Shown here in pieces: positions 1 to 64,000 of a stretch of DNA of 64,000 bases (within the stretch, counting starts at the first letter, position 1; each line of letters opens with the position of its first letter). The notes beneath the pieces are model-generated. The model did not search any database. It was not told the origin of the DNA and worked only from the letters and a program-made list of their open reading frames with translations. Position numbers and translations under genes: made by a program. Source of the DNA: Streptosporangium sp. NBC_01756 (GTDB lineage: Bacteria; Actinomycetota; Actinomycetes; Streptosporangiales; Streptosporangiaceae); NCBI RefSeq assembly GCF_035917975.1, contig NZ_CP109130.1:6076001-6140000 (forward strand), written 5' to 3'.

Positions 1-1548
1 CGCCGTTCAGAGTCAGCCCGATCCCGGCCACCGTGTCCCGCAAGAACCCCTCGGGGTGCGCCGCCGCCCGTCGGCCGAGCTCGACGATGGCCGCCGTGTC
101 GCCGACGTACGAGGCCGCCTCCACGGCGTCGGCCAGCATGTCCAGGCTGTCGCCCGCCGCCAGGATCCGCACGGCCTCGGCGGCGTTGCCCGAGTTCAGC
201 TCGAACCGGCCCCGGAGCTGGGCGATCTCCATCGCGAGCGTGATGTCCCTGCCGGCCCCTTCGCGTGCCTCGGCCAGCAGCGATTCCGCCTGTCCCGGCC
301 GGCCGGCGAGCCAGGCCGCCACGGCGGCGTCCTTCAGCCGGACGGCGCGGGCGCGCGGCTCGGGGGTCAGCTCGGCGCCCTGGTCAGGGCGGTGGCGGCG
401 GCGCCGTACCCGCCGCGGTCGCGAGCCCGCTCGGCGGCCTCCGCCAGCGCGACGGCGACCGGCTCGGCCTGGCCCAGGGCGGCTCCGGCCAGGTGCCAGG
501 CCCTACGGTCGCCCGCGGTCAGCTCCGCCAGGACGGCGTGCACGTGGCGGACCTCGGCGGGGGCGGCCGCCTCGTGGATCGCGGATCGCATGAGCGGGTG
601 ACGGAAGCGCACGCCTGTGCCCGACACCTCGGCCAGCCCGCTCTCCTCCAGCTCGGCGAAGGCCGCCGCCACCACCGACGCCGCCGCCCCCGAACCCGCC
701 GCCGCCCCGGCCGCCAGCCGCTCGGCGGCATGCAGGACCACCTCGAGGTCGGTCTCGACGGCGGCGAGCAGGGCGACCAGCCGGGCGGGGGCCGACAAGC
801 CGGTCACCCGGTCGCCGAAAAGCCGGGCGCCGCCGGGCAGCGGGTCAGGCAGCGGGTCGCGGTCGGCGAGTTGCGCGGGCGTCAGCCGGGCGGCGATCTC
901 GTCCAGGGCCAGGGGGTTAGCCCCGGTCAGCGTGATGAGTTCCCGTCTCACCGGGGCGGCCAGCAGCCCGTGCCGGGACTCCAACAGCTCGGCCGCGGCG
1001 TCCTCGGGCAGGCCGCGCACGCCCACCGTTGACGGCACGCCCTTGACAGGAGCGTCGCCGCGGACGGCGAGCAACATCGCGATCCGTTCGGTACCCAGCC
1101 GCCTGGCGGCGAACAGCAGCGCGTCGGCCGAGGCCCGGTCGACCCATTGGAAGTCGTCGACCACGCAGATCAGGCCCTCCGGGCTGGCGGCCTCGACCAG
1201 CAACGACAGCACGCCGGCGCCCAGTAGGAAGCGGTCGCCCGCGCCGCCGGCGGCGTGCCCCAGGGCCGCTCGCACGGCGTCGCCCTGCGGCCCTGGTAGC
1301 GCGTCGATCAATCCGGCCACCGGCCACAGCAGCTGGTGCAGCGCCGCGAACGCCAGGTCGGACTCGGACTCGACGCCGCCGGTCCGCAGCACCCGCATCG
1401 CCTCGCCCCGCGCGGCCGCTGCGTCGAGCAGGGCGGTCTTGCCCGCGCCGGCCTCACCCCGGAGCGCCACCGCCCCGCCGCAGCCATGGCGGGCCTGTGC
1501 GATCACCTCGTCGAGCGCGCTGATTTCCACAGATCTTCCGTAAAGCAC
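1..1548 (-). pseudogene. LuxR/LAL-type AAA ATPase regulator, frameshifted and cut by the left edge
   Basis: The N-terminal part of a large ATP-binding transcriptional regulator of the MalT/LAL kind. It shows a P-loop GEAGAGKT (residues 31-38), a Walker B-like ICVVDDFQWVD (127-137) and the typical RFRHPLMRSAIHE segment before the TPR-like region. The frame stops at 367-369. One frame over, the sequence is open without a stop to base 1 and begins AELTPEPRARAVRLKDAA, the expected helical continuation, so one base seems lost in the GC-rich stretch around 371-384. The start is taken as GTG at 1546-1548. The LuxR DNA-binding domain would lie beyond the left edge. The break could be a true mutation or a sequencing error; the family call is firm, the pseudogene status less so. 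Confidence 0.7.
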
Positions 1549-1651
1549 AGAAACCCACTGTAAAGGGGGCGGCCGGCTCGCCTTGAAGGCCGCCGCCCTC
1601 GCCCGCAGGGCGCAGCGCCCCCTGCTATGACCCGGTGCGAGGGCGAGCCGG

Positions 1652-1858
1652 GCCTCATGCGGCGGGAAGCCAATCGGCAGGGCCCGCCACTTGATCCCGT
1701 TACCGGGTCACATAACCGATCGCGTCGAGCGCCGCGCGCAGGTCATGCACCATCGGCCGGCCGGTGGCGGCGACCCGCTCGGCCATCACCGCCCGCGCCT
1801 CGCCTTCCAGCACCGCCCATTCGGCAACGGTCAGATCCGACGGGTATGCCGGTTTGCG
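1652..1858 (-). pseudogene. IS5-type transposase N-terminal remnant
   Basis: The minus strand reads YPSDLTVAEWAVLEGEA, then GRPMVHDLRAALDAIGYVTR, which matches the N-terminal DUF4096-like part of IS4/IS5-family transposases. A stop follows YVTR, but one base over the sequence continues NGIKWRALPIGFPPHEA, the usual next motif of this family. The middle of the domain is shortened, and the catalytic DDE part is missing. No flanking terminal inverted repeats were identified. This is a decayed fragment and the only insertion-sequence trace I found. The rest of the 540-base gap between the flanking genes (1549-2090) shows no other gene. Confidence 0.65.
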
Positions 1859-2090
1859 GCCGTGACATCGGCACCCCGGTGAGGCGCGATCGCCGGCGTT
1901 CACGGACGCGGGCGTGTAGCCAGACAATCACGGGCTCCTGGTCGCCGAGTTGCGCAGACAACACCTCAGCTACCAGCAGCCCGCTCCTGTCTGCGGGCGT
2001 ATTCCATCGAAGACGGCCTCGACCAGGGCATCCCTGGCCCCGGCCTCAGCGGCCGAATTCTTTGTCGGCAGGCTCCAAGAGTCGAGGGGT

Positions 2091-3527
2091 TCAGCGTGCC
2101 GTGGCCGGAACGGTGAGTTCTTCCGGTCTCGTGCCGGTGCCGACCGGTGGGCCGGGGCGGCCCTTGGGCAGGACGGTCAGCGCCACGGCCACCGCGATGG
2201 CCAGCAGGATGCCGGAGATCCCCAGGCTCAACGCGTAGCCGTGGGTGAGGGCCGTGGGATCGGTGCTCGACCCGGTGCGCCGGCCCGCGACGGTCGTGAG
2301 CACCGCCAGGCCGATACAGCCGCCGATCTGGCGGGCGCTGTTGATGAGTCCCGAGGCCATCCCGGCCTCGTGGGGCGGTGCGCCGGCGGTGGCCGCGCCC
2401 GCCAGCGGGGCCAGGCACATGCCGAGACCGATGCTGGTGACCAGCGACGGGCCCAGAACGTGGACGACGAAGCTTCCAGTGGGGCTGATGAGGCTGAACC
2501 AGCCGAAGCCCGCCGCGGCGAGGAGGCCACCGGGGACCAGCAGAGCGCGGAGGGTGAGGCGACGTGCCGCCCTGGTGGCGATCACGGTGCCGCAGATCAG
2601 ACCGGCGCTGAAGGGGAGGAAGGCCGCTCCGGTCGCGGCCGGGCTCATACGCAGCACTCCCTGCATGTACAGCGAGACGAAATAGAAGGCGGCGAACTGG
2701 CCCGCGAACAGGAGGAACACGAAGAGGTTGGCTCCGGCCACCGTCCGGTTGGCCAGCAGGCCCAGCCGGAACAGGGGAGCCTTGGCGATTCTCGCCTCCA
2801 CCAGGATGAATCCGGCGAGGAGCACCGCGGCGACGGCCAGGGTGCCGAGGGTCTCCGCCGAGGTCCAGGGGTGGTCGTGGGTGCGGACGACGCCGAAGAC
2901 CAGCAGGCCCAGACCGCAGGTTCCGAGAACCGCGCCGAGCAGGTCAAGCCGTCCGCGGTGCGGGCCGGGGGAGTCGGCGGGCACCGTCACCGCTGTCAGG
3001 GCGAGCGCGCCGACGACGACGGGCACATTGATCAGCATCACCCACCGCCACCCCGCGTACTCGGTCAGCAGACCGCCGGCCATCACGCCCACGGCGCCGC
3101 CCGTGCCGGCCACGGCGCCCCATACGCCCAGGGCCCGGGCGCGGGCGCGCCCTTCGGTGAAGGTCGTGGTCAGCATGGCCAGGGCCGAGGGGGTCAGCGC
3201 GGCCGCCGCCAGGCCCTGCACCGCTCGGGCGGTGACCAGTTGGCCGGGTGACTGCGCCAGCCCGCCGGCCAGAGAGGCGAGGCCGAACAGTGCGAATCCG
3301 AGCACGAACAGCCGCCGCCGCCCGTACAGGTCACCCGCCCGGCCGCCGAGCAGCAGGAGTCCGCCGAGCAGCAGGGCATAGGCGTCCACGACCCACTGCA
3401 GCCCGGCCGGATCGAACCCGAGGCCCGAGCGGATCGCGGGCAGGGCGACGTTCACCACGGACATGTCCAGCGACACCATGAACTGCGCGATGGCCACCAC
3501 CACCAGGATCAGCGAAGGTTTTCCCAT
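2091..3527 (-). CDS. MFS drug/H+ antiporter, DHA2 (EmrB/QacA) family
   Basis: A 478-residue integral membrane exporter of the 14-helix drug:proton antiporter group. The N-terminus carries the family signature FMVSLDMSVVNVALPAI, followed by GGLLLLGGRAGDLYGRRR (motif A) and a long run of hydrophobic helices. The start is chosen at ATG 3525-3527 (MGKPSLILV). An in-frame ATG at 3540-3542 would add five residues (MYKKW) but lies inside a perfect palindrome that looks like an operator. The gene is divergent from a TetR regulator 94 bases away, the usual layout for a locally repressed efflux pump. The substrate cannot be read from sequence. Confidence 0.9.
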   Translation of the reverse strand: MGKPSLILVVVAIAQFMVSLDMSVVNVALPAIRSGLGFDPAGLQWVVDAYALLLGGLLLLGGRAGDLYGRRRLFVLGFALFGLASLAGGLAQSPGQLVTARAVQGLAAAALTPSALAMLTTTFTEGRARARALGVWGAVAGTGGAVGVMAGGLLTEYAGWRWVMLINVPVVVGALALTAVTVPADSPGPHRGRLDLLGAVLGTCGLGLLVFGVVRTHDHPWTSAETLGTLAVAAVLLAGFILVEARIAKAPLFRLGLLANRTVAGANLFVFLLFAGQFAAFYFVSLYMQGVLRMSPAATGAAFLPFSAGLICGTVIATRAARRLTLRALLVPGGLLAAAGFGWFSLISPTGSFVVHVLGPSLVTSIGLGMCLAPLAGAATAGAPPHEAGMASGLINSARQIGGCIGLAVLTTVAGRRTGSSTDPTALTHGYALSLGISGILLAIAVAVALTVLPKGRPGPPVGTGTRPEELTVPATAR

Positions 3528-3531
3528 CCAT

Positions 3532-3551
3532 TTTTTATACATGTATAAAAA
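3532..3551. promoter_or_regulatory. Perfect 20-bp palindrome, candidate TetR operator
   Basis: TTTTTATACATGTATAAAAA is perfectly self-complementary and strikingly AT-rich for this genome. It sits just upstream of the exporter start in the divergent exporter/TetR gap. Position and symmetry suggest the operator of the adjacent TetR protein, possibly overlapping the exporter's core promoter. Binding is inferred, not shown. Confidence 0.6.
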
Positions 3552-3620
3552 TTAGCCCCGCCGCTCTCCCGGCGTCAACCTCGCTCGGTGCCGCCCCTCG
3601 GGATGGGCGATGATGGGCCC

Positions 3621-4280
3621 ATGTCGTCAGCAACTCCGCACCGTCCCCGCGCCGGTAGGCCGCCCAGGATCTCCCGGCGGGAGATCCTGGACGCGGCCCT
3701 TCGGATCATCGAGCGCGACGGCATGGAGAGCCTCACGATGCGGCGGTTGGCCAAGGACGTCGGCAGCACTCCCATGGCGCTCTACCACCACGTACAGGAC
3801 AAGGAAGAGCTCCTGCTGCTGCTCCTCGACGACTACGCCGGGCAGCTGCCGCGCCCGGTCCTGCCGGAGGAGCCCCGGGAGCGGCTCGTCGCCGCCGCGC
3901 AGGCGATGCACGACAGCCTGGCCGGTTGCCCGTGGATCGTCGAGGTCCTCACCGCCGACGATCTGCTGTCGGCCTCCGCGCTCTGGTTTCCGGAGAACAT
4001 CGTCGACTCCGCCGTGAAGTGCGGCCTGACACCCGAACAGGGCGTGCACGCCTACCGGGCCATCTGGTACTACACCGCCGGAGAGATCATCATCCGCGCC
4101 GCCGCCGCGCGCCGCCGGGACGCCGACCGGCCGACCTACCGGGACCAGGTCTTCGCCGACCTGGACCCGCAGGCCCTGCCGCGGCTGGCGTCCCTGGGGG
4201 GTCGCTGGAACGCGCTGACCGCCGAGGACACCTACCGGCAGGGCCTGATCGCCCTCGTCAACGGGCTCCTCGGGCCTTAG
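3621..4280 (+). CDS. TetR-family regulator with TetR_C-type ligand domain
   Basis: A 219-residue repressor. The N-terminal helix-turn-helix reads ISRREILDAALRIIERDGMESLTMRRLAKDVGSTPMALYHHV when taken in pieces, with the recognition helix around GSTPMALYHHV. The remaining 150 residues form a helical ligand-binding domain like those of tetracycline-class repressors. ATG 3621 is chosen because it precedes the family-like MSSATPHRPRAGRPPRISRR; an ATG at 3603 would add six residues. It is divergent from the DHA2 exporter and probably represses it through the palindrome at 3532-3551. Confidence 0.85.
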   Translation: MSSATPHRPRAGRPPRISRREILDAALRIIERDGMESLTMRRLAKDVGSTPMALYHHVQDKEELLLLLLDDYAGQLPRPVLPEEPRERLVAAAQAMHDSLAGCPWIVEVLTADDLLSASALWFPENIVDSAVKCGLTPEQGVHAYRAIWYYTAGEIIIRAAAARRRDADRPTYRDQVFADLDPQALPRLASLGGRWNALTAEDTYRQGLIALVNGLLGP

Positions 4281-4424
4281 TGGATGTTCCTCAACGGCGG
4301 TCGAGACCCCGAGGCCGCCGGGGCGGGACCACAGCCTGATCGTTTGCCGTACCGGCAACTTTACTTGTCAGGTCAGCGGCCACGCCGCACCGTGGACGCA
4401 GATGATGAGCAGAAGGAGCGCACG

Positions 4425-6008
4425 GTGAACGAGATGTACGACGTGGTGGTGGTAGGCGGCGGCGCGGCCGGGCTGAGCGGGGCCCTGGCGCTGGTGCGAG
4501 CGCGGCGGTCGGTGCTGGTGGTGGACGCCGGGGAGCCGCGCAACGCCCCGGCCGGGCACGTGCACAACTACCTGGCCCGGGAGGGTACGCCGCCTGCCGA
4601 GCTGGTGGCCGCCGGGCGCGACGAGGTGACCCGATACGGCGGCGAGATCGTCGCCGGATACGCCGAAGCCGCAACGAAGGAGGGCGACGGGTTCCTTGTG
4701 AAGCTGGACGGCGGACGCGGCGTGCGGGCGCGGCGGCTGCTCGTGACGACCGGGCTCGTCGACGAGCTGCCCGACGTGCCCGGGGTGGCCGAGCGGTGGG
4801 GTCGCGACGTGCTGCACTGTCCGTACTGCCACGGCTGGGAAGTCCGCGACCGGCGGATCGGCGTGCTGGCCACCGGGCCGATGGGCCCGCACCAAGCGCA
4901 CCTGTGGCGTCAGTGGAGCCCGCACGTCCTGCTCCTGCTGCACGGCACCCCGCCACCGGGCGCCGAGGAGGCCGAGCGGCTCGCGGCTCGCGAGATCGCC
5001 GTCGTGGACGGCCCGGTCGCGGGGCTCGAGGTGGCCGGTGACACGTTGACCGGGGTGCGGCTGGCTTCGGGCGAGGTCGTCACGCTCGACACGGTGGTCG
5101 TCGCGCCCCGGTTCACCGCTCGCGCGGGTGTGCTGGAGTCGCTCGGGCTGAAGCCGGTCGACCTGGAGATGGGTGGGCACGTCCTCGGCAGTCAGGTCCC
5201 CGCCGACTCGACCGGGGCCACCGACGTGCCCGGGGTGTGGGTGGCGGGCAACGTGGCCGACGTGCGCGCCCAAGTGATCGCGGCCGCTGCGGCGGGCCTG
5301 AACGCCGGCGCGGCGATCAACGCCGACCTCATCGCCGAGGAGACCCGCGCCGCCGTCGACGCGTACCGGCACCGGATCGACACGATGTTCGGGGAGGCCG
5401 CCTGGGAGGAGCGCTACCGCGCCAAGCCGGCGATCTGGAGCGGACGCCCCAACCCGCAGCTCGTCGCCGAGGCCACCGACCTGACCCCGGGCCGGGCGCT
5501 CGACGTCGGCTGCGGCGAGGGCGCCGACGCCGTCTGGCTCGCCGGGCGGGGCTGGCGGGTGACGGCGGTCGACATCTCCGCCACCGCACTTGAGCGCGCG
5601 GCCTCCCACGCTGCGGACGCCGGGGCGGAGGTCGCCGCACGTATCAGCTGGGCGCAGGGGGACCTGGGTGACCGGGTGCCCGCCGAGGGCGGGTACGACC
5701 TCGTGTCGTCACAGTTCATGCACCTGCCCGGCGAGCAGCGCCGGCCCCTGTTCGCCCGGCTGGCCGCCGCGGTGGCCCCGGGCGGCACTCTGCTGATCGT
5801 CGGGCACCACCCGTCCGACCTGCGGACCACGGCCCACCGGATGCACTTCCCGGACATGATGTTCACCGGTGAGGAGGTCGCGGCCTCTCTCGACCCCGCC
5901 GGGTGGGAGGTGGTGGTCGCCGAGGCCCGGCCGCGTGTCGCGGTCTCCCCCGAAGGGAGCGACATCACCATCCACGACGCCGTCCTGGTCGCGCGCCGCC
6001 GCGGGTGA
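4425..6008 (+). CDS. Fusion of thioredoxin reductase-like flavoprotein and SAM methyltransferase
   Basis: A 527-residue two-domain enzyme. Residues 1 to about 310 resemble thioredoxin-reductase-type flavoproteins: the FAD loop VVVVGGGAAGLSG near the start, the redox pair C132-P-Y-C135 in HCPYCHGWE, and the late GVWVAGNVADVRAQV FAD motif. From about residue 325 a class I methyltransferase begins, with motif I ALDVGCGEGADAVWLA near 357-372 and acidic motif II VTAVDIS. GTG 4425 is chosen because AAGGAG ends six bases upstream; ATG 4434 is the alternative. The redox pair suggests disulfide or dithiol chemistry. The methylated substrate is unknown, and no partner thioredoxin is adjacent. Confidence 0.85.
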   Translation: MNEMYDVVVVGGGAAGLSGALALVRARRSVLVVDAGEPRNAPAGHVHNYLAREGTPPAELVAAGRDEVTRYGGEIVAGYAEAATKEGDGFLVKLDGGRGVRARRLLVTTGLVDELPDVPGVAERWGRDVLHCPYCHGWEVRDRRIGVLATGPMGPHQAHLWRQWSPHVLLLLHGTPPPGAEEAERLAAREIAVVDGPVAGLEVAGDTLTGVRLASGEVVTLDTVVVAPRFTARAGVLESLGLKPVDLEMGGHVLGSQVPADSTGATDVPGVWVAGNVADVRAQVIAAAAAGLNAGAAINADLIAEETRAAVDAYRHRIDTMFGEAAWEERYRAKPAIWSGRPNPQLVAEATDLTPGRALDVGCGEGADAVWLAGRGWRVTAVDISATALERAASHAADAGAEVAARISWAQGDLGDRVPAEGGYDLVSSQFMHLPGEQRRPLFARLAAAVAPGGTLLIVGHHPSDLRTTAHRMHFPDMMFTGEEVAASLDPAGWEVVVAEARPRVAVSPEGSDITIHDAVLVARRRG

Positions 6009-6152
6009 ACCGCCCGGTAACCGTTGCACCCATCGAAATCTGCCGCTCACGATTCGTGGCGCCTGTCAGCTGCCGACCAGCTCAACGGCGGGTGTCGCGG
6101 AACCAGGGGCTCCTGGCCGCCAGACCGTGCCCGGCACGGTCGAAGAGGTCTG

Positions 6153-6182
6153 TTGACAGGCCTTGATCGTCGATCATACGCT
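6153..6182 (+). promoter_or_regulatory. Candidate promoter of the RiPP precursor operon
   Basis: TTGACA at 6153-6158 and TACGCT at 6177-6182 are separated by 18 bases, fitting an actinobacterial housekeeping promoter. They lie about 60 bases upstream of the precursor start. The rest of the 6009-6243 gap shows nothing else I can name. Confidence 0.4.
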
Positions 6183-6243
6183 GCGACAGGCATCCCCGGA
6201 CGGGGAATGCGAATTCCTTTCATAATTAGTCGTGGAGGTTTTC

Positions 6244-6399
6244 ATGAGTCCTGCGGAGATTGCTCAGATCAAGAGCAGCATGATGACGGGGAACGGCTCC
6301 GGGCAGCTGCTCGGCACGCCTTTTGCCGACGAATTGGAGCAGTTGGCGGCGGACTTCGTCGGCTGTGTCAACAGCGGCGGATTCAGTTCCGGCATCTAA
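6244..6399 (+). CDS. fxsA: FxSxx-COOH type RiPP precursor peptide
   Basis: A 51-residue ORF starting ATG after a GGAGG-type ribosome site about six bases upstream, and immediately preceding an FxsB-like radical SAM gene. It begins MSPAEIAQIKSSMMTG and ends GCVNSGGFSSGI, so its last five residues FSSGI fit the F-x-S-x-x C-terminal pattern that defines FxsA precursors. Residues 1 to about 36 form a probable leader with an acidic helix (FADELEQLAADF), and the Gly/Ser-rich end is the likely core. By analogy with three-residue cyclophane-forming maturases of the Xye/Grr/Fxs type, the Phe ring may be linked within F-S-S. A single Cys (residue 41) lies just before the core. The family call rests on the terminus and the neighbour, not on a search. 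Confidence 0.7.
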   Translation: MSPAEIAQIKSSMMTGNGSGQLLGTPFADELEQLAADFVGCVNSGGFSSGI

Positions 6400-6412
6400 A
6401 CTGAAACTCAGT

Positions 6413-6442
6413 ATCCCTCCACCTTTCATTAGGGAGAGGGAT
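6413..6442 (+). promoter_or_regulatory. Hairpin between precursor and maturase genes
   Basis: ATCCCTC (6413-6419) pairs with GAGGGAT (6436-6442) in the 69-base gap between the peptide stop and the maturase start. No T-run follows. Such intercistronic stems often leave the precursor more abundant than its enzyme; here that role is inferred only from position. Confidence 0.4.
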
Positions 6443-6468
6443 GCTTTCATTGGTGGCGGGGGTAGGTC

Positions 6469-7707
6469 GTGTCGGAATTAATCCAGCTTGCCGTGTCCAA
6501 TCGCAAGGAATGGCCGGAGAGTGGCCTGGACGTGGCGGCGCTGCGCGCCGGAGAATGGCAGCAGCCGCCATTCGATCTGTTTATCGTCAAGATTCATGAG
6601 CGCTGCAATCTGGCATGCACGTACTGTTATATGTACGAAATGGCAGACCAGTCGTGGCTCGGGCGGCCGATGGCGATGGCCGGCGAGACCATCGACGCAC
6701 TCGCCAGGCGCATTTCCGAGCACGTCGACGCGCACGATTTGAAAACCATTTATGTGGTCCTCCACGGGGGTGAGCCTCTGCTGGCCGGTCCTGACATGAT
6801 CGACCATTTTGTGCGCACCGTGCGCGACGCCGTCGAAGACCGGGCCGAGGTGCGGTTCAAAATGCAGACGAACGGTCTGCTGCTCGACGAGCGAATGCTC
6901 GGCGTGTTGCTCGCTCACGATGTCCGCATCGGGGTGAGTTTGGACGGCGGCGTGAAGGAGAACGACCGGAGCCGTAAATACCGCAACGGTCGGGGCAGCT
7001 ATTCGGATGTGGCGCGCGCAATGGAGCTCCTCGGCTCCGGACGGTTCCGGCGGTCCTTCTCCGGATTCCTCTGCGCCATCGACCTGAGAAATGACCCGAT
7101 AGAATGCTACGAGGCGCTGGCTGAATTCTCTCCGCCGGCCATCGACTTCATGCTTCCCCATGCCAATTGGACGACCCCTCCGCCGCGTGCCGAGAGTGGT
7201 TCCAGCCCCGCGCCGTACGCGGACTGGCTGATCCGGATATACGAATACTGGCGAAAGAATCCGGACAAGCCGAAGGTGCGGTTCTTCCAGAACATCTTCC
7301 GGCTGTCGCTGGGCGGCCCCAGCACGGTGGAATACATAGGACTGTCACCGGTCCGGCTCGTCGTCATCGACACCGACGGCAGTCTCCAGCAGGCCGATTC
7401 GCTGAAGTCGACCTTCCCGGGAGCCCCCGAGACCGGGCTGAACGTCTTCGAGCACAGCTTCGACACAGCCCTGGACCACCCGGCGGTGATCGCCCGGCAG
7501 ATAGGCGCCTCAGGCCTCAGCGCGACGTGTCAGGCATGCGCGATCAGCGACGTGTGCGGCGGCGGGCACTACACACACAGATATCGCAGTGGCTCGGGAT
7601 TCCTCAACCCGTCGGTATATTGCGCCGATCTGATGCGCCTGGTCACACATATTCAGCAGGACATGAGACGAGAGCTTCTCGCGGACAGGGAAGCGTCGGA
7701 TGCCTGA
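6469..7707 (+). CDS. fxsB: FxsB-like radical SAM/SPASM peptide maturase
   Basis: A 412-residue enzyme. The radical SAM motif is C46-x3-C50-x2-C53 in HERCNLACTYCYMY. A C-terminal SPASM region carries C354, C357, C363 and C385 within CQACAISDVCGGG and NPSVYCADL; the sequence GGGHYTHRYR, then GFLNPSVYCADL, is the FxsB-type ending I recognise. The family forms a carbon-carbon or similar radical crosslink on the precursor. The protein stops shortly after SPASM and lacks the long metallohydrolase-like (HExxH) extension found on many FxsB proteins. The GTG start follows a GGGGGTAGG stretch. It overlaps the next gene by eight bases, so they are co-translated. Confidence 0.8.
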   Translation: MSELIQLAVSNRKEWPESGLDVAALRAGEWQQPPFDLFIVKIHERCNLACTYCYMYEMADQSWLGRPMAMAGETIDALARRISEHVDAHDLKTIYVVLHGGEPLLAGPDMIDHFVRTVRDAVEDRAEVRFKMQTNGLLLDERMLGVLLAHDVRIGVSLDGGVKENDRSRKYRNGRGSYSDVARAMELLGSGRFRRSFSGFLCAIDLRNDPIECYEALAEFSPPAIDFMLPHANWTTPPPRAESGSSPAPYADWLIRIYEYWRKNPDKPKVRFFQNIFRLSLGGPSTVEYIGLSPVRLVVIDTDGSLQQADSLKSTFPGAPETGLNVFEHSFDTALDHPAVIARQIGASGLSATCQACAISDVCGGGHYTHRYRSGSGFLNPSVYCADLMRLVTHIQQDMRRELLADREASDA

Positions 7708-8935
7708 ACTCCGCATCCCCCCATACCGGCTTCCAGGGGGAGCGAAACCGTTCGCCCGGCGCCTGCGCGCGCTGTTGTCCGCAGGCCGGCCCGCCGCCTG
7801 CCCCGTGCCCATCGGCCTTACGGCTCCGCAGCCGCTGTCCGACACGGTCGCGATCTGTACGCACGCCATCGCCAGGCACCTGGTGGAGGGTGACGCCGCC
7901 GCGTTGCCGATCTTCAATACCCGGCCGCCCGACACGTGGCGGATTCTCACCGCGGCCAGTTGGAACCGCCCGGACGCCTTCACCGAGGAGTTCGGCGACC
8001 TGCCCGCCGACCTGGCGTCAGGCCTCTGGCTCCAGGTCGATCAGGTGTGCCGCGACAGGGACTCTCTCCCGCCCCCCGCGTTACGCGCCGCCGCCGACCT
8101 GCTACTCCGCCTGGGATACCCGAAGAGGGCGGCCGAGCTTCTCGGCATGTCCGGGACGAAGGCCGACGCTCATCGCTTCAATCCCCAGCTCGCCCGCGAG
8201 GAGATGTCGGTTCTCTTCAGATTTCACCATGACTCGGCCCAACTTGAGCAGCTCGCACTGAATGCGGCGGCGGACGAGGAAATCGACGCGTACGCGCGCC
8301 TCATGCTGGCGAACTTCATCGTGGTGCGCAACGGCAAGAGAGGGACCGACACGCCGGAGGCACATCGGGCGGCGGAGTTGGGCAGAGCGGCGCTGGCATC
8401 CCTCGACGACACGGAAACGGTCAAAGCCCTGGCCGAGCACACCTGGTTGCGCGCGGTGGCCTACCTCCCCTTCCTGAAGTCGGACGTCAAGGCCACGCTC
8501 GCGACGCTCGACCGCGCGGAGGAGTGTCTCGCCCTCGGACGGCCCTCGCAGGGGACGTTGCGCATCCTGGCCTGGGAGGATCACGCCACACCCCTGTACG
8601 AGACGCTGGCGAAGACCCTCATCGTCTTCGGTCAGGCAGAGCGGGCCGTCGCGGCGACGGACCGGCTGGTCGAGCTCAACCCGCACGATCACCGAACATG
8701 GAACCGCCGCGGGCAGGCCCTTGTCGCGGCGGGGCGCATCGACGAGGCGCTGCCCGCGTTCGAGCGCACGCTCCCGCTGGGCGGCATCGCGGTCGCCGAA
8801 GCGGCCTTCCACCTGGGCTGGGTCTACGAACAACTGGGGAAGCCGGACCTCGCTCGCGACCACTACCTGCTGTCCCAGCGGGTGGATCCCACAGTCGACG
8901 TGGTGGACGAGCGGTTGAAGAACCTGCCGCAATGA
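7700..8935 (+). CDS. TPR protein of the RiPP locus, function unknown
   Basis: A 411-residue cytoplasmic protein with no signal peptide or membrane span. The C-terminal 150 residues form recognisable tetratricopeptide helices, for example GQALVAAGRIDEALPAFERTL followed by AFHLGWVYEQLGKPDLARDHY. The N-terminal 250 residues are helical, with no motif I can name and no HExxH. It overlaps the maturase by eight bases and the exporter by four, so it belongs to the same operon and may act as scaffold, chaperone or immunity factor. A TPR protein is known beside some Fxs systems (FxsT), but I cannot tell whether this is the same family. Confidence 0.65.
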   Translation: MPELRIPPYRLPGGAKPFARRLRALLSAGRPAACPVPIGLTAPQPLSDTVAICTHAIARHLVEGDAAALPIFNTRPPDTWRILTAASWNRPDAFTEEFGDLPADLASGLWLQVDQVCRDRDSLPPPALRAAADLLLRLGYPKRAAELLGMSGTKADAHRFNPQLAREEMSVLFRFHHDSAQLEQLALNAAADEEIDAYARLMLANFIVVRNGKRGTDTPEAHRAAELGRAALASLDDTETVKALAEHTWLRAVAYLPFLKSDVKATLATLDRAEECLALGRPSQGTLRILAWEDHATPLYETLAKTLIVFGQAERAVAATDRLVELNPHDHRTWNRRGQALVAAGRIDEALPAFERTLPLGGIAVAEAAFHLGWVYEQLGKPDLARDHYLLSQRVDPTVDVVDERLKNLPQ

Positions 8936-10164
8936 CGGTGATCGACGAGAAGCCCCCGGCGTTGTGGCGGAACAGGAACTTCGTCCTCCTCTGGATCGGC
9001 TCCGCGGCGTCCGTCATGGGCAGCCGGGTCTCCGGCATCGCGCTTCCCCTGCTCGTGCTGGCACTGACCGGTTCGCCGGTGCAGGCGGGCTGGGTCGCGT
9101 TCGCCGGCATGCTCCCCGATCTCCTGCTCTACCTTCCGGCGGGCCCCCTCGTCGACCGGTGGGACTGGCGGAGAGTGATGGTGCTGTCCGAGCTCGGACG
9201 GGGACTGGCCGTCTGCGCCCTGGTCATCTCCTTGGTCTTCGGGACTCCGGGCATCGCCCTCATCATCGCGGTCGCCTTCGTCGAAGGGGCCCTGGGCGTT
9301 TTCTACCGCCTGGCCGAGCGGCTCTCCGTCCCGTCGGTCGTGCCCGAGGGCCAGGTCGCGGGTGCCCTGGCGGCGAATGAGACCCGGATGAATTCCGCCC
9401 TGCTGCTGGGCCGTTCGCTGGGCGGCTTCCTCTTCGGCCTCGGACGGGCCGTCCCCTTCGTCGTCGACGCACTCTCGTTCGCCGTCTCGTTCGGGACGCT
9501 CGTCTCAATGTGGGGGACCACCAGGCGGCCGACCCGCGAGCGACGGCACATCCTGCGGGAGATGATCGAAGGGCTCAGCTGGGTGGGACGCGACCCGTTC
9601 CTGCGAGCCGACCTCGTGGTGACGGTGGGCGTGGGCATCTGCGTGCACGCGCTGATCCTCACCTTCCTGGCGGGGGCTCAACAGCACGGGGTGTCGCCGT
9701 TCCTGATCGGGGTGACCCTCTCGATGCCGGGAATCGGCGGGGTGATCGGGGCACTCGTCGCGGCCCCGATCTTCCGGCGCTTCGGCTTCTCGGTGACTCT
9801 CGCGCAAACGTGGATCTGGGCCGGCGCGCTCGCCTTCCCGCTCCTGGGCGTCGATGTCCTCCCGGTGACGGGTGCCCTGCTGGTCACCGGGTTCATCGGT
9901 TCGGTGGGAAACGTGTCCATGAACATGTATCTGGTTCGGCAGGCCCCCGCGCACATGCTGGGCCGGGTGTCCGGCGTCGCACTCATGGCGCTGTTCGTCG
10001 GCAACGCGGTGGGGCCGCTCTACGGCGGATTCCTCGCAGAGCACCTGGGCGTCGACGCCGTCGCGCCGATCCTGTTCGCCGGAATGGTGCTCCTCGCCGT
10101 CTGGGCCACCACCGTTCCGGCCATCCGCCGTCCGCCGGCCTTCACGACCGGATCCACCGCCTGA
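8932..10164 (+). CDS. MFS exporter of the RiPP locus
   Basis: A 410-residue major facilitator transporter with about 12 hydrophobic segments, beginning LWRNRNFVLLWIGSAASVMGSRVSGIALPLL in consecutive stretches. This start is like MFS_3 exporters (EntS type). ATG 8932 overlaps the TPR gene stop (ATGA). Its place at the end of the precursor-maturase-TPR operon suggests export of the modified peptide. No peptidase domain is fused to it and no separate leader peptidase is seen nearby, so leader removal is unexplained. Confidence 0.8.
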   Translation: MTVIDEKPPALWRNRNFVLLWIGSAASVMGSRVSGIALPLLVLALTGSPVQAGWVAFAGMLPDLLLYLPAGPLVDRWDWRRVMVLSELGRGLAVCALVISLVFGTPGIALIIAVAFVEGALGVFYRLAERLSVPSVVPEGQVAGALAANETRMNSALLLGRSLGGFLFGLGRAVPFVVDALSFAVSFGTLVSMWGTTRRPTRERRHILREMIEGLSWVGRDPFLRADLVVTVGVGICVHALILTFLAGAQQHGVSPFLIGVTLSMPGIGGVIGALVAAPIFRRFGFSVTLAQTWIWAGALAFPLLGVDVLPVTGALLVTGFIGSVGNVSMNMYLVRQAPAHMLGRVSGVALMALFVGNAVGPLYGGFLAEHLGVDAVAPILFAGMVLLAVWATTVPAIRRPPAFTTGSTA

Positions 10165-10278
10165 GGGAACAGGCACGAGTGGCGCCGGCGAGGAAAGCCG
10201 GCTGTTCGGCCCGGACACCACCCGGCCGCCGAGGCCCCACGTCCGAGAACGGCACACCGGCGGTGACCGCCTCGTCCG

Positions 10279-11208
10279 CTATGGCTTCGCGTACTTCTCC
10301 AGATCGTCGAGGATCTTCCCGGCGGCGGTGACCCCGATACCGGTCATCCAGGTCTCGTCGTCGACGTTGTGGGCCCTGCCGTCCTTGACCGGCGGCAGAT
10401 TCTTCCACAGGGGGCCGCCGATGACCGTGGCCTGGCTCTCCGCGGCCTTGGCGCCGTAGGCGCTGTAGAAGAGCACGTCGCCGCCGGCCTGGGAGAGGTT
10501 CTCCTGGCTCAGCTCGCCGAACCGCTTGTCCTGGGCGGTTGCCAGGCGCTGCGGTTCGGGACGACCGAAACCGGCGTCGCCGACGACGATGCCGCTGAAC
10601 GACTCGGGGCCGTACATCCGGATCTGCGCGGGCATGAAGCGGATGATGCTCACGTTGACCGCGTTGGAGCCGCCGAGGGACTGTGCCCGGGCCTGGTAGT
10701 CGGCGAGGAGCTTCTCCGCCTGCGCCTTCCTGCCCAGCGCGTCGGCGTCGAGGAGCAGGTTCTCCTTCCATGTGGTCCCGACCTTCTCGGTGAACACGGT
10801 GGGGGCGATCTGGCGGAGCTTGTCGTAGAACTGCTCCTGCCGGAACTTGGTGCCGAGGATCAGGTCCGGTTTGAGCGCGGCGATGGCCTCAAGATTGAGC
10901 GTCTGGAGGGTGCCGACCGGCTTGGTGGCGTTCAGGGTGGACCCCAGGTATTTCGGCCATGCCTGGTTCTCGGCCGCCTGCGCGGCACCGACGGGTGTGA
11001 GGCCCAGGGAGACCATGGTGTCAAGCTTGTCGGTGTCGAGCACGATGACCCGCTTGGGGGATTCAGGGACCTTCGTCTCGCCCATCGCGTGCTTGATCAT
11101 GCGGGTCGAACCCTCGGCGGCCTGGTCGTCGGCGGAGGAGCCGCAGGCCGTGAGAGCGAGGGCGGACAGCAGGACGGCGGCCGCGGCCCTGGCCATACGG
11201 ATGGTCAT
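10279..11208 (-). CDS. Iron-siderophore ABC transporter substrate-binding lipoprotein
   Basis: A 309-residue exported lipoprotein. The signal peptide ends at the lipobox L19-T-A-C22, followed by a FecB/CeuE-type fold with KRVIVLDTDKLDTMVSLGL and LNLEAIAALKPDLILGT, the usual siderophore-binding family signatures. ATG 11208 is chosen because it starts the signal peptide after GAGGGGATCCG; an upstream in-frame start would add ten unlikely residues across the iron box. It binds a ferric chelate outside the cell and would hand it to a permease, but no permease or ATPase gene is adjacent. It is convergent with the MFS exporter gene. Confidence 0.88.
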   Translation of the reverse strand: MTIRMARAAAAVLLSALALTACGSSADDQAAEGSTRMIKHAMGETKVPESPKRVIVLDTDKLDTMVSLGLTPVGAAQAAENQAWPKYLGSTLNATKPVGTLQTLNLEAIAALKPDLILGTKFRQEQFYDKLRQIAPTVFTEKVGTTWKENLLLDADALGRKAQAEKLLADYQARAQSLGGSNAVNVSIIRFMPAQIRMYGPESFSGIVVGDAGFGRPEPQRLATAQDKRFGELSQENLSQAGGDVLFYSAYGAKAAESQATVIGGPLWKNLPPVKDGRAHNVDDETWMTGIGVTAAGKILDDLEKYAKP

Positions 11209-11225
11209 CGGATCCCCTCGGGAGT

Positions 11226-11244
11226 TTAGGTAAGGCATGCCTGA
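11226..11244 (-). promoter_or_regulatory. IdeR/DmdR (DtxR-family) iron box
   Basis: TTAGGTAAGGCATGCCTGA matches the 19-base IdeR/DmdR consensus TTAGGTTAGGCTAACCTAA at 15 of 19 positions and keeps its dyad symmetry. It lies 18 bases upstream of the siderophore-binding protein start, so iron-replete repression is expected. Confidence 0.8.
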
Positions 11245-11274
11245 GGGTAGTTGCGGTCATCTACTGGTCAAGCT

Positions 11275-11301
11275 TCGACCCATCCGAAACCTCCCGGAAA
11301 C
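11275..11301 (+). promoter_or_regulatory. Possible GlnR-type site upstream of amtB
   Basis: TCGAC-n6-GAAAC-n6-GAAAC (11275-11301) keeps the 11-base spacing of actinobacterial GlnR boxes (gTnAC-n6-GaAAC). The two GAAAC repeats are exact, while the first half-site is weak. It lies about 170 bases upstream of the ammonium transporter, a classic GlnR target. Confidence 0.35.
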
Positions 11302-11471
11302 ACCGCATGGCCGAGATTCACAGATGCGAAACACACATGGTTGTGGCCTGAAACGGCAGAAGAAGACGCTTTGGCGCAACGTCAGTGCGCGGCCGGTCGA
11401 CGAAGCCCAGGAAGCGTTCACTGCGACCGTGAAATCGGCCACACGCCATTTGTAAGGGAGGGTCGCGTCGA

Positions 11472-13126
<1,655 letters not shown>

Positions 13127-13129
13127 CCG

Positions 13130-15415
13130 GTGAGAGGCGAAACCCGCTCGTACGCCGCGGCCCGTAAGGAACGGGCCGCGGACATCGACCGCTGGCTGAC
13201 GGACCTGATCCGGAGTGCCTGCGGCGTGCCGTACGGGCGCACCGCGAAGAACGGGGATCCCAGAAACACCGACGAGCGCGGCGCCCTCAGTGGCGTCGCG
13301 CTCGTCGCGGTCGGCAGCCTGGGCCGCGCGGAGCTCGCTCCGGGCAGCGACCTGGATCTGGTCCTCCTGCACAACGGCCGCGACGACGTGGCACAGATCG
13401 CCGACCGCATCTGGTATCCCGTCTGGGACTCCGGGGTCGGTCTGGACCATTCGGTGCGGACCGTGGACGAGGCGGCCATGGTCGCCAGGGACGATCTCAA
13501 GGCGGTGCTCGGGCTGATCCAGGCCCGGCACGTGGCGGGGGATCCCGAGCTGACACGGGCGGCGCGAGAGGTCGTGCTGTCGGAGTGGCGGTCCGACTCC
13601 AAGCGCCGGCTGGGTGAGCTGCGCGACGCGACCGACAAGCGCGCCGAAGCGAGCGGTGAGCTGTCGTTCCTGCTCGAACCCGATCTCAAGGACTCGCACG
13701 GCGGGATCCGCGATGTGCAGGCGATGCAGGCCGTGGCCGCCGCCTGGGTCGCCTCGGCCCCGGGCCCCCGGGTCCGTGAGGCCTACGAGCTTCTGCTCGA
13801 CGTACGGCATGCGCTGCATCTGGTGACCGCCCGGGGGGCCGACCGCCTGGTGCTCCAGGAGCAGGACGCGGTCGCCGGGATGCTGGGCCTGCTCGACGCC
13901 GAGGCACTGATGCGCAGGCTCGCCGAGGCCGGGCGGACGGTCGCCCACGCCTTCGACGCCACCTGGCGCACCGTCGACCGGTTGCTGACGGGCCCCGCGC
14001 CGAGGGGCCGCCGTCCGCTCGCCGACGGCGTCGTCGAGCACGGTGGCGAGGTCGTGCTCGCCCGCGGGGTCAATCCGCGCAAGGACCCGGTGCTCGTGCT
14101 CCGGGCCGCCGCGGCCGCCGCCGAGGCGGGGCTGCCTCTCGCACCCGCCACCGTGAACGCGCTGGCCGCCCAGTCCCCGCCGCTCCCGGTCCCATGGCCG
14201 GACGACGCGCGGGACGCGCTGGTCGCGCTGCTCGGCACGGGCCGCGCGGCGGTGCCGGTCTGGGAGGAACTGGACCAGGCGGGGGTGCTGGTCCGGCTGC
14301 TGCCCGACTGGGAGCGGGTACGGCATCGCCCGCAGCGCAACCCCGTGCACCGTTACACGGTGGACCGCCATCTGATCGAGGCCGCCGCCGGGGCCGCCTC
14401 GTTCACCCGTGAGGTGTCCCGGCCCGATCTGCTGCTCATCTCCGCCCTCCTGCACGACATCGGCAAGGGCTGGCCCGGTGACCACTCGACCACCGGTGCG
14501 GTCGTGGCCCGCGACATCGGCACCCGGATCGGCCTGTCCCCGGCCGACGTGGACATCCTGGAGACCGTGGTCCGCCACCACCTGCTGCTGCCCGAGACGG
14601 CGACCCGCCGTGACCTGGACGACCCGGTGACGATCTCCCGGGTGGCGCAGGCCGTCGGCTCGCGCGAGGTCCTCGAACTGCTGGCCGCGCTCGCCGTGGC
14701 CGACGGCAACGCGACCGGTCCGGCGGCCTGGAACTCCTGGAAGGCCTCCCTGGTCGCCGATCTGGTCCGCCGGGTGCGCTCGGTCCTGTCCGGCACCCCG
14801 CTGCCGCCCGCGCCGGCGCTCTCGACGGCCCAGGCGTCTCTCGCCCGGCACGGCGGCGGTGCCATCCGGGTCAACGGGGGAGCGGTCACCGTGGTCGCCC
14901 CCGACCGTGCGGGGCTGCTCTGGCGTGCGGCCGGGGTGCTGGCCGCGCACCGGATGGTGGTCCGCGCCGCCTCGGCCGCCTCTGCGGGGTCCACCGCCGT
15001 CATCGAGTTCTCGGTGGTCCCCGAGTACGGCTCACCGCCCGATCCGGCGACGCTGGAGGCCGATCTGCGGCTGGTTCTGGCCGGTCGGCTCGACATCGAG
15101 CAACGCCTGGCCAGGAGGACCCGGTCCATGCGGCCGGCCCGGGTGCCGGTGGCTCCGCCGCGGGTCACGCTCGTCGACGACGCGTCCAACACGGCGACCG
15201 TCGTGGAGGTCCGCGCGCACGACCGTCCCGGCCTCCTGTGGCGGATCGGCAGAGCTTTTGGGGACTGTGGTCTTGACGTACGCGCTGCGCGTGTAGAGAC
15301 TCTCGGCGCAGAGGTGGTGGACGTCTTCTATGTCGTGGATCGGGTCGGGCGTCCTCTGACCGATGAGGCTCAGCGGGCACAAGTACGGGACCACGTGCTC
15401 GCCGCCTTGAAATAA
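13130..15415 (+). CDS. glnD: PII nucleotidyltransferase GlnD
   Basis: A 761-residue bifunctional enzyme that modifies and demodifies PII. The nucleotidyltransferase motif GSLGRAELAPGSDLD spans residues 62-76 with the catalytic D74 and D76. The HD hydrolase domain shows LLHDIGKGWPGDHS near residue 440. Two C-terminal ACT domains follow (VTVVAPDRAGLLWRAAGVLA and VVEVRAHDRPGLLWRIGRAF). The GTG start lies three bases after glnK. In actinobacteria the activity is usually adenylyl rather than uridylyl transfer. The next gene is the first conservon rather than ffh. Confidence 0.96.
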   Translation: MRGETRSYAAARKERAADIDRWLTDLIRSACGVPYGRTAKNGDPRNTDERGALSGVALVAVGSLGRAELAPGSDLDLVLLHNGRDDVAQIADRIWYPVWDSGVGLDHSVRTVDEAAMVARDDLKAVLGLIQARHVAGDPELTRAAREVVLSEWRSDSKRRLGELRDATDKRAEASGELSFLLEPDLKDSHGGIRDVQAMQAVAAAWVASAPGPRVREAYELLLDVRHALHLVTARGADRLVLQEQDAVAGMLGLLDAEALMRRLAEAGRTVAHAFDATWRTVDRLLTGPAPRGRRPLADGVVEHGGEVVLARGVNPRKDPVLVLRAAAAAAEAGLPLAPATVNALAAQSPPLPVPWPDDARDALVALLGTGRAAVPVWEELDQAGVLVRLLPDWERVRHRPQRNPVHRYTVDRHLIEAAAGAASFTREVSRPDLLLISALLHDIGKGWPGDHSTTGAVVARDIGTRIGLSPADVDILETVVRHHLLLPETATRRDLDDPVTISRVAQAVGSREVLELLAALAVADGNATGPAAWNSWKASLVADLVRRVRSVLSGTPLPPAPALSTAQASLARHGGGAIRVNGGAVTVVAPDRAGLLWRAAGVLAAHRMVVRAASAASAGSTAVIEFSVVPEYGSPPDPATLEADLRLVLAGRLDIEQRLARRTRSMRPARVPVAPPRVTLVDDASNTATVVEVRAHDRPGLLWRIGRAFGDCGLDVRAARVETLGAEVVDVFYVVDRVGRPLTDEAQRAQVRDHVLAALK

Positions 15416-15547
15416 CCGCAGACAGTCGTTCTCTCGTCACCTTCGTAACAATTAAGTCCGGTTTGTCGGATATGTCGAATTCGTCCCGTGACCTTGTGGT
15501 CTGATGTTGTGCCACAGATGTCGTGACGGTGAGGGGTAACGAGAGCG

Positions 15548-18541
15548 GTGACGGCGACATCCGAGAGCGGCGGTGCTCCGGCACACGACCGTGGTAAGCG
15601 GCCTGCCGCCCGGTTCGGCCTGCGGAACTGGCGCGTGCGGTCGCGTCTCACGGCGCTGATCCTGGTGCCGACCGTGGTGGGCGTCCTGCTCGGCGGAACC
15701 CGCGTGGTCGCCTCTGTCGACAACGTGACGGGCTACCAGCGGACCGCGTCGGCGGCCGAGTACTCCGGTGATCTCCGCAACCTGGCCCAGGCCCTCGGCC
15801 TGGAACGCGACCGGACCGCGTGGGCTTCGTTCCAGCCCTCGAACAAGGGGCTGAAGAGCAGCGCCGAGGAACAGCGGAAGACCGTTGACGCGCTGGTCGG
15901 CAGGGTCCGGCTGGACCTGGAGGCGCTCGACGAGTCCTACGGGGACCGGGCGGTCAATGCCGCCAAGGACGTGACCTACCAGCTCGCCGGCCTGAAGGAG
16001 CTGCGCCAGCTGTCCGGAACGACGCAGGCGGAGCGGTACGCCTACATGATCTCCCCGTTGCTCCAGCTCCACGAGGAGCTCACGCTGGTCAGCGAGGACA
16101 CGGAGATCGTCGGCAACATGCGTGCGCTCAGCGCACTGGCCTACGCCAAGGAGGAGGTCTCCAAGGAGCGGGCCCGCCTGCTGGCCGGCTACTACGCGCC
16201 CTCGCTGATCAACGCCCAGGAGATCGAGAAGTTCATCGCCTCCCGGTCGCGCCTGGAGGAGTACAAGGCGGACTTCGGTGTCGAAGCGGGCCCGGAGAGC
16301 AGCCAGCTCCTGGTCAAGGCCATGATCGACGAGAAGATGCACCGCGCCGAGCTGACCAAGTCCAGGGCGATCGTGCTCGCCAGCGACCCGGGCAACACCG
16401 GGCGCCTGCTCTCCGACTTCAACCAGGTCAAGCAGTGGTTCTCGGACAACGCCGCGGTCCTGGACGCGATGCGGAAGGTCGAGACCAAGGTCGCCGCCGA
16501 TGTGATCACCCGGGCCCGCATGCTGGAGGAGACCGAGCAGCGCAACGCGATCATCGTCTCCGGGATCATCCTGCTCAGCCTGCTCCTGATCCTCGTCCTG
16601 ACCATCCTGATCGCCCGGTCGATGGTCCTGCCGCTGCGCCGCCTGCGCGCCGAGGCGCTGGACGTCGCCGGATTCACCCTTCCCGAAGCCGTACGCAGGC
16701 TCCGGGTCTCCGGAAACTCGCAGGCCCCCGACATCGCCCCCATCTCGGTCGACACCAAGGACGAGATCGGGGAGGTCGCCAAGGCCTTCGACGAGGTCCA
16801 CCGGCAGGCCGTACGGCTGGCCACCGAGGAGTCCGAGCTCCGCTCCAACATCAGTGCGATGTTCGTCAACCTGTCGCGCCGTACCCAGACACTGGTGGAG
16901 CGGCAGATCTCGCTGATCGACGGCCTGGAGAAGGGCGAGGAGGACGGCGGCCGCCTGGCGGACCTGTTCAAGCTCGACCACCTCGCCACCCGTATGCGGC
17001 GCAACTCCGAGAACCTCCTGGTCCTCGCCGGGCACGAGCCGACCCGCAGGCGCAGCCAGCCGGCCAAGCTCGTCGACGTCGTGCGCGCCTCGCTGTCGGA
17101 GGTCGAGGACTACGAGCGGGTCCAGATCAAGGTGCACCGCACGATCTCGGTCGCCGGAAGCACCGCCAACGACATCGTCCACCTGGTCGCCGAACTGGTG
17201 GAGAACGCCATCCAGTTCTCCCCGCGGGCCAGCCAGGTCGTGGTCTCCAGCAGCATGATCGAAGGCGGCGGAGCACTGCTCGCGGTCAGCGACGCCGGCA
17301 TCGGCATGACCACCGACGAACTGATCGAGACCAACCGGCGCCTGGCCGACCCGCCCGTCGTCGACGTCTCGGTGTCACGGCGGATGGGCCTGTTCGTGGT
17401 CGGCCGGCTGGCCCTGCGGCACGGTATCCGCGTCCAGCTCCGCCCGCAGGAGGCCGGTGGCCTCATCGCCATGGTCCTCTTCCCGCCGGAGCTCGTCGTC
17501 GAGGCGGTCCAGCCGCCCATCACCCCGTCATGGGGCACAGAGTCGCAGGCCCAGCAGGCTTCCGGGCAGGCTTCCCCGTTCGGCCAGAGCTCGTTCGGGC
17601 AGACCTCGTCCGGGCAGGCTTCCCCGTTCGGCCAGAGCTCGTTCGGGCAGACCTCGTCCGGGCAGGCTTCCCCGTTCGGCCAGAGCTCGTTCGGGCACAC
17701 CTCGTCCGGGCAGGACTCCCCGTTCGGCCAGAGCTCGTTCGGCCAGAGCTCGTTCGGACACACCTCGTCCGGGCATGCCTCCTTCGGCCAGAGCTCGTTC
17801 GGCCAGGGTTCGTTCGGGCAGGTCCCCGAGCCGGAGTCCGCCCCGTTCGGCTCCACCTCGTTCCCGGGGCTCGGACGGCAGCAGGGCGAGCCCGCCGCCT
17901 CGGTGACGGGCGGCCACCCCCTCCCCAAACGTCAGGTCCCGGGTGCGAACGGTGCCAGGAGCATTCCGAACTCCGGCTCCCCGCCCTGGGAGCAGGCCTC
18001 CGAGGAGGACCCGGCGACCGCCTCGATGCCGGCCGTACGGGTCTCCCCGCTCGAATCCGAACAGGAGGAGTACCTGCCGATCTTCGCCGCCACCGAGTCG
18101 GCCTGGTTCCGCCGGTCCGCCGACCCGGACGGCCGCGAGGCCGGAGAGTACGCACGGCACGCGGCGTCTCCGCAGCCTGGCCTGCCCGATCCGGTGATCG
18201 AGGCGCCCACACCCGTGAACGGCATGCCGGTCCAGGAGTGGGTGCCGGCCCGGGAGCCGGACGGCTGGCAGACCGCGGCCGACGCCGGGTGGCAGGCCGC
18301 CCAGGCGGCGAGCGATCCAGCCCTCGGCGGGCTCACCTCCTCGGGCCTGCCCAAGCGCACGCCCAAGGCCAACCTGGTGCCCGGTGCCGTGTCCGCCGCG
18401 CCGTCCAGCCCGATGCCGTCCCTCTCGCCCGAACGGGCACGCAACCGTCTGTCGAGTTTCCAGCAGGGGGTACGGCGGGGCCGTGCCGAACTGAACGAGA
18501 ATCCCGCCAGGAACCTGGCGGCCGATGAGGAGGGCTCGTGA
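15548..18541 (+). CDS. cvnA: CvnA1: conservon sensor kinase-like protein with NIT domain
   Basis: A 997-residue membrane protein, first gene of conservon 1. Order: short cytoplasmic N-terminus, TM1 about 33-55, an extracellular nitrate/nitrite-sensing-like helical domain, TM2 about 333-357, HAMP, a coiled segment with LDHLATRMRRNSENLL where a HisKA box would be, then a HATPase (ELVENAIQFSPRA near 550, SDAGIGMT near 583, RMGLFVVGRLALRHGI). No classical HExxTP phospho-box is seen. A long disordered tail holds the SGQASPFGQSSFGQTS repeats and ends with a conserved basic segment RLSSFQQGVRRGRAELN. GTG start. It overlaps cvnB by four bases. Confidence 0.88.
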   Translation: MTATSESGGAPAHDRGKRPAARFGLRNWRVRSRLTALILVPTVVGVLLGGTRVVASVDNVTGYQRTASAAEYSGDLRNLAQALGLERDRTAWASFQPSNKGLKSSAEEQRKTVDALVGRVRLDLEALDESYGDRAVNAAKDVTYQLAGLKELRQLSGTTQAERYAYMISPLLQLHEELTLVSEDTEIVGNMRALSALAYAKEEVSKERARLLAGYYAPSLINAQEIEKFIASRSRLEEYKADFGVEAGPESSQLLVKAMIDEKMHRAELTKSRAIVLASDPGNTGRLLSDFNQVKQWFSDNAAVLDAMRKVETKVAADVITRARMLEETEQRNAIIVSGIILLSLLLILVLTILIARSMVLPLRRLRAEALDVAGFTLPEAVRRLRVSGNSQAPDIAPISVDTKDEIGEVAKAFDEVHRQAVRLATEESELRSNISAMFVNLSRRTQTLVERQISLIDGLEKGEEDGGRLADLFKLDHLATRMRRNSENLLVLAGHEPTRRRSQPAKLVDVVRASLSEVEDYERVQIKVHRTISVAGSTANDIVHLVAELVENAIQFSPRASQVVVSSSMIEGGGALLAVSDAGIGMTTDELIETNRRLADPPVVDVSVSRRMGLFVVGRLALRHGIRVQLRPQEAGGLIAMVLFPPELVVEAVQPPITPSWGTESQAQQASGQASPFGQSSFGQTSSGQASPFGQSSFGQTSSGQASPFGQSSFGHTSSGQDSPFGQSSFGQSSFGHTSSGHASFGQSSFGQGSFGQVPEPESAPFGSTSFPGLGRQQGEPAASVTGGHPLPKRQVPGANGARSIPNSGSPPWEQASEEDPATASMPAVRVSPLESEQEEYLPIFAATESAWFRRSADPDGREAGEYARHAASPQPGLPDPVIEAPTPVNGMPVQEWVPAREPDGWQTAADAGWQAAQAASDPALGGLTSSGLPKRTPKANLVPGAVSAAPSSPMPSLSPERARNRLSSFQQGVRRGRAELNENPARNLAADEEGS
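17564..17820 (+). repeat. 48-bp tandem repeats coding SGQASPFGQSSFGQTS
   Basis: Three nearly identical 48-base units (17564-17611, 17612-17659, 17660-17707) are followed by shortened and shuffled copies to about 17820, all in frame inside cvnA1. They encode a Gly/Gln/Ser/Phe-rich low-complexity stretch in the cytoplasmic tail. The near-identity of the units points to recent slippage or recombination. Confidence 0.9.
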
Positions 18542-18960
18542 CGACTCTCAGCCATGAGGCGCGTAAGTTCGACTGGCTGATCACCGAGTTCGTCCGCGGC
18601 ACCCCCGGTGTCGCACACGCGGTGTGCGTCTCCGCGGACGGACTGCGGATCGCCAGCTCGGAGGGTTTCCCGGATGACCGGGCCGATCAACTGGCCGCCG
18701 TCGCAGCCGGTCTGCTCAGCCTGACGGTGGGCGCGTCCCGGGTGTTCGAGGGCGGGGCCGTGACCCAGACGGTGGTCGAGATGGAGCGCGGCCTGATGCT
18801 GGTCATGGCGATCAGCGACGGTTCCGTGCTCGCCGTCCTGGCCTCCCCCGACTGCGACATGGGCCTGGTCGCCTACCAGATGACCCTGCTCGTGGACCGA
18901 GCCGGTCAGGTGCTCACCCCGGCTCTCCGGGCCGAGCTGCAGACCTCCCGGGGGCGGTAG
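18538..18960 (+). CDS. cvnB: CvnB1: roadblock/LC7 protein
   Basis: A 140-residue cytoplasmic roadblock/LC7-domain protein, second gene of conservon 1. Family features include the start FDWLITEFVRGTPGVAHAVCVSADGL, VFEGGAVTQTVVEMERGLMLVM and SPDCDMGLVAYQMTLLVDRAGQVLTP, taken in pieces. Roadblock proteins act as regulators of small GTPase-like partners, here presumably CvnD. The GTG start overlaps cvnA (GTGA). Confidence 0.93.
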   Translation: MTTLSHEARKFDWLITEFVRGTPGVAHAVCVSADGLRIASSEGFPDDRADQLAAVAAGLLSLTVGASRVFEGGAVTQTVVEMERGLMLVMAISDGSVLAVLASPDCDMGLVAYQMTLLVDRAGQVLTPALRAELQTSRGR

Positions 18961-18987
18961 TGACCGAGCTCTGCACGGGAGAGGGAC

Positions 18988-19350
18988 GTGCTCGGGCATG
19001 ACGGAACCGGGGACGACGAGCCCCTGTTCCGTCCGTATGCAGTAACCGGTGGCCGTTCCGAGCCCCGGTATCACCTGGCGATGGAGACCCTGGTCTCCTC
19101 CTCGTTCATCATGGATGAGGAGTTGGCTTTGCTCACCCCCGAGCAGGATGCCATCATCAGGCTCTGCCGCGCGTTCCGGTCGGTCGCCGAGATCTCGGCG
19201 CTGCTGAGGGTCCCGCTCGGCGTGGCCCGCGTGCTGGTGGCGGACATGGCGGACGAGGGGCTCGTCCGTCTCCACCAGCCACGCCTCGACCAGGGGCAAC
19301 CGGATCTCAACATGCTCGAAAGGGTGCTCAGTGGACTTCGCAGACTCTAA
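18988..19350 (+). CDS. cvnC: CvnC1: DUF742 protein
   Basis: A 120-residue DUF742 protein, third gene of conservon 1. It has the family's LFRPYAVTGGRSEPRYHLAMETLV opening (two pieces) and a winged-helix-like second half (RSVAEISALLRVPLGVARVLVADMADEGLV), then LERVLSGLRRL at the end. It overlaps cvnD by 20 bases, so translation is coupled. GTG start; an internal ATG at codon 5 is possible but less likely. Confidence 0.9.
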   Translation: MLGHDGTGDDEPLFRPYAVTGGRSEPRYHLAMETLVSSSFIMDEELALLTPEQDAIIRLCRAFRSVAEISALLRVPLGVARVLVADMADEGLVRLHQPRLDQGQPDLNMLERVLSGLRRL

Positions 19351-19918
19351 CCATGCCGGCCTGACGTCGACGAAGATCGTCGTCGCGGGTGGGTTCGGCG
19401 TCGGCAAGACCACGTTCGTGGGCGCCGTGTCGGAGATCCTCCCGCTGACCACGGAGGCGGTGATGACCGACGCCAGCGCCGGCATCGACGACCTCGGTCT
19501 CACCCCGAACAAGGCGACGACCACGGTCGCGATGGACTTCGGCCGTCTCTCGCTGGACCGTGACCTGATCCTGTACCTGTTCGGTACGCCGGGTCAGCAC
19601 CGGTTCTGGTTCATGTGGGACGACCTCGTGAAGGGCGCGATCGGCGCGGTCGTCCTGATCGACACCCGGCGCCTGGCCGACGGCTTCCCCGCGATCGACT
19701 ACTTCGAGGAGGCCAAGCTTCCCTTCGTGGTCGGCGTCAACGGCTGGGACGGGCAGTTCCACCACACGGAGGAGGAGGTGCGGGAGGCCCTGGCCCTCGC
19801 ACCCCATGTGCCCATCGTGCGCACCGACGCCCGTTCCCGTGACTCCGTCAAGAGCACGCTGATCACGCTGGTCGAGCACGTTCTGCGGGTCCGGTCGGCC
19901 TACGGGACGTCGGTCTGA
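19331..19918 (+). CDS. cvnD: CvnD1: small GTPase-like ATP/GTP-binding protein
   Basis: A 195-residue P-loop protein, last gene of conservon 1. G1 motif GGFGVGKTTFVG (about 19-30), switch region TTVAMDFGR, G3-like LFGTPGQHRFWFMWDD, and a degenerate G4 (VNGWDG in place of NKxD). It resembles MglA/Ras-type switches. In conservons it is thought to assemble with CvnA-C in a membrane-associated complex. No CvnE cytochrome P450 gene follows. Nucleotides 19442-19513 are identical to the same part of cvnD3. Confidence 0.92.
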   Translation: MDFADSNHAGLTSTKIVVAGGFGVGKTTFVGAVSEILPLTTEAVMTDASAGIDDLGLTPNKATTTVAMDFGRLSLDRDLILYLFGTPGQHRFWFMWDDLVKGAIGAVVLIDTRRLADGFPAIDYFEEAKLPFVVGVNGWDGQFHHTEEEVREALALAPHVPIVRTDARSRDSVKSTLITLVEHVLRVRSAYGTSV

Positions 19919-19925
19919 GCCGCTG

Positions 19926-19949
19926 CCCCGCGTCTCGTCGAGACGGGGG
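19926..19949. terminator. Bidirectional hairpin between cvnD1 and the SIS gene
   Basis: CCCC-G-CGTCTC (19926-19936) pairs with GAGACG-GGGG (19940-19949) around a GTC loop. It lies between two convergent genes. There is no strong T-run, as is common in high-GC actinomycetes. Confidence 0.5.
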
Positions 19950-20023
19950 CGCGACGGGCGGCCGACCCCGGCGGGCAATCCGGCCAAGGTGAGAGTGCAG
20001 CGCGCCCGGGACGGCTTCGGCTC

Positions 20024-21028
20024 TCAGGACCGCTGGGCCAGCCACCACTGCGCGGCGACGAGTTCGGCGACCAGGGTCTCGGTGAGCAGGGCGACCCCGG
20101 GATCGTCGTCGTGGAGGTAGCGGACGGCGGCTCGGGCGCCCGGCAGTTCGCCGCCGACGGTGAGCACGGTGGAGCCGCGCTCGCTGATCCAGTCCATCGC
20201 CTGACCGTCGTAACGGGAACCGGGGAACAGGATGGCGCGATAGTCGAGGGTCTTGGTCAGGTAGACGTCCACATGGGACCAGTCGCCGGTCTCGCAGGCG
20301 TCGGCGGCACGGCGGGGGCCCTCACGGAACATCAGGGCCGACTGCTGGGCCGAGGACAGGCGTTCGGCGGGAGCGATCGTGTAGACCCCGGCCGGACCGT
20401 CGAGCAGGGCCATCGCCTCCTCCAGCCACTGGCCCCGGCGCTCCAGCAGGTCGGCGGTGGCCTCGGCCGTACGGTGGAGCAGGCGGGGCACGTCCAGGCC
20501 GGGCTCGTCCAGGGCGGTGCCGGGGACGCCGGACGCGCCGCCCGCGCCGGTGAGGCGGTTCCGCAGGGCCAGGAGCAGGCCGACGGTGTGCTGGAAGGTC
20601 CGGCAGGACACGCCGCCGCGCTCCTCGCCGGCGAGCATCGGCACCACCAGGTCGGCACCCTCGGTGATCGCCGAGCCGGGCTGGTTGGTCAGCGCCAGCA
20701 CGAAGGAGCGGCCATGGTGGGGGGCGACCGCGTCGAGGGTCTCCCGGCTGCCGCCGGTGGCGGAGACCGCGACGACCAGGGTGTCGGGCGACGCCGGGGA
20801 GGAGATGCCGGCCGAGGCGTACTCGGCGACCGCGTCGACGCCCACCGCCCTCAGCCGCAGCGCGGCGACCCCGGCGGCGTATCGGGAACTGCCCATGCCG
20901 AGGAAGACCACCCGCCGGATCCCGGCCGGGATTTCGTCGAACGGGTCGGCTGTCGTCAGGGCGCTCGCCAGTCCGGCCAGCGCGGACGGCTTGGCCTCCA
21001 GGTCTGCGAGGTACAGCTCGGGGTCCAC
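20024..21028 (-). CDS. SIS-domain sugar-phosphate isomerase-like protein
   Basis: A 334-residue cytoplasmic protein with two SIS halves like the isomerase part of GlmS or AgaS-type deaminase/isomerases. RVVFLGMGSSRYAAG marks the first sugar-phosphate site and SATGGSRETLDAV a second loop; FREGPRRAADACETGDWSHV matches the family's late segment. The glutaminase domain of GlmS is absent. It lies 72 bases downstream of the phosphotransferase gene on the same strand, suggesting a kinase plus isomerase/deaminase pair for an amino sugar. Confidence 0.8.
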   Translation of the reverse strand: MDPELYLADLEAKPSALAGLASALTTADPFDEIPAGIRRVVFLGMGSSRYAAGVAALRLRAVGVDAVAEYASAGISSPASPDTLVVAVSATGGSRETLDAVAPHHGRSFVLALTNQPGSAITEGADLVVPMLAGEERGGVSCRTFQHTVGLLLALRNRLTGAGGASGVPGTALDEPGLDVPRLLHRTAEATADLLERRGQWLEEAMALLDGPAGVYTIAPAERLSSAQQSALMFREGPRRAADACETGDWSHVDVYLTKTLDYRAILFPGSRYDGQAMDWISERGSTVLTVGGELPGARAAVRYLHDDDPGVALLTETLVAELVAAQWWLAQRS

Positions 21029-21100
21029 TGTCTCTCCTTGATTCGGTCGGCGGTACGGGGATCGGCGGGCGATGCGGGCATGGCCGCCGGGACGGGGCGG

Positions 21101-22225
21101 CTACCGGTACCAGGACCGGAGGACGCCCATGGGGGCGTAACGCCAGCGGGGGAGATGGCGGGCGGCGTAGACGAGCTCCCGGCACTCCTGCTCGATCTCG
21201 AACGGGCGGACCAGGGAACGATCCAGCAGGGCGGCGTGGCCGTGCCCGTCGAGGCGGGCGAGATAGGCGGACTCCAGGGCGTCGCGGGCGGCGGCGGTCC
21301 ACGCGGCGATCACCACGGGATGGGCGTCACGGCGCCTGACGGCGACCTGGCCGACGTGTTCGAGGCTGGTGGTCAGCTGGGCGAGGTCGCGGGCGGCGGG
21401 CTGGAAGGGGTCGGCGCCGGTGACCGTCGGATTGCCGTCGAAGTCGATCACCGCGTAGCCGTCCCGCCAGCGGAGTATCTGGCCCACATGCAGGTCGCCG
21501 TGGATGCGGATCAGCGGGGTGGCGGCCGACCAGGTCAGCGGGGTGAGCTCGGCGCGGAGCGCGTCGGCGTGGGCCGCGAGCCAGTCGCCGTCCTCGCCGT
21601 CGGTCAGCGCGAGCGCCTCGTCCAGCGCGGCCCCGGCCCGGACGGACCAGGCGGTCACCCCCGCCTCCGGTACGGCGGGCACCCGCCGTACCGGGTCGGG
21701 GAAGGTCGTGGACGGGGTGGCCAGCGCGGCGTGCAGGTCGGCGGCCAGGGCGCCCAGGTCGGCGGCGAAGCCGATCCCGCCGGAGACGGCCTCGTCAACG
21801 CACCACTCCCAGCCGTCCCCGGCATCCGGCAGATAGGCGGTGACCAGGGCAAGCAGCAGCTCACCGCCGTCGTCGTCGCGGCGGGACACGGCCGCGTACG
21901 GCGTGGCGGTGGCGGTGAAGCCGACCGAGGTCAGGTGGGCGAACACGTCCGGGGTCGGCTGGGGGAGCGGTGCCGGTGGAGTGAGCCATTTGACGACCAC
22001 GCTCTCGCCGACCACCACCGACCTGTTGGTCTGGTCCACGTCGAAGCCCCGTTCGGGCACCGGAGACCCGGCTCCGGCGGCCGGTAACAGTTGAACATCG
22101 GTTGAAAATACGGAGGCCGATGTGCCAGGGGGCGGGTGGAAGCGGCGGACCGTGAACGGGTCCGGAACATCGCAGCTCAGAGCAGCGACCAGCGCGCCGG
22201 TTCGACCGTCGCCAGGACTCGGCAC
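21101..22225 (-). CDS. Maltokinase/glucosamine kinase-like phosphotransferase
   Basis: An aminoglycoside-phosphotransferase-fold kinase of about 374 residues. The catalytic loop IHGDLHVGQIL and the metal site VIDFDGNP are clear, and the ending QECRELVYAARHLPRWRYAPMG is typical of maltokinase-like proteins. Actinobacterial glucosamine kinases share this fold and are found with SIS genes, so glucosamine is a candidate substrate; maltose is the alternative. The start is uncertain: GTG 22225 is used, while a TTG at 22271-22273 would add 16 residues. It is divergent from the binding-protein gene at 22406. Confidence 0.7.
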   Translation of the reverse strand: MPSPGDGRTGALVAALSCDVPDPFTVRRFHPPPGTSASVFSTDVQLLPAAGAGSPVPERGFDVDQTNRSVVVGESVVVKWLTPPAPLPQPTPDVFAHLTSVGFTATATPYAAVSRRDDDGGELLLALVTAYLPDAGDGWEWCVDEAVSGGIGFAADLGALAADLHAALATPSTTFPDPVRRVPAVPEAGVTAWSVRAGAALDEALALTDGEDGDWLAAHADALRAELTPLTWSAATPLIRIHGDLHVGQILRWRDGYAVIDFDGNPTVTGADPFQPAARDLAQLTTSLEHVGQVAVRRRDAHPVVIAAWTAAARDALESAYLARLDGHGHAALLDRSLVRPFEIEQECRELVYAARHLPRWRYAPMGVLRSWYR

Positions 22226-22405
22226 GGTACCGAGCTGATCCCATATTGAATACGGATTCAACGGGCAAACCAAACTTTCGCAGGGTAACGTCCGGGCAAA
22301 GTCTTGCCCAAGTTATTCTGGGCTGCAACACTCCTGCTTTGGTCTGCCGTGTCCGTTACGGCCGGTCTACCCCAATTACACTTGAAATTTAAAGGAGCAG
22401 CGGCC

Positions 22406-23536
22406 GTGTCCCGTATCCGGTACACCCGTCGTCTTCCGGCTGCCGTCCTGGTCGCCGGTCTTGCCATCGCCGTATCGGCCTGTGGCGGAGGGTCCACCGA
22501 CACCACCGCCGCCGCCCCGGCCGCGAGCGCCTCGTCCGCGCAGCTCGACCCCAACATGGACCTGTCGAAGCAGAGCATCTCCATCTCGGTCTGGCCGGGC
22601 TACACGCCCGAGGACCTGCCCAAGAGGGTGAAGGAGACGCTCAAGACCGAGCTCAAGGTCAGCCTGCACGACACCAACGAGATCATCATGGGCAAGCTGA
22701 CCGCCGGCGCCGACATCGGGCTGGACGTGGCCTTCGTCTCCGGCCAGTACGCCCAGGCCCTCAACGAGGCCGGGCTGCTGGAGCCGATCCACCCCGAGCT
22801 GATCCCCAACCTGGCCAACCTCTACCCCGAGGCCAAGGAGCTCTCCTACGACAAGGGGAACGTCTTCTCGGTCCCCTACACCTGGGGCACCACCGGCATC
22901 TGCTACCGCACCGACCTGGTGAAGACGGCGCCGACCAGCTGGAACGACATTCTCGACCCGCCGGCCGACGCGAAGAAGAAGGTCACCATGATGACCACCG
23001 AGCGCTGGCTGGCCCTGCCTGCCGCCAAGGCGCTCGGCAAGTCGGTCAACACCAAGAGCGACGAGGACATCACCGCGATCAGGGCGAAGCTGATCGAGGC
23101 CAAGCCGAAACTGCTGGGCTACGACGACGTCACCTTCGGTGACCGTCTCAAGTCCGGTGAGGCCGTGATGGCCGAGGCGTGGGACGGCTGGTGCCCGACC
23201 ACCGAGAAGAACATCAAGTTCGTGGTGCCGAAGGAGGGCAGCGACCTCTGGGTGGACACGATGGTCGTGCTCAAGAGCTCCAAGAACAAGGAAGCCGCGC
23301 ACGCGTTCATCAACTTCATCCTGGACCCGAAGATCCACAGCTGGGCCGCGGAGAACATCCTCTACAAGGTCCCCAACAAGGCCGCCATGGACGCCCTCCC
23401 CGCCAAGCTCAAGGAGGAGAACGCGCCGCTGCAGATGACCCCGTCGGAGCTGCTCAAGGGCGAGTCCATCATCGACGTGGGTGAGGACTCCACCAAGTTC
23501 ACCCGGCTGGCGACCGAGGTCAAGGCCGCGAAGTGA
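22406..23536 (+). CDS. Polyamine-type ABC substrate-binding lipoprotein (PotD-like)
   Basis: A 376-residue exported binding protein with lipobox V-S-A-C26. Its body is PotD/PotF-like: ISVWPGYTPEDLPKRVKE, NEIIMGKLTAGADIGLDVAFVSG, VPYTWGTTGICYRTDLV and EAVMAEAWDGWCPTTEKNI, in pieces. GTG 22406 follows AAAGGAG eight bases upstream and begins the signal peptide. First gene of a four-gene importer operon (binding protein, two permeases, ATPase) with every junction overlapping. The ligand is probably a polyamine or similar cation; a sugar amine is possible given the divergent kinase. Confidence 0.87.
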   Translation: MSRIRYTRRLPAAVLVAGLAIAVSACGGGSTDTTAAAPAASASSAQLDPNMDLSKQSISISVWPGYTPEDLPKRVKETLKTELKVSLHDTNEIIMGKLTAGADIGLDVAFVSGQYAQALNEAGLLEPIHPELIPNLANLYPEAKELSYDKGNVFSVPYTWGTTGICYRTDLVKTAPTSWNDILDPPADAKKKVTMMTTERWLALPAAKALGKSVNTKSDEDITAIRAKLIEAKPKLLGYDDVTFGDRLKSGEAVMAEAWDGWCPTTEKNIKFVVPKEGSDLWVDTMVVLKSSKNKEAAHAFINFILDPKIHSWAAENILYKVPNKAAMDALPAKLKEENAPLQMTPSELLKGESIIDVGEDSTKFTRLATEVKAAK

Positions 23537-24408
23537 CCCGTTCCACCGTCTCCGGCGCGACCGCGATCTCGCGGTCGCGCCGGTCGCGTGTGCTCGGACG
23601 ACTGGTCTTCCTCGGCCCAGGCCTGACCTATCTGATCGTGCTCCTGCTGATCCCGCTGGTCCTGGTCCTCAGCTACGCGTTCTTCCGCAGGGGCCGTTTC
23701 GGCGGCGTCATCTACGAGTTGACCGGGGAGAACTTCACCCGGCTGGTCGACCCGCTCTATCTCGACGTCGTGCTCGGCTCGCTGAAGCTGGCCACGGCCG
23801 CCACACTGATCGCCCTGCTCTTCGGTTATCCGACGGCCTACCTCATCGCCCGGCTCCCCGCCAAGTGGAAGACGATCGCGCTGATCGCGATCGTGCTGCC
23901 CTTCTGGACGAACTTCCTGATCCGCATCTACGCCTGGATCGTCCTGCTCAGCGGTCCCGGGCTGGTCAACACGCTGCTGGGCAAGCTGGGCCTGGGGCCG
24001 TTCGAGTTCCTCTACAACGACGGCGCGATCGTCACCGGCCTGATCTACTCCTACCTGCCGCTGATGGTGCTCCCGCTGTACGCGGCGATCGAGAAGCTGG
24101 ACCCGCAGCTCCGTGAGGCCTCGGCCAACCTCGGCGCGAAGCCCGCCCGCACCTTCGTCTCGGTGACGCTGCCGCTGACCCTGCCCGGTGTGATCACCGG
24201 ATGCATGTTCGTCTTCGTGCCGAGCTTCGGCAACTTCGTCATCCCCGAACTGCTCGGCGGCGGACGCTCGATCATGGTCGGCAACCTGATCAGGGACCAG
24301 TTCCTCACCGCCCGCGACTGGCCGTTCGGAGCCACCCTCGCGATGGCGCTGATCGCCGTACTGATCGTCCTGCTGCTCCTGCAGGCATGGAGTGCTCGTC
24401 GTGCGTAA
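23533..24408 (+). CDS. Polyamine-type ABC permease (PotB-like)
   Basis: A 291-residue inner-membrane permease with six hydrophobic helices. The EAA loop reads EASANLGAKPARTFVSVTLPLTLPGV. It is the PotB-type half-channel, starting GTG in a GTGA overlap with the binding protein and overlapping the next permease. The N-terminus is Arg/Ser-rich before the first helix (VFLGPGLTYLIVLLLIPLVL). Confidence 0.9.
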   Translation: MTRSTVSGATAISRSRRSRVLGRLVFLGPGLTYLIVLLLIPLVLVLSYAFFRRGRFGGVIYELTGENFTRLVDPLYLDVVLGSLKLATAATLIALLFGYPTAYLIARLPAKWKTIALIAIVLPFWTNFLIRIYAWIVLLSGPGLVNTLLGKLGLGPFEFLYNDGAIVTGLIYSYLPLMVLPLYAAIEKLDPQLREASANLGAKPARTFVSVTLPLTLPGVITGCMFVFVPSFGNFVIPELLGGGRSIMVGNLIRDQFLTARDWPFGATLAMALIAVLIVLLLLQAWSARRA

Positions 24409-25174
24409 ACCGCGCCTGTTGTACGTCCCCTTCTGGGCGACCTACGTGTTCCTGTACACACCCATCGTGGTGCTGGTCGTCATGTCGTTCAACGCGGGCA
24501 AGTCGCCCTACAACTTCGAGGGCCTCAGCCTGAAGTGGTACGGCAAGCTCGCCGGGAACGCCACCGTCCGGGAAGGCCTGGTCAACACGCTGATCGTGGC
24601 CGTCGGGTCCACGGTGCTGGCCACCGTGCTGGGCACCCTGCTGGCGGTGGGCCTGGCCCGGCACAGCAGGTCGCGGCTGCTGGACGGGCTCGGCGTGCTG
24701 CCGGCCATCCTGCCCGACCTGGTGCTGGCCATCGGCCTGCTGGTGTTCTACTCCACGGTCAAGATGACCCTCGGCCTGCACTCGGTGCTGCTGGCCCACA
24801 CGGTGTTCGGCATGGCGTTCGTGACGGCGGTGGTCCGCACCCGGCTCACCCACACCGACACCTCCCTGGAGGAGGCGTCGAGGGATCTGGGCGGGACACC
24901 GGTCACCACGTTCGTGCGCATCACGCTGCCCCAGCTCATGCCGGGTATCACGGCGGGCGCCCTGCTGGCGTTCACGCTCTCCGTCGACGAGTTCGTGATC
25001 GCGTTCTTCACCGCGGCGCCGACCACCCCCACCCTGCCCATCGTCATCTACTCAATGGTCCGCTTCGGGGTCACCCCGGAGATCAACGCGCTGGCGACGC
25101 TGCTGCTGGTCGTGAGCTTCACCGTGGTGATCGTGGCCCAGCGGGTGACCCGACTGACGGAGTCGCTGTCCTAA
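24401..25174 (+). CDS. Polyamine-type ABC permease (PotC-like)
   Basis: A 257-residue second half-channel with EAA loop EASRDLGGTPVTTFVRITLPQLMPGI and the PotC-like VVMSFNAGKSPYNFEGLSLKWY near the start. GTG 24401 is preferred because GGAG lies eight bases upstream; GTG 24392 would add three residues. It overlaps the PotB-like gene and the ATPase gene, so all are translated together. Confidence 0.9.
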   Translation: MRKPRLLYVPFWATYVFLYTPIVVLVVMSFNAGKSPYNFEGLSLKWYGKLAGNATVREGLVNTLIVAVGSTVLATVLGTLLAVGLARHSRSRLLDGLGVLPAILPDLVLAIGLLVFYSTVKMTLGLHSVLLAHTVFGMAFVTAVVRTRLTHTDTSLEEASRDLGGTPVTTFVRITLPQLMPGITAGALLAFTLSVDEFVIAFFTAAPTTPTLPIVIYSMVRFGVTPEINALATLLLVVSFTVVIVAQRVTRLTESLS

Positions 25175-26313
25175 TGCTGAAGATCACAGGTGTCAGCCGC
25201 CGGTTCGGCGACGTCACGGCCCTCTCGGACGTCTCCCTGGACATCAGGCAGGGGGAGTTCTTCGCGCTGCTGGGTCCCAGCGGCTGCGGCAAGACCACCC
25301 TCCTGCGCATCCTGGCGGGCTTCGAGGACCCCGACTCGGGCACCGTCACGCTCGACGGCGACGACCTGCTCGGCCAGGCCGCGCACCGCCGCCCGGTCAA
25401 CCTCATGTTCCAGTCCTATGCGCTGTTCCCGCACATGAGTGTGGCCAAGAACGTCGCCTACGGACTGGAGCGGGAGAAGCTGCCCAAGGCCGAGATCCGT
25501 GAGCGGGTCGGCGAGGTCCTGGAGAAGGTCGGCCTGGCCGCGATGGCCGGGCGCAAGCCGCAGCAGCTCTCCGGCGGCCAGCGGCAGCGGGTCGCGCTGG
25601 CGCGTGCGATCGTGAAGCGGCCGCGCCTGCTGCTGCTGGACGAGCCGCTGTCCGCGCTGGACAAGAAGGTCCGCGCGGAGATGCAGCTGGAGCTGAAGCG
25701 ACTCCAGAACGAGGTCGGCATCACCTTCGTCGTGGTCACCCACGACCAGGAGGAGGCCATGTCGCTGGCCGACCGGATCGCGGTCTTCAACGCGGGCCGG
25801 GTGGAGCAGGTGGACGAGCCGGTGGCGCTGTACGAGCGGCCCGGCACGCCGTTCGTCGCCGACTTCGTGGGCGCCAACAACCTCTTCGAGGGCAAGGCGT
25901 GCGCGGGCGGTCTGGACAGCCACGAGCTGGGTCTGCTGCCCGGCCACTCCGATCTGGCGGAGGGCACGCCCGCGCTGCTCGCCGTACGGCCGGAGCGGCT
26001 CAGGCTGCTGGAGCAGGACCAGGACCAGGACCAGGACCAGGACCAGGACACGGACACGGACACGGACCAGGACACGGACACGGACACGGACACGGACACG
26101 GACACGGGTCGGGACACGGTGGCCGGTCAGGGTGTGCTGCGGGCGAAGGTCGCCGACGTCAGCTTCTACGGTGGCATCTCACACGTCTCGGTCCAGGTGG
26201 ACGGGCGTCAGACGCCGATCCTGGTGGCCACGCAGGGGGCCACCCAGGTTCAGGCGGGCTCCTCGGTCGCCCTCACCTGGGATGCCGAGGACGGGGTGCT
26301 GATCCCTCAATGA
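25174..26313 (+). CDS. Polyamine-type ABC ATPase (PotA-like) with acidic repeat insert
   Basis: A 379-residue ATPase: Walker A LGPSGCGKTTLL, Q-loop MFQSYALFPHMSV, signature LSGGQRQRVALARA, Walker B LLLLDEPLSALD and the switch His in VVVTHDQEEAMSLADR. A TOBE region follows. After AVRPERLRLLEQ it carries an extraordinary run of Asp-Gln then Asp-Thr dipeptides before VAGQGVLRAKVADVSFYGG resumes the TOBE fold. The insert is coded by hexanucleotide repeats. The stop overlaps that of the convergent TetR gene by seven bases. Confidence 0.9.
   Translation: MLKITGVSRRFGDVTALSDVSLDIRQGEFFALLGPSGCGKTTLLRILAGFEDPDSGTVTLDGDDLLGQAAHRRPVNLMFQSYALFPHMSVAKNVAYGLEREKLPKAEIRERVGEVLEKVGLAAMAGRKPQQLSGGQRQRVALARAIVKRPRLLLLDEPLSALDKKVRAEMQLELKRLQNEVGITFVVVTHDQEEAMSLADRIAVFNAGRVEQVDEPVALYERPGTPFVADFVGANNLFEGKACAGGLDSHELGLLPGHSDLAEGTPALLAVRPERLRLLEQDQDQDQDQDQDTDTDTDQDTDTDTDTDTDTGRDTVAGQGVLRAKVADVSFYGGISHVSVQVDGRQTPILVATQGATQVQAGSSVALTWDAEDGVLIPQ
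26014..26106 (+). repeat. Hexanucleotide repeats (CAGGAC)n/(ACGGAC)n inside the ATPase gene
   Basis: About 15 six-base units, first CAGGAC then ACGGAC with one CAGGAC interruption, code for (Asp-Gln)n and (Asp-Thr)n. The tract keeps the reading frame because the unit is a multiple of three. It is slippage-prone and therefore a candidate for length variation between strains. Confidence 0.95.
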
Positions 26314-26915
26314 GACGTCTTGAGCGGGTTACCCGTGGCGGTCCTGGCGTAGGCCAGGATGAGTTCCGCCGCCTCCTGCGGGCCGATCACCGGGTGGCGG
26401 GCCGTTATGCGGTAGCCGTACGCATCCTCGAGCGCGACCAGGTTGCGCGCGATGACGAGGGAGTCGCCGGTCAGCGTGAAGGCCCCGAGAGCGGCCCCGG
26501 TCTCCAGGACGCTCTGGTACATGGAGACCTGCCGGTCGTAGAGCGTGGTGAGCAGGAGGGCGTACATCCTGTTCCGGGCGGCGGCGCCGCCGAGCTCGTT
26601 GAGCAGCCGCACGTCCGGGTCGTCCGGCCCGTGCGGCAGGCCCGAGTGGATCATCATGACGAGCTTCTCGGCGGGCTCGCGCACGCCGCTGATCCGCTTG
26701 AGACGCTGCTCGTAGAAGCGTTCCATCCCGGCGTGGTGGGCGTCCACCAGCAGCTCGCTCAGGTTGGGGTAGTGGTAGAGGACGGCGCCGGAGGTCAGGC
26801 CGGCCTCCTCGGCGACGTGGTTGAGGTGCACCCCCTCGGTGCCGTGCCGGATGATCGCCCGGTGCGCGGCTGCAATGAGATCCAGGCGACGATCTGCCCG
26901 CCCCTTGCGTGTCAT
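26307..26915 (-). CDS. TetR-family regulator
   Basis: A 202-residue regulator with N-terminal HTH (AAHRAIIRHGTEGVHLNHVAEEAGLTSGAVLYHY, in pieces) and a BetI-like helical C-terminus. It is convergent with the transporter operon, overlapping its last seven bases, and divergent from the glycosyltransferase-dehydrogenase operon. The 126-base gap to that operon is the natural place for its operator. The ligand is unknown. Confidence 0.88.
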   Translation of the reverse strand: MTRKGRADRRLDLIAAAHRAIIRHGTEGVHLNHVAEEAGLTSGAVLYHYPNLSELLVDAHHAGMERFYEQRLKRISGVREPAEKLVMMIHSGLPHGPDDPDVRLLNELGGAAARNRMYALLLTTLYDRQVSMYQSVLETGAALGAFTLTGDSLVIARNLVALEDAYGYRITARHPVIGPQEAAELILAYARTATGNPLKTSH

Positions 26916-27041
26916 AATCCCCCGCTCGTTGAAAACCAGGCGTTGTGCCGGGGTCCATAGTGACCCCTTTCCGCCCTTTTAGCTAGATCTAAGAATTGAA
27001 CCATTCTTCAAAACCGGAATTCCCTCTCAACTGGAGGCGTG

Positions 27042-28313
27042 ATGTCGCTCACGGTTCTGTTCATGCCGGAGAGTGCCTACGGGCCGACGAACAACTGCAT
27101 CGGTATCGGTGACATTCTCCTCAAGCGTGGCCACCGGGTTGTTTTCGCAGCTGAGGCCTCCTGGAAGGGGAAACTGGAGGCCCTTGGATTCGAAGAGGAC
27201 CTCGTCGATCTCGCACCGCCCTCGGAAGAGGAGCAGGATGCGGGGCAGTTCTGGAAGGACTTCATCAGGGACACCGCTCCGGAATACCGGAAGTCGACCG
27301 CGGCCCAGCTTGAGACGGTGACCAAACCGATCTGGGATGCGCTCATCGATGGTGTGAAGTACTGCGAACCGCAGTTGAAGGCGATTATCGAACGGGTCCG
27401 GCCCGATGTGATCGTCGAGGACAACGTCATCACCTTCCCGGCGTTGCTCACCGCCGGGAAGCCCTTCGTCCGCATCGTCTCCTGCAACCCGCTGGAGGTG
27501 CGCGGTGCGGGCGTCGCACCGGTCTTCTCCGGGCTGCCGGCCGACGACCGGTCCGAGTGGGACGCCTTCCGCGCCGAGTACGACCGGACCCACCGGGAGA
27601 TCTGGACCGCCTTCAACGAGTGGGTCGTCGCCCAGGGGGCCTCGCCGCTGCCGGACCTCGACTTCATCCACGAGGGGGATCTCAACCTCTACGTCTTCCC
27701 CGAGATCGCCGACTACGTCGACGCCCGGCCGCTGGACGGTTCCTGGCACCGCCTGGACTCCTCGGTCCGTGAGACCGACGGCGGCTTCGAGCTGCCCGCC
27801 TCGCTCGCCGAGCGGGACGGCGCGCTGGTCTACTTCTCGCTCGGTTCGCTCGGTTCGGCTGACGTGGAGCTGATGCAGCGGGTCATCGACGTGCTGGGCA
27901 CCACCCCGCACCGCTTCATCGTCTCCAAGGGCCCCCTGCACGAGGAGATCAAGCTCGCCGACAACATGTGGGGCGCCGAGTTCGTCCCGCAGACAAAGAT
28001 CATCCCCATGGTCGACCTGGTGATCACGCACGGCGGCAACAACACCACCACCGAGGCGCTGCACTTCGGCAAGCCGATGATCCTGCTGCCCCTGTTCTGG
28101 GACCAGTACGACAACGCGCAGCGGATCCACGAGCTGGGCTACGGCGTCCGCCTGGCCACCTACACCTTCGCCGACGCCGAGCTGACCGGTGCACTGGAGC
28201 GTCTGCTCGGGGACGCGGGACTCCGCGAGCGACTGGCCGCCGCCGGCGAGGAGATCCGCCGCCGGGACGGCCTGCGCAAGGCGGCCGACCTCATCGAGCA
28301 GGCCGGCGCCTGA
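27042..28313 (+). CDS. Macrolide-type (MGT/GT1) glycosyltransferase
   Basis: A 423-residue GT-B glycosyltransferase of the GT1/MGT family, transferring a sugar from an NDP donor to a small hydrophobic acceptor. The C-terminal donor-binding signature THGGNNTTTEALHFGKPMI, then LPLFWDQYDNAQRIHELG, is complete. The N-terminus (LFMPESAYGPTNNCIGIGDILLKRGHRV) is the acceptor-side start. ATG 27042 follows CTGGAGG. It is followed after 34 bases by an aldehyde dehydrogenase gene. The acceptor is unknown; resistance by glycosylation is one option. Confidence 0.88.
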   Translation: MSLTVLFMPESAYGPTNNCIGIGDILLKRGHRVVFAAEASWKGKLEALGFEEDLVDLAPPSEEEQDAGQFWKDFIRDTAPEYRKSTAAQLETVTKPIWDALIDGVKYCEPQLKAIIERVRPDVIVEDNVITFPALLTAGKPFVRIVSCNPLEVRGAGVAPVFSGLPADDRSEWDAFRAEYDRTHREIWTAFNEWVVAQGASPLPDLDFIHEGDLNLYVFPEIADYVDARPLDGSWHRLDSSVRETDGGFELPASLAERDGALVYFSLGSLGSADVELMQRVIDVLGTTPHRFIVSKGPLHEEIKLADNMWGAEFVPQTKIIPMVDLVITHGGNNTTTEALHFGKPMILLPLFWDQYDNAQRIHELGYGVRLATYTFADAELTGALERLLGDAGLRERLAAAGEEIRRRDGLRKAADLIEQAGA

Positions 28314-28347
28314 AAGCTCCCGGCACCATCACCACAAGGGACGTTCC

Positions 28348-29754
28348 ATGGGTAAGTTGATCAACCCGGCAGACGGCGGGTCGCTGCGCGAGGTACCGGA
28401 CACCCCGGTAGCCGAGGTGGCGGCCGCCGTACGGCGGGCACGGGCGGCGTACGAAGAGTGGAGCGGGGTGACCCCCGCCGAACGGGCCAGGGTGATGCTG
28501 CGCTTCGCCGACCTCGTCGAGGCGGACGCCGAGGAGCTCACCCGGCTGGAGGTCGCCGAGACCGGCAAGCCCGCGACGGTGTTCCGTGACGGCGAGCTGC
28601 CGTTCGCGGCCGACAACCTCCGTTTCTTCGCCGGGGCGGCCCGCTCGCTGGACGGCACCGGGGCCGGGGTGCTCAGCTCCGGCTACACCTCGGTGCTGGT
28701 CCGCCGCCCGGTCGGCGTGGTCGGCTCGATCGCCCCGTGGAACTTCCCGCTCGTGATGGCGGTCTGGAAGCTCGGCCCCGCGCTCGCAGCCGGCAACGCG
28801 GTGGTCATCAAGCCCGCCCCGCAGACGCCGGGCACCACGCTCCGGCTGGCCGAGCTGTTCGCCGGGGCGGGGGCGCCCGAGGGCCTGCTCCAGGTGGTCC
28901 TGGGGGACGCCGAGGTGGGGGAGGCGCTGGTCACCGACCCGGGTGTGGACATGGTGAGCGTCACCGGTTCCACCGAGACGGGCCGCGCCGTCATGCGCGG
29001 CGCCGCCGGGTCGCTGAAGAGGGTGCACCTGGAACTCGGCGGCAAGGCTCCGGCGCTCGTCTTCGGCGACGCCGACCTGGCCGAGATGGCCAGGGGGGTG
29101 GCGATGGGCGCGACCTACAACACCGGCCAGGACTGCACGGCGGCGACCCGCGTCTACATCTCCCGTGAGGTGTACGGCGAGGCGGTCGAGGCGCTGCACG
29201 CGACGCTGGCGCGGATCACGGTGGGCGACCCCTGGGACCCGGCGACCGACATCGGCCCGCTGATCTCCGCCGGCCACCGGGCCCGCGTGCACGGCCACGT
29301 CGAGCGTGCCGTCGCCTCGGGCGCCTCGGTGCTCTGCGGTGGCGCCCCGCTGGACGGACCCGGTTTCTACTACCCGCCGACGCTCGTCACCGGCGCCCGC
29401 CAGGACAGTGAGATCGTTCAGGGAGAGCTGTTCGGCCCGGTGCTGGTCGCCCTGCCGTTCGACGGCGAGGACGAGGCCGTACGGCTGGCCAACGACACCC
29501 CCTACGGCCTCGCCTCCTCGGTCTGGTCCGGTGACGTGGCGAGGGCGTTGCGGGTCTCGCACCGCCTCGACGTGGGCGTCACCTGGGTCAACGACCACCT
29601 GCCGATCGCCTCGGAGGCCCCGCACGGCGGGGTCAAGGGGAGTGGGTTCGGCAAGGACATGAGTCAGGAGGCCGTCCAGGAGTATTCCGTGACGCGCCAT
29701 CTGATGATCAAGCACCAAGCCCCCGAAGCGAGGGCGTCTTTCCGGCCAGCCTGA
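28348..29754 (+). CDS. Aldehyde dehydrogenase, aminobutyraldehyde/betaine-aldehyde type
   Basis: A 468-residue NAD(P)-dependent dehydrogenase. The catalytic Cys is C263 in NTGQDCTAATR and the general base E229 in HLELGGKAPALVF; the cofactor loop VTGSTETGRAVM is present. VVGSIAPWNFPLVMAVWKLGPALAAGN resembles 4-aminobutyraldehyde dehydrogenases of putrescine breakdown, which would fit the polyamine-type importer upstream. ATG 28348. It probably shares an operon with the glycosyltransferase. Substrate assignment is moderate. Confidence 0.85.
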   Translation: MGKLINPADGGSLREVPDTPVAEVAAAVRRARAAYEEWSGVTPAERARVMLRFADLVEADAEELTRLEVAETGKPATVFRDGELPFAADNLRFFAGAARSLDGTGAGVLSSGYTSVLVRRPVGVVGSIAPWNFPLVMAVWKLGPALAAGNAVVIKPAPQTPGTTLRLAELFAGAGAPEGLLQVVLGDAEVGEALVTDPGVDMVSVTGSTETGRAVMRGAAGSLKRVHLELGGKAPALVFGDADLAEMARGVAMGATYNTGQDCTAATRVYISREVYGEAVEALHATLARITVGDPWDPATDIGPLISAGHRARVHGHVERAVASGASVLCGGAPLDGPGFYYPPTLVTGARQDSEIVQGELFGPVLVALPFDGEDEAVRLANDTPYGLASSVWSGDVARALRVSHRLDVGVTWVNDHLPIASEAPHGGVKGSGFGKDMSQEAVQEYSVTRHLMIKHQAPEARASFRPA

Positions 29755-29874
29755 AATTTGTAGCTGTTTGTCCCTTTTGTAGGGATATATCAATATTTAC
29801 TCCATTCGTAGTGACATAAAGGATGTGCTCAAATTGCTTTCGCCGCATCCGTACCCGGCGAGGGGTTAAGGCCA

Positions 29875-32847
29875 GTGAAGACACAAGACCGCCGGAGCCA
29901 CCGTGCATCAGGAGTCGGTAGCCGGCTCCTGCCGTCGAACTGGCGCGTCCGTCCTCGTCTGGTCGCGCTGATCCTGCTCCCCACCGCGGCAGCCATGGTG
30001 TTGACCGGCCTCCAGCTCACCAGTTCGCTGGCCAGCGCCGGAGAGTACCGCAGGATGACCGAGGTCGCCACGCTCGTCGAGCAGCTCGGCACCCTCTCCC
30101 ACGAGATGGCCGAGGAACGCGACCTCACCGCCTGGTACATCGTCGACCATCGCGGTCCTCGCCGGTTCGCCAAGGTCAAGCAGCAGCGCCAGGTGGTCAA
30201 CCAGATCAGCACGCAGGTGCAGAAGTCGATCGACGGCCTCGACCCCGAGCAGGCGGCCCGGGTCCTCACCGAGACCTCCCAGGTGAGCAGATGGCTGAAG
30301 GGCCTGCCCGGTCTGCGCAAGCCCATGGAGGGAAGCGTGCTCCCGCGCGCGGCCCTCGGGATCTACTCGCGGATGATCGACGACTTCATCACCCTGCACG
30401 ACGACCTGGGCCGCAGCGGCGGCGACGAGCGTCTGATCGGTGACGCGCTCGCGCTCGGCGCGCTGACCCGGGCCAAGGAGCAGGTCGCCAGGCAGCGAGG
30501 CATCCTGCTCGTCGGCCTGGAGGAGCGCAAGTTCGACTTCGACGACCCCGCCGAATTCCTGGGTGCCTACAAGAGCCAGCTCAGCGAGGTGGCCTCCTTC
30601 CGTGCGACCGCGTCGCCCAGTGACGTCAAGCGCTTCGACCAGGCGGTCAGCGGCTCGGACATCGACCAGGCCGACTCGACGACCGCCCTGGTCAGATCCC
30701 TCATGCGCGAGTTCAAGCCGTTGCCGGTGATGAGAGCCACGGAGATCAACGGCTGGTTCGCCGTCTCCACGGCGACCGTGGACGCCATGCGGACCGTCGA
30801 GCGCGGTCTGAGCGCCGCGGTGGTCGCCCGCAGCCAGGAGATGCAGAGCAACGAGCAGCGCAGCGCCATCATCTCCGGCGCCGCGATCCTGATCCTGCTG
30901 ATCCTGATCCTGTTGATCACCGCCTGGGTGGCCGGAACGCTGGTCCGGCCGCTGCGCCGGCTGCGCAGCGAGGCCCTCGAAGTGGCCGACACCCGCCTGC
31001 CGGAGACCGTCCGGGTGCTGCGGGAGTCCGGCGACCTCGCGCCGAACGTGGAGGTGCCCTCCATCGGGGTGGCCTCCCGAGACGAGATCGGGGAAGTGGC
31101 CAGGGCCTTCGACGAGGTCCACCGCGAGGCCATCCGGCTGGCGGGCGACGAGGCCCGGCTGCGGAACAACGTCAACGCCATGTTCGTCAACCTCTCCCGG
31201 CGCACCCAGTCGCTCGTGGAGCGGCAGATCGACCTCATCGACGACCTGGAGCAGGGCGAGCAGGACGACGGCCGGCTGTCCAGCCTCTTCAAGCTGGACC
31301 ACCTCGCCACCCGCATGCGCCGCAACTCCGAGAACCTCCTGGTCCTCGCCGGTCAGGAGCAGAGCCGCCGGTGGAGCGAGCCGGTCCCGCTGAGCGACGT
31401 CGTGCGCGCCTCGCTGTCGGAGGTCGAGAACTACGAGCGGGTGTCGCTCCGGGTGGAGTCCGGCACCTCGATCATCGGTTCGGCCGTCAACGACATCGTC
31501 CACCTGATCGCCGAGCTGGTCGAGAACGCCATCTTCTTCTCGCCGCAGGACACCAAGATCACGGTGACCAGCAACAGCAACGAGACGGGCGCCATCATCC
31601 TGGCCGTCACCGACATGGGCATCGGTATGAGCGACGAGGAGCTGGCCGAGGTCAACCGGAGGCTGGCCGAGCCCCCGGCGGTGGACCTTTCGGTCTCCCG
31701 CCGGATGGGCCTGTTCGTGGTCGGCCGGCTGGCCATGCGACACGGCATCCGTGTCCAGCTCCGCCGCCCGGACATCGGTGGCCTGAGCGCCGTCGTGCTG
31801 CTCCCGCTGCAGGTGGTGGCCCAGGCCCAGCCGGCCATGGTCGGTCAGGGCGGGGCGGCGGCGCTCGGCATCGGATCCCGTACGGACTCGTTCGGTGCCG
31901 GATCGTCCCAGGACCCGTTTGGCACCGGATCGTCCCAGGACTCGTTTGGCACCGGATCGTCCCAGGACCCGTTTGGCACCGGGCCGGACCCGGACCCGTT
32001 CGCCTCCGCCTGGGGATCCGCCAGCCGGCCGTCCCCGGTCCACAGCGCTCCGGTCCCGCCTCCGGCGGCCGATCTCTGGTCGGCGCCGGTGGTGTCGGCG
32101 TCCGCGGTGGAGGACCTGTGGTCGTCGCCGTTCACGTCGGCCTCCTCGCCCCCGGCTCCGCAGTCGGCACCGGCTCCGCAGCCGTCGGCCCCGTCCGCCT
32201 GGCCGGAGGTCCCGCCGATCGATCCGTGGACGCCCCAGCGGCAGGAGGCGGTGGAGAACACCCAGAACCTGCCCGCGGTCGAGGTGTCGTCGACGGAGCC
32301 GGAGCCGGAGGAGTTCCTGCCGATCTTCGCGGCGGTGGGCTCCGACTGGTTCCGCAGCGGCCCCGCCGCCGAACTCCCGCCCGAGCCCGGCATCGAGTCC
32401 ATGTTCTCGTCCGGCCCCCCGGACTCCGCCGAGACCACCGCCAGGCCCAAGCCGCTGGACACCGTCAGGCCCAGGCCGCTGGACCAGCCGGTTCAGGAGC
32501 CCCAGCCGGCGTCGGAGGCCCCGCCGCTGCCGGTCCGGCAGCCCCGGCAGGACCCCTCCGCCGAGCGGCAGCCGTGGAGCACCCCCTCCGACCAGGGGTG
32601 GGCGGCAGCCGAGGTGGCCAAGAAGCCCGTTGAGGGCGGCACGACAGGAGCGGGCCTGCCCAAGCGGGTGCCGAAGGCCAACCTCGTCCCCGGGGCCGCC
32701 TCAGCGGCGCAGACGGCGCCGCCCGCGATGCCGCCGATCTCGGCGGACCGGGTACGCAGTCGTCTGTCCAGTTTCCAGCAAGGCGTACGGCAGGGCCGCG
32801 CTGAGATGAATGAGCGGTCCAACGCCGCCGAGGGAGAGAAGCAGTGA
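29875..32847 (+). CDS. cvnA: CvnA2: conservon sensor kinase-like protein with NIT domain
   Basis: A 990-residue paralogue of CvnA1. TM1 about 28-50 (LVALILLPTAAAMVLTGLQL), NIT-like sensor domain, TM2 about 330-352 (AAILILLILILLITAWVAG), HAMP, the LDHLATRMRRNSENLL segment, and HATPase (LVENAIFFSPQDT, TDMGIGMSDEEL, RMGLFVVGRLAMRHGI). The disordered tail has GSSQDPFGT repeats and long Pro-rich stretches, then the shared SSFQQGVRQGRAEMNE end. GTG start. The tail repeats are unrelated in sequence to those of CvnA1. Confidence 0.88.
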   Translation: MKTQDRRSHRASGVGSRLLPSNWRVRPRLVALILLPTAAAMVLTGLQLTSSLASAGEYRRMTEVATLVEQLGTLSHEMAEERDLTAWYIVDHRGPRRFAKVKQQRQVVNQISTQVQKSIDGLDPEQAARVLTETSQVSRWLKGLPGLRKPMEGSVLPRAALGIYSRMIDDFITLHDDLGRSGGDERLIGDALALGALTRAKEQVARQRGILLVGLEERKFDFDDPAEFLGAYKSQLSEVASFRATASPSDVKRFDQAVSGSDIDQADSTTALVRSLMREFKPLPVMRATEINGWFAVSTATVDAMRTVERGLSAAVVARSQEMQSNEQRSAIISGAAILILLILILLITAWVAGTLVRPLRRLRSEALEVADTRLPETVRVLRESGDLAPNVEVPSIGVASRDEIGEVARAFDEVHREAIRLAGDEARLRNNVNAMFVNLSRRTQSLVERQIDLIDDLEQGEQDDGRLSSLFKLDHLATRMRRNSENLLVLAGQEQSRRWSEPVPLSDVVRASLSEVENYERVSLRVESGTSIIGSAVNDIVHLIAELVENAIFFSPQDTKITVTSNSNETGAIILAVTDMGIGMSDEELAEVNRRLAEPPAVDLSVSRRMGLFVVGRLAMRHGIRVQLRRPDIGGLSAVVLLPLQVVAQAQPAMVGQGGAAALGIGSRTDSFGAGSSQDPFGTGSSQDSFGTGSSQDPFGTGPDPDPFASAWGSASRPSPVHSAPVPPPAADLWSAPVVSASAVEDLWSSPFTSASSPPAPQSAPAPQPSAPSAWPEVPPIDPWTPQRQEAVENTQNLPAVEVSSTEPEPEEFLPIFAAVGSDWFRSGPAAELPPEPGIESMFSSGPPDSAETTARPKPLDTVRPRPLDQPVQEPQPASEAPPLPVRQPRQDPSAERQPWSTPSDQGWAAAEVAKKPVEGGTTGAGLPKRVPKANLVPGAASAAQTAPPAMPPISADRVRSRLSSFQQGVRQGRAEMNERSNAAEGEKQ
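31900..31980 (+). repeat. 27-bp tandem repeats coding GSSQDPFGT in cvnA2
   Basis: Three consecutive 27-base units (31900-31926, 31927-31953, 31954-31980) differ by a single base (CCC versus CTC). A degenerate fourth copy (GPDPDPFA) follows. All are in frame within the cytoplasmic tail. Confidence 0.9.
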
Positions 32848-33266
32848 ACCACCAACTCAGTCAGGCCGCCCGCGGCTTCAATTGGCTGATCACCGAGTTC
32901 GTCAAGGAGATGCCCGGAGTCGCCCACGCGGTGATCGTCTCCGCAGACGGTCTTCCACTGGCCTACTCGCAGGGCTTCCCGAGGGACCGCGCCGACCAGC
33001 TCGCCGCGATCACGGCCGGCCTGATCAGCCTGACCCAGGGGGCCTCACGGGTCTTCGAGGGCGGCCCCGTGGCCCAGACCGTGATCGAGATGCAGCGGGG
33101 CCTGCTGCTGACCATGTCGATCAGTGACGGTTCCGCGCTCGCCGTGCTGGCCTCGCCGGACTGCGACATGGGCCTGGTGGCCTACCAGATGACACTGCTT
33201 GCAGAGCGAGCCGGGCAGGCGCTCACGCCTGCGCTCAGGGCCGAGCTGCAGTCAGCTCAGCGATAG
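32844..33266 (+). CDS. cvnB: CvnB2: roadblock/LC7 protein
   Basis: A 140-residue roadblock/LC7 protein, starting NHQLSQAARGFNWLITEF and ending TPALRAELQSAQR after the GTG-coded Met. It is closer to CvnB3 (shared SQAARG, SLTQGASRVFEGG, MQRGLLL) than to CvnB1. The GTG start overlaps cvnA2 by four bases. Confidence 0.93.
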   Translation: MNHQLSQAARGFNWLITEFVKEMPGVAHAVIVSADGLPLAYSQGFPRDRADQLAAITAGLISLTQGASRVFEGGPVAQTVIEMQRGLLLTMSISDGSALAVLASPDCDMGLVAYQMTLLAERAGQALTPALRAELQSAQR

Positions 33267-33275
33267 GGAGGTGAT

Positions 33276-33677
33276 ATGGACGCACCGGGATGGCGTGGGC
33301 CGGGAGAGGAATACCCGAACACGTCTCAGGCCAAGAGCGGGCGAGATCGTTTGATTCGCCCCTACGCTGTTACCGGGGGAAGGACCGCCCCTCGGATGCA
33401 GCTCGCACTCGAGGCGCTGGTCTCCTCGGCGACGTTCGTGAGCGTGGATACGGGCACGCTCTCCACGGAGTATCAGGCCATCATCTCGTTGTCCCAGCAA
33501 GTGCGTTCGGTTGCGGAGCTCTCGGCTCTGCTGCGCATGCCGCTGGGCGTGACCCGGGTCCTGATCGCGGACATGGCGGCCGAGGGCCTGGTGCAGATCC
33601 ACCAGCCGTCACTGGATGCCGGAAAGCCGGATCTCAACTTGCTTGAAAGGGTGCTCAGTGGGCTTCGCAGGCTCTGA
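33276..33677 (+). CDS. cvnC: CvnC2: DUF742 protein
   Basis: A 133-residue DUF742 protein: RLIRPYAVTGGRTAPRMQLALEALV near the N-terminus and RSVAELSALLRMPLGVTRVLIADMAAEGLVQIHQPS in the wing region, each in pieces. ATG start nine bases after cvnB2, with GGAGG just upstream. It overlaps cvnD2 by 20 bases, as in the other two conservons. Confidence 0.92.
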   Translation: MDAPGWRGPGEEYPNTSQAKSGRDRLIRPYAVTGGRTAPRMQLALEALVSSATFVSVDTGTLSTEYQAIISLSQQVRSVAELSALLRMPLGVTRVLIADMAAEGLVQIHQPSLDAGKPDLNLLERVLSGLRRL

Positions 33678-34224
33678 CGCCGGATTGACGTCGACGAAGA
33701 TCGTTGTTGCCGGCGGATTCGGTGTCGGCAAGACGACCTTCGTCGGCGCGGTCTCCGAGATCATGCCGCTGACCACGGAAGCGGTAATGACAGAGGCCAG
33801 TGCGGAGGTCGACGACCTCTCGCACATCCCGACCAAGCGGACCACCACGGTGGCCATGGACTTCGGTCGGGTTTCGCTGGACCGTGACCTGATCCTGTAC
33901 CTGTTCGGTACGCCGGGTCAGCACCGGTTCTGGTTCATGTGGGACGACCTCGTGAAGGGCGCGATCGGTGCGATCGTGCTGGTCGACACCCGGCGGCTGG
34001 CCGACAGCTTCCCGGCGATCGACTACTTCGAAGAGGCCGGACTGCCGTTCGTCGTGGCCCTCAACGGCTTCGGCGGCTCGCACATCCACGGTGCGGAGGA
34101 GGTGCGGGAGGCTCTGACGATCTCCCCGCACATTCCGATCGTCCAGACCGACGCCCGGTCCCGCGACGCCGTGAAGTCGACCTTGATCACTTTGGTCGAG
34201 CACGTCCTCACGCTCCGGGTGTGA
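33658..34224 (+). CDS. cvnD: CvnD2: small GTPase-like ATP/GTP-binding protein
   Basis: A 188-residue paralogue of CvnD1 with G1 GGFGVGKTTFVG and LFGTPGQHRFWFMWDD. The GTG start at 33658 is placed by homology with cvnD1 and cvnD3. The G4 position is further degraded (LNGFGGS). Bases 33856-34031 match cvnD3 with a single mismatch, including silent sites, while flanks are more divergent. The following gene is convergent. Confidence 0.9.
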   Translation: MGFAGSDAGLTSTKIVVAGGFGVGKTTFVGAVSEIMPLTTEAVMTEASAEVDDLSHIPTKRTTTVAMDFGRVSLDRDLILYLFGTPGQHRFWFMWDDLVKGAIGAIVLVDTRRLADSFPAIDYFEEAGLPFVVALNGFGGSHIHGAEEVREALTISPHIPIVQTDARSRDAVKSTLITLVEHVLTLRV

Positions 34225-34225
34225 A

Positions 34226-34296
34226 CCGCGGCGTGGGGCCCGCTCCGATCGCCGAGCCGTACGGCTCGCCTTCGGCCGGTGGGCCCCACGCCGCGG
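34226..34296. terminator. Nested inverted repeat, bidirectional terminator
   Basis: CCGCGGCGTGGGGCCC (34226-34241) pairs perfectly with its complement at 34281-34296. The loop holds a second perfect palindrome, CGAGCCGTACGGCTCG. It sits between convergent cvnD2 and the methyltransferase gene, beginning two bases after the cvnD2 stop. Symmetry suits termination from both sides. Confidence 0.75.
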
Positions 34297-34372
34297 CTTC
34301 TCCGGCGGACCCCGCCGGCTACACGAGGTATGCCGCAGCCGGTCCCGGCCGGGCGTCCGCGCCGGGTGGCGC

Positions 34373-35377
34373 TCAGTCCCGCAGCGCCTCGACGGCGGAG
34401 GCCCCACCCACCAACTCGATCCGGCGGTTGAACCGCAGGCCGGACTCGGCCAGCAGCTCGCCGTACTCCGAGACGCTGCGCTCCATCCCCGCGCCGAACA
34501 GGGTGAGCATCCGGATGTCCACGTCCTTGCTGGGGTGGGGACGGTCGTCATCCGGCATGACGAACTCCACCAGCAGCACCCGGCCGGCTTCGGCCATGGC
34601 GTCCCGGACGTTGCGCAGGATCCGCACGGCATCCTCGTCCGACCAGTTGTGGATCACGCTGCTCAGCAGGTAGACGTCCGCCGCGGGGGGCACGGAGACG
34701 AAGAAGTCACCGCTGACGAATTCGCACCGGTCTTCGAGACCGGCCTTGGACATGAGCTCCCGCGCCCCTGGGATCACGTGCTCCTGGTCGAACAGCACTC
34801 CCCGCACCTCCGGGTGGGAGCCCAGGACGGAGGCCAGGATGTGCCCCTTGCCGCCGGCCACGTCCACCAGGGTCCGCACGCCGGAGAAGTCACAGCGGGA
34901 GGCCACCGCCCGCGCGAACGGCCAGGCCCTGGCGGCCATGTAGTCGTCGAACAGCCGGCCCGCTCCGGGATTGTCCCTGAGATAGCCGTACAGCGGGCCG
35001 AAGCGCTCGTCGAAGGCCGACCTGCCGGTCCGGACCGTCCGGGCGGTGGCGCCCATGGCGTACCAGAAACCCTCCTCGGCGATCATCCGTACGGCGGGGC
35101 GCAACGTGTCGGGCGCGTTCTCGCGCAGTGTGGCGCCCGCCTCGGTCAGCGCGTAGACGCCGGGGGCCGTGGTCGCCACCATGCCCATGGAGGCGAGCTG
35201 GCGCAGCACTCTGCGCAGCGCCGAGGGGTCGGCCTGGCAGCGCAGCGCGAGATCTTCGGCGCTCAGCGGGCCGTCGTGCAGGTGGTCCGCGCAGCCCAGC
35301 TCGGCCATGGCGGCCAGGGCGGCGAAGCGGGAGACCCCGCCGATCGCGTCCCAGACCGGTGCCTGCGGGTCGTTCAT
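34373..35377 (-). CDS. SAM-dependent O-methyltransferase, plant-COMT/antibiotic type
   Basis: A 334-residue O-methyltransferase with an N-terminal dimerisation winged helix (GPLSAEDLALRCQADPSALRRVLRQLASMGM) and the SAM loop LVDVAGGKGHILASVL. The catalytic-His region is SSVIHNWSDEDAVRILRNVRDAM. It resembles enzymes methylating phenolic or polyketide hydroxyls. It lies downstream of the cassette-A permease on the same strand with a 127-base gap, so a shared role in metabolite handling is possible but unproven. Confidence 0.87.
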   Translation of the reverse strand: MNDPQAPVWDAIGGVSRFAALAAMAELGCADHLHDGPLSAEDLALRCQADPSALRRVLRQLASMGMVATTAPGVYALTEAGATLRENAPDTLRPAVRMIAEEGFWYAMGATARTVRTGRSAFDERFGPLYGYLRDNPGAGRLFDDYMAARAWPFARAVASRCDFSGVRTLVDVAGGKGHILASVLGSHPEVRGVLFDQEHVIPGARELMSKAGLEDRCEFVSGDFFVSVPPAADVYLLSSVIHNWSDEDAVRILRNVRDAMAEAGRVLLVEFVMPDDDRPHPSKDVDIRMLTLFGAGMERSVSEYGELLAESGLRFNRRIELVGGASAVEALRD

Positions 35378-35504
35378 CGAAAAATCCTCTCTGTTCGTCG
35401 GTCCGCCTCCGGCGGCCGACAGGTCGGCACCGCGCGGGGCGGTGGGGCGGACGGTCCGCCGCCATGGGTACGGGCCGGGGCCGGATGCCGGCCGCGACAG
35501 GTCC

Positions 35505-36299
35505 TCAGCTCGTCTGCCTGGCGGTCCGGTGCCACGACAGGATGCGCCGTTCGGCCGCGAGGAACGCCGAGTTCAACGCGTATCCCAGGACGCCGATCAC
35601 GACGATGGTCCCCCACACGCCGGGGAGGTCGTAGGACCTCTGGGCGTCCAGAAGCTGGAAGCCGATCCCGTCGGTGCTGCCCACCAGCTCGGAGATGACC
35701 ATCAGGATCAGTGCCAGGGAGAGGCTGACCCGCAGGCCGGCGAAGATGCTCGGCATCGCCGAGGGCAGGATGACCCGCAGTAACCGCTGCCCCCGTGACA
35801 GGCCGAAGACTTCGGCGGTCTCCAGGTGCATGCGGTCGACGTGCCGGGTCCCCTGGGCGGTGTTGATCAGGATCGGCCAGATGACGCCGAACACGATCAC
35901 GTTGATCTGCGTCCACGTGCCGATGGCGAACAGGGCCATGAAGAAGGGCAGAAGCATGGGAGGGGGGATGGCGCGGGCGAACTGGACGAGGGGGTCCAGG
36001 AACCGGAAGAGCACGGGGGAGCGGCCGAGCGCGATCCCGAGAGCCGTTCCGGCCACTCCCGCCACCAGCCATCCGGCCAGCAGCCGGCCGACGCTCGCCG
36101 GGATGTTGGTCAGCGCCGCGTCGCTGAGCCACAGCCGCTCGGCAGGACCGGTGAGCCACATCCTGTGCATGCCACCGGCGATCTCCGTCGGAGGGGGGAA
36201 GGACAGGTTGCCCGCGGCACGGGCGGCGAACTCCCATATCCCCAGCACGACCGGAACCGGCCACAGGCGGGCTGCGGCGCGCAGGGTCCGCATCATCAT
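35505..36299 (-). CDS. NitT/TauT-type ABC permease, cassette A, second permease
   Basis: A 264-residue membrane protein with about six helices and EAA-loop LETAEVFGLSRGQRLLRVILPSAMPSI (in pieces). The N-terminal FPPPTEIAGGMHRMWLTGPAERLWLSDAAL recurs in the second permeases of cassettes B and C, so these three form one subfamily. ATGATGATG start; the first ATG overlaps the upstream permease stop (ATGA). The substrate is unknown. Confidence 0.88.
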   Translation of the reverse strand: MMMRTLRAAARLWPVPVVLGIWEFAARAAGNLSFPPPTEIAGGMHRMWLTGPAERLWLSDAALTNIPASVGRLLAGWLVAGVAGTALGIALGRSPVLFRFLDPLVQFARAIPPPMLLPFFMALFAIGTWTQINVIVFGVIWPILINTAQGTRHVDRMHLETAEVFGLSRGQRLLRVILPSAMPSIFAGLRVSLSLALILMVISELVGSTDGIGFQLLDAQRSYDLPGVWGTIVVIGVLGYALNSAFLAAERRILSWHRTARQTS

Positions 36300-37084
36300 G
36301 CCGCCTCCGTCCGGATGACGTGCCAGCGGAAGATCCGCCGCTCCACCAGCACGAGCAGCGTGTTGCTGACGACCCCGACGGCCCCGGCCCAGATCGCGGC
36401 GGCGATGATGTACTCCAGCGCGTCGGCGCTGCCGCCCGCCTCGATGACGAAGGTCCCGATGCCGCTCGCGCCTCCGGCGAGCAGTTCCACGCTGACCGCC
36501 ACGATGAGCGCGATCGCGGCGGCCAGCCGCATCCCGGTGGCGATGAACGGCGCGGTGCTGGGCAGCGAGACCCGCCACAGTACGGCCAGCGGACCGAACC
36601 CGAAGCTGCGAAGCGTATCCTTGGCGAGCGGGTCGACGTCCTTGAGGCCATACATGGTGTTGATCAGGACCGGCCAGCTCGCCGCGTAGACGATCAGCGT
36701 GATCTTCATGTCGAACCTGTCGGAGAACAGGACCAGCGCGAGCGGGATCAGCGCGACCGAGGGAATCGGGCGCAGGAACTCCAGGACGGGGCGGAACGTC
36801 CGCTCCACGCGTGGCAGGGTGCCGAGCGCGAACCCGGCGGGCACGGCGATCACGACGGTGAGCAGGAGGCCGACGGCCCACGCGCCGAGCGTCGAGGCGA
36901 TGTCGGCGAGAAAGTCCCCGTCGGTCGCGAGTTCGGCCGCCCGGCCGAGCACGGTCGAGGCGAGAGGGAACACGACCGGGCTGATCAATCCGGTCCGGCC
37001 GGCGCCCTCCAGGACGCAGAACAGCCCCGCGGCGCCGAGGGCGCCGCAGAGCGGTCTGCTGTCCAGTAGGCGTCGTCCGATCAC
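36296..37084 (-). CDS. NitT/TauT-type ABC permease, cassette A, first permease
   Basis: A 262-residue permease with the SsuC/TauC-like segment LEFLRPIPSVALIPLALVLF and EAA loop LRSFGFGPLAVLWRVSLPS. The GTG start overlaps the binding-protein stop (GTGA, 37081-37084). It belongs to a different subfamily from the second permease, so the channel is probably a heterodimer, whereas SsuC-type importers normally use two copies of one permease. No ATPase gene follows. Confidence 0.88.
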   Translation of the reverse strand: MIGRRLLDSRPLCGALGAAGLFCVLEGAGRTGLISPVVFPLASTVLGRAAELATDGDFLADIASTLGAWAVGLLLTVVIAVPAGFALGTLPRVERTFRPVLEFLRPIPSVALIPLALVLFSDRFDMKITLIVYAASWPVLINTMYGLKDVDPLAKDTLRSFGFGPLAVLWRVSLPSTAPFIATGMRLAAAIALIVAVSVELLAGGASGIGTFVIEAGGSADALEYIIAAAIWAGAVGVVSNTLLVLVERRIFRWHVIRTEAA

Positions 37085-38070
37085 CCGGGGGTTCCAGGGA
37101 GGACGACCTTGGCCTCGATCCTGCTCTTCAGGTAGCCCTGATCCAGCATCAGGTCGGCCACTCGCTGCAGGCGGGACTCGTCGAGTCTGGTGGGGAAGGT
37201 GCCGAGCGTGATGGCGGCGGCGGTGGCCGCGTCGATTCTGGTGTAGGTGGGGAGGATCTCCTCGACCGCCTTGCGGTCGGCGGCGGCGATCTGCTGGCCC
37301 TGGGCGAGTGCCCGCTGGAAGGCGGCCACCGTCTTCGGATTCTTGCCCGCGAACGCCTCGGTGGCCACCACCCCGGCGATGGGGAGGTCGGCGGTCGAGC
37401 CGGCCATGGTGTCGGCGAGCTTCCCGGCGCCGATGTTCTTCTGCGCCGCGGTGAGGTGCGGCTCGGTCATCCATGCCGCGTCGACCGCGCCCTGCTCCAG
37501 CTTGCCCGCCATGTCGGGGAAGGGGAACTCCAGGAACCGGACGTCCTTCTCCGACAGCCCCTGTGTCTTGAGCACCGAGGTCACCGCCAGGGTGCCGACG
37601 TTCTTGAGGCTGTTCACCGCGATCTTCTTGCCCCTGAGGCCGGTCAGGCTTTTGATCGGGGAGTTCTTGGAGACCATGAGATTGAAGGAGTTCGGGGTCG
37701 CCTGATACAGATCAGCAATGATCTTCATTCTGTTTCCCGCGGCCACCGCGAGGAAGGTCGAGACGTAATTGGACTGCGTGAAGTCCAGCGAGCCGCCCAT
37801 AAGGCTCTGCTGCGCCTGCGCACCGCCCTGGACGGCCTGAATCTCGACCGTCAGCCCTTCTTTCTGGAAGAAACCCCGCTTGTCGGCGATGTACAGCGCC
37901 GCCGAGTCGGGAATGGGGAGGGCGCCAATCGTGATCTTGCTCTTTTCGAGTCCGCCTCCGCCGCCGGCGGCGTCGGTGCCGGTGCCGGTGTCCGAACCGC
38001 CGCAGGCGCCGAGGGCCAGCGTGGCGACGATTCCCGCGATGAGCGCCCGGCTCGCGAGCCTGAACCTCAT
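37081..38070 (-). CDS. NitT/TauT-type substrate-binding lipoprotein, cassette A
   Basis: A 329-residue exported lipoprotein (lipobox LGAC, Cys23) with the NMT1/SsuA-like fold: TIGALPIPDSAALYIADKRGFFQKEGL, GGSLDFTQSNYVSTFLA, and DAAWMTEPHLTAAQ, in pieces. First gene of cassette A. It is closely built like the binding proteins at 40122-41108 and 42646-43623, which share FFxxEGL, GGxxDF and the C-terminal TRIxxxxA and RIQRVADL segments. The ligand is not readable. Confidence 0.88.
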   Translation of the reverse strand: MRFRLASRALIAGIVATLALGACGGSDTGTGTDAAGGGGGLEKSKITIGALPIPDSAALYIADKRGFFQKEGLTVEIQAVQGGAQAQQSLMGGSLDFTQSNYVSTFLAVAAGNRMKIIADLYQATPNSFNLMVSKNSPIKSLTGLRGKKIAVNSLKNVGTLAVTSVLKTQGLSEKDVRFLEFPFPDMAGKLEQGAVDAAWMTEPHLTAAQKNIGAGKLADTMAGSTADLPIAGVVATEAFAGKNPKTVAAFQRALAQGQQIAAADRKAVEEILPTYTRIDAATAAAITLGTFPTRLDESRLQRVADLMLDQGYLKSRIEAKVVLPGTPG

Positions 38071-38563
38071 GGGTCTCCTTAGGTGCGTCTGACCGCCCTC
38101 GCCGGGACCGGGCGAAAGCTGTCGGACGACATGGAGACGGTCCTGGGAGGGGTGCGGCCATTTGGGGGGTGTGCCGACCGTCGATCAGAGTAGCGGAATG
38201 AGTCGGTCAAATTACAAATATCATTCTAAAAGCCCAGTATGTGGATATATCTACCTATCTCCCATGGTGACAAATCGTTGCCGCCCGTTTTGTCCAGCGA
38301 GCGGGTATGTGGCAATGAAGGAAACCATCCGGCCTTCCTGCGAAGTTGGGGATTCAAGCAAGGATTGGCTGGCCGACTGCATGTCTGATGCCGGCTTTGG
38401 TGACAAGGGGGATTTTCATCCTGCTGGATGGACTCACCGGCCGGTGGTGCGGTGCCCCCGGCCCTGGTCGCGTCGGGGTCGCCCCCGCCTCGTCACGGCC
38501 GATCCCCGCACCACGCCCGCCGATCGCCGATCGCCGGCCGCAGGAGTACGTTCCGCCGGGCCG
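38071..38563. other. Intergenic region between cassettes A and B
   Basis: 493 bases with no supportable gene on either strand. The part from 38200 to 38400 is noticeably AT-richer than its surroundings. It contains the candidate promoter element AGAGTAGCGGA at 38187-38197 (TCCGCTACTCT on the minus strand), preceded on that strand by AATTTGACCGACTC. Confidence 0.5.
38187..38197 (-). promoter_or_regulatory. Shared TCCGCTAnnnT element, cassette A
   Basis: On the minus strand TCCGCTACTCT lies 117 bases upstream of the cassette A binding-protein start. The same TCCGCTAnnnT string occurs upstream of cassette B and of the lone ATPase. Its second half fits a -10 hexamer (TAnnnT). Confidence 0.45.
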
Positions 38564-39355
38564 TCAGCCGTTACCGCGGGCGCCGCGGTGCCAGACGAGC
38601 ATGCGCCGCTCGAAGCGGAGGAAAGCGGTGTTCAGCACGAGCCCCAGCAACCCGAGGAGCACGATCGCGGTCCACATGGACAGCACGTCCACCTGGCTCT
38701 GGGCGATCAGCATGCGGTAACCGACCCCCTCGGTACTGCCGACGTACTCCGAGACGATCATCATGATCAGGGCCAGCGCGACGCTGATCCTCAGCCCGGC
38801 GAAGATCTTGGGAGACGCGGCCGGAAGGATGACCCGGGTCAGCCGTTCCATCCTGGACACACCGAACACCTGGGCCGCCTCCAGGTATCGCCGGTCCACA
38901 TGGCGGGCGCCGTCCAGCGCGTTGAGGAGGACGGGCCAGGAGACACCGAAGACGATGGCCGTCAGCTGAAGCGGCGTGCCCACGCCCGTCATGGTCATGA
39001 AGATCGGGATCAGCAGGGGCGGCGGGACCGAGCGGAAGAAGTGGACCAGTGGGTTGACGACGTCGCACAGCACCGCCGACCGGCCCAGCGCGACCCCCGC
39101 CGCGATCGCGACGACGCAGGCACCCGCCCAGCCCAGGACCAGACGGCCCAGGCTGGGCAGCAGGTGATCGAGTGCCTCCTGGGTCAGGAAGGCGTGGCGA
39201 AGCGGCCCGGAGAACCACAGCTCGTGCAGGCGTACCAGGATGGCCGAAGGCGGCGGGAAGTAGACGGCCCCGGCCATCCTGGAGACCGCCTCCCACGCGA
39301 GGAAGGCGGCCGGCACGATCCACATCCAGGCGATCCGCAAGATGATCGATCTCAT
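38564..39355 (-). CDS. NitT/TauT-type ABC permease, cassette B, second permease
   Basis: A 263-residue permease, last gene of cassette B. The N-terminal YFPPPSAILVRLHELWFSGPLRHAFLTQEAL matches the second permeases of cassettes A and C. The EAA loop is AAQVFGVSRMERLTRVILPAASPKI. ATG 39355 overlaps the upstream stop (ATGA). Six hydrophobic helices. No ATPase gene follows before cassette A. Confidence 0.88.
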   Translation of the reverse strand: MRSIILRIAWMWIVPAAFLAWEAVSRMAGAVYFPPPSAILVRLHELWFSGPLRHAFLTQEALDHLLPSLGRLVLGWAGACVVAIAAGVALGRSAVLCDVVNPLVHFFRSVPPPLLIPIFMTMTGVGTPLQLTAIVFGVSWPVLLNALDGARHVDRRYLEAAQVFGVSRMERLTRVILPAASPKIFAGLRISVALALIMMIVSEYVGSTEGVGYRMLIAQSQVDVLSMWTAIVLLGLLGLVLNTAFLRFERRMLVWHRGARGNG

Positions 39356-40125
39356 GTCGCCTCCTCTCCGGCCTGGGCGCGGTGCCAGCGGAAGAGCCGC
39401 CGTTCCGCGCCGGCCAGCACCGAGTTGACCGCCAGGCCGATCATCCCCGTCCACAGAGTGGCCGCGATCATCAAGTCGCGACGGTTGCCCGCGGCGGCGC
39501 CGGTCACGAAGGTGCCGATGCCCTCCCCGCCCGCCACCAGTTCCACGCTCACCGCGACGATGAGGGCGACCGAGCTCGCGATCCGCACACCCGTGCCGAT
39601 GAACGGCGCCGCACTCGGCAACGACACCAGCCGTACGACGGAGTAGGGGCCGAAACCGAAGCCGCGCAGCGTCTCCTTGGCGAGCGGGTCGACGTCGTGC
39701 AGGCCGTACAACGTGTTGATGAGCAGCGGCCAGCAGGATGTGTAGACGACGAGTGCGATCTTCCCCTGCTCTCCGGAGGAGAACAGGAACATGGCCAGGG
39801 GCAGCAGGGCGACCGAGGGGATCGGTCGCAGAAACTCCACCAGCGGCCGTACGGCGCGCTCGACCCCGGGCAGGGTGCCCATCACCACGCCGGACGGTAC
39901 GGCCGCCGCGACGGCCAGCGTCAGACCGATCACGCAGGAGGAGAGGGTGGCACCGACCGCGCGCCGGAAACCCCCGTCGGCGAGAAGACCGGCCGTGCCG
40001 GCCAGGACGGTGGAGGGGAGCGGGAGCAGATAGGGATCGATGACCCCGGTCCTGCCCAGGACCTCCATGACGAGGAGGAACCCCGCGACGCCCAGGACGC
40101 CGCGGACCGCCTTTCCGGCCGTCAT
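39352..40125 (-). CDS. NitT/TauT-type ABC permease, cassette B, first permease
   Basis: A 257-residue permease with LVEFLRPIPSVALLPLAMFLF and EAA loop ETLRGFGFGPYSVVRLVSLPS. It is the counterpart of the first permeases of cassettes A and C. The ATG overlaps the binding-protein stop (ATGA, 40122-40125). Confidence 0.88.
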   Translation of the reverse strand: MTAGKAVRGVLGVAGFLLVMEVLGRTGVIDPYLLPLPSTVLAGTAGLLADGGFRRAVGATLSSCVIGLTLAVAAAVPSGVVMGTLPGVERAVRPLVEFLRPIPSVALLPLAMFLFSSGEQGKIALVVYTSCWPLLINTLYGLHDVDPLAKETLRGFGFGPYSVVRLVSLPSAAPFIGTGVRIASSVALIVAVSVELVAGGEGIGTFVTGAAAGNRRDLMIAATLWTGMIGLAVNSVLAGAERRLFRWHRAQAGEEAT

Positions 40126-41108
40126 CGCGGGGTGGCGGCCACGAGGGTGGTGGCGTCGATCTTCGACTTGGTGATCTGGAACTCGTTCAGCAGATCGGCC
40201 ACACGCTGGATGCGGGCCGGGTCGAGCGAGGTGGAGAAGGTGCCCATGGTCATGGTCGAGGCGACCTCGGCGGGAATCCGGGTGAAGGCCGGGATGACCT
40301 TGTTGAGCTCCTGCCGGTCGGAGGCGGCGATCTGCTGTGCCCGGCCGATCGCGCGCTGGAAGGCGGCGGCGGTCTTGGGATACTTCGCCACCCAGTCCGC
40401 GGTGGCCGCCCAGCCGTCCAGCGGAAGCCCCTCGGTCGGGCCGGACAGGGTGTCGATCAGCAGACGGCCGCCGAGGTCCTGCTTCGCGGCGGATATGTAG
40501 GGCTCGGTGAGCCAGGCCGCGTCGACGGTGCCGGCCTTGAGCTGGTTGAGCTGCTCGGCGAAGGGCACCGGCACGAAGGTGACGTCACCCGGGGCCAGGC
40601 CCGCGGCCTTCAGTTGCGCGCTGACGGTCACCTCGCCGAGGGCCTTGAGCACGTTCACCGCGATCTTCTTGCCCTTGAGGTCCTTCGGTTCGGCGATCGG
40701 AGAGTCCTTGGTGACGACGACCCCGTTGACGCCAGGGGCGCCCTGCTGCGACTCCGCAAGCATCTTGAGCCCGGCCACGCCGGAGTCGCTGATCGTGATC
40801 AGCGACACGTAGCTGGTCAGGAACGCGTCGATGCCACCGTTGAGGATCTTCGGCATCACTGTCTGGGGCGCCTGGATGGTCTCCGTCCTGACGGTCAGGC
40901 CCTCGGCTTCGAAGAAACCCTTCTCCTGTGCGATGAAGAGGGGGGCGGACGAGGGCACCGGGACGACACCGACGGTGAGCTCGGTCTTCTCCAGGCCCCC
41001 GGGGCCGGCCGGCTTGGCCGCCTCGGTGCCCGAACCGCCACAGGCGGTGAGCGTGAGAGCCGTCATGAGGCCGATGAGGGAACTGCGGACGAGGTGTCTG
41101 AGCCTCAT
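40122..41108 (-). CDS. NitT/TauT-type substrate-binding lipoprotein, cassette B
   Basis: A 328-residue lipoprotein (lipobox LTAC, Cys23) with LTVGVVPVPSSAPLFIAQEKGFFEAEGLTV at the start of the fold, in pieces, and DAAWLTEPYISAAKQ later. ATG 41108 is chosen because it opens the signal peptide and AGGAG lies about seven bases upstream; an in-frame start further out would add 36 implausible residues. First gene of cassette B. Confidence 0.88.
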   Translation of the reverse strand: MRLRHLVRSSLIGLMTALTLTACGGSGTEAAKPAGPGGLEKTELTVGVVPVPSSAPLFIAQEKGFFEAEGLTVRTETIQAPQTVMPKILNGGIDAFLTSYVSLITISDSGVAGLKMLAESQQGAPGVNGVVVTKDSPIAEPKDLKGKKIAVNVLKALGEVTVSAQLKAAGLAPGDVTFVPVPFAEQLNQLKAGTVDAAWLTEPYISAAKQDLGGRLLIDTLSGPTEGLPLDGWAATADWVAKYPKTAAAFQRAIGRAQQIAASDRQELNKVIPAFTRIPAEVASTMTMGTFSTSLDPARIQRVADLLNEFQITKSKIDATTLVAATPR

Positions 41109-41611
41109 GGATTCTCCTGAGCCGAAGAGAGCTGAAGGAAACCGCGCGCTGCGTGTGTACGGGATCATCGGTGTCGGCGAGATAACGAAACAACGGTGTG
41201 TCAGTTTAGCGGACAAAGATCGTCAGATTCGATTATGCAGCTGGGAACGCATATGTCGAATGGAGTCCTTGACAGAACTCCCTCATGTCGCAAGAAATCA
41301 GAAATGCGAAAATTCTGATTACGATTCGGGTGCGATTCGGATGCGGAGGGCGTTATTTTTCCGGAGTCCGGACGGGCTTTATCCGCCGGTGCCGAGCGGA
41401 TTCCGCCGGAACGCGCGATCGGGTGAGAGTCGGGCGGTCATGAAACGGCGGGGCCGGGAGTGACGAGGATCACCGGGACCGCCGCGTCGCGAACCGGTCC
41501 ACAATTTGAATTGATCATCAGGAAAAGCACGCATGCGTGAATCGCGCATGGCGAGGGCTGCGACCTGAGGTTCATGATCCGGTCGCAGTTTTTGAATCGC
41601 CGTTCAGGTCG
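41109..41611. other. Intergenic region between cassette B and the ATPase gene
   Basis: 503 bases without a supportable gene. It holds the TCCGCTAAACT element (minus strand, 41203-41213), an AT-rich patch near 41280-41360, and a hairpin CTGCGACC/GGTCGCAG (41558-41565 with 41581-41588) followed on the plus strand by TTTTT. That hairpin reads as a plus-strand terminator although no plus-strand gene precedes it. Confidence 0.5.
41203..41213 (-). promoter_or_regulatory. Shared TCCGCTAnnnT element, cassette B
   Basis: Minus-strand TCCGCTAAACT lies 95 bases upstream of the cassette B binding-protein start. The upstream sequence AATCTGACGATCTTTG aligns base for base in length with that of cassette A (AATTTGACCGACTCAT), so the similarity extends beyond the core element. 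Confidence 0.45.
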
Positions 41612-42388
41612 TCATGAGGTGACGGCGGCCTGGAACCCTCTGACCAGGCGCCCGACCTCGGCGCGGAGCCGGACGAACTCCGGGTGTTCCCTGGTGGAGA
41701 TCTGGTTACGGGAACCTGGGAGGTTCACGCGCAGGTCGCCGACGACCTTCGCGGGTGCCTTGGACAGCACGACGACCCGGTCCCCGACGTAGACGCTCTC
41801 GTCGATGTCGTGGGTGATCAGGACGATCGTCATCCTGTGGTGCTCCCTGACCTGCAGGACGAGATCCTCCAGGTCCTCCCGGGTCTGGGCGTCGACGGAG
41901 CCGAACGGCTCGTCCATCAGCATCAGCGCGGGGCGGTAGGCCAGCGCGCGGGCGATCGCCACCCGCTGCTGCATGCCGCCGGACAGCTCGAACGGATACT
42001 TGCCCGCGGCCGCGGGCAGGCCGACCTGCTCCAACGCGTCCTGGGCGGCCGCCTTGCGCTGTTTGCGGTCCATGTTCCGCCGGCGCAGGGGCAGAGCGAC
42101 GTTGTCGCCCACCGACATCCAGGGGAACAGCGAGCGGCTGTAGTCCTGGAAGACGACGGCCAGGTTGTCGGGCGTCTGCCGTACCGGGATCCCGCCCACG
42201 CTGATGTCTCCGGCGGTCGGCTTGATGAGGCCGGCGATGGAACGCAGCAGGGTCGACTTTCCGCAGCCTGAAGGGCCGACGATGCAGAGGAGTTCACCTT
42301 CGGCGACGCTCAGTTCGAGTCCGTCAATGGCCCGGTGCGCGTTCTCGCCACTGCCGTAGGTGTGGGTGAGGTTGGCGATCTCAAGCAA
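41612..42388 (-). CDS. NitT/TauT-type ABC ATPase, the only one for three cassettes
   Basis: A 258-residue SsuB/TauB-like ATPase: Walker A VGPSGCGKSTLLRS, Q-loop VFQDYSRSLFPWMSV, signature LSGGMQQRVAIARAL, Walker B ALMLMDEPFGSVD and switch His in VLITHDIDESVYVGDRV. TTG 42388 is chosen because AGGA lies a few bases upstream; another TTG at 42445 would add 19 residues. It is divergent from cassette C and downstream in coordinate of cassettes A and B. No other ATPase of this family is seen in the window, so it may energise all three. Confidence 0.9.
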   Translation of the reverse strand: MLEIANLTHTYGSGENAHRAIDGLELSVAEGELLCIVGPSGCGKSTLLRSIAGLIKPTAGDISVGGIPVRQTPDNLAVVFQDYSRSLFPWMSVGDNVALPLRRRNMDRKQRKAAAQDALEQVGLPAAAGKYPFELSGGMQQRVAIARALAYRPALMLMDEPFGSVDAQTREDLEDLVLQVREHHRMTIVLITHDIDESVYVGDRVVVLSKAPAKVVGDLRVNLPGSRNQISTREHPEFVRLRAEVGRLVRGFQAAVTS

Positions 42389-42428
42389 GGTGATTCCTAG
42401 GATGCGATCAGCTGGGGCGTGTGCGGGG

Positions 42429-42439
42429 ACTCTAGCGGA
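42429..42439 (-). promoter_or_regulatory. Shared TCCGCTAnnnT element, ATPase gene
   Basis: Minus-strand TCCGCTAGAGT lies about 40 bases upstream of the ATPase TTG start, the third copy of the element seen before cassettes A and B. A looser relative, TGCGCTACGAT, occurs on the plus strand at about 42561-42571 before cassette C. Confidence 0.45.
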
Positions 42440-42645
42440 GTCCAAATGCCGTAGTCACGGTATGTCCACTTTGTACCCTTGTGTCGATATTTGCCGCCAA
42501 TAGCCCTAAACCGGAAATTTGATACTGAAGTGTCAGAAGTCATTTCATAGACATGTATGTGCGCTACGATCCTCACCATTCCCTTCTCGAAGATCGTTTC
42601 TTCATGCTGTGCGGTCTTCTCTTGCTGTGCGGTCCTGGAGGATCC

Positions 42646-43623
42646 ATGAAACTCCGCTCGTCAATTGTCGGGATCCTGGCGTTGGCACTTATGGCGGTCG
42701 CCGGATGTGGCGGCGCCGACGAGACCACCAAGGCTTCCGCCGGTGGTTCCGGTCTGGAGAAAGTTAAGATCAACATCGGCATGATGCCGGTGGTCGACAC
42801 GGCCCCCCTGCAGATCGCCATGGACAAGGGCCTGTTCAAGGCCGAAGGGCTCGAAGTCTCGATGGTGAAGCTCGCGGGTGGCGCGGAGGCCATCCCGAAG
42901 CTCAAGGGCGGCAGCCTGGACTTCAGCTTCGGGAACTACGTCTCCTTCTTCGCGGCCACCGCGAAGAAGGCCATCGATCTGAAGATCGTTTCTGACGGTT
43001 TCCAGAGCGCGCCCAAGACTCATGTGGTCTTGGTCCCCAAGGACAGCAAGATCCAGACCATGGCCGACCTCGCGGGCAAGACCGTCGCGATCAACACCAA
43101 GCGCAACGTCTCCTCGATGCTGGTCCGCGTCGCCGCCAAGGCGCACAACGTCGAGCTCGACGAGGACAAGAACTTCGTGGAGGCCCCCTTCCCGGAGATG
43201 GAGGGCCTGCTGAAGGCCGGCACGGTCGACGCCGCCCAGGTCGTCGAGCCGTTCGGCACCTTCATCAGCCAGAACATCGGCGCCCGCGTCATCTGGGACA
43301 CCTCGCAGGGCCCGACCGCGGACTTCCCGATCGCCGGCTACGCGACCACCTCGGAGTTCGCCAAGGCGAACCCCAACACCGTGGCGGCGTTCCAGCGGGC
43401 GATGTCCAAGGCCCAGGCGCTGGCGGCCGACCGGGCACTCGTGGTCGCGGCCATTCCGAAGTACACGACGATCCCGGCCGCCGTGGCCGGTAGCCTCGCC
43501 ATCGGCGGCTTCCCCACCACGCTCAACGCCACCCGGATCCAGCGGGTCGCCGACAGCATGAAGGAGTACGGCCTCCTCGACACGGCGCTGAACGTCCAGG
43601 ACCTCATCATCGACAGCAAATGA
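42646..43623 (+). CDS. NitT/TauT-type substrate-binding lipoprotein, cassette C
   Basis: A 325-residue lipoprotein (lipobox VAGC, Cys21) with NIGMMPVVDTAPLQIAMDKGLFKAEGLEV, GGSLDFSFGNYVSFFA and DAAQVVEPFGTFISQN, in pieces. ATG 42646 follows CTGGAGG and begins the signal peptide. First gene of cassette C, on the plus strand and divergent from the ATPase gene. Its permeases follow without gaps. Confidence 0.88.
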   Translation: MKLRSSIVGILALALMAVAGCGGADETTKASAGGSGLEKVKINIGMMPVVDTAPLQIAMDKGLFKAEGLEVSMVKLAGGAEAIPKLKGGSLDFSFGNYVSFFAATAKKAIDLKIVSDGFQSAPKTHVVLVPKDSKIQTMADLAGKTVAINTKRNVSSMLVRVAAKAHNVELDEDKNFVEAPFPEMEGLLKAGTVDAAQVVEPFGTFISQNIGARVIWDTSQGPTADFPIAGYATTSEFAKANPNTVAAFQRAMSKAQALAADRALVVAAIPKYTTIPAAVAGSLAIGGFPTTLNATRIQRVADSMKEYGLLDTALNVQDLIIDSK

Positions 43624-44396
43624 ACAGAACCCGTGTCATCCGAGGGGTGATCGGCGTCTGCGCGGCGGTGGCGCTGGCCGAGGCGATCGCCCGGCTGGGG
43701 ATCGTCGATCCGGAGATCGTCCCGCCGATCTCCGCCGTGCTGCTCCGATCCGTCACGCTGGCGGGGGACCCCGTGTTCCTCGCCGGCGTGACGGACACGG
43801 TCCTTGCCTGGCTGGCCGGGCTGGCGCTGGCCGCCGTCGCGGCGGTCGTCCTCGGCGTACTGCTCGGATCGGTCCCGTGGCTCAGCGCGCCGAGCCGGAT
43901 GGTGGTGGAGTTCCTCCGCCCGATCCCCTCGGTGGCGCTGATCCCGCTGGCGATCCTGCTGTTCGGGTCGGAGATGGAGATGAAGGTGTCCCTCATCTTC
44001 TACGCGGCGATCTGGCCCATCCTGTTCAACACCCTCTATGCCCTCCGAGACGTGGATCCGGTGGCGAAGGACGCGATGCGCAGCTTCGGGTTCGGCCCCC
44101 TGGCCGTGCTCTGGCGGGTCTCCCTGCCGAGCGCCGCGCCGTTCGTCGCGACCGGGGTGCGCGTCGCCGCGGGCGTGGCGCTGGTCGTGGTCGTGGGCGC
44201 CGAACTGCTCAGCGGCGGCCAGAGCGGGCTCGGCATCTTCCTCATCGACGCGGGCAGCGCCGGAGGCAACGCCGATGTGACGCTGGCTGGCGCGGTCTGG
44301 GCGGGAGTGCTCGGACTCATCGTCAACACACTGCTGGTCCGGGTGGAACGCGGTGCGTTCCGCTGGCACTTCGCGCGCACGGAGAGGACGCGATGA
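43620..44396 (+). CDS. NitT/TauT-type ABC permease, cassette C, first permease
   Basis: A 258-residue permease with VEFLRPIPSVALIPLAILLF and EAA loop MRSFGFGPLAVLWRVSLPSAAPF, nearly the same wording as cassette A's first permease. It overlaps the binding protein (ATGA) and the second permease (ATGATGA), so the three are tightly coupled. Confidence 0.88.
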   Translation: MNRTRVIRGVIGVCAAVALAEAIARLGIVDPEIVPPISAVLLRSVTLAGDPVFLAGVTDTVLAWLAGLALAAVAAVVLGVLLGSVPWLSAPSRMVVEFLRPIPSVALIPLAILLFGSEMEMKVSLIFYAAIWPILFNTLYALRDVDPVAKDAMRSFGFGPLAVLWRVSLPSAAPFVATGVRVAAGVALVVVVGAELLSGGQSGLGIFLIDAGSAGGNADVTLAGAVWAGVLGLIVNTLLVRVERGAFRWHFARTERTR

Positions 44397-45208
44397 TGAG
44401 CTGGACCGGTCCGGTGGCACGCGGCGTCCTCGCCGTGGTGTCCCGACTGTGGCTGGCCGCCGCACTGTTCACGGCCTGGGAGGTGGCGGCCCGGATCATC
44501 CAGGAGAGCTACTTCCCGCCGCCGTCGGAGATCGTCACGGCGATGCACGAACTGTGGTTCTCCGGCCCGGCGGGACGGCTGTTCCTCACCGAGCGGGCGC
44601 TGGACGACTTCGGGCACAGCCTGTACAACCTCTTCGGCGGCTGGGTGCTCGCCTGTCTGGCGGGGATCGCCGTCGGCGTCGCGCTGGGCCTGTCGCGCAC
44701 GCTGGCCGACTACGTGGAGCCGATGGTCCACTTCGGGCGGGCGATCCCGCCGCCCACCCTTCTCTCCTTCTACATCGCGGCGTTCCAGCTCGGGACGCCC
44801 ATGCAGGTGGCGACCATCGTCTCCGGAGTCGTCTGGCCGGTGCTGCTCAACACCGTCGACGGTGTCCGCACGGTGGACCGGCTCCATCTGGAGAGCGCCG
44901 AGGTCTTCGGCGTACGGGGGATACGCAGGCTGCTGTTGATCGTCATCCCCGCCGCGTCTCCCAAGATCGTGGCCGGGGTCCGCATCAGCCTGGGCATCGC
45001 CCTGATTCTGATGGTCCTGTCCGAGCTCGTCGGGAGCACCGCGGGCATCGGCTCCCTGCTCATCGGCGCCCAGCGCAGCTTCGACCTGCCCCAGATGTGG
45101 GCGGGAATCGTGCTTCTGGGCCTGCTGGGATACCTGTTCAACGCCGTCTTCGTAACGGTGGAGAAGCGGGCTCTCAGGTGGCATCTGAACGCCCGGGGCA
45201 CGTCATGA
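44393..45208 (+). CDS. NitT/TauT-type ABC permease, cassette C, second permease
   Basis: A 271-residue permease with the subfamily start YFPPPSEIVTAMHELWFSGPAGRLFLTERAL and EAA loop SAEVFGVRGIRRLLLIVIPAASPKI, in pieces. It is followed after 25 bases by an FAD monooxygenase gene, which therefore probably belongs to the same operon. Confidence 0.88.
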   Translation: MMSWTGPVARGVLAVVSRLWLAAALFTAWEVAARIIQESYFPPPSEIVTAMHELWFSGPAGRLFLTERALDDFGHSLYNLFGGWVLACLAGIAVGVALGLSRTLADYVEPMVHFGRAIPPPTLLSFYIAAFQLGTPMQVATIVSGVVWPVLLNTVDGVRTVDRLHLESAEVFGVRGIRRLLLIVIPAASPKIVAGVRISLGIALILMVLSELVGSTAGIGSLLIGAQRSFDLPQMWAGIVLLGLLGYLFNAVFVTVEKRALRWHLNARGTS

Positions 45209-45233
45209 GCCTCCATCAGACATCGAGGAAGTC

Positions 45234-46502
45234 ATGAGAGTACTGATCATCGGCGGCGGCATCGGAGGGCTCACCACCGCGCTCAGCCTCCATGCCGCGG
45301 GCATCGACTGCGAGGTCGTGGAGTCGGTCGTGGAGCCGCGCCCCCTCGGCGTGGGCATCAACCTGCAGCCCCACGCCGTCCGCGAGCTCACCGAGCTCGG
45401 CCTGGGGGAGGCGCTCGCCGAGATCGGCGTCCCGACGAGCTACCTGACCTACACCGACAGGTTCGGCGGGGCGATCCTGTCGCTCCCCCGCGGGAGGTTC
45501 GCGGGGTACGACTGGCCCCAGTACTCCATCCACCGCGGCGAACTGCAGATGCTGCTCCTGGAGACGGCGCGTGAGCGTCTCGGCACCGTCAGGACGGGAC
45601 TGTCTCTGGAGGACTTCGAGCAGGACGGAACCGGGGTCACGGTGTCGCTGCGCGACGTGCGGACCGGTGAGCGGCTGAAGGAGACGGCCGACGTCCTCGT
45701 GGGCGCGGACGGCATCCACTCGACCGTCCGTGCCCGGCTGCACCCCGACGACGGGCCGCTGCTCTGGAACGGGATCCGGATGTGGCGCGGGACGACGGAG
45801 GGGGAGCCCTTCCTCGACGGCACCACATTGATCGTCGCCGGTTCCAACCGGTCGGCCAAGTTCGTGGCCTATCCCATCTCGGCGCGGCTCCGGGCCCGCG
45901 GGCGGGCGTTGATCAACTGGGTGGCCGAGGTGACGGTCGCCGAGCCGGGCCCCGTCCCGGTGGCCGACTGGTCCCGGCCCGGCCGTCTGGAGGACGTGCT
46001 GCCGCACTTCGACGGCTGGCGCTTCCCCTACCTGGACGTGCCCGCCGTCATCTCCGGCTCGGAACGGATCCTGGAGTACCCCATGGTGGACAAGGATCCG
46101 CTCCCGCGCTGGGGAGACGGCCGGGTGACGCTGCTGGGTGACGCCGCGCATCCGTTGTATCCGGTGGGCTCCAACGGCGGCTCGCAGGCCGTGCTGGACG
46201 CCCGTGTCCTGGCCAGGGAGCTGGCCGGCGCGGCCGATCCGGCCGCCGGGCTGGCCGCGTACGAGCAGGAGCGCAGGACCGCCACCACGGGACTCGTGCT
46301 CGCCCATCGTGAGCTGCCCATGGAGGAGACCATCGCGGTGGTCACGGAGCGGGCCCCCGACGGGTTCGACGACATCGCCGACGTGCTCACGCCGGAGGAA
46401 CTGGCGAACATGGCCGCCGCCCAGCGGCGGACCACCGATATGGACATTAAGGCGCTTAATAGCCGTTCTTCCTGGAATGTTGCATATAAGGCGTATCGGT
46501 GA
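45234..46502 (+). CDS. FAD-dependent aromatic-type monooxygenase (PhzS/salicylate hydroxylase-like)
   Basis: A 422-residue group A flavin monooxygenase: dinucleotide motif MRVLIIGGGIGGL at the N-terminus, the DG motif VLVGADGIHSTVRARL and the ribityl motif LLGDAAHPLYPVGSNGGSQ. Such enzymes hydroxylate aromatic or heteroaromatic rings with NAD(P)H and O2. Being the last gene of the cassette C operon, it may act on the imported compound. The substrate is unknown. The last 20 codons are AT-richer than the rest. Confidence 0.87.
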   Translation: MRVLIIGGGIGGLTTALSLHAAGIDCEVVESVVEPRPLGVGINLQPHAVRELTELGLGEALAEIGVPTSYLTYTDRFGGAILSLPRGRFAGYDWPQYSIHRGELQMLLLETARERLGTVRTGLSLEDFEQDGTGVTVSLRDVRTGERLKETADVLVGADGIHSTVRARLHPDDGPLLWNGIRMWRGTTEGEPFLDGTTLIVAGSNRSAKFVAYPISARLRARGRALINWVAEVTVAEPGPVPVADWSRPGRLEDVLPHFDGWRFPYLDVPAVISGSERILEYPMVDKDPLPRWGDGRVTLLGDAAHPLYPVGSNGGSQAVLDARVLARELAGAADPAAGLAAYEQERRTATTGLVLAHRELPMEETIAVVTERAPDGFDDIADVLTPEELANMAAAQRRTTDMDIKALNSRSSWNVAYKAYR

Positions 46503-46725
46503 TGGGACGTCGAATAGGTGACATGGATACCGGAAGCCGCTTGCGAGAGAATTAAGCAGATATGGATATAAAGTCCGATTTGAGGGGTTTAGAGGCATTG
46601 GCTGAACTCGTGGAGCTGTGCTCCAATAACCCTCACCCCATGGACGCGTCGGTGTCCCATACCGCTCAGGTGTGTGACGTGGTCTTCTCCGCACCCGGTC
46701 GCCCGATGAGAGGCAGCGGATACCT

Positions 46726-49700
46726 ATGAGGACGTCATCATCGCGCGAGGACTCCGGCGTCGGTCCAGCCGAGACCCCGGCGTCCAGTGATCAGGACACC
46801 GGCGGAGCCTCCGGAAACCACGGCTCCCGCGGCCGGCGTGGCCGCAAGCTCGCACTGCGCAACTGGCGCGTACGGTCCAGGCTGATAGCCCTCGTCCTCA
46901 TCCCGACCCTGGCCGGCGTCGTCCTCGGCGGTCTCCGGATCGTCTCCTCGGTCTCCAGCGCCGCCGACTACGGGCGCACCGGGAAGATCGCCGAGTTCGC
47001 CCTTCAGCTGAGCACCCTCACGCATGAGCTTGCCCTGGAGCGCGACCTCTCCACGCGCTTCATCGCCGAGCGCCGCACTCCCAGCAGGCGCATGGCGATG
47101 AAGAAGCAGCAGGCGGTCGTCAACGCCGCCGCCGACAAGGTCCGTGCGACGATCGACTCGGCGGAGCTGGTCAGTATGGACAGCACGGGCGGGCAGCGCG
47201 TCCGAGAGAAGATCGCTCAGGTGCGCACCCGGCTGGCGGAACTGGCGAGCATGCGGCAGACCGTCGCGAGCACCCAGCTGCTGGCCCAGCCCACCCTGGA
47301 CATGTACTCCCGGGCGATCCAGGACCTGCACGCGATCCACGACGAGATCGGCCAGGACGTCACCAACGACGAAGCCCTGACCGGCAGCGTCTCCGCGTTC
47401 GCCGCGCTGACCCGCGCGAAGGAGCAGGTCTCCCGCGAGCGCGCCGCCCTCGCGATCGTCATCGCCTCCGGCCAGTTCAGCGGGGAGAGCTTCGACACCT
47501 TCGTCTCCACCCGCGCGCAGCGCGACAGCGAGCTCGTCACCTTCCGGACCGAGGCCTCGCTCGCCCAGCGCCAGGCCTACGACGACACGGTGAGCGGCCC
47601 GAAGAAGGACCGGGCCGAACTGTTCCGCATCCGCGCCCTGGTCTTCCCGACGCTGAAGCTGAAGCCCGGCACCCCCTCCCTGCTGCCTCCGTCGCAGGTC
47701 GACAGATGGTTCGACTCCGCCAGTGACGTCATCTCGCGCATGCGCGACGTCCAGGAGAGCATCGGCGACTCGATCGTCTTCCGGACCAAGGAGCTCCAGG
47801 ACGACGAGCAGCGCAACGCACTGATCGTCGGTGCGGTCGTCACCGCCCTGCTGCTCCTCGTCCTCGGCATCACCGTCCTGATGGCCCAGTCGCTGGTCCG
47901 CCCGCTGCGCACGCTGCGCACCGAGGCCCTGTCGATCGCCGGCCGCCAGCTTCCCGAGACCGTGCAGAAGCTGCGGGAGACCGGGGAGCCGGCCGAGCTT
48001 GAGCAGATCTCTCCGATCGGGGTCAACTCCGACGACGAGATCGGGCAGGTGGCACGGGCCTTCGACGAGGTCCACCGCGAAGCCGTACGGCTGGCGGGCC
48101 AGGAGGCCACGTTGCGGAGCAACGTCAACGCGATGTTCGTCAACCTCTCCCGGCGCAGCCAGACCCTGGTCGAACGTCAGCTTTCCCTCATCGAGAGCCT
48201 GGAGCAGGGCGAACAGGACGAGAACCGTCTCGGCAGCCTGTTCCGGCTCGACCACCTGGCCACCCGCATGCGCCGCAACAGCGAGAACCTCCTGGTCCTC
48301 GCCGGCCAGGAGCCCGCGCGCCGGTGGAGCCAGCCGATCGCACTGATCGACGTGGTCCGCGCCTCGCTCTCGGAGGTCGAGAACTACGAGCGGGTCGACC
48401 TGAGGCTCTCCGGCGGCGTGTCCGTGGCCGGCACCTCGGTCAACGACGTCGTGCACCTGATCGCCGAGCTCGTGGAGAACGCGATCTCCTTCTCCCCCAG
48501 GGAGACCAAGGTCATCGTGTCCAGCAACCGGATCGACGGCGGCGGCGTGATGGTCTCGATCACCGACATCGGCATCGGCATGACTCCCGAGGAACTCGCC
48601 CAGGCGAACTGGCGGCTGGCCAACCCGCCGGTGGTGGACGTCTCGGTGTCCCGTCGCATGGGCCTGTTCGTGGTCGGCCGGCTGGCCCTGCGGCACGGTA
48701 TCCGCGTGCAGCTCCGCCAGCAGGACAGCGGCGGTCTGACCGCCATGGTGCTGCTCCCCGACTCCCTGCTCTCCCTGGCCGGCGCCCCCGCGACACCGGC
48801 CGGTCCGGCCGCGATGCCCATGGGCGACTGGGCCTCCTCCATGGCCTCGATGGACCGGTCGTCCGTGCTGGCCAGTCCCACCCCGCTCGATTCCGGCCAT
48901 CCGTCGTTCGCCTCCTTCGAAGCGGCCCACCCGTCGCTCGCCTCCCTCGACATGGGGCAGTTCAACTCCTTCGAGGCCATGCGGCCCGCCCCGGGAGAGG
49001 GCGGCCACTTCGGCCAGGCCCCGGTCGACACCCCCTGGCCCGGCCACACGCCGCCGCCGGGCGCCGACCCCGGCTGGCCGAGCGCGTCGCAGGCGGACAC
49101 CGGAGTGTGGCCGAACCCACCGTCGCGCGGTGGTGACTCCGGAGGGTGGGCGAGTCCGCCGTCACGCGGTGGTGACTCCGGCATGTGGTCGGATCAGCCG
49201 TCGCGCGGTGGTGACTCCGGTGTGTGGTCCAGCCCGCCGTCACGCGGCGGCGATTCCGGGGTGTGGTCGGATCAGCCGTCCCGTGACCGTGACTCCCGAG
49301 GGCGGTCCGGCGGGGATTCGGGGGCGTTCCAGCGGAGCCCCTTCGAAGCGGCCGACAACACCGGCCCGCTGCCCGTGGTCCGTGACTCCTCGCCGATGGA
49401 AGAGGCGAAAGAGGAGTTTCTGCCGATTTTCGCCGCGGTCGAGTCCGACTGGTTCAGGAAGGTCGAACCCGCGGTCCCCGACCAGGCGGTGGCCGAGGAA
49501 CCCACGGCCAAGATCGCGGCCAAGGCCCCCAGCCCGCCCAAGCCCGCACCGGCACCCGAGGCCTGGTCCTCACCCGCCGACGCCGGCTGGCAGGCGGCCA
49601 AGGCGGCGAGCGAACCCACACTCGGCGGAATCACCGGCTCCGGCCTGCCGAAGCGCGTGCCCAAGGCGAATCTGGTGCCCGGTACAGCCGCGCCCGACCT

Positions 49701-49884
49701 GAGCGCGGCACCCCAGACCCCTGTTCTCCGGCCCACCGTCTCTCCTGAGGCGGTGCGCAACAGGCTGGCGAGCTTCCAGAAGGGAGTACGGCAGGGCCGT
49801 GCCGCGGCCAGGGGCGAAGCCGGTGCCGAGCAGGCGTACCCCGACTTCGGCCGGGGCGTTGAAGGAAACAAGGAGGACCGGTGA
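46726..49884 (+). CDS. cvnA: CvnA3: conservon sensor kinase-like protein with NIT domain
   Basis: A 1052-residue paralogue, the longest of the three. TM1 about 51-75 (LIALVLIPTLAGVVLGGLRI), NIT-like sensor domain, TM2 about 363-385 (VVTALLLLVLGITVLMAQSL), HAMP, LDHLATRMRRNSENLL, and HATPase (LVENAISFSPRET, TDIGIGMTPEEL, RMGLFVVGRLALRHGI). The tail holds PSRGGDSGVWS repeats and ends RLASFQKGVRQGRAAARG. ATG start. A 34-base gap separates it from cvnB3, unlike the overlaps in conservons 1 and 2. Confidence 0.88.
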   Translation: MRTSSSREDSGVGPAETPASSDQDTGGASGNHGSRGRRGRKLALRNWRVRSRLIALVLIPTLAGVVLGGLRIVSSVSSAADYGRTGKIAEFALQLSTLTHELALERDLSTRFIAERRTPSRRMAMKKQQAVVNAAADKVRATIDSAELVSMDSTGGQRVREKIAQVRTRLAELASMRQTVASTQLLAQPTLDMYSRAIQDLHAIHDEIGQDVTNDEALTGSVSAFAALTRAKEQVSRERAALAIVIASGQFSGESFDTFVSTRAQRDSELVTFRTEASLAQRQAYDDTVSGPKKDRAELFRIRALVFPTLKLKPGTPSLLPPSQVDRWFDSASDVISRMRDVQESIGDSIVFRTKELQDDEQRNALIVGAVVTALLLLVLGITVLMAQSLVRPLRTLRTEALSIAGRQLPETVQKLRETGEPAELEQISPIGVNSDDEIGQVARAFDEVHREAVRLAGQEATLRSNVNAMFVNLSRRSQTLVERQLSLIESLEQGEQDENRLGSLFRLDHLATRMRRNSENLLVLAGQEPARRWSQPIALIDVVRASLSEVENYERVDLRLSGGVSVAGTSVNDVVHLIAELVENAISFSPRETKVIVSSNRIDGGGVMVSITDIGIGMTPEELAQANWRLANPPVVDVSVSRRMGLFVVGRLALRHGIRVQLRQQDSGGLTAMVLLPDSLLSLAGAPATPAGPAAMPMGDWASSMASMDRSSVLASPTPLDSGHPSFASFEAAHPSLASLDMGQFNSFEAMRPAPGEGGHFGQAPVDTPWPGHTPPPGADPGWPSASQADTGVWPNPPSRGGDSGGWASPPSRGGDSGMWSDQPSRGGDSGVWSSPPSRGGDSGVWSDQPSRDRDSRGRSGGDSGAFQRSPFEAADNTGPLPVVRDSSPMEEAKEEFLPIFAAVESDWFRKVEPAVPDQAVAEEPTAKIAAKAPSPPKPAPAPEAWSSPADAGWQAAKAASEPTLGGITGSGLPKRVPKANLVPGTAAPDLSAAPQTPVLRPTVSPEAVRNRLASFQKGVRQGRAAARGEAGAEQAYPDFGRGVEGNKEDR
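49117..49305 (+). repeat. 39-bp tandem repeats coding PPSRGGDSGVWS(S/D) in cvnA3
   Basis: Four full 39-base units (49117-49155, 49156-49194, 49195-49233, 49234-49272) and a degenerate fifth, all in frame. They code for a Gly/Ser/Asp/Trp-rich disordered tract. They are unrelated to the repeats of cvnA1 and cvnA2 but sit at the same place in the protein. Confidence 0.9.
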
Positions 49885-49918
49885 GCGAGCTCATCATGGT
49901 CGCCAAGGAGGATGACAC

Positions 49919-50341
49919 GTGCGCGAAATGAGCCAGGCCGCCCGGGGGGTCAATTGGCTGATCACTGACTTTGTGAACAATGTCCCAGGAGTTGCGCACA
50001 CGGTCGTGGTGTCGGCGGACGGTCTGCCGTTGGCGTATTCCGACGGATTCCCCCGTGACCGGGCGGACCAGCTGGCGGCAGTGGCAGCCGGCCTGATCAG
50101 CCTGACCCAGGGCGCCTCCAGGGTCTTCGAGGGCGGCGCCGTCACCCAGACGGTGGTGGAGATGCAGCGAGGGCTGCTCCTCATCATGTCGATCAGTGAC
50201 GGCTCCTGCCTCGCCGTCCTGGCGGCGGCCGACTGTGACATGGGCCTGGTGGCCTATCAGATGACCCTGCTCGTCGAGCGGGCCGGTCAGGTGCTGACGC
50301 CCGCCGTCCGCGCCGAACTCCAGGCCTCCCACCCCAGGTGA
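49919..50341 (+). CDS. cvnB: CvnB3: roadblock/LC7 protein
   Basis: A 140-residue roadblock/LC7 protein with MSQAARGVNWLITDFVNNVPG and the family's SLTQGASRVFEGGAVTQTVV. GTG 49919 is used; ATG 49928 (MSQAARG) is also plausible, and AAGGAGG lies upstream at about 49905-49911. It differs from CvnB1 and CvnB2 by AAADCDMG in place of SPDCDMG. Confidence 0.92.
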   Translation: MREMSQAARGVNWLITDFVNNVPGVAHTVVVSADGLPLAYSDGFPRDRADQLAAVAAGLISLTQGASRVFEGGAVTQTVVEMQRGLLLIMSISDGSCLAVLAAADCDMGLVAYQMTLLVERAGQVLTPAVRAELQASHPR

Positions 50342-50365
50342 GGACGATGACCCTAGGAGGATGCC

Positions 50366-50824
50366 GTGGCAGGCCGCGGCTGGGCTGGTGAAGGTGACCC
50401 GCTGGGCGGGTCGCCTTACCAATCGATGGACGACCCCTACCAACAACAGGGTGGTCCTTCACATCTCATGCAACCGGCACCGGCGGAACAGAGTTCTCTG
50501 GTCCGGCCATACGCCGTGACCGGGGGGCGGACCGCCCCCCGGACCCAGCTCGCCATGGAGGCACTCGTCTCCTCGGCGACGTCCATACATCATGATCTGT
50601 CCAACCGCACTCCGGAGTATCAGGCGATCAGCGCCCTGTGCCGGCAGGTGCGTTCGGTCGCTGAGATCTCCGCGATGCTCCGCATCCCGCTCGGCGTGAC
50701 CCGGATCCTGGTCGCGGACATGGCGGCCGAGAACCTGGTCCAGCTGCATCAGCCGCAGCTGGACGCGGGCAAGCCGGATCTCAACCTGCTGGAAAGGGTG
50801 CTCAGTGGACTTCGCAGACTCTAA
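50366..50824 (+). CDS. cvnC: CvnC3: DUF742 protein
   Basis: A 152-residue DUF742 protein with a longer, Gly/Gln-rich N-terminus than CvnC1 or CvnC2, then SLVRPYAVTGGRTAPRTQLAMEALV and RSVAEISAMLRIPLGVTRILVADMAAENLVQLHQPQ, in pieces. GTG start with AGGAGG eight bases upstream. It overlaps cvnD3 by 20 bases. Confidence 0.92.
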   Translation: MAGRGWAGEGDPLGGSPYQSMDDPYQQQGGPSHLMQPAPAEQSSLVRPYAVTGGRTAPRTQLAMEALVSSATSIHHDLSNRTPEYQAISALCRQVRSVAEISAMLRIPLGVTRILVADMAAENLVQLHQPQLDAGKPDLNLLERVLSGLRRL

Positions 50825-51398
50825 CCGCGGCGGCGGCCTGTCATCGACGAAGATCGTCGTAGCCGGTGGATTCGGCGTGGGTAAGACCACGTTCGTGGGG
50901 GCGGTCTCGGAGATCCTGCCGCTGACCACGGAGGCGGTGATGACCGACGCCAGCGCCGGCATCGACGACCTCGGTCTCACCCCGAACAAGACCACCACCA
51001 CGGTCGCGATGGACTTCGGTCGGGTTTCGCTGGACCGTGACCTGATCCTGTACCTGTTCGGTACGCCGGGTCAGCACCGGTTCTGGTTCATGTGGGACGA
51101 CCTCGTGAAAGGCGCGATCGGTGCGATCGTGCTGGTCGACACCCGGCGGCTGGCCGACAGCTTCCCGGCGATCGACTACTTCGAGGAGGCCAAGCTCCCC
51201 TTCGTGGTCGCGGTCAACGGCTGGGACGGGACCTATCTGCACGGTGAGGAAGAGATACGGGAGGCCCTGACGCTGGCGCCGCACATCCCGATCTCGCGGA
51301 CCGACGCTCGATCACGGGACGCGGTGAAGGCCACGCTCATCACCCTGGTGGAGCACGCACTGACCGTGCGGATGGCCGTTCCCGGATGGGGGCGCTGA
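50805..51398 (+). CDS. cvnD: CvnD3: small GTPase-like ATP/GTP-binding protein
   Basis: A 197-residue P-loop protein with GGFGVGKTTFVG, LFGTPGQHRFWFMWDD and VNGWDGTYLHGEEE. The gene is a nucleotide mosaic: bases 50919-50990 are identical to cvnD1, and bases 51009-51184 match cvnD2 with one mismatch. It is the last gene of conservon 3 and ends 118 bases before ffh. No CvnE gene follows. Confidence 0.92.
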   Translation: MDFADSNRGGGLSSTKIVVAGGFGVGKTTFVGAVSEILPLTTEAVMTDASAGIDDLGLTPNKTTTTVAMDFGRVSLDRDLILYLFGTPGQHRFWFMWDDLVKGAIGAIVLVDTRRLADSFPAIDYFEEAKLPFVVAVNGWDGTYLHGEEEIREALTLAPHIPISRTDARSRDAVKATLITLVEHALTVRMAVPGWGR

Positions 51399-51516
51399 CC
51401 GTGTCGGCGACCTTCTCCGGAGAGGATCGCCGGCCACCGGGGCGTTAGTCGTGCCTCCCAACGGATAGGCTGGGGGGTCGAGTCGCAGACCTGTAGCGCA
51501 GAGGCTGGCCAATCAC

Positions 51517-53061
51517 GTGTTCGAGACGCTTTCCGACCGGCTCACATCGGTCTTCTCCTCCCTCCGTTCCAAGGGTCGGCTGTCCGAGGCCGACATCGAC
51601 GCGACCTGCCGCGAGATCCGCATCGCGCTGCTCGAGGCCGACGTCGCGCTACCCGTGGTCAGGACGTTCGTCGCCCAGGTCAAGGAGCGTGCCCGCGGTG
51701 CCGAGGTCTCCCAGGCGCTGAATCCGGCGCAGCAGGTCGTCAAGATCGTCAATGACGAGCTGATCGAGATCCTCGGCGGCGAGACCCGGCGGCTTCGCTA
51801 CGCGAAGAACCCGCCGACCGTCATCATGCTCGCGGGTCTCCAGGGTGCCGGTAAGACCACCCTGGCGGGCAAGCTCGCCCGCTGGCTGCGGGAGCAGAAC
51901 CACACGCCCATGCTGGTCGCCGCCGACCTTCAGCGTCCGAACGCGGTCCAGCAGCTCCAGGTCATGGCGGAGCGCGCGGGTGTCGCGGTCTACGCGCCCG
52001 AGCCCGGCAACGGCGTGGGCGATCCGATCGCCGTCGCACGGCAGTCGATCGACCACGCCAGACGGCAGCAGCACGACATCGTCATCATCGACACGGCCGG
52101 CCGTCTGGGCATCGACCAGGAGCTGATGAAGCAGGCCGCGGACATCCGCGACGCGGTCTCACCCGACGAGGTCCTGTTCGTCGTCGACGCCATGATCGGC
52201 CAGGACGCCGTCTCCACGGCTCAGGCCTTCATGGAGGGCGTCGGCTTCGACGGCGTCGTGCTCACCAAGCTCGACGGCGACGCCCGCGGCGGCGCCGCCC
52301 TGTCGGTCCGCCACATCACCGGCAAGCCGATCATGTTCGCGTCCACCGGTGAGAAGCTGGAGGACTTCGACGCCTTCCACCCGGACCGGATGGCCTCCCG
52401 CATCCTCGACATGGGTGACATCCTCACCCTGATCGAGCAGGCCCAGAAGACCTTTGACGAGGCCGAGGCCGTCAAGATGGCGGGCAAGCTCACCTCGGGT
52501 GAGGGCTTCACGCTGGAGGACTTCCTCGAGCAGATGATGATGGTCCAGAAGATGGGCCCCATCAAGAACCTGCTCGGCATGATGCCCGGCATGGGGCAGA
52601 TGCGCGACCAGATCAACCAGGTCGACGACCGCGACCTGGACCGCATCGCCGCCATCATCCGCTCGATGACCCCGGGCGAGCGCCAGAACCCCAAGATGAT
52701 CGACGGCTCCCGGCGGGCCCGCATCGCCAAGGGGTCCGGCGTGACGGTGACCGAGGTGAACGGCCTGGTCACCCGGTTCTTCGACGCGCAGAAGATGATG
52801 AAGAAGATGGCCGGCGGGATGGGCATCCCCGGCATGCCCGGCGGACGCAAGGCGGGCAAGGCCGCGCAGAAGAAGGCGGCCAAGGGGCGGCGGGTCAGCG
52901 GTGACCCGCGCAAGGCCGCGCTCGGCAAGGGTTCCTCGGAACCGGCCGACGTCCCCGCCGGCGGCGCTCTCGGCAGACTGGGCGCAGGCCAGCTTCCGCC
53001 CGGCCTCGAACTGCCCCCCGGCTTCGACCCCTCGAAGTTCAAGCTCCCCGGTCAGAAGTAA
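51517..53061 (+). CDS. ffh: Signal recognition particle protein Ffh
   Basis: A 514-residue SRP54 GTPase that binds signal sequences of nascent membrane proteins with the 4.5S/SRP RNA. N domain [21 protein letters not shown] domain with [17 protein letters not shown] (about 106-122), DTAGRLGID and [14 protein letters not shown]. The methionine-rich M domain has [21 protein letters not shown], then [17 protein letters not shown] basic, Pro/Gly-rich actinobacterial tail ends [11 protein letters not shown] start. Confidence 0.98.
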
Positions 53062-53169
53062 ATGGGCGGCAGCGGGTTCCACGGGCGGGCCCGGTTGATC
53101 TGGCTGGTCATCATGGTGGGATTCATCGCCGTGGCGGCGCTGGAACTGCTGGGAGTGCGGCCCAAGTAG
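53062..53169 (+). CDS. 35-residue single-span membrane ORF after ffh
   Basis: ATG begins on the base right after the ffh TAA. The 35 residues read [14 protein letters not shown] followed by a strongly hydrophobic helix [18 protein letters not shown] and RPK. The arrangement (Arg before, basic end after) suits a tail-in single-pass membrane peptide. A strong terminator hairpin follows 15 bases after the stop, so the ORF is inside the ffh transcript. I do not recognise a family; it could be chance, but the adjacency argues for translation by coupling. Confidence 0.5.
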
Positions 53170-53483
53170 GGACGGCGGGCGGCGGGGATGGCGGAGGGAT
53201 CCGCCATCCCCGTTCTCCGTTCGTCCTCTTCCGGCTCACGGGCCATCCGCCCCCCGGATCCGGGGGGATTACCGAGATTTGCCCTCGGACGGGCGTTCAG
53301 GATGGGCCTGGTTTGGCTGGGCACTCCCGTACGTCTGGCACAATGACATGTTGGAACATCGTGACCACGTGGGTGCCCTCTCACCCCCGCGTGCCACGCC
53401 TGTCCCTACGAACGGTTCTCTCTTCGTGCCCCACTCGACGAGATGCCGCTCACCCACGCTCTAATGCAGGAGAGACCACACCA
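53170..53483. other. Gap between ffh transcript and rpsP
   Basis: 314 bases with the ffh terminator, then a perfect 18-base palindrome CCCCCCGGATCCGGGGGG at 53250-53267, and a likely rpsP promoter region around 53310-53345 (GGTTTGGCTGGGC upstream, TGGCACAATGA downstream). No gene is supported here. The palindrome may be a second terminator or a regulatory stem. Confidence 0.5.
53184..53211 (+). terminator. Strong hairpin terminator after ffh
   Basis: GGGGATGGCGGA (53184-53195) pairs perfectly over 12 bases with TCCGCCATCCCC (53200-53211) around a GGGA loop. A pyrimidine-rich stretch (GTTCTCCGTTCGTCCTCTT) follows. It ends the ffh transcript. Confidence 0.8.
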
Positions 53484-53945
53484 GTGGCAGTCAAGATCAA
53501 GCTCAAGCGGCTCGGTATGATCCGCAACCCGCAGTACCGCATCGTCATCGCCGACAGCCGCACCAAGCGTGACGGCCGGGCGATCGAGGAGATCGGCCTG
53601 TACCACCCGAAGGAGAACCCCTCGCGCATCGAGGTCGACTCCGAGCGGGCGGCTTACTGGCTGGGTGTCGGCGCGCAGCCGACCGAGCCCGTGCTCAAGC
53701 TCCTCAAGCTCACCGGTGACTGGCAGAAGTTCAAGGGCGAGCCGGCTCCGGCTCCGCTCAAGGTCGCCGAGCCCAAGGCCGACCGGCACGCCGTCTACGA
53801 GGCCGCGGCCAAGGAGGCGCTGTCCCTGGACGCCGCCGCCACCACGCCGAAGAAGCCGGCCAAGAAGGCTGTGAAGGCCGACGAGCCCGCCGCTGAGACT
53901 CCGGCTGAGCCGGTCGCGGAGGAGAAGCCGGAAGGCGAGGCCTGA
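53484..53945 (+). CDS. rpsP: 30S ribosomal protein S16
   Basis: A 153-residue S16 with the conserved core [38 protein letters not shown], in pieces. Residues after about 90 form a Lys/Ala/Pro/Glu-rich tail ([18 protein letters not shown]), a usual actinobacterial extension of the short core protein. GTG 53484 with GGAGAG upstream. It heads a cluster with the KH-domain gene, rimM and trmD. Confidence 0.97.
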
Positions 53946-53946
53946 G

Positions 53947-54189
53947 ATGCTCGAGGAGGCCCTCGAGCACCTGGTGAAGGGCATCGTCGAACATCCCGAC
54001 GAGGTCCAGGTTCACGCTCGCCGCATTCGCAGCGGACGTGTGCTTGAGGTCCGGGTCCACCCCGAGGACCTCGGCAAGGTCATCGGCCGTGGTGGCCGTA
54101 CGGCCAAGGCGTTGCGCACCGTCGTGAACGCTCTGGGCGACGGTAAATACGTTCGGGTCGATCTGCTCGACCTGAACGAGGCCCGCTAG
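53947..54189 (+). CDS. khpA: KH-domain RNA-binding protein (KhpA-type)
   Basis: An 80-residue single KH domain with the GxxG-type loop VIGRGGRTAKALRTVVNAL. It starts one base after the rpsP stop. KhpA proteins bind RNA, often with KhpB, and the rpsP-khpA-rimM-trmD order is widely conserved. It is followed by a strong hairpin that separates it from rimM. Confidence 0.93.
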   Translation: MLEEALEHLVKGIVEHPDEVQVHARRIRSGRVLEVRVHPEDLGKVIGRGGRTAKALRTVVNALGDGKYVRVDLLDLNEAR

Positions 54190-54212
54190 CCGACACGAGA
54201 TCCATCGAGTCA

Positions 54213-54243
54213 ACGGGTCACCCACCCAGCGTGGGTGGCCCGT
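54213..54243 (+). terminator. Hairpin with T-rich tail between khpA and rimM
   Basis: ACGGGTCACCCAC (54213-54225) pairs with GTGGGTGGCCCGT (54231-54243) with one G-T wobble and a five-base loop, followed by TTGCTTT. It is shaped like an intrinsic terminator or attenuator within the cluster. Confidence 0.7.
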
Positions 54244-54281
54244 TTGCTTTCTGCGACACACGAACATTTTGGGAGGCGGGC

Positions 54282-54797
54282 GTGCAGCTTGTCATCGGCC
54301 GGATCGGCCGCCCGCACGGACTCCGCGGTGACGTGTCCGTGGAGGTGCGCACCGATGACCCGGAGCGGCGTTTCGCCCCGGGTACGGCCATCGTCACCGA
54401 CCCCGCGTCGGCCGGTCCGCTCGTCGTCGAGTCCCGGCGCTGGCACTCCGGCGTCCTGCTGGTCAGGTTCGAGGGAGTCAACGACCGCAACCGTGCCGAG
54501 GAGATCCGCGGCACCACGCTCGTCGTCGACTCGGCGGACATCCCGCCGCCGGACGACCCCGACGAGTTCTACGACCACCAGCTCATCGGCCTCACCGTCG
54601 TCACCCCCGACGGCGAGCGGGTCGGAGAGGTGGCCGACGTCCTCCACCACGGGCAGGACCTGCTCGTGGTGAGCCGAGGCGGCACCGAGGTCTACGTGCC
54701 GTTCGTGAAGGCGATCGTCCCGGTGATCGACCTGGAGGCGGGCACCCTCGTCGTGGACGGGCCCGCCGGGCTGCTCGATCCGGACACGATCGCCTGA
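54282..54797 (+). CDS. rimM: 16S rRNA processing protein RimM
   Basis: A 171-residue ribosome maturation factor for the 30S head, binding S19. N-terminal VIGRIGRPHGLRGDVSVEVRTDDPE and a PRC-barrel C-terminal half (GLTVVTPDGERVGEVADVL, VPFVKAIVPVIDLEAGTLVVD). GTG 54282 is chosen with GGGAGG seven bases upstream. The stop is one base before trmD, so the two are coupled. Confidence 0.96.
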   Translation: MQLVIGRIGRPHGLRGDVSVEVRTDDPERRFAPGTAIVTDPASAGPLVVESRRWHSGVLLVRFEGVNDRNRAEEIRGTTLVVDSADIPPPDDPDEFYDHQLIGLTVVTPDGERVGEVADVLHHGQDLLVVSRGGTEVYVPFVKAIVPVIDLEAGTLVVDGPAGLLDPDTIA

Positions 54798-54798
54798 C

Positions 54799-55566
54799 AT
54801 GCGCATCGACGTCATCTCGATCTTCCCCGAGTACTTCGCCCCGCTCGACGTCTCCCTCATCGGCAAGGCCCGCGAGCGCGGCATCCTCGACATCCGCCTC
54901 CACCAGCTCCGCGACTGGGCCCACGACGTGCACCACACGGTGGACGACACCCCCTACGGCGGCGGTCCCGGCATGGTCATGAAGCCCGGCCCCTGGGGGG
55001 AGGCCATCGACACCGTCCTCGCCACCGACCCCGCCACGCGGCCCAGGCTCATCGTGCCGACCCCCAGCGGAGTGCCCTTCACCCAGAAGCTGGCCATGGA
55101 GTACGCCTCCGAGCCATGGCTGCTGTTCACCCCGGCCCGCTACGAGGGCATCGACTCCCGGGTCATGGCCGAGTACGGCTCGCGCATGCGGGTGGACGAG
55201 GTCGGCATCGGTGACTACGTGCTCGCCGGCGGTGAGGTGGCGGTGCTGGTGATGGTCGAGGCCGTCGGGCGGCTGCTGCCCGGAGTGCTCGGCAACGCCC
55301 ACTCGGCCGTGGACGACTCGTTCGCGCCCGGTGCGATGGAGAACCTCCTCGAAGGGCCGGTCTACACCAAGCCGCCCGAGTGGCGGGGACACGAGGTCCC
55401 GGAGATCCTGCTCTCCGGCCACCACGGCAAGGTCGCCCGATGGCGGCGGGACGAGGCGCTCCGCCGTACCGCGAAGAACCGTCCCGAACTGCTGGCGGCG
55501 CTCGATCCCGAGGGGCTGGACAAGCGGGATCGGCAGGTCCTCGAGGAGCTCGGCCTGCTCGGCTGA
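54799..55566 (+). CDS. trmD: tRNA (guanine-N1)-methyltransferase TrmD
   Basis: A 255-residue SPOUT methyltransferase making m1G37 in tRNA. DDTPYGGGPGMVMKPGP is the catalytic-site loop, RYEGIDSRV and VGIGDYVLAGGEVAVLVMVEAVGRLLPGVLG form the trefoil knot, in pieces. The C-terminal domain includes DSFAPGAMENLLEGPVYTKPPEWRG. ATG start, coupled to rimM. Confidence 0.98.
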   Translation: MRIDVISIFPEYFAPLDVSLIGKARERGILDIRLHQLRDWAHDVHHTVDDTPYGGGPGMVMKPGPWGEAIDTVLATDPATRPRLIVPTPSGVPFTQKLAMEYASEPWLLFTPARYEGIDSRVMAEYGSRMRVDEVGIGDYVLAGGEVAVLVMVEAVGRLLPGVLGNAHSAVDDSFAPGAMENLLEGPVYTKPPEWRGHEVPEILLSGHHGKVARWRRDEALRRTAKNRPELLAALDPEGLDKRDRQVLEELGLLG

Positions 55567-55813
55567 CCACGGCGCCGTGAGCCGCCGCCCGAGGGCCGCG
55601 TCGGCGGGCCTTGACAGGTTGATTTCCGGTCGGTCGCGAAAATATGGCACACTGAACCGTTGCCGCCGACTGTCCACTGGCCGGCGCGCGCCGTCGGGCA
55701 GATGGGCCTGACTCCCAAGACACCGTCCAATTCAGCACGCGTGTCCATCGCGACGCCGCTTGATCGCGGCCGGGTGGACCTCCGGGTGCTCGCGTAAATG
55801 AGGTACCACTGCC

Positions 55814-56167
55814 ATGCACACGCTGATCACCGAGCTTGAGAAGGCCACGCTCCGCAGCGATGTCCCGGACTTCCGTCCCGGTGACACGCTCGAAGTCCAC
55901 GTCCGCGTGATCGAGGGCAGCCGCTCCCGTGTCCAGGTCTTCAAGGGCTTCGTCCTGCGCCGCCAGGGCAGTGGCGCCCGCGAGACCTTCACCGTCCGCA
56001 AGGTCAGCTACAGCGTCGGCGTCGAGCGCACCTTCCCGGTGCACAGCCCGGTCATCGAGAAGATCACCGTGGTGACCCGTGGCGACGTCCGCCGCGCCAA
56101 GCTCTACTACATGCGCGACCTGCGCGGCAAGGCCGCCCGCATCCGCGAGAAGCGCGTCGCCCGCTAG
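55814..56167 (+). CDS. rplS: 50S ribosomal protein L19
   Basis: A 117-residue L19: [36 protein letters not shown], then [23 protein letters not shown] and [17 protein letters not shown]. The 247-base leader contains TTGATT (55619-55624) and TATGGC (55643-55648) at 18-base spacing as a weak promoter candidate. A UUCG-loop hairpin follows the gene. Confidence 0.98.
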
Positions 56168-56185
56168 GCTGCGCCGCCCATCGTT

Positions 56186-56217
56186 CTGGCCCGTCCCCTT
56201 CGTGGGGTGCGGGCCAG
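56186..56217 (+). terminator. UUCG-loop hairpin after rplS
   Basis: CTGGCCCG-T-CCCC (56186-56198) pairs with TGGGG-TG-CGGGCCAG (to 56217) around TTCG, a very stable tetraloop stem. No T-run follows. Confidence 0.65.
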
Positions 56218-56317
56218 TGCCGTACAAGGAGGTTTGACCTCCTATGGGTAAGACGCATAGCTGTGTCCAACCGGCAGGAGACGAGCCGATGTCGGCCATC
56301 ATCTAGGCTCGTCCCCG

Positions 56318-57187
56318 ATGACTAGCGAAGACCGGGAGTACGGCGCAGCCTCGCGTCGACCTGTCGAGGACGAGGTGAACGTGGTCGCCGAAGACACCCA
56401 GAAGACCGCAGACGGCGGCAAGGACAAGAAGAAGGGCTCCTTCTGGAAGGAGCTCCCCGTCCTGATCGCCGTCGCGCTGGTCCTCGCATTCGTGATCAAG
56501 AGCTTTGTGATCCAGGCGTTCTACATCCCGTCGGAGTCGATGGAGAACACCCTCCTGACGAACGACCGGGTCCTGGTGAACAAGCTCGTCTACCACACCC
56601 GCCCCATCGAGCGCGGTGACATCGTGGTGTTCTCCGGCGTCGACTCCTGGGACGGCGAGGTGCCGTTCGAGGAGCCGTCCAACCCGGTCTCCGCGTTCTT
56701 CCGCTGGATCGGCACGGCCTTCGGCGTGGTCCCCGGCGAGAAGGACTACATCAAGCGTGTCATCGGTGTCGCCGGTGACACCGTGAAGTGCTGTGACGTC
56801 CAGGGCCGGGTCACGGTCAACGGGGTCCCCCTGGACGAGGAGTCCTACCTCTACCCGGGCGACGTGCCGTCCGACAGGACCTTCGAGGCCAAGATCCCGC
56901 AGGATCGTCTGTGGGTCATGGGTGACCACCGTTCGGTCTCCCTCGACTCGCGCGCCCACCTGGATGACCCCGGCAAGGGGACCATTCCGGTGGACAAGGT
57001 GATCGGCCGGGCCTTCGTGATCGTGTGGCCGTTCTCCAGGGCGAAAATCCTCCCCATCCCTGAAACCTTCCAGCAGCCCGCCCTCAAGGCGGCCGCCGCC
57101 CTCGGAGAGGCCGCCCCGCTTCTCCTGGGTCTCGCGGGGGCCGTGCCGCTGGTGCTGTGGCGTCGGCGCTGGATCTCAAGGCGGTAG
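56318..57187 (+). CDS. lepB: Type I signal peptidase, larger copy
   Basis: A 289-residue signal peptidase I cleaving exported pre-proteins outside the membrane. Basic, charged cytoplasmic N-terminus, TM around 45-65 (LPVLIAVALVLAFVIKSFVI), catalytic Ser in IPSESMENTL and Lys in YIKRVIGVAGD, then the box GDHRSVSLDSR. A second hydrophobic segment near the C-terminus (LLLGLAGAVPLVLW) is followed by RRRWISRR, as in one class of actinomycete signal peptidases. It lies nine bases before a second copy. Confidence 0.95.
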   Translation: MTSEDREYGAASRRPVEDEVNVVAEDTQKTADGGKDKKKGSFWKELPVLIAVALVLAFVIKSFVIQAFYIPSESMENTLLTNDRVLVNKLVYHTRPIERGDIVVFSGVDSWDGEVPFEEPSNPVSAFFRWIGTAFGVVPGEKDYIKRVIGVAGDTVKCCDVQGRVTVNGVPLDEESYLYPGDVPSDRTFEAKIPQDRLWVMGDHRSVSLDSRAHLDDPGKGTIPVDKVIGRAFVIVWPFSRAKILPIPETFQQPALKAAAALGEAAPLLLGLAGAVPLVLWRRRWISRR

Positions 57188-57196
57188 CCGTACCTC

Positions 57197-57841
57197 ATGT
57201 CTGTGGAATCCGACAACACATCCGCCGAGTCCGAGAAGGAGCCCGAGAAGGCGAAGGGGAAGCCGTCCCGCAAGGGAGGCCTGCGCGAGTCGCTGACTCT
57301 GATCGTGTCCGGCGTGGTGGTGGTGGCGCTGCTGCTGCAGGCCTTCGTCTTCCAGAATTTCGTGATCCCCTCGGAGTCGATGGAGAACACCCTGCGCGAG
57401 GGTGACCGCGTCGTCGTCAACCAGCTGCACGGTGCGAGCGAGCGCGGTGACGTGGTGGTCTTCGAGGGATGGCCGGGCGGCGACACCATCAAGCGGGTCA
57501 TCGCGATCGGCGGTGACACCGTGAAGTGCTGCGACGCCCAGAAGCGGATCACCGTCAACGGGGTCCCGATCGACGAGAAGGCCTATCTGCACCCCGATGA
57601 CTTCCCCTCGGGCGACAAGTTCGAGAAGGTCGTGCCCCGGGGCCGCCTGTGGGTCATGGGAGACCACCGTTCCGCCTCCGGTGACTCGCGCAGCCACGAG
57701 GAGATGGAAGGGGACGGCACGATCTCCGAAGACGACGTGATCGGCCGGGCCTTCGCGATCTACTGGCCGCTCTCCCGCATGACCGTCCTCTCGACACCGG
57801 ACACCTTCGCCAGACCGGACGCCTTCGCCGAGCCGGGATGA
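57197..57841 (+). CDS. lepB: Type I signal peptidase, smaller copy
   Basis: A 214-residue paralogue with one N-terminal membrane span (LIVSGVVVVALLLQAFVFQNF), catalytic Ser in IPSESMENTLREGDRVVVNQL, Lys in IKRVIAIGGDTVKCCD and GDHRSASGDSR. It lacks the C-terminal span of the upstream copy. Shared phrases (GDTVKCCD, ITVNGVP) show recent common origin by duplication. Confidence 0.95.
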   Translation: MSVESDNTSAESEKEPEKAKGKPSRKGGLRESLTLIVSGVVVVALLLQAFVFQNFVIPSESMENTLREGDRVVVNQLHGASERGDVVVFEGWPGGDTIKRVIAIGGDTVKCCDAQKRITVNGVPIDEKAYLHPDDFPSGDKFEKVVPRGRLWVMGDHRSASGDSRSHEEMEGDGTISEDDVIGRAFAIYWPLSRMTVLSTPDTFARPDAFAEPG

Positions 57842-57952
57842 TCGGAGATCCTCCCTGGGAGGAGACCTGCTCGCCCGGTAGGTGATAGTGGTACCGAACG
57901 GTCCGGATGGGGCGTACTCTCGGCTCATGGTCGCTGTGTCTGCCGTGCTGCC

Positions 57953-58639
57953 ATGACAGTCGCGTTCCGTCCTGCGCCGAGTGTGGTCCGGCGCGACGCG
58001 GGACTGTACGGCTATGAGCGGGCTCTCACGCGCCGCGGGCTGGGGCCCGTGGCCGGGGTCGACGAGGCCGGCCGGGGGGCCTGTGCGGGGCCGCTGGTGG
58101 TCGCCGCGGTGGTGCTCGGCCACCGGATCGACGGTCTGAACGACTCCAAGCTGCTCACGGCCGCCCGGCGTGAGCAGCTGTACGGAATGATCACGACGGC
58201 CGCGGAGGCGGTCAGCGTGGTGGTGATCCCTCCGGCCGAGATCGACGCGCGTGGCCTGCACAGATCCAACATCGAGGGAATGCGCCGCGCCGTCGCGCGG
58301 TTGCCAGGTGAGCCCGGTTACGTGCTCACCGACGGCTTCCCCGTGCCGGGCCTGCCCGTGCCGTCACTCGGCGTGTGGAAGGGTGACCAGGTGGCGGCCT
58401 GCGTCGCGGCGGCCTCGATCGTGGCGAAGGTGACGCGAGACAGGATGATGACCGCGCTGGACGGCCACCATCCCGAGTATGGTTTCGCGGCGCACAAGGG
58501 GTATGGCACCGTGAGTCATCGCAGGGCACTCAAGGCGCACGGCCCGTGTCCGGCCCACCGATTCTCGTTCGCGACGGTGGCGCGGTCCGGGTCGGGCGAG
58601 GTGATGGGTGAGAATGAAGTGGGGGCCGGTCCCACCTGA
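57953..58639 (+). CDS. rnhB: Ribonuclease HII
   Basis: A 228-residue RNase HII removing ribonucleotides from RNA-DNA hybrids. The catalytic D37-E38 lie in [19 protein letters not shown], then [13 protein letters not shown] and [16 protein letters not shown] 57953 begins shortly before the family start. The C-terminal 20 residues are variable. Confidence 0.95.
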
Positions 58640-58677
58640 TCGGGTGGACCGGGAAGGCGTGCAACAGGAGGACCGGT

Positions 58678-59001
58678 ATGAGCGCAGAAGATCTCGAAAA
58701 GTACGAAACCGAGATGGAGCTGCAGCTTTACCGTGAATACCGCGACGTTGTCGGGCTGTTCGGCTACGTCGTCGAAACGGAGCGGCGCTTCTATCTGACC
58801 AACTCCGTCGATCTCGATGTCCGGACGGCCGAGAACGGTGACGTGTTCTTCGACGTGAAGATGCAGGACGCCTGGGTCTGGGACATGTACCGACCGGCGA
58901 GGTTCGTGAAGAACGTCCGGGTGGTCACCTTCAAGGACGTCAACGTCGAGGAGCTCGCCAAGCCCGACCTGGAGATGCCCAAGGAGGGCTTCTCCAGTTA
59001 A
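58678..59001 (+). CDS. DUF2469 protein
   Basis: A 107-residue conserved actinobacterial protein, start MSAEDLEKYETEMELQLYREYRDVV and centre DAWVWDMYRPARFVKNVRVVTFKDVNVEEL, in pieces. It is always found near rnhB and yraN in actinobacteria. Function unknown. GGAGG lies about seven bases before the ATG. Confidence 0.93.
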   Translation: MSAEDLEKYETEMELQLYREYRDVVGLFGYVVETERRFYLTNSVDLDVRTAENGDVFFDVKMQDAWVWDMYRPARFVKNVRVVTFKDVNVEELAKPDLEMPKEGFSS

Positions 59002-59110
59002 GGCGTTCTCCACAGACGCGGCCTGTCCGTGACCGGGTATCCACAGAATCGGATTCGGCCTGCTGGAGGTGGGCCGGGCTGAGCCAAGGTCAGGGACCGG
59101 AGGTGGTCCC

Positions 59111-59464
59111 ATGGCCGCGAAGGACGAGCTCGGCAGGCACGGTGAACAAGTCGCCGTCGACTATCTGCTGGCTCAGGGCATGCAGATCCTGGATCGCAAC
59201 TGGCGGTGCCCGGACGGAGAGATCGACGTGGTCGCCCGTGAGGGGCGGTCGCTTGTCGTGGTGGAGGTGAAGACTCGGTCGGGCCGCACCCACGGCACCG
59301 CCTTCGAGGCGGTGACCGAGGTGAAACTCGCCCGGCTGCGCAGGCTCTCCGGCAGGTGGCTGGCCACGCAGTGCGAGCGGTTCGACTCGATCCGGGTCGA
59401 TGTCATCGCCCTGGAGCGGTTCGCCGGAGACATCGCCATCCGCCACGAGCGGGGGGTGTGCTAG
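59111..59464 (+). CDS. YraN-type (UPF0102) endonuclease-like protein
   Basis: A 117-residue UPF0102 protein with a restriction-endonuclease-like fold: GRHGEQVAVDYLLAQGMQILDRNWRCPDGEIDVVARE, then VVVEVKTRSGRTHGTAFEAV, with the D-ExK-type pattern. ATG 59111 (MAAKDELGRHGE) is chosen by family length and GGAGG upstream. It precedes comM and dprA. Confidence 0.92.
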   Translation: MAAKDELGRHGEQVAVDYLLAQGMQILDRNWRCPDGEIDVVAREGRSLVVVEVKTRSGRTHGTAFEAVTEVKLARLRRLSGRWLATQCERFDSIRVDVIALERFAGDIAIRHERGVC

Positions 59465-59530
59465 ATGTCCTCCGGACCGACGGCCCCCGGGCCGTCCTGG
59501 ATCGCCCGCCGGGTCAGGGGGGTGGCGTGA

Positions 59531-61114
59531 GTGGCCGTCGCACGCACCCGCTGCATCGCGCTGATCGGGGTGACCGGCCATCCTGTCGACGTCGAGGCCG
59601 ACGTCGGCAGCGGCATGGCCGGCCTGCACCTCATCGGAATGCTGGACACCGCGCTGAGCGAGGCACGGGACCGGGTCCGGTCAGCCGTGGTCAACAGCCG
59701 TTACGGGTGGCCCGACGCGCGGATCACCGTCAGCCTGTTCCCCGCCAGCCTCCCCAAACGCGGAAGCGTCTTCGATCTCGCGATCGCCGTCGCCCTGCTC
59801 GCGGCGGCCGGCATCGTGCCCCGTGCCAGGGTCGCCGAACCGTTCTTCCTGGGGGAGCTCGGCCTCGACGGTTCGGTGAGACCCGTGCGGGGCGTGCTGC
59901 CGGCCGTGCTGGCGGCGGCCGGAGCCGGTGCCGACACCGTCGTGGTTCCCGTGCACAACGCCGCAGAGGCCGGTCTCGTACCGGACGTGACCGTGATCCC
60001 CGTCGCCAACCTCGGGGAGCTGGTGAGCCGGCTGCGCAGCGACGACCCGGTCGCCGCGCCCGTGCCCGGAGGCACCCGGTGCGCTGAGCCGCTCCACCCA
60101 GGCGGCGGAGCGGATGGTGCGCGGTCGCCCTCCCCGGGTGACCCCGGTGAGATCGTCCCCGACCTGGGGGATGTGGCGGGCCAGCCCTTCGCCCGCCGTG
60201 CGCTGGAGGTCTGCGCCGCGGGGGGCCACAACTTCTGGATGCTGGGTCAGCCGGGCACCGGCAAGACGATGCTCGCCGAGCGGCTGCCCGCCCTGCTCCC
60301 ACCCCTGGAGCGGGACGAGGCACTCGAGGTCACCGCGATCCATTCCATCGCCGGGGTGCTGCCCATGGACCGCCCGCTGCTGACCCGCCCGCCGTTCGTG
60401 GCTCCCCACCACACCGCGACCGTCGCGGCCGTGATCGGCGGGGGCAGCGGGATGATCCGTCCGGGCGCGGTGTCACTCGCGCACCGGGGGGTCCTGTTCA
60501 TGGACGAGGCCCCGGAATATTCGGGGACCGTCCTCGACTCGCTCAGGCAGCCGCTCGAATCGGGCAGGGTGACGGTCTCCAGGGCGCTGGGCTCGATCAC
60601 GTTTCCCGCCCGGTTCATGCTGGTGCTGGCGGCCAACCAGTGCCCCTGCGCCCGGCCGTCCGGCCCCGACGACCCGTGCCGCTGCGCTCCCGCGGCCCGC
60701 CGCCGCTACCTGGCCAGGCTCTCCGGTCCGCTGCTGGACCGGATCGACGTCAAGACCACCCTGTACCGGTCGACCCGGCGGGAGCTCCTCGCCGACCGCC
60801 GGTTCATCGAGCCCAGCCGGGTGGTGGCCGAGCGGGTGCTCATCGCCCGTGAACGCGCCGCCAGGCGGTTCGAGGGCAGGCCCTGGCGGTGCAACGCGGA
60901 GATGCCGACCCGGGCGCTCCACGCCGACCACCGTCCGTCGCCGAAGGCGATGTCGCCCCTGCTTCGGTGCCTGGACAGCGGCGAGCTGAGCGCCCGGGGC
61001 CTGGACCGCGTGATCAGGGTGGCCTGGACACTGGCCGATCTCGGCGGCAGGGACAGGCCCGGAGTCGAGGAGACCAACGCCGCGCTCGGACTGTGGCTGG
61101 GGGAGGAACGGTGA
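59531..61114 (+). CDS. comM: ComM/YifB-type Mg chelatase-like AAA ATPase
   Basis: A 527-residue AAA+ protein linked to natural transformation and branch migration. N-terminal YifB domain (GHPVDVEADVGSGMAGLHLIGM, VNSRYGWPDARITVSLFPASLPKRGS), P-loop GQPGTGKTMLAERLP near 238-252, then HRGVLFMDEAPEYSGTVLDSLRQPLESG and a Cys-bearing ANQCPCARPSG loop. A Pro/Gly-rich linker lies near 175-200. The GTG start is by family length. It overlaps dprA (GTGA). Confidence 0.96.
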   Translation: MAVARTRCIALIGVTGHPVDVEADVGSGMAGLHLIGMLDTALSEARDRVRSAVVNSRYGWPDARITVSLFPASLPKRGSVFDLAIAVALLAAAGIVPRARVAEPFFLGELGLDGSVRPVRGVLPAVLAAAGAGADTVVVPVHNAAEAGLVPDVTVIPVANLGELVSRLRSDDPVAAPVPGGTRCAEPLHPGGGADGARSPSPGDPGEIVPDLGDVAGQPFARRALEVCAAGGHNFWMLGQPGTGKTMLAERLPALLPPLERDEALEVTAIHSIAGVLPMDRPLLTRPPFVAPHHTATVAAVIGGGSGMIRPGAVSLAHRGVLFMDEAPEYSGTVLDSLRQPLESGRVTVSRALGSITFPARFMLVLAANQCPCARPSGPDDPCRCAPAARRRYLARLSGPLLDRIDVKTTLYRSTRRELLADRRFIEPSRVVAERVLIARERAARRFEGRPWRCNAEMPTRALHADHRPSPKAMSPLLRCLDSGELSARGLDRVIRVAWTLADLGGRDRPGVEETNAALGLWLGEER

Positions 61115-62292
61115 GCGACCGGCTCGCGCGAGTCACGCTGATGCGGTTGGCCGAGCCGGGCGACGCCGTCATGGGCAGGCTCGTCGCCTCACGCGGTCCT
61201 GAGGCCGCCGTCGGACAGGTCAGAGAGGGGCACCCGGACCCTGAGTTCGCCCGATGGTTCGCGGCCTCCCACTGCCAGACAGGGTCTCGGCGGGAGCGGC
61301 TCACGGACCGGCTTGAGCGGATGTTCGCCTCCTGGGCGGCCCGGCTGGAGACGGCCGAGCCCGCTCGCGACCTGGACGAAGGAGAGCGGGCCGGAGCCCG
61401 GCTGGTGGTTCCGGGCGACCGCGGGTGGCCGACCCAGCTTGACGACCTGGGCGACTCCCGCCCCCATGCCCTCTGGCTGCATGGTGAGGCCGACCTGCGC
61501 TTCTCCTGCCTGCGGTCCGTCGCCGTCGTCGGCTCCCGGGCGGTCACGCCGTACGGCACGCACGTCGCGGCGGAGTTCGGGGCAGGGCTGAGCGAGCGCG
61601 GATGGACCGTCGTCTCAGGAGGCGCGTACGGCGTGGACGGGGCGGCTCACCGCGGCGCCCTCTCCGGCGGGACGCCGACCGTCGCCGTGCTCGCCTGCGG
61701 GGCCGACGTCGCCTATCCCAGCGCACACCATTCGCTGTTTGCGGCAGTCCGTTCCCAGGGACTGCTGGTGAGCGAGTGCCCGATGGGCGCCCACCCGACC
61801 CGGCCGCGTTTCCTGGTCCGTAACCGGCTCATCGCCGCGCTGTCACGGGGCACCGTGGTGATCGAGGCGGCTCTGCGCAGCGGGGCGCTCAACACCGCGG
61901 GGCACGCGGTGGCGCTCAACCGTCATCTGGCCGCCGTGCCGGGGCCGGTGACCTCGGAAACCTCGGCGGGCTGTCATCGGTTGATCCGTCAGGGGACGGC
62001 CGTCTGCGTGACCACCCCCGAGGAGATGGTCGAGCTCGTCGGCGCGATGGGCGAGGACCTGGCTCCCGAGCCACGAGGCCCGGTGCTCCCGCGTGACCGG
62101 CTGGATCCCGAGACCCGCGCGGTCCTCGAAGCGGTGCCCGCCCGGTCCGGGGCAGGTCCGGCGACGATAGCGCTGGCCGCGGGGGTCGACCTGGAGACCG
62201 TGCTGTCCTGCCTTGGCGGCCTGGCCGCCGCCGGATACGTCGAGCGTGTTCCCCGGGGCTGGCGGCTACGCCCCGGCAAGCCGGGCGGGTAG
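61111..62292 (+). CDS. dprA: DNA processing protein DprA
   Basis: A 393-residue Rossmann-fold protein that loads RecA on incoming single-stranded DNA. VAVVGSRAVTPYGTHVAAEFGAGLSERGWTVVSGGAYGVDGAAHRGAL is the core, in pieces, followed by FLVRNRLIAALSRGTVVIEAALRSGALNTAGHAVALNR. A C-terminal winged helix ends ERVPRGWRLRPGKPGG. GTG 61111 overlaps comM by four bases. Confidence 0.96.
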   Translation: MSDRLARVTLMRLAEPGDAVMGRLVASRGPEAAVGQVREGHPDPEFARWFAASHCQTGSRRERLTDRLERMFASWAARLETAEPARDLDEGERAGARLVVPGDRGWPTQLDDLGDSRPHALWLHGEADLRFSCLRSVAVVGSRAVTPYGTHVAAEFGAGLSERGWTVVSGGAYGVDGAAHRGALSGGTPTVAVLACGADVAYPSAHHSLFAAVRSQGLLVSECPMGAHPTRPRFLVRNRLIAALSRGTVVIEAALRSGALNTAGHAVALNRHLAAVPGPVTSETSAGCHRLIRQGTAVCVTTPEEMVELVGAMGEDLAPEPRGPVLPRDRLDPETRAVLEAVPARSGAGPATIALAAGVDLETVLSCLGGLAAAGYVERVPRGWRLRPGKPGG

Positions 62293-62407
62293 GCATCCCG
62301 GGGCCGGTTGGATGCCCCGGTGGGCTCGTGCCGAAGGAGCGGCGGTCGGCGCCGATCGTCCGGCACGGCCCCGGAGCCCGCTCGTCCCTTCGCGGAGCCG
62401 GCCCGAC

Positions 62408-62590
62408 TACGCGGGCCGGAAGGCAGCAGTCGGCCCGGTTACGCGGGCCGCAGGGGCAGCAGCCGGTCTGGTTACGCGGGCCGGCGGGGCCGGCGTCGGT
62501 TCGGCTACGCGGGCCGCAGGGGCCGCAGGGGCAGCAGGGGCAGCAGTCGGTCCGGCTATGCGGGCCGGCGGGGCAGCAGCCGGACCTGGC
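62408..62590. repeat. Imperfect ~33-bp GC repeats between dprA and the peptidase gene
   Basis: Five units, each opening TACGCGGGCC (the last TATGCGGGCC), spaced 32, 33, 33 and 51 bases, with CAGCAG-rich bodies. The array starts 116 bases after dprA and overlaps the last 35 bases of the convergent M23 gene, whose stop codon lies in the last unit. Between 62293 and 62407 nothing else was seen. No coding role is supported. Confidence 0.7.
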
Positions 62591-63107
62591 CCCGTCCCAG
62601 CAGGAGCAGCGGATCGAGATACAGGCGGTCGCGGAGCAGGCCCCAGTGCAGACAGGTGGCCGGGCAGTGCCCCGGAACATCCTGGACGACGCCGATCACC
62701 TCGCCCCGTTCCACCCGCTGCCCGCGCCGCACCGACGACCGGAGCGGCAGGTAGGTGGTCCGCAGGCCATCGGCGTGAAGCACACTCACCACCCCCCGCT
62801 CCGCGAGCGGCCCCGCGTAACCGACCGTCCCGGCTCCGGCCGCGCGGACCCGCTCACCGGGGGTCGCGGCGAGGTCGACGCCTCGGTGTCCGGCCAGCCA
62901 CGGCTGGGGCGGGGGCGCGAAGCCGCGGAGCACGCGAGGCCGCCCGGCGAGAGGCCAGTCCCACCGGGCCGGGGTCTCCGGCATCCGGCTCAGCGAGGTC
63001 CGGCCGACCGTGTCGTGTGCGCCCGTGACCTCCGGTGCGGCGAGCAGCAGCGCGGACAGCAGGGCGGACAGCGAAGCCCGTGTCCCGGGAGTGCGGAAGC
63101 GATTCAT
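62556..63107 (-). CDS. M23 (LytM-type) metallopeptidase, exported
   Basis: A 183-residue secreted protein with N-terminal signal peptide (LSALLSALLLAAPEVTGAHD). The M23 domain shows GHRGVDLAATPGERVRAAGAGTVGYAGPL and TYLPLRSSVRRGQRVERGEVIGVV, then CLHWGLLRDRLYLDPLLLL, with His and Asp in GHRGVD and the final His in LHWG as metal ligands. It would cleave peptidoglycan crosslinks, or regulate their cleavage, outside the membrane. ATG 63107 is chosen for the signal peptide. The C-terminus ends within the repeat array, so its end may be variable. Confidence 0.85.
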   Translation of the reverse strand: MNRFRTPGTRASLSALLSALLLAAPEVTGAHDTVGRTSLSRMPETPARWDWPLAGRPRVLRGFAPPPQPWLAGHRGVDLAATPGERVRAAGAGTVGYAGPLAERGVVSVLHADGLRTTYLPLRSSVRRGQRVERGEVIGVVQDVPGHCPATCLHWGLLRDRLYLDPLLLLGRGQVRLLPRRPA

Positions 63108-63281
63108 CTTCCCGAGGATGGGAGATCCGTGACGGGTCCAGGCCTGCCGAGCGGGATTCTGTGGACGGGGGATCCAGAGCTGTGGACGCCACCCTTGTCC
63201 GTGGCAGCGGTGCACCCACCCCTTCCCGCGCCGAGACGCCCCCGTAGCCTCGGACAGGGGGCCCGCGTGGAAGGACACGAC

Positions 63282-64000
63282 GTGCGAGAACCGGTTGTTC
63301 TGCGCCGCACGCTCTCGGTTCGGGACCTGATCGTCTACGGTCTGCTGTTCATCGGGCCGCTTGCCCCGGTGGGCGTGTTCGGAGTGCTCGACGCCAAGAG
63401 CGGCGGCGCGGTCGCGCTGGTCTATGTCATCGCCACGATCGCGATGGCCTTCACCGCCGTCTCCTACGCCGAGATGTCCCGGGTGGTGCCGGAGGCGGGG
63501 TCGGTGTTCGCCTACGCCTCGGCCGGACTGGGACACCGTGCGGGATTCCTGGCGGGCTGGCTGGTGATGCTCGACTACCTGCTCATCCCCAGCGTGGCGT
63601 ACCTCTTCTCCGGCATCGCCCTGCACGCGCTCTTCCCGGCGGTTCCCGCCTGGGTCTTCACCGGCCTGGCCTTCGTGCTCACCACGGCACTGAACCTCTC
63701 CGGAGTGCGGCTGGCCGCCCGGGTGGGCCTCGCCGTTCTCATCGCGGAGATCATGGTGCTGGCCGTGTTCGTGGTCATGGCGGTGGCCGTGCTGGTCGGT
63801 GAGGGACCGGTCAGACCGTGGCTGTCGCCGTTCACCGGAGTCGGGGGGACCACCATGACCGCGGTGATCGGGGCCGTCTCGGTCGCGGTCCTGTCGTTCC
63901 TCGGCTTCGACGCCATCGCCTCCTTCGCGGAGGAGACGACCGGCGACTCCCGCCAGGTGGGCAGGGCGGTGCTGCTCTGCCTGTGCGTGGCCGGGGTGCT
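63282..64000 (+). CDS. APC-family amino acid permease, cut by the right edge
   Basis: The first 239 residues of an amino acid-polyamine-organocation transporter. Helix 1 LIVYGLLFIGPLAPVGVFGVL contains the unwound substrate site, helix 2-3 the VSYAEMSRVVPEAGSVFAYA signature, and LSFLGFDAIASFAEETTGDSRQVGRAV the family's mid-protein segment. GTG 63282 is preferred since AAGGA lies seven bases upstream; GTG 63267 would add five residues. The C-terminal half lies beyond the window. Confidence 0.88.
   Translation, partial: MREPVVLRRTLSVRDLIVYGLLFIGPLAPVGVFGVLDAKSGGAVALVYVIATIAMAFTAVSYAEMSRVVPEAGSVFAYASAGLGHRAGFLAGWLVMLDYLLIPSVAYLFSGIALHALFPAVPAWVFTGLAFVLTTALNLSGVRLAARVGLAVLIAEIMVLAVFVVMAVAVLVGEGPVRPWLSPFTGVGGTTMTAVIGAVSVAVLSFLGFDAIASFAEETTGDSRQVGRAVLLCLCVAGV

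Follow-up and report, generated by a model that had tools for sequence, protein, structure and literature searches.

ORF and profile searches of the window, the whole 64-kb stretch of DNA analyzed here from the 9.0 Mb source genome (G000), an actinomycete judging by its relatives, revealed four genes at positions 6153-10164. They encode a peptide of 51 aa, a radical SAM/SPASM enzyme of the FxsB type and one protein each of the TPR and MFS kinds, and we assign this gene set and the enzyme family with high confidence. An earlier note on this DNA had described a 51-residue peptide ending in FSSGI ahead of an FxsB-like radical SAM enzyme, followed by TPR and MFS genes, and all of these are present. 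The genes, the family and fold of the enzyme, the conservation and the boundaries given below were computed, with related genomes, chiefly G013 and G001, providing the comparison. The features of the locus are as follows.

6027..10210, no strand: extent missing from the relative G001 (empty site), by alignment to G001
6153..6182, + strand: promoter-like site TTGACA-N18-TACGCT; same arrangement upstream of the G013 peptide gene (alignment)
6194..6205, + strand: short GC hairpin in the putative 5' leader, by eye from the alignment
6244..6399, + strand: predicted precursor peptide, 51 aa, C-terminus GGFSSGI; GGAGG upstream of the ATG; 63% identity to the G013 peptide
6410..6445, + strand: intergenic hairpin in the peptide/enzyme gap; 10-bp outer stem (6410-6419 with 6436-6445), 12-bp in G013
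6469..7707, + strand: FxsB-family radical SAM/SPASM peptide maturase, 412 aa; GTG start; TIGR04269 476 bits
7700..8935, + strand: TPR protein, 411 aa; Pfam TPR matches at residues about 300-398
8932..10164, + strand: putative MFS exporter, 410 aa; PF07690 111.7 bits

The earlier note had all the genes coupled by overlaps. This holds for the enzyme and TPR genes (8 nt) and for the TPR and MFS genes (ATGA), but not for the peptide and enzyme genes, which are separated by 69 nt that fold into a hairpin. The hairpin gave a z of -1.97 in the window (7 of 200 shuffles as good) and -3.63 in G013 (0/200), and is a possible attenuator or stability element. The G013 counterpart of the promoter-like site, read from the alignment, is TTGACA-N18-TACGGT; TTGACA-N18-TACGNT thus lies upstream of both cassette copies. 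A consensus promoter scan found no promoter-like site. At the position matching 6194..6205, G013 has a different GC hairpin (by eye). All four genes show dN/dS of 0.22-0.45 between the window and G013.

Boundaries and distribution of the cassette

The peptide occurs in one of 15 other genomes of the genus and in one of 344 others sampled in the order, namely G013 (2/16 and 2/345 with G000 included). The complete cassette was seen only twice, in the window and in the G013 locus L018. The latter aligns to window 6232-10165 at 83% DNA identity over 3941 columns with sharp edges, and the rest of the 64-kb window gave no other match to the 19.5-kb L018 locus at E 1e-10. For amtB, identity between the window and G013 is similar, at 84%. 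In G013 the cassette is found at 1.68 Mb and amtB at 7.99 Mb, indicating that it is not at the same place as in G000.

In G001, a close relative with 97% identity at amtB, the matches to window 4299-6026 and 10211-12788 (94-95% identity) sit 13 bp apart; 6027-10210 is therefore absent from this genome. Such an empty site was seen in one of the four relatives searched, G001. In the other three (G008, G009, G010) only the right flank is clearly alike, starting near window 10283, and the left side has no long joining match. The difference between G000 and G001 may be either a gain in G000 or a loss in G001. We rejected the cassette as a transposon, having seen no terminal or target repeats at its edges.

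The enzyme, its relatives and their partners

The enzyme scores 476.2 bits against TIGR04269 (FxsB), above the curated cut-off of 370, and so the search that the earlier note had proposed bears out its assignment. The YhhB model scores it 354, under its own cut-off of 445. We take IPR026335 to be the InterPro entry of FxsB. The radical SAM CX3CX2C cysteines (46, 50 and 53) and SPASM cysteines 354, 357 and 363 are common to all 73 other rows compared, and Cys385 to 70 of the 73. A structure predicted from a 12-sequence alignment has a mean pLDDT of 76 and a pTM of 0.80. Its top four PDB matches are ChlB complexes (9gm3, 9gmc), with TM 0.83-0.84 by query and 0.92 by target and 37-38% identity; the next matches are anaerobic sulfatase maturases. 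The fold is thus like that of ChlB, which, according to an extract of PMC12636437, derives from a fusion of a radical SAM protein with an aKG-HExxH domain. Unlike this parent protein, the cassette enzyme has no aKG-HExxH domain.

A 75-row tree (midpoint root; the distant L013, the only outlying row, is outermost) places the enzyme among FxsB relatives. Of the other rows, L019, L096 and L018 were scored with TIGR04269. The enzymes of the window and G013 group together (100/100) on a long stem, and this clade joins seven sister loci with support of 95/88. In these seven, the frame just before or running into FxsB ends, or nearly ends, in an aromatic-x-(S/N) motif: FDS (L089, L101), FQS (L095) or FDN (L091, L102, L104, L105). 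Together with FNA in G013, these motifs show that position three is variable. Enzyme relatives at E <= 1e-60 are present in 122 of 200 genomes sampled of the family. Nothing close to the enzyme turned up in plasmid records, where identity was < 60% in all 19.

We surveyed 72 other FxsB loci for partner genes: 60 of the places with enzyme relatives in the family (hand-chosen, weighted to higher scores and non-random), 11 further loci and the canonical locus of the host genome. Relatives of the aKG-HExxH hydroxylase and/or NB-ARC/FxSxx_TPR lie near FxsB in 70 of these 72. Each partner was sought with a single tblastn query at 1e-5, no farther than about 5 kb away (7 kb at the 11 loci, and a shorter distance where a contig stops, as for L087), so that partners beyond this are missed. 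Both kinds were found at 56 loci, HExxH only at 4, NB-ARC/TPR only at 10 and neither at 2, and the 'NB-ARC/TPR' matches may include other NB-ARC or TPR proteins. At the canonical Fxs locus, which the host genome carries separately, the HExxH protein matches TIGR04267 with 170 bits (cut-off 40) and the NB-ARC/TPR protein matches NF040586, the FxSxx-COOH system TPR protein, with 1065 bits. At the cassette, tblastn found no relative of aKG-HExxH (TIGR04267) or FxSxx_TPR (NF040586) in 15 kb of the window or in the 19.5 kb of L018, in agreement with the earlier note that the set has no HExxH. That note set HExxH beside protease; NCBIfam names the canonical-locus protein an aKG-HExxH-type peptide beta-hydroxylase. 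The cassette has no protease gene.

One of the two partnerless loci, L096 (G225), holds a 29-aa peptide ending in GFNSSL, FxsB and an MFS gene on the same strand, 14 nt from the FxsB match. FxsB beside an MFS gene therefore also occurs without the TPR protein. MFS relatives of > 200 aa were found at four of the 72 loci, on the same strand in L096 and L127 (659 nt) and on the opposite strand in L112 and L142.

The peptide and the TPR and MFS genes

The earlier note had filed the peptide as FxSxx/FxsA type. TIGR04268 (FxSxx-COOH precursor FxsA, cut-off 28), the model that the note had itself proposed as a check, gave no match to it by hmmscan at E up to 1; searched against the genome, where 150 of 648 candidates were scored, this model found only the FxsA at 1.59 Mb. 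The only orthologue found, the G013 peptide, ends in GFNAGV, so the F-x-S-x-x end of the window peptide (FSSGI) becomes FNAGV and the serine is not conserved, its position being taken by Ala. Since TIGR04268 fails and the sole orthologue ends in FNAGV, the FxSxx/FxsA filing is unsupported. What stands of the earlier reading is the FxsB-family maturase and, around it, a compact gene set of RiPP-like type that includes TPR and MFS genes. Among 452 window ORFs of 20-130 aa, the cassette peptide is the only one with a C-terminal FxSxx.

The peptide as a divergent FxsA was likewise rejected. Against an FxsA profile built from 23 peptides it scored -0.5 bits, a value that 589 of 3000 shuffles also reached; fixing the last five or six residues raised this count to 930 and 1708 of 3000. 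For this profile 30 FxsA loci were examined, seven of which gave no peptide by filter; 20 of the 23 returned loci were used (L035, L043 and L044 were left out as near copies) along with three sister-clade peptides, with starts chosen by hand and tails beyond the motif trimmed. The L096 peptide scored 6.9 bits on the same profile (2 of 3000 full shuffles as good). With its last six residues fixed, 340 of 3000 shuffles were equal, indicating that its signal comes mostly from the C-terminal motif. By eye, 'L-x-GT...L' in the window peptide resembled the 'LDGTVLGEAL' helix of FxsA. The sole Pfam match of the window peptide, DUF6774 (E 0.13, below cut-off), was taken as chance.

The peptide frame has a dN/dS of 0.22 between the window and G013, a rough value because it comes from 51 codons with dS near saturation at 1.09, and the ORF looks like a real, selected gene. 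The two peptides differ at 7 of the last 10 residues and at 12 of the first 41, the start codon among these 12, a pattern consistent with a conserved leader and a variable core. F27-A28-D29, an aromatic-x-Asp motif, and Cys41 are identical in both and could be alternative modification sites.

NF040586 (FxSxx_TPR) is not among the NCBIfam matches of the window TPR protein, and no NB-ARC model matched it. Its structure model, made without an alignment, is weak (mean pLDDT 58.5). The MFS protein, scanned from its second codon, scores 144.8 bits against TIGR00900, under the cut-off of 319.6, and its gene is kept in both orthologous loci. TPR-protein relatives are rare, being found in 5 of 345 genomes of the order (E 1e-10) and in 2 of 396 phylum-wide (E 1e-12), both counts including G000; the other phylum-wide genome is G677. 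Three relatives in the order are distant (28-31% identity), and the one in G204 is partial and weak; the match at L027 covers residues 197-405 (E 8.4e-11). Each distant relative has a ThiF-family gene and an MFS gene within about 3 kb, together with a TIGR04267 gene in L026, and with a B12-radical SAM gene and a P450 in L027. A search of 313 small ORFs for a leader common to the cassette and the ThiF-TPR-MFS loci (L025, L026, L027) gave none that was convincing (best E 0.26).

Biphenomycin clusters (bip, pbs), as described in extracts of PMC12707348 and PMC12257519, resemble the cassette in bringing a short precursor and a radical SAM gene together with an MFS transporter and a TPR protein. 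They differ in having a B12-radical SAM enzyme, an MNIO and an arginase-type TPR protein. This combination and the ThiF and MFS genes near distant TPR relatives suggest that the TPR-MFS pair may be a general module for peptide handling and export.

A proposed pathway and its alternatives

We consider it fairly probable that the locus is a self-contained triceptide-type RiPP cassette whose product would be an exported, Phe-crosslinked peptide with a predicted link F47-S49. The 51-aa peptide would be expressed from a promoter just upstream, and the hairpin may reduce how much transcription continues into the enzyme gene. The FxsB-family enzyme would bind the conserved N-terminal part of the peptide and form a bond between the Phe47 ring and C-beta of residue 49, which is Ser in the window and Ala in G013. 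With 2 H lost, the result would be a strained cyclophane, F-S-S (F-N-A in G013), close to the C-terminus. The TPR protein would hold or escort the peptide, the MFS protein would export it, and a protease encoded elsewhere would remove the leader. We infer the pairing of enzyme and substrate, the expression, the crosslink site, the TPR and MFS roles and the secretion from the data above. For a crosslink at F47-S48-S49 our confidence is moderate, and for the TPR and MFS roles, which are drawn from gene neighborhood, low to moderate.

Known enzymes make such links. An extract of PMC11002830 reports that MscB (IPR026335) joins Phe C4 to Ser C-beta and that HaaB and ScaB join His C2 to Ala C-beta. 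The comparison with MscB covers the chemistry: the reaction predicted on F-x-S is alike, and the G013 orthologue differs in having F-x-A. Because the Phe C4-Ser C-beta chemistry of MscB is already described in that extract, the novelty would lie in the substrate and partners. On the side of the proposed pathway are the TIGR04269 score, the place in the tree, the ChlB match (9gm3 is a complex with a leader peptide) and the kept cysteines, and further the conserved leader and variable core, the sister-locus motifs, the MscB, HaaB and ScaB chemistry as reported in that extract, the MFS genes and the cassette boundaries. On the other side are the missing similarity to the FxsA leader, the unconserved serine and F27-A28-D29 as a conceivable crosslink site, as well as the low count of just two whole-cassette examples, the missing cassette protease, the neighborhood basis of the TPR and MFS roles and the poor TPR model.

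Alternatively, the enzyme may crosslink F27-A28-D29, or both sites, with the C-terminal part acting as a follower and FSS being coincidental. The two orthologues share F27-A28-D29 unchanged but differ at the C-terminal motif (FSS against FNA), which favors this reading, as does the third residue of the motif reported in the extract of PMC11002830 for OscB, XncB (Asn) and YxdB (Asp), which is Asn or Asp. A conserved leader with a variable C-terminal core is, however, the usual RiPP pattern, and in the sister loci the aromatic-x-(S/N) motif falls at the C-terminus or close to it; we regard this reading as unlikely. The enzyme might also catalyze a different reaction, for instance oxidizing Ser49 or forming a thioether with the conserved Cys41. 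Cys41 itself and the anaerobic sulfatase maturases that follow ChlB among the structural matches point in this direction, but the best sequence family and the best structure match are both cyclophane makers, and serine oxidation at that place is excluded in G013 because Ser49 is Ala there. We find such chemistry very improbable.

Finally, the locus may be an altered Fxs conflict system in which peptide and enzyme work intracellularly, in the way proposed for FxSxx/AP-ATPase systems, the TPR protein is the receptor and the MFS gene is incidental. Kaur et al. (PMC7159879, in extract) count FxSxx peptides, along with radical SAM/SPASM enzymes, a zincin-like metallopeptidase and proteins of the AP-ATPase/TPR kind, among the peptide-processing components of conflict systems. 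This metallopeptidase is presumably the TIGR04267 protein. HExxH and/or NB-ARC/TPR relatives accompany FxsB at 70 of the 72 other loci. With the FxSxx-COOH/Fxs systems (TIGR04268, TIGR04269, TIGR04267, NF040586) the cassette shares the TIGR04269 enzyme and the F-x-S-x-x C-terminus of the window peptide. In contrast to them, its peptide falls outside TIGR04268 and the FxsA profile, and it has TPR and MFS genes instead of nearby relatives of the HExxH and FxSxx_TPR proteins. The TPR protein matches neither NF040586 nor an NB-ARC model, its gene overlaps the MFS gene and the G013 cassette retains the two, and dN/dS is 0.22-0.45 for all four genes. These observations argue against a conflict system, which we think decidedly unlikely.

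Among the matches listed, no literature title concerned an FxsB-TPR-MFS cassette, in a search whose coverage did not extend to key FxsB, ChlB and triceptide papers. Phan and Morinaka (2022) reportedly treat actinobacterial triceptide maturases and may describe relatives. Within the literature searched, the kind of enzyme is known and the combination of substrate and partners appears new.

The cassette may represent an FxsB enzyme recruited from the FxSxx/AP-ATPase conflict context into a small, transferable secreted-peptide cassette. In this tentative account, which we hold as possible but somewhat doubtful, the leader would be unrelated to FxsA, a Phe-to-Ser/Ala cyclophane would form at the extreme C-terminus, and the TPR-MFS pair would be a dedicated escort-export module that also serves unrelated ThiF peptide clusters. 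A four-gene exporter version with a non-FxsA substrate is a small, easily refactored system for the leader needs of FxsB, and it allows testing whether FxsB accepts Ala at position three. Furthermore, it bears on whether Fxs-type peptides can be secreted products as opposed to intracellular signals.

Canonical Fxs locus and DNA outside the cassette

We found that the same genome carries a canonical Fxs locus, separate from the cassette, in locus L019 (G000:C1:1580000-1599900):

6990-12640: FxsB, aKG-HExxH hydroxylase, FxSxx_TPR protein and FxsA

The FxSxx_TPR protein of this locus matches NF040586 with 1065 bits, and its FxsA ends in AGFTSSI. In the window, a 574-aa ORF at 4284-6008 encodes a thioredoxin-reductase-like oxidoreductase fused to a methyltransferase domain; it adjoins a TetR gene, is not part of the cassette, and its DNA is also present in G001, the close relative with an empty cassette site.

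FxsB loci with unusual peptides or partners

An FxsB cassette still smaller than that of the window lies in L096 (G225:C18):

3731-6311, minus strand: 29-aa peptide, FxsB and MFS gene

The peptide ends in GPGFNSSL, and no HExxH or NB-ARC/TPR relatives were found near this cassette. In the FxsB-sister loci L091, L102, L104 and L105, F-D-N replaces F-x-S near the end of the upstream frames, and no HExxH relative was found near FxsB. L099 carries ahead of FxsB a putative FxsA-like peptide (4687-4932) with a signal-peptide-like N-terminus and the C-terminus TFTSVAPRL. For the FxsB-like gene of L120, neither usual partner was found, and just upstream our filter gave no ORF with Phe near its end.

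TPR-MFS pairs with ThiF-family genes

Loci of distant relatives of the cassette's TPR protein (L025, L026 and L027) hold TPR and MFS genes with ThiF-family genes close by. L026 additionally carries PhyH and two HExxH-like genes, one of them TIGR04267, and L027 a B12-radical SAM and a P450. In L025, a 35-aa ORF with a GGAG-type site (9230-9337, minus strand), flanked by ThiF and alpha/beta hydrolase genes, is a possible precursor peptide. The three loci may be unrelated peptide clusters that have the TPR-MFS pair in common.
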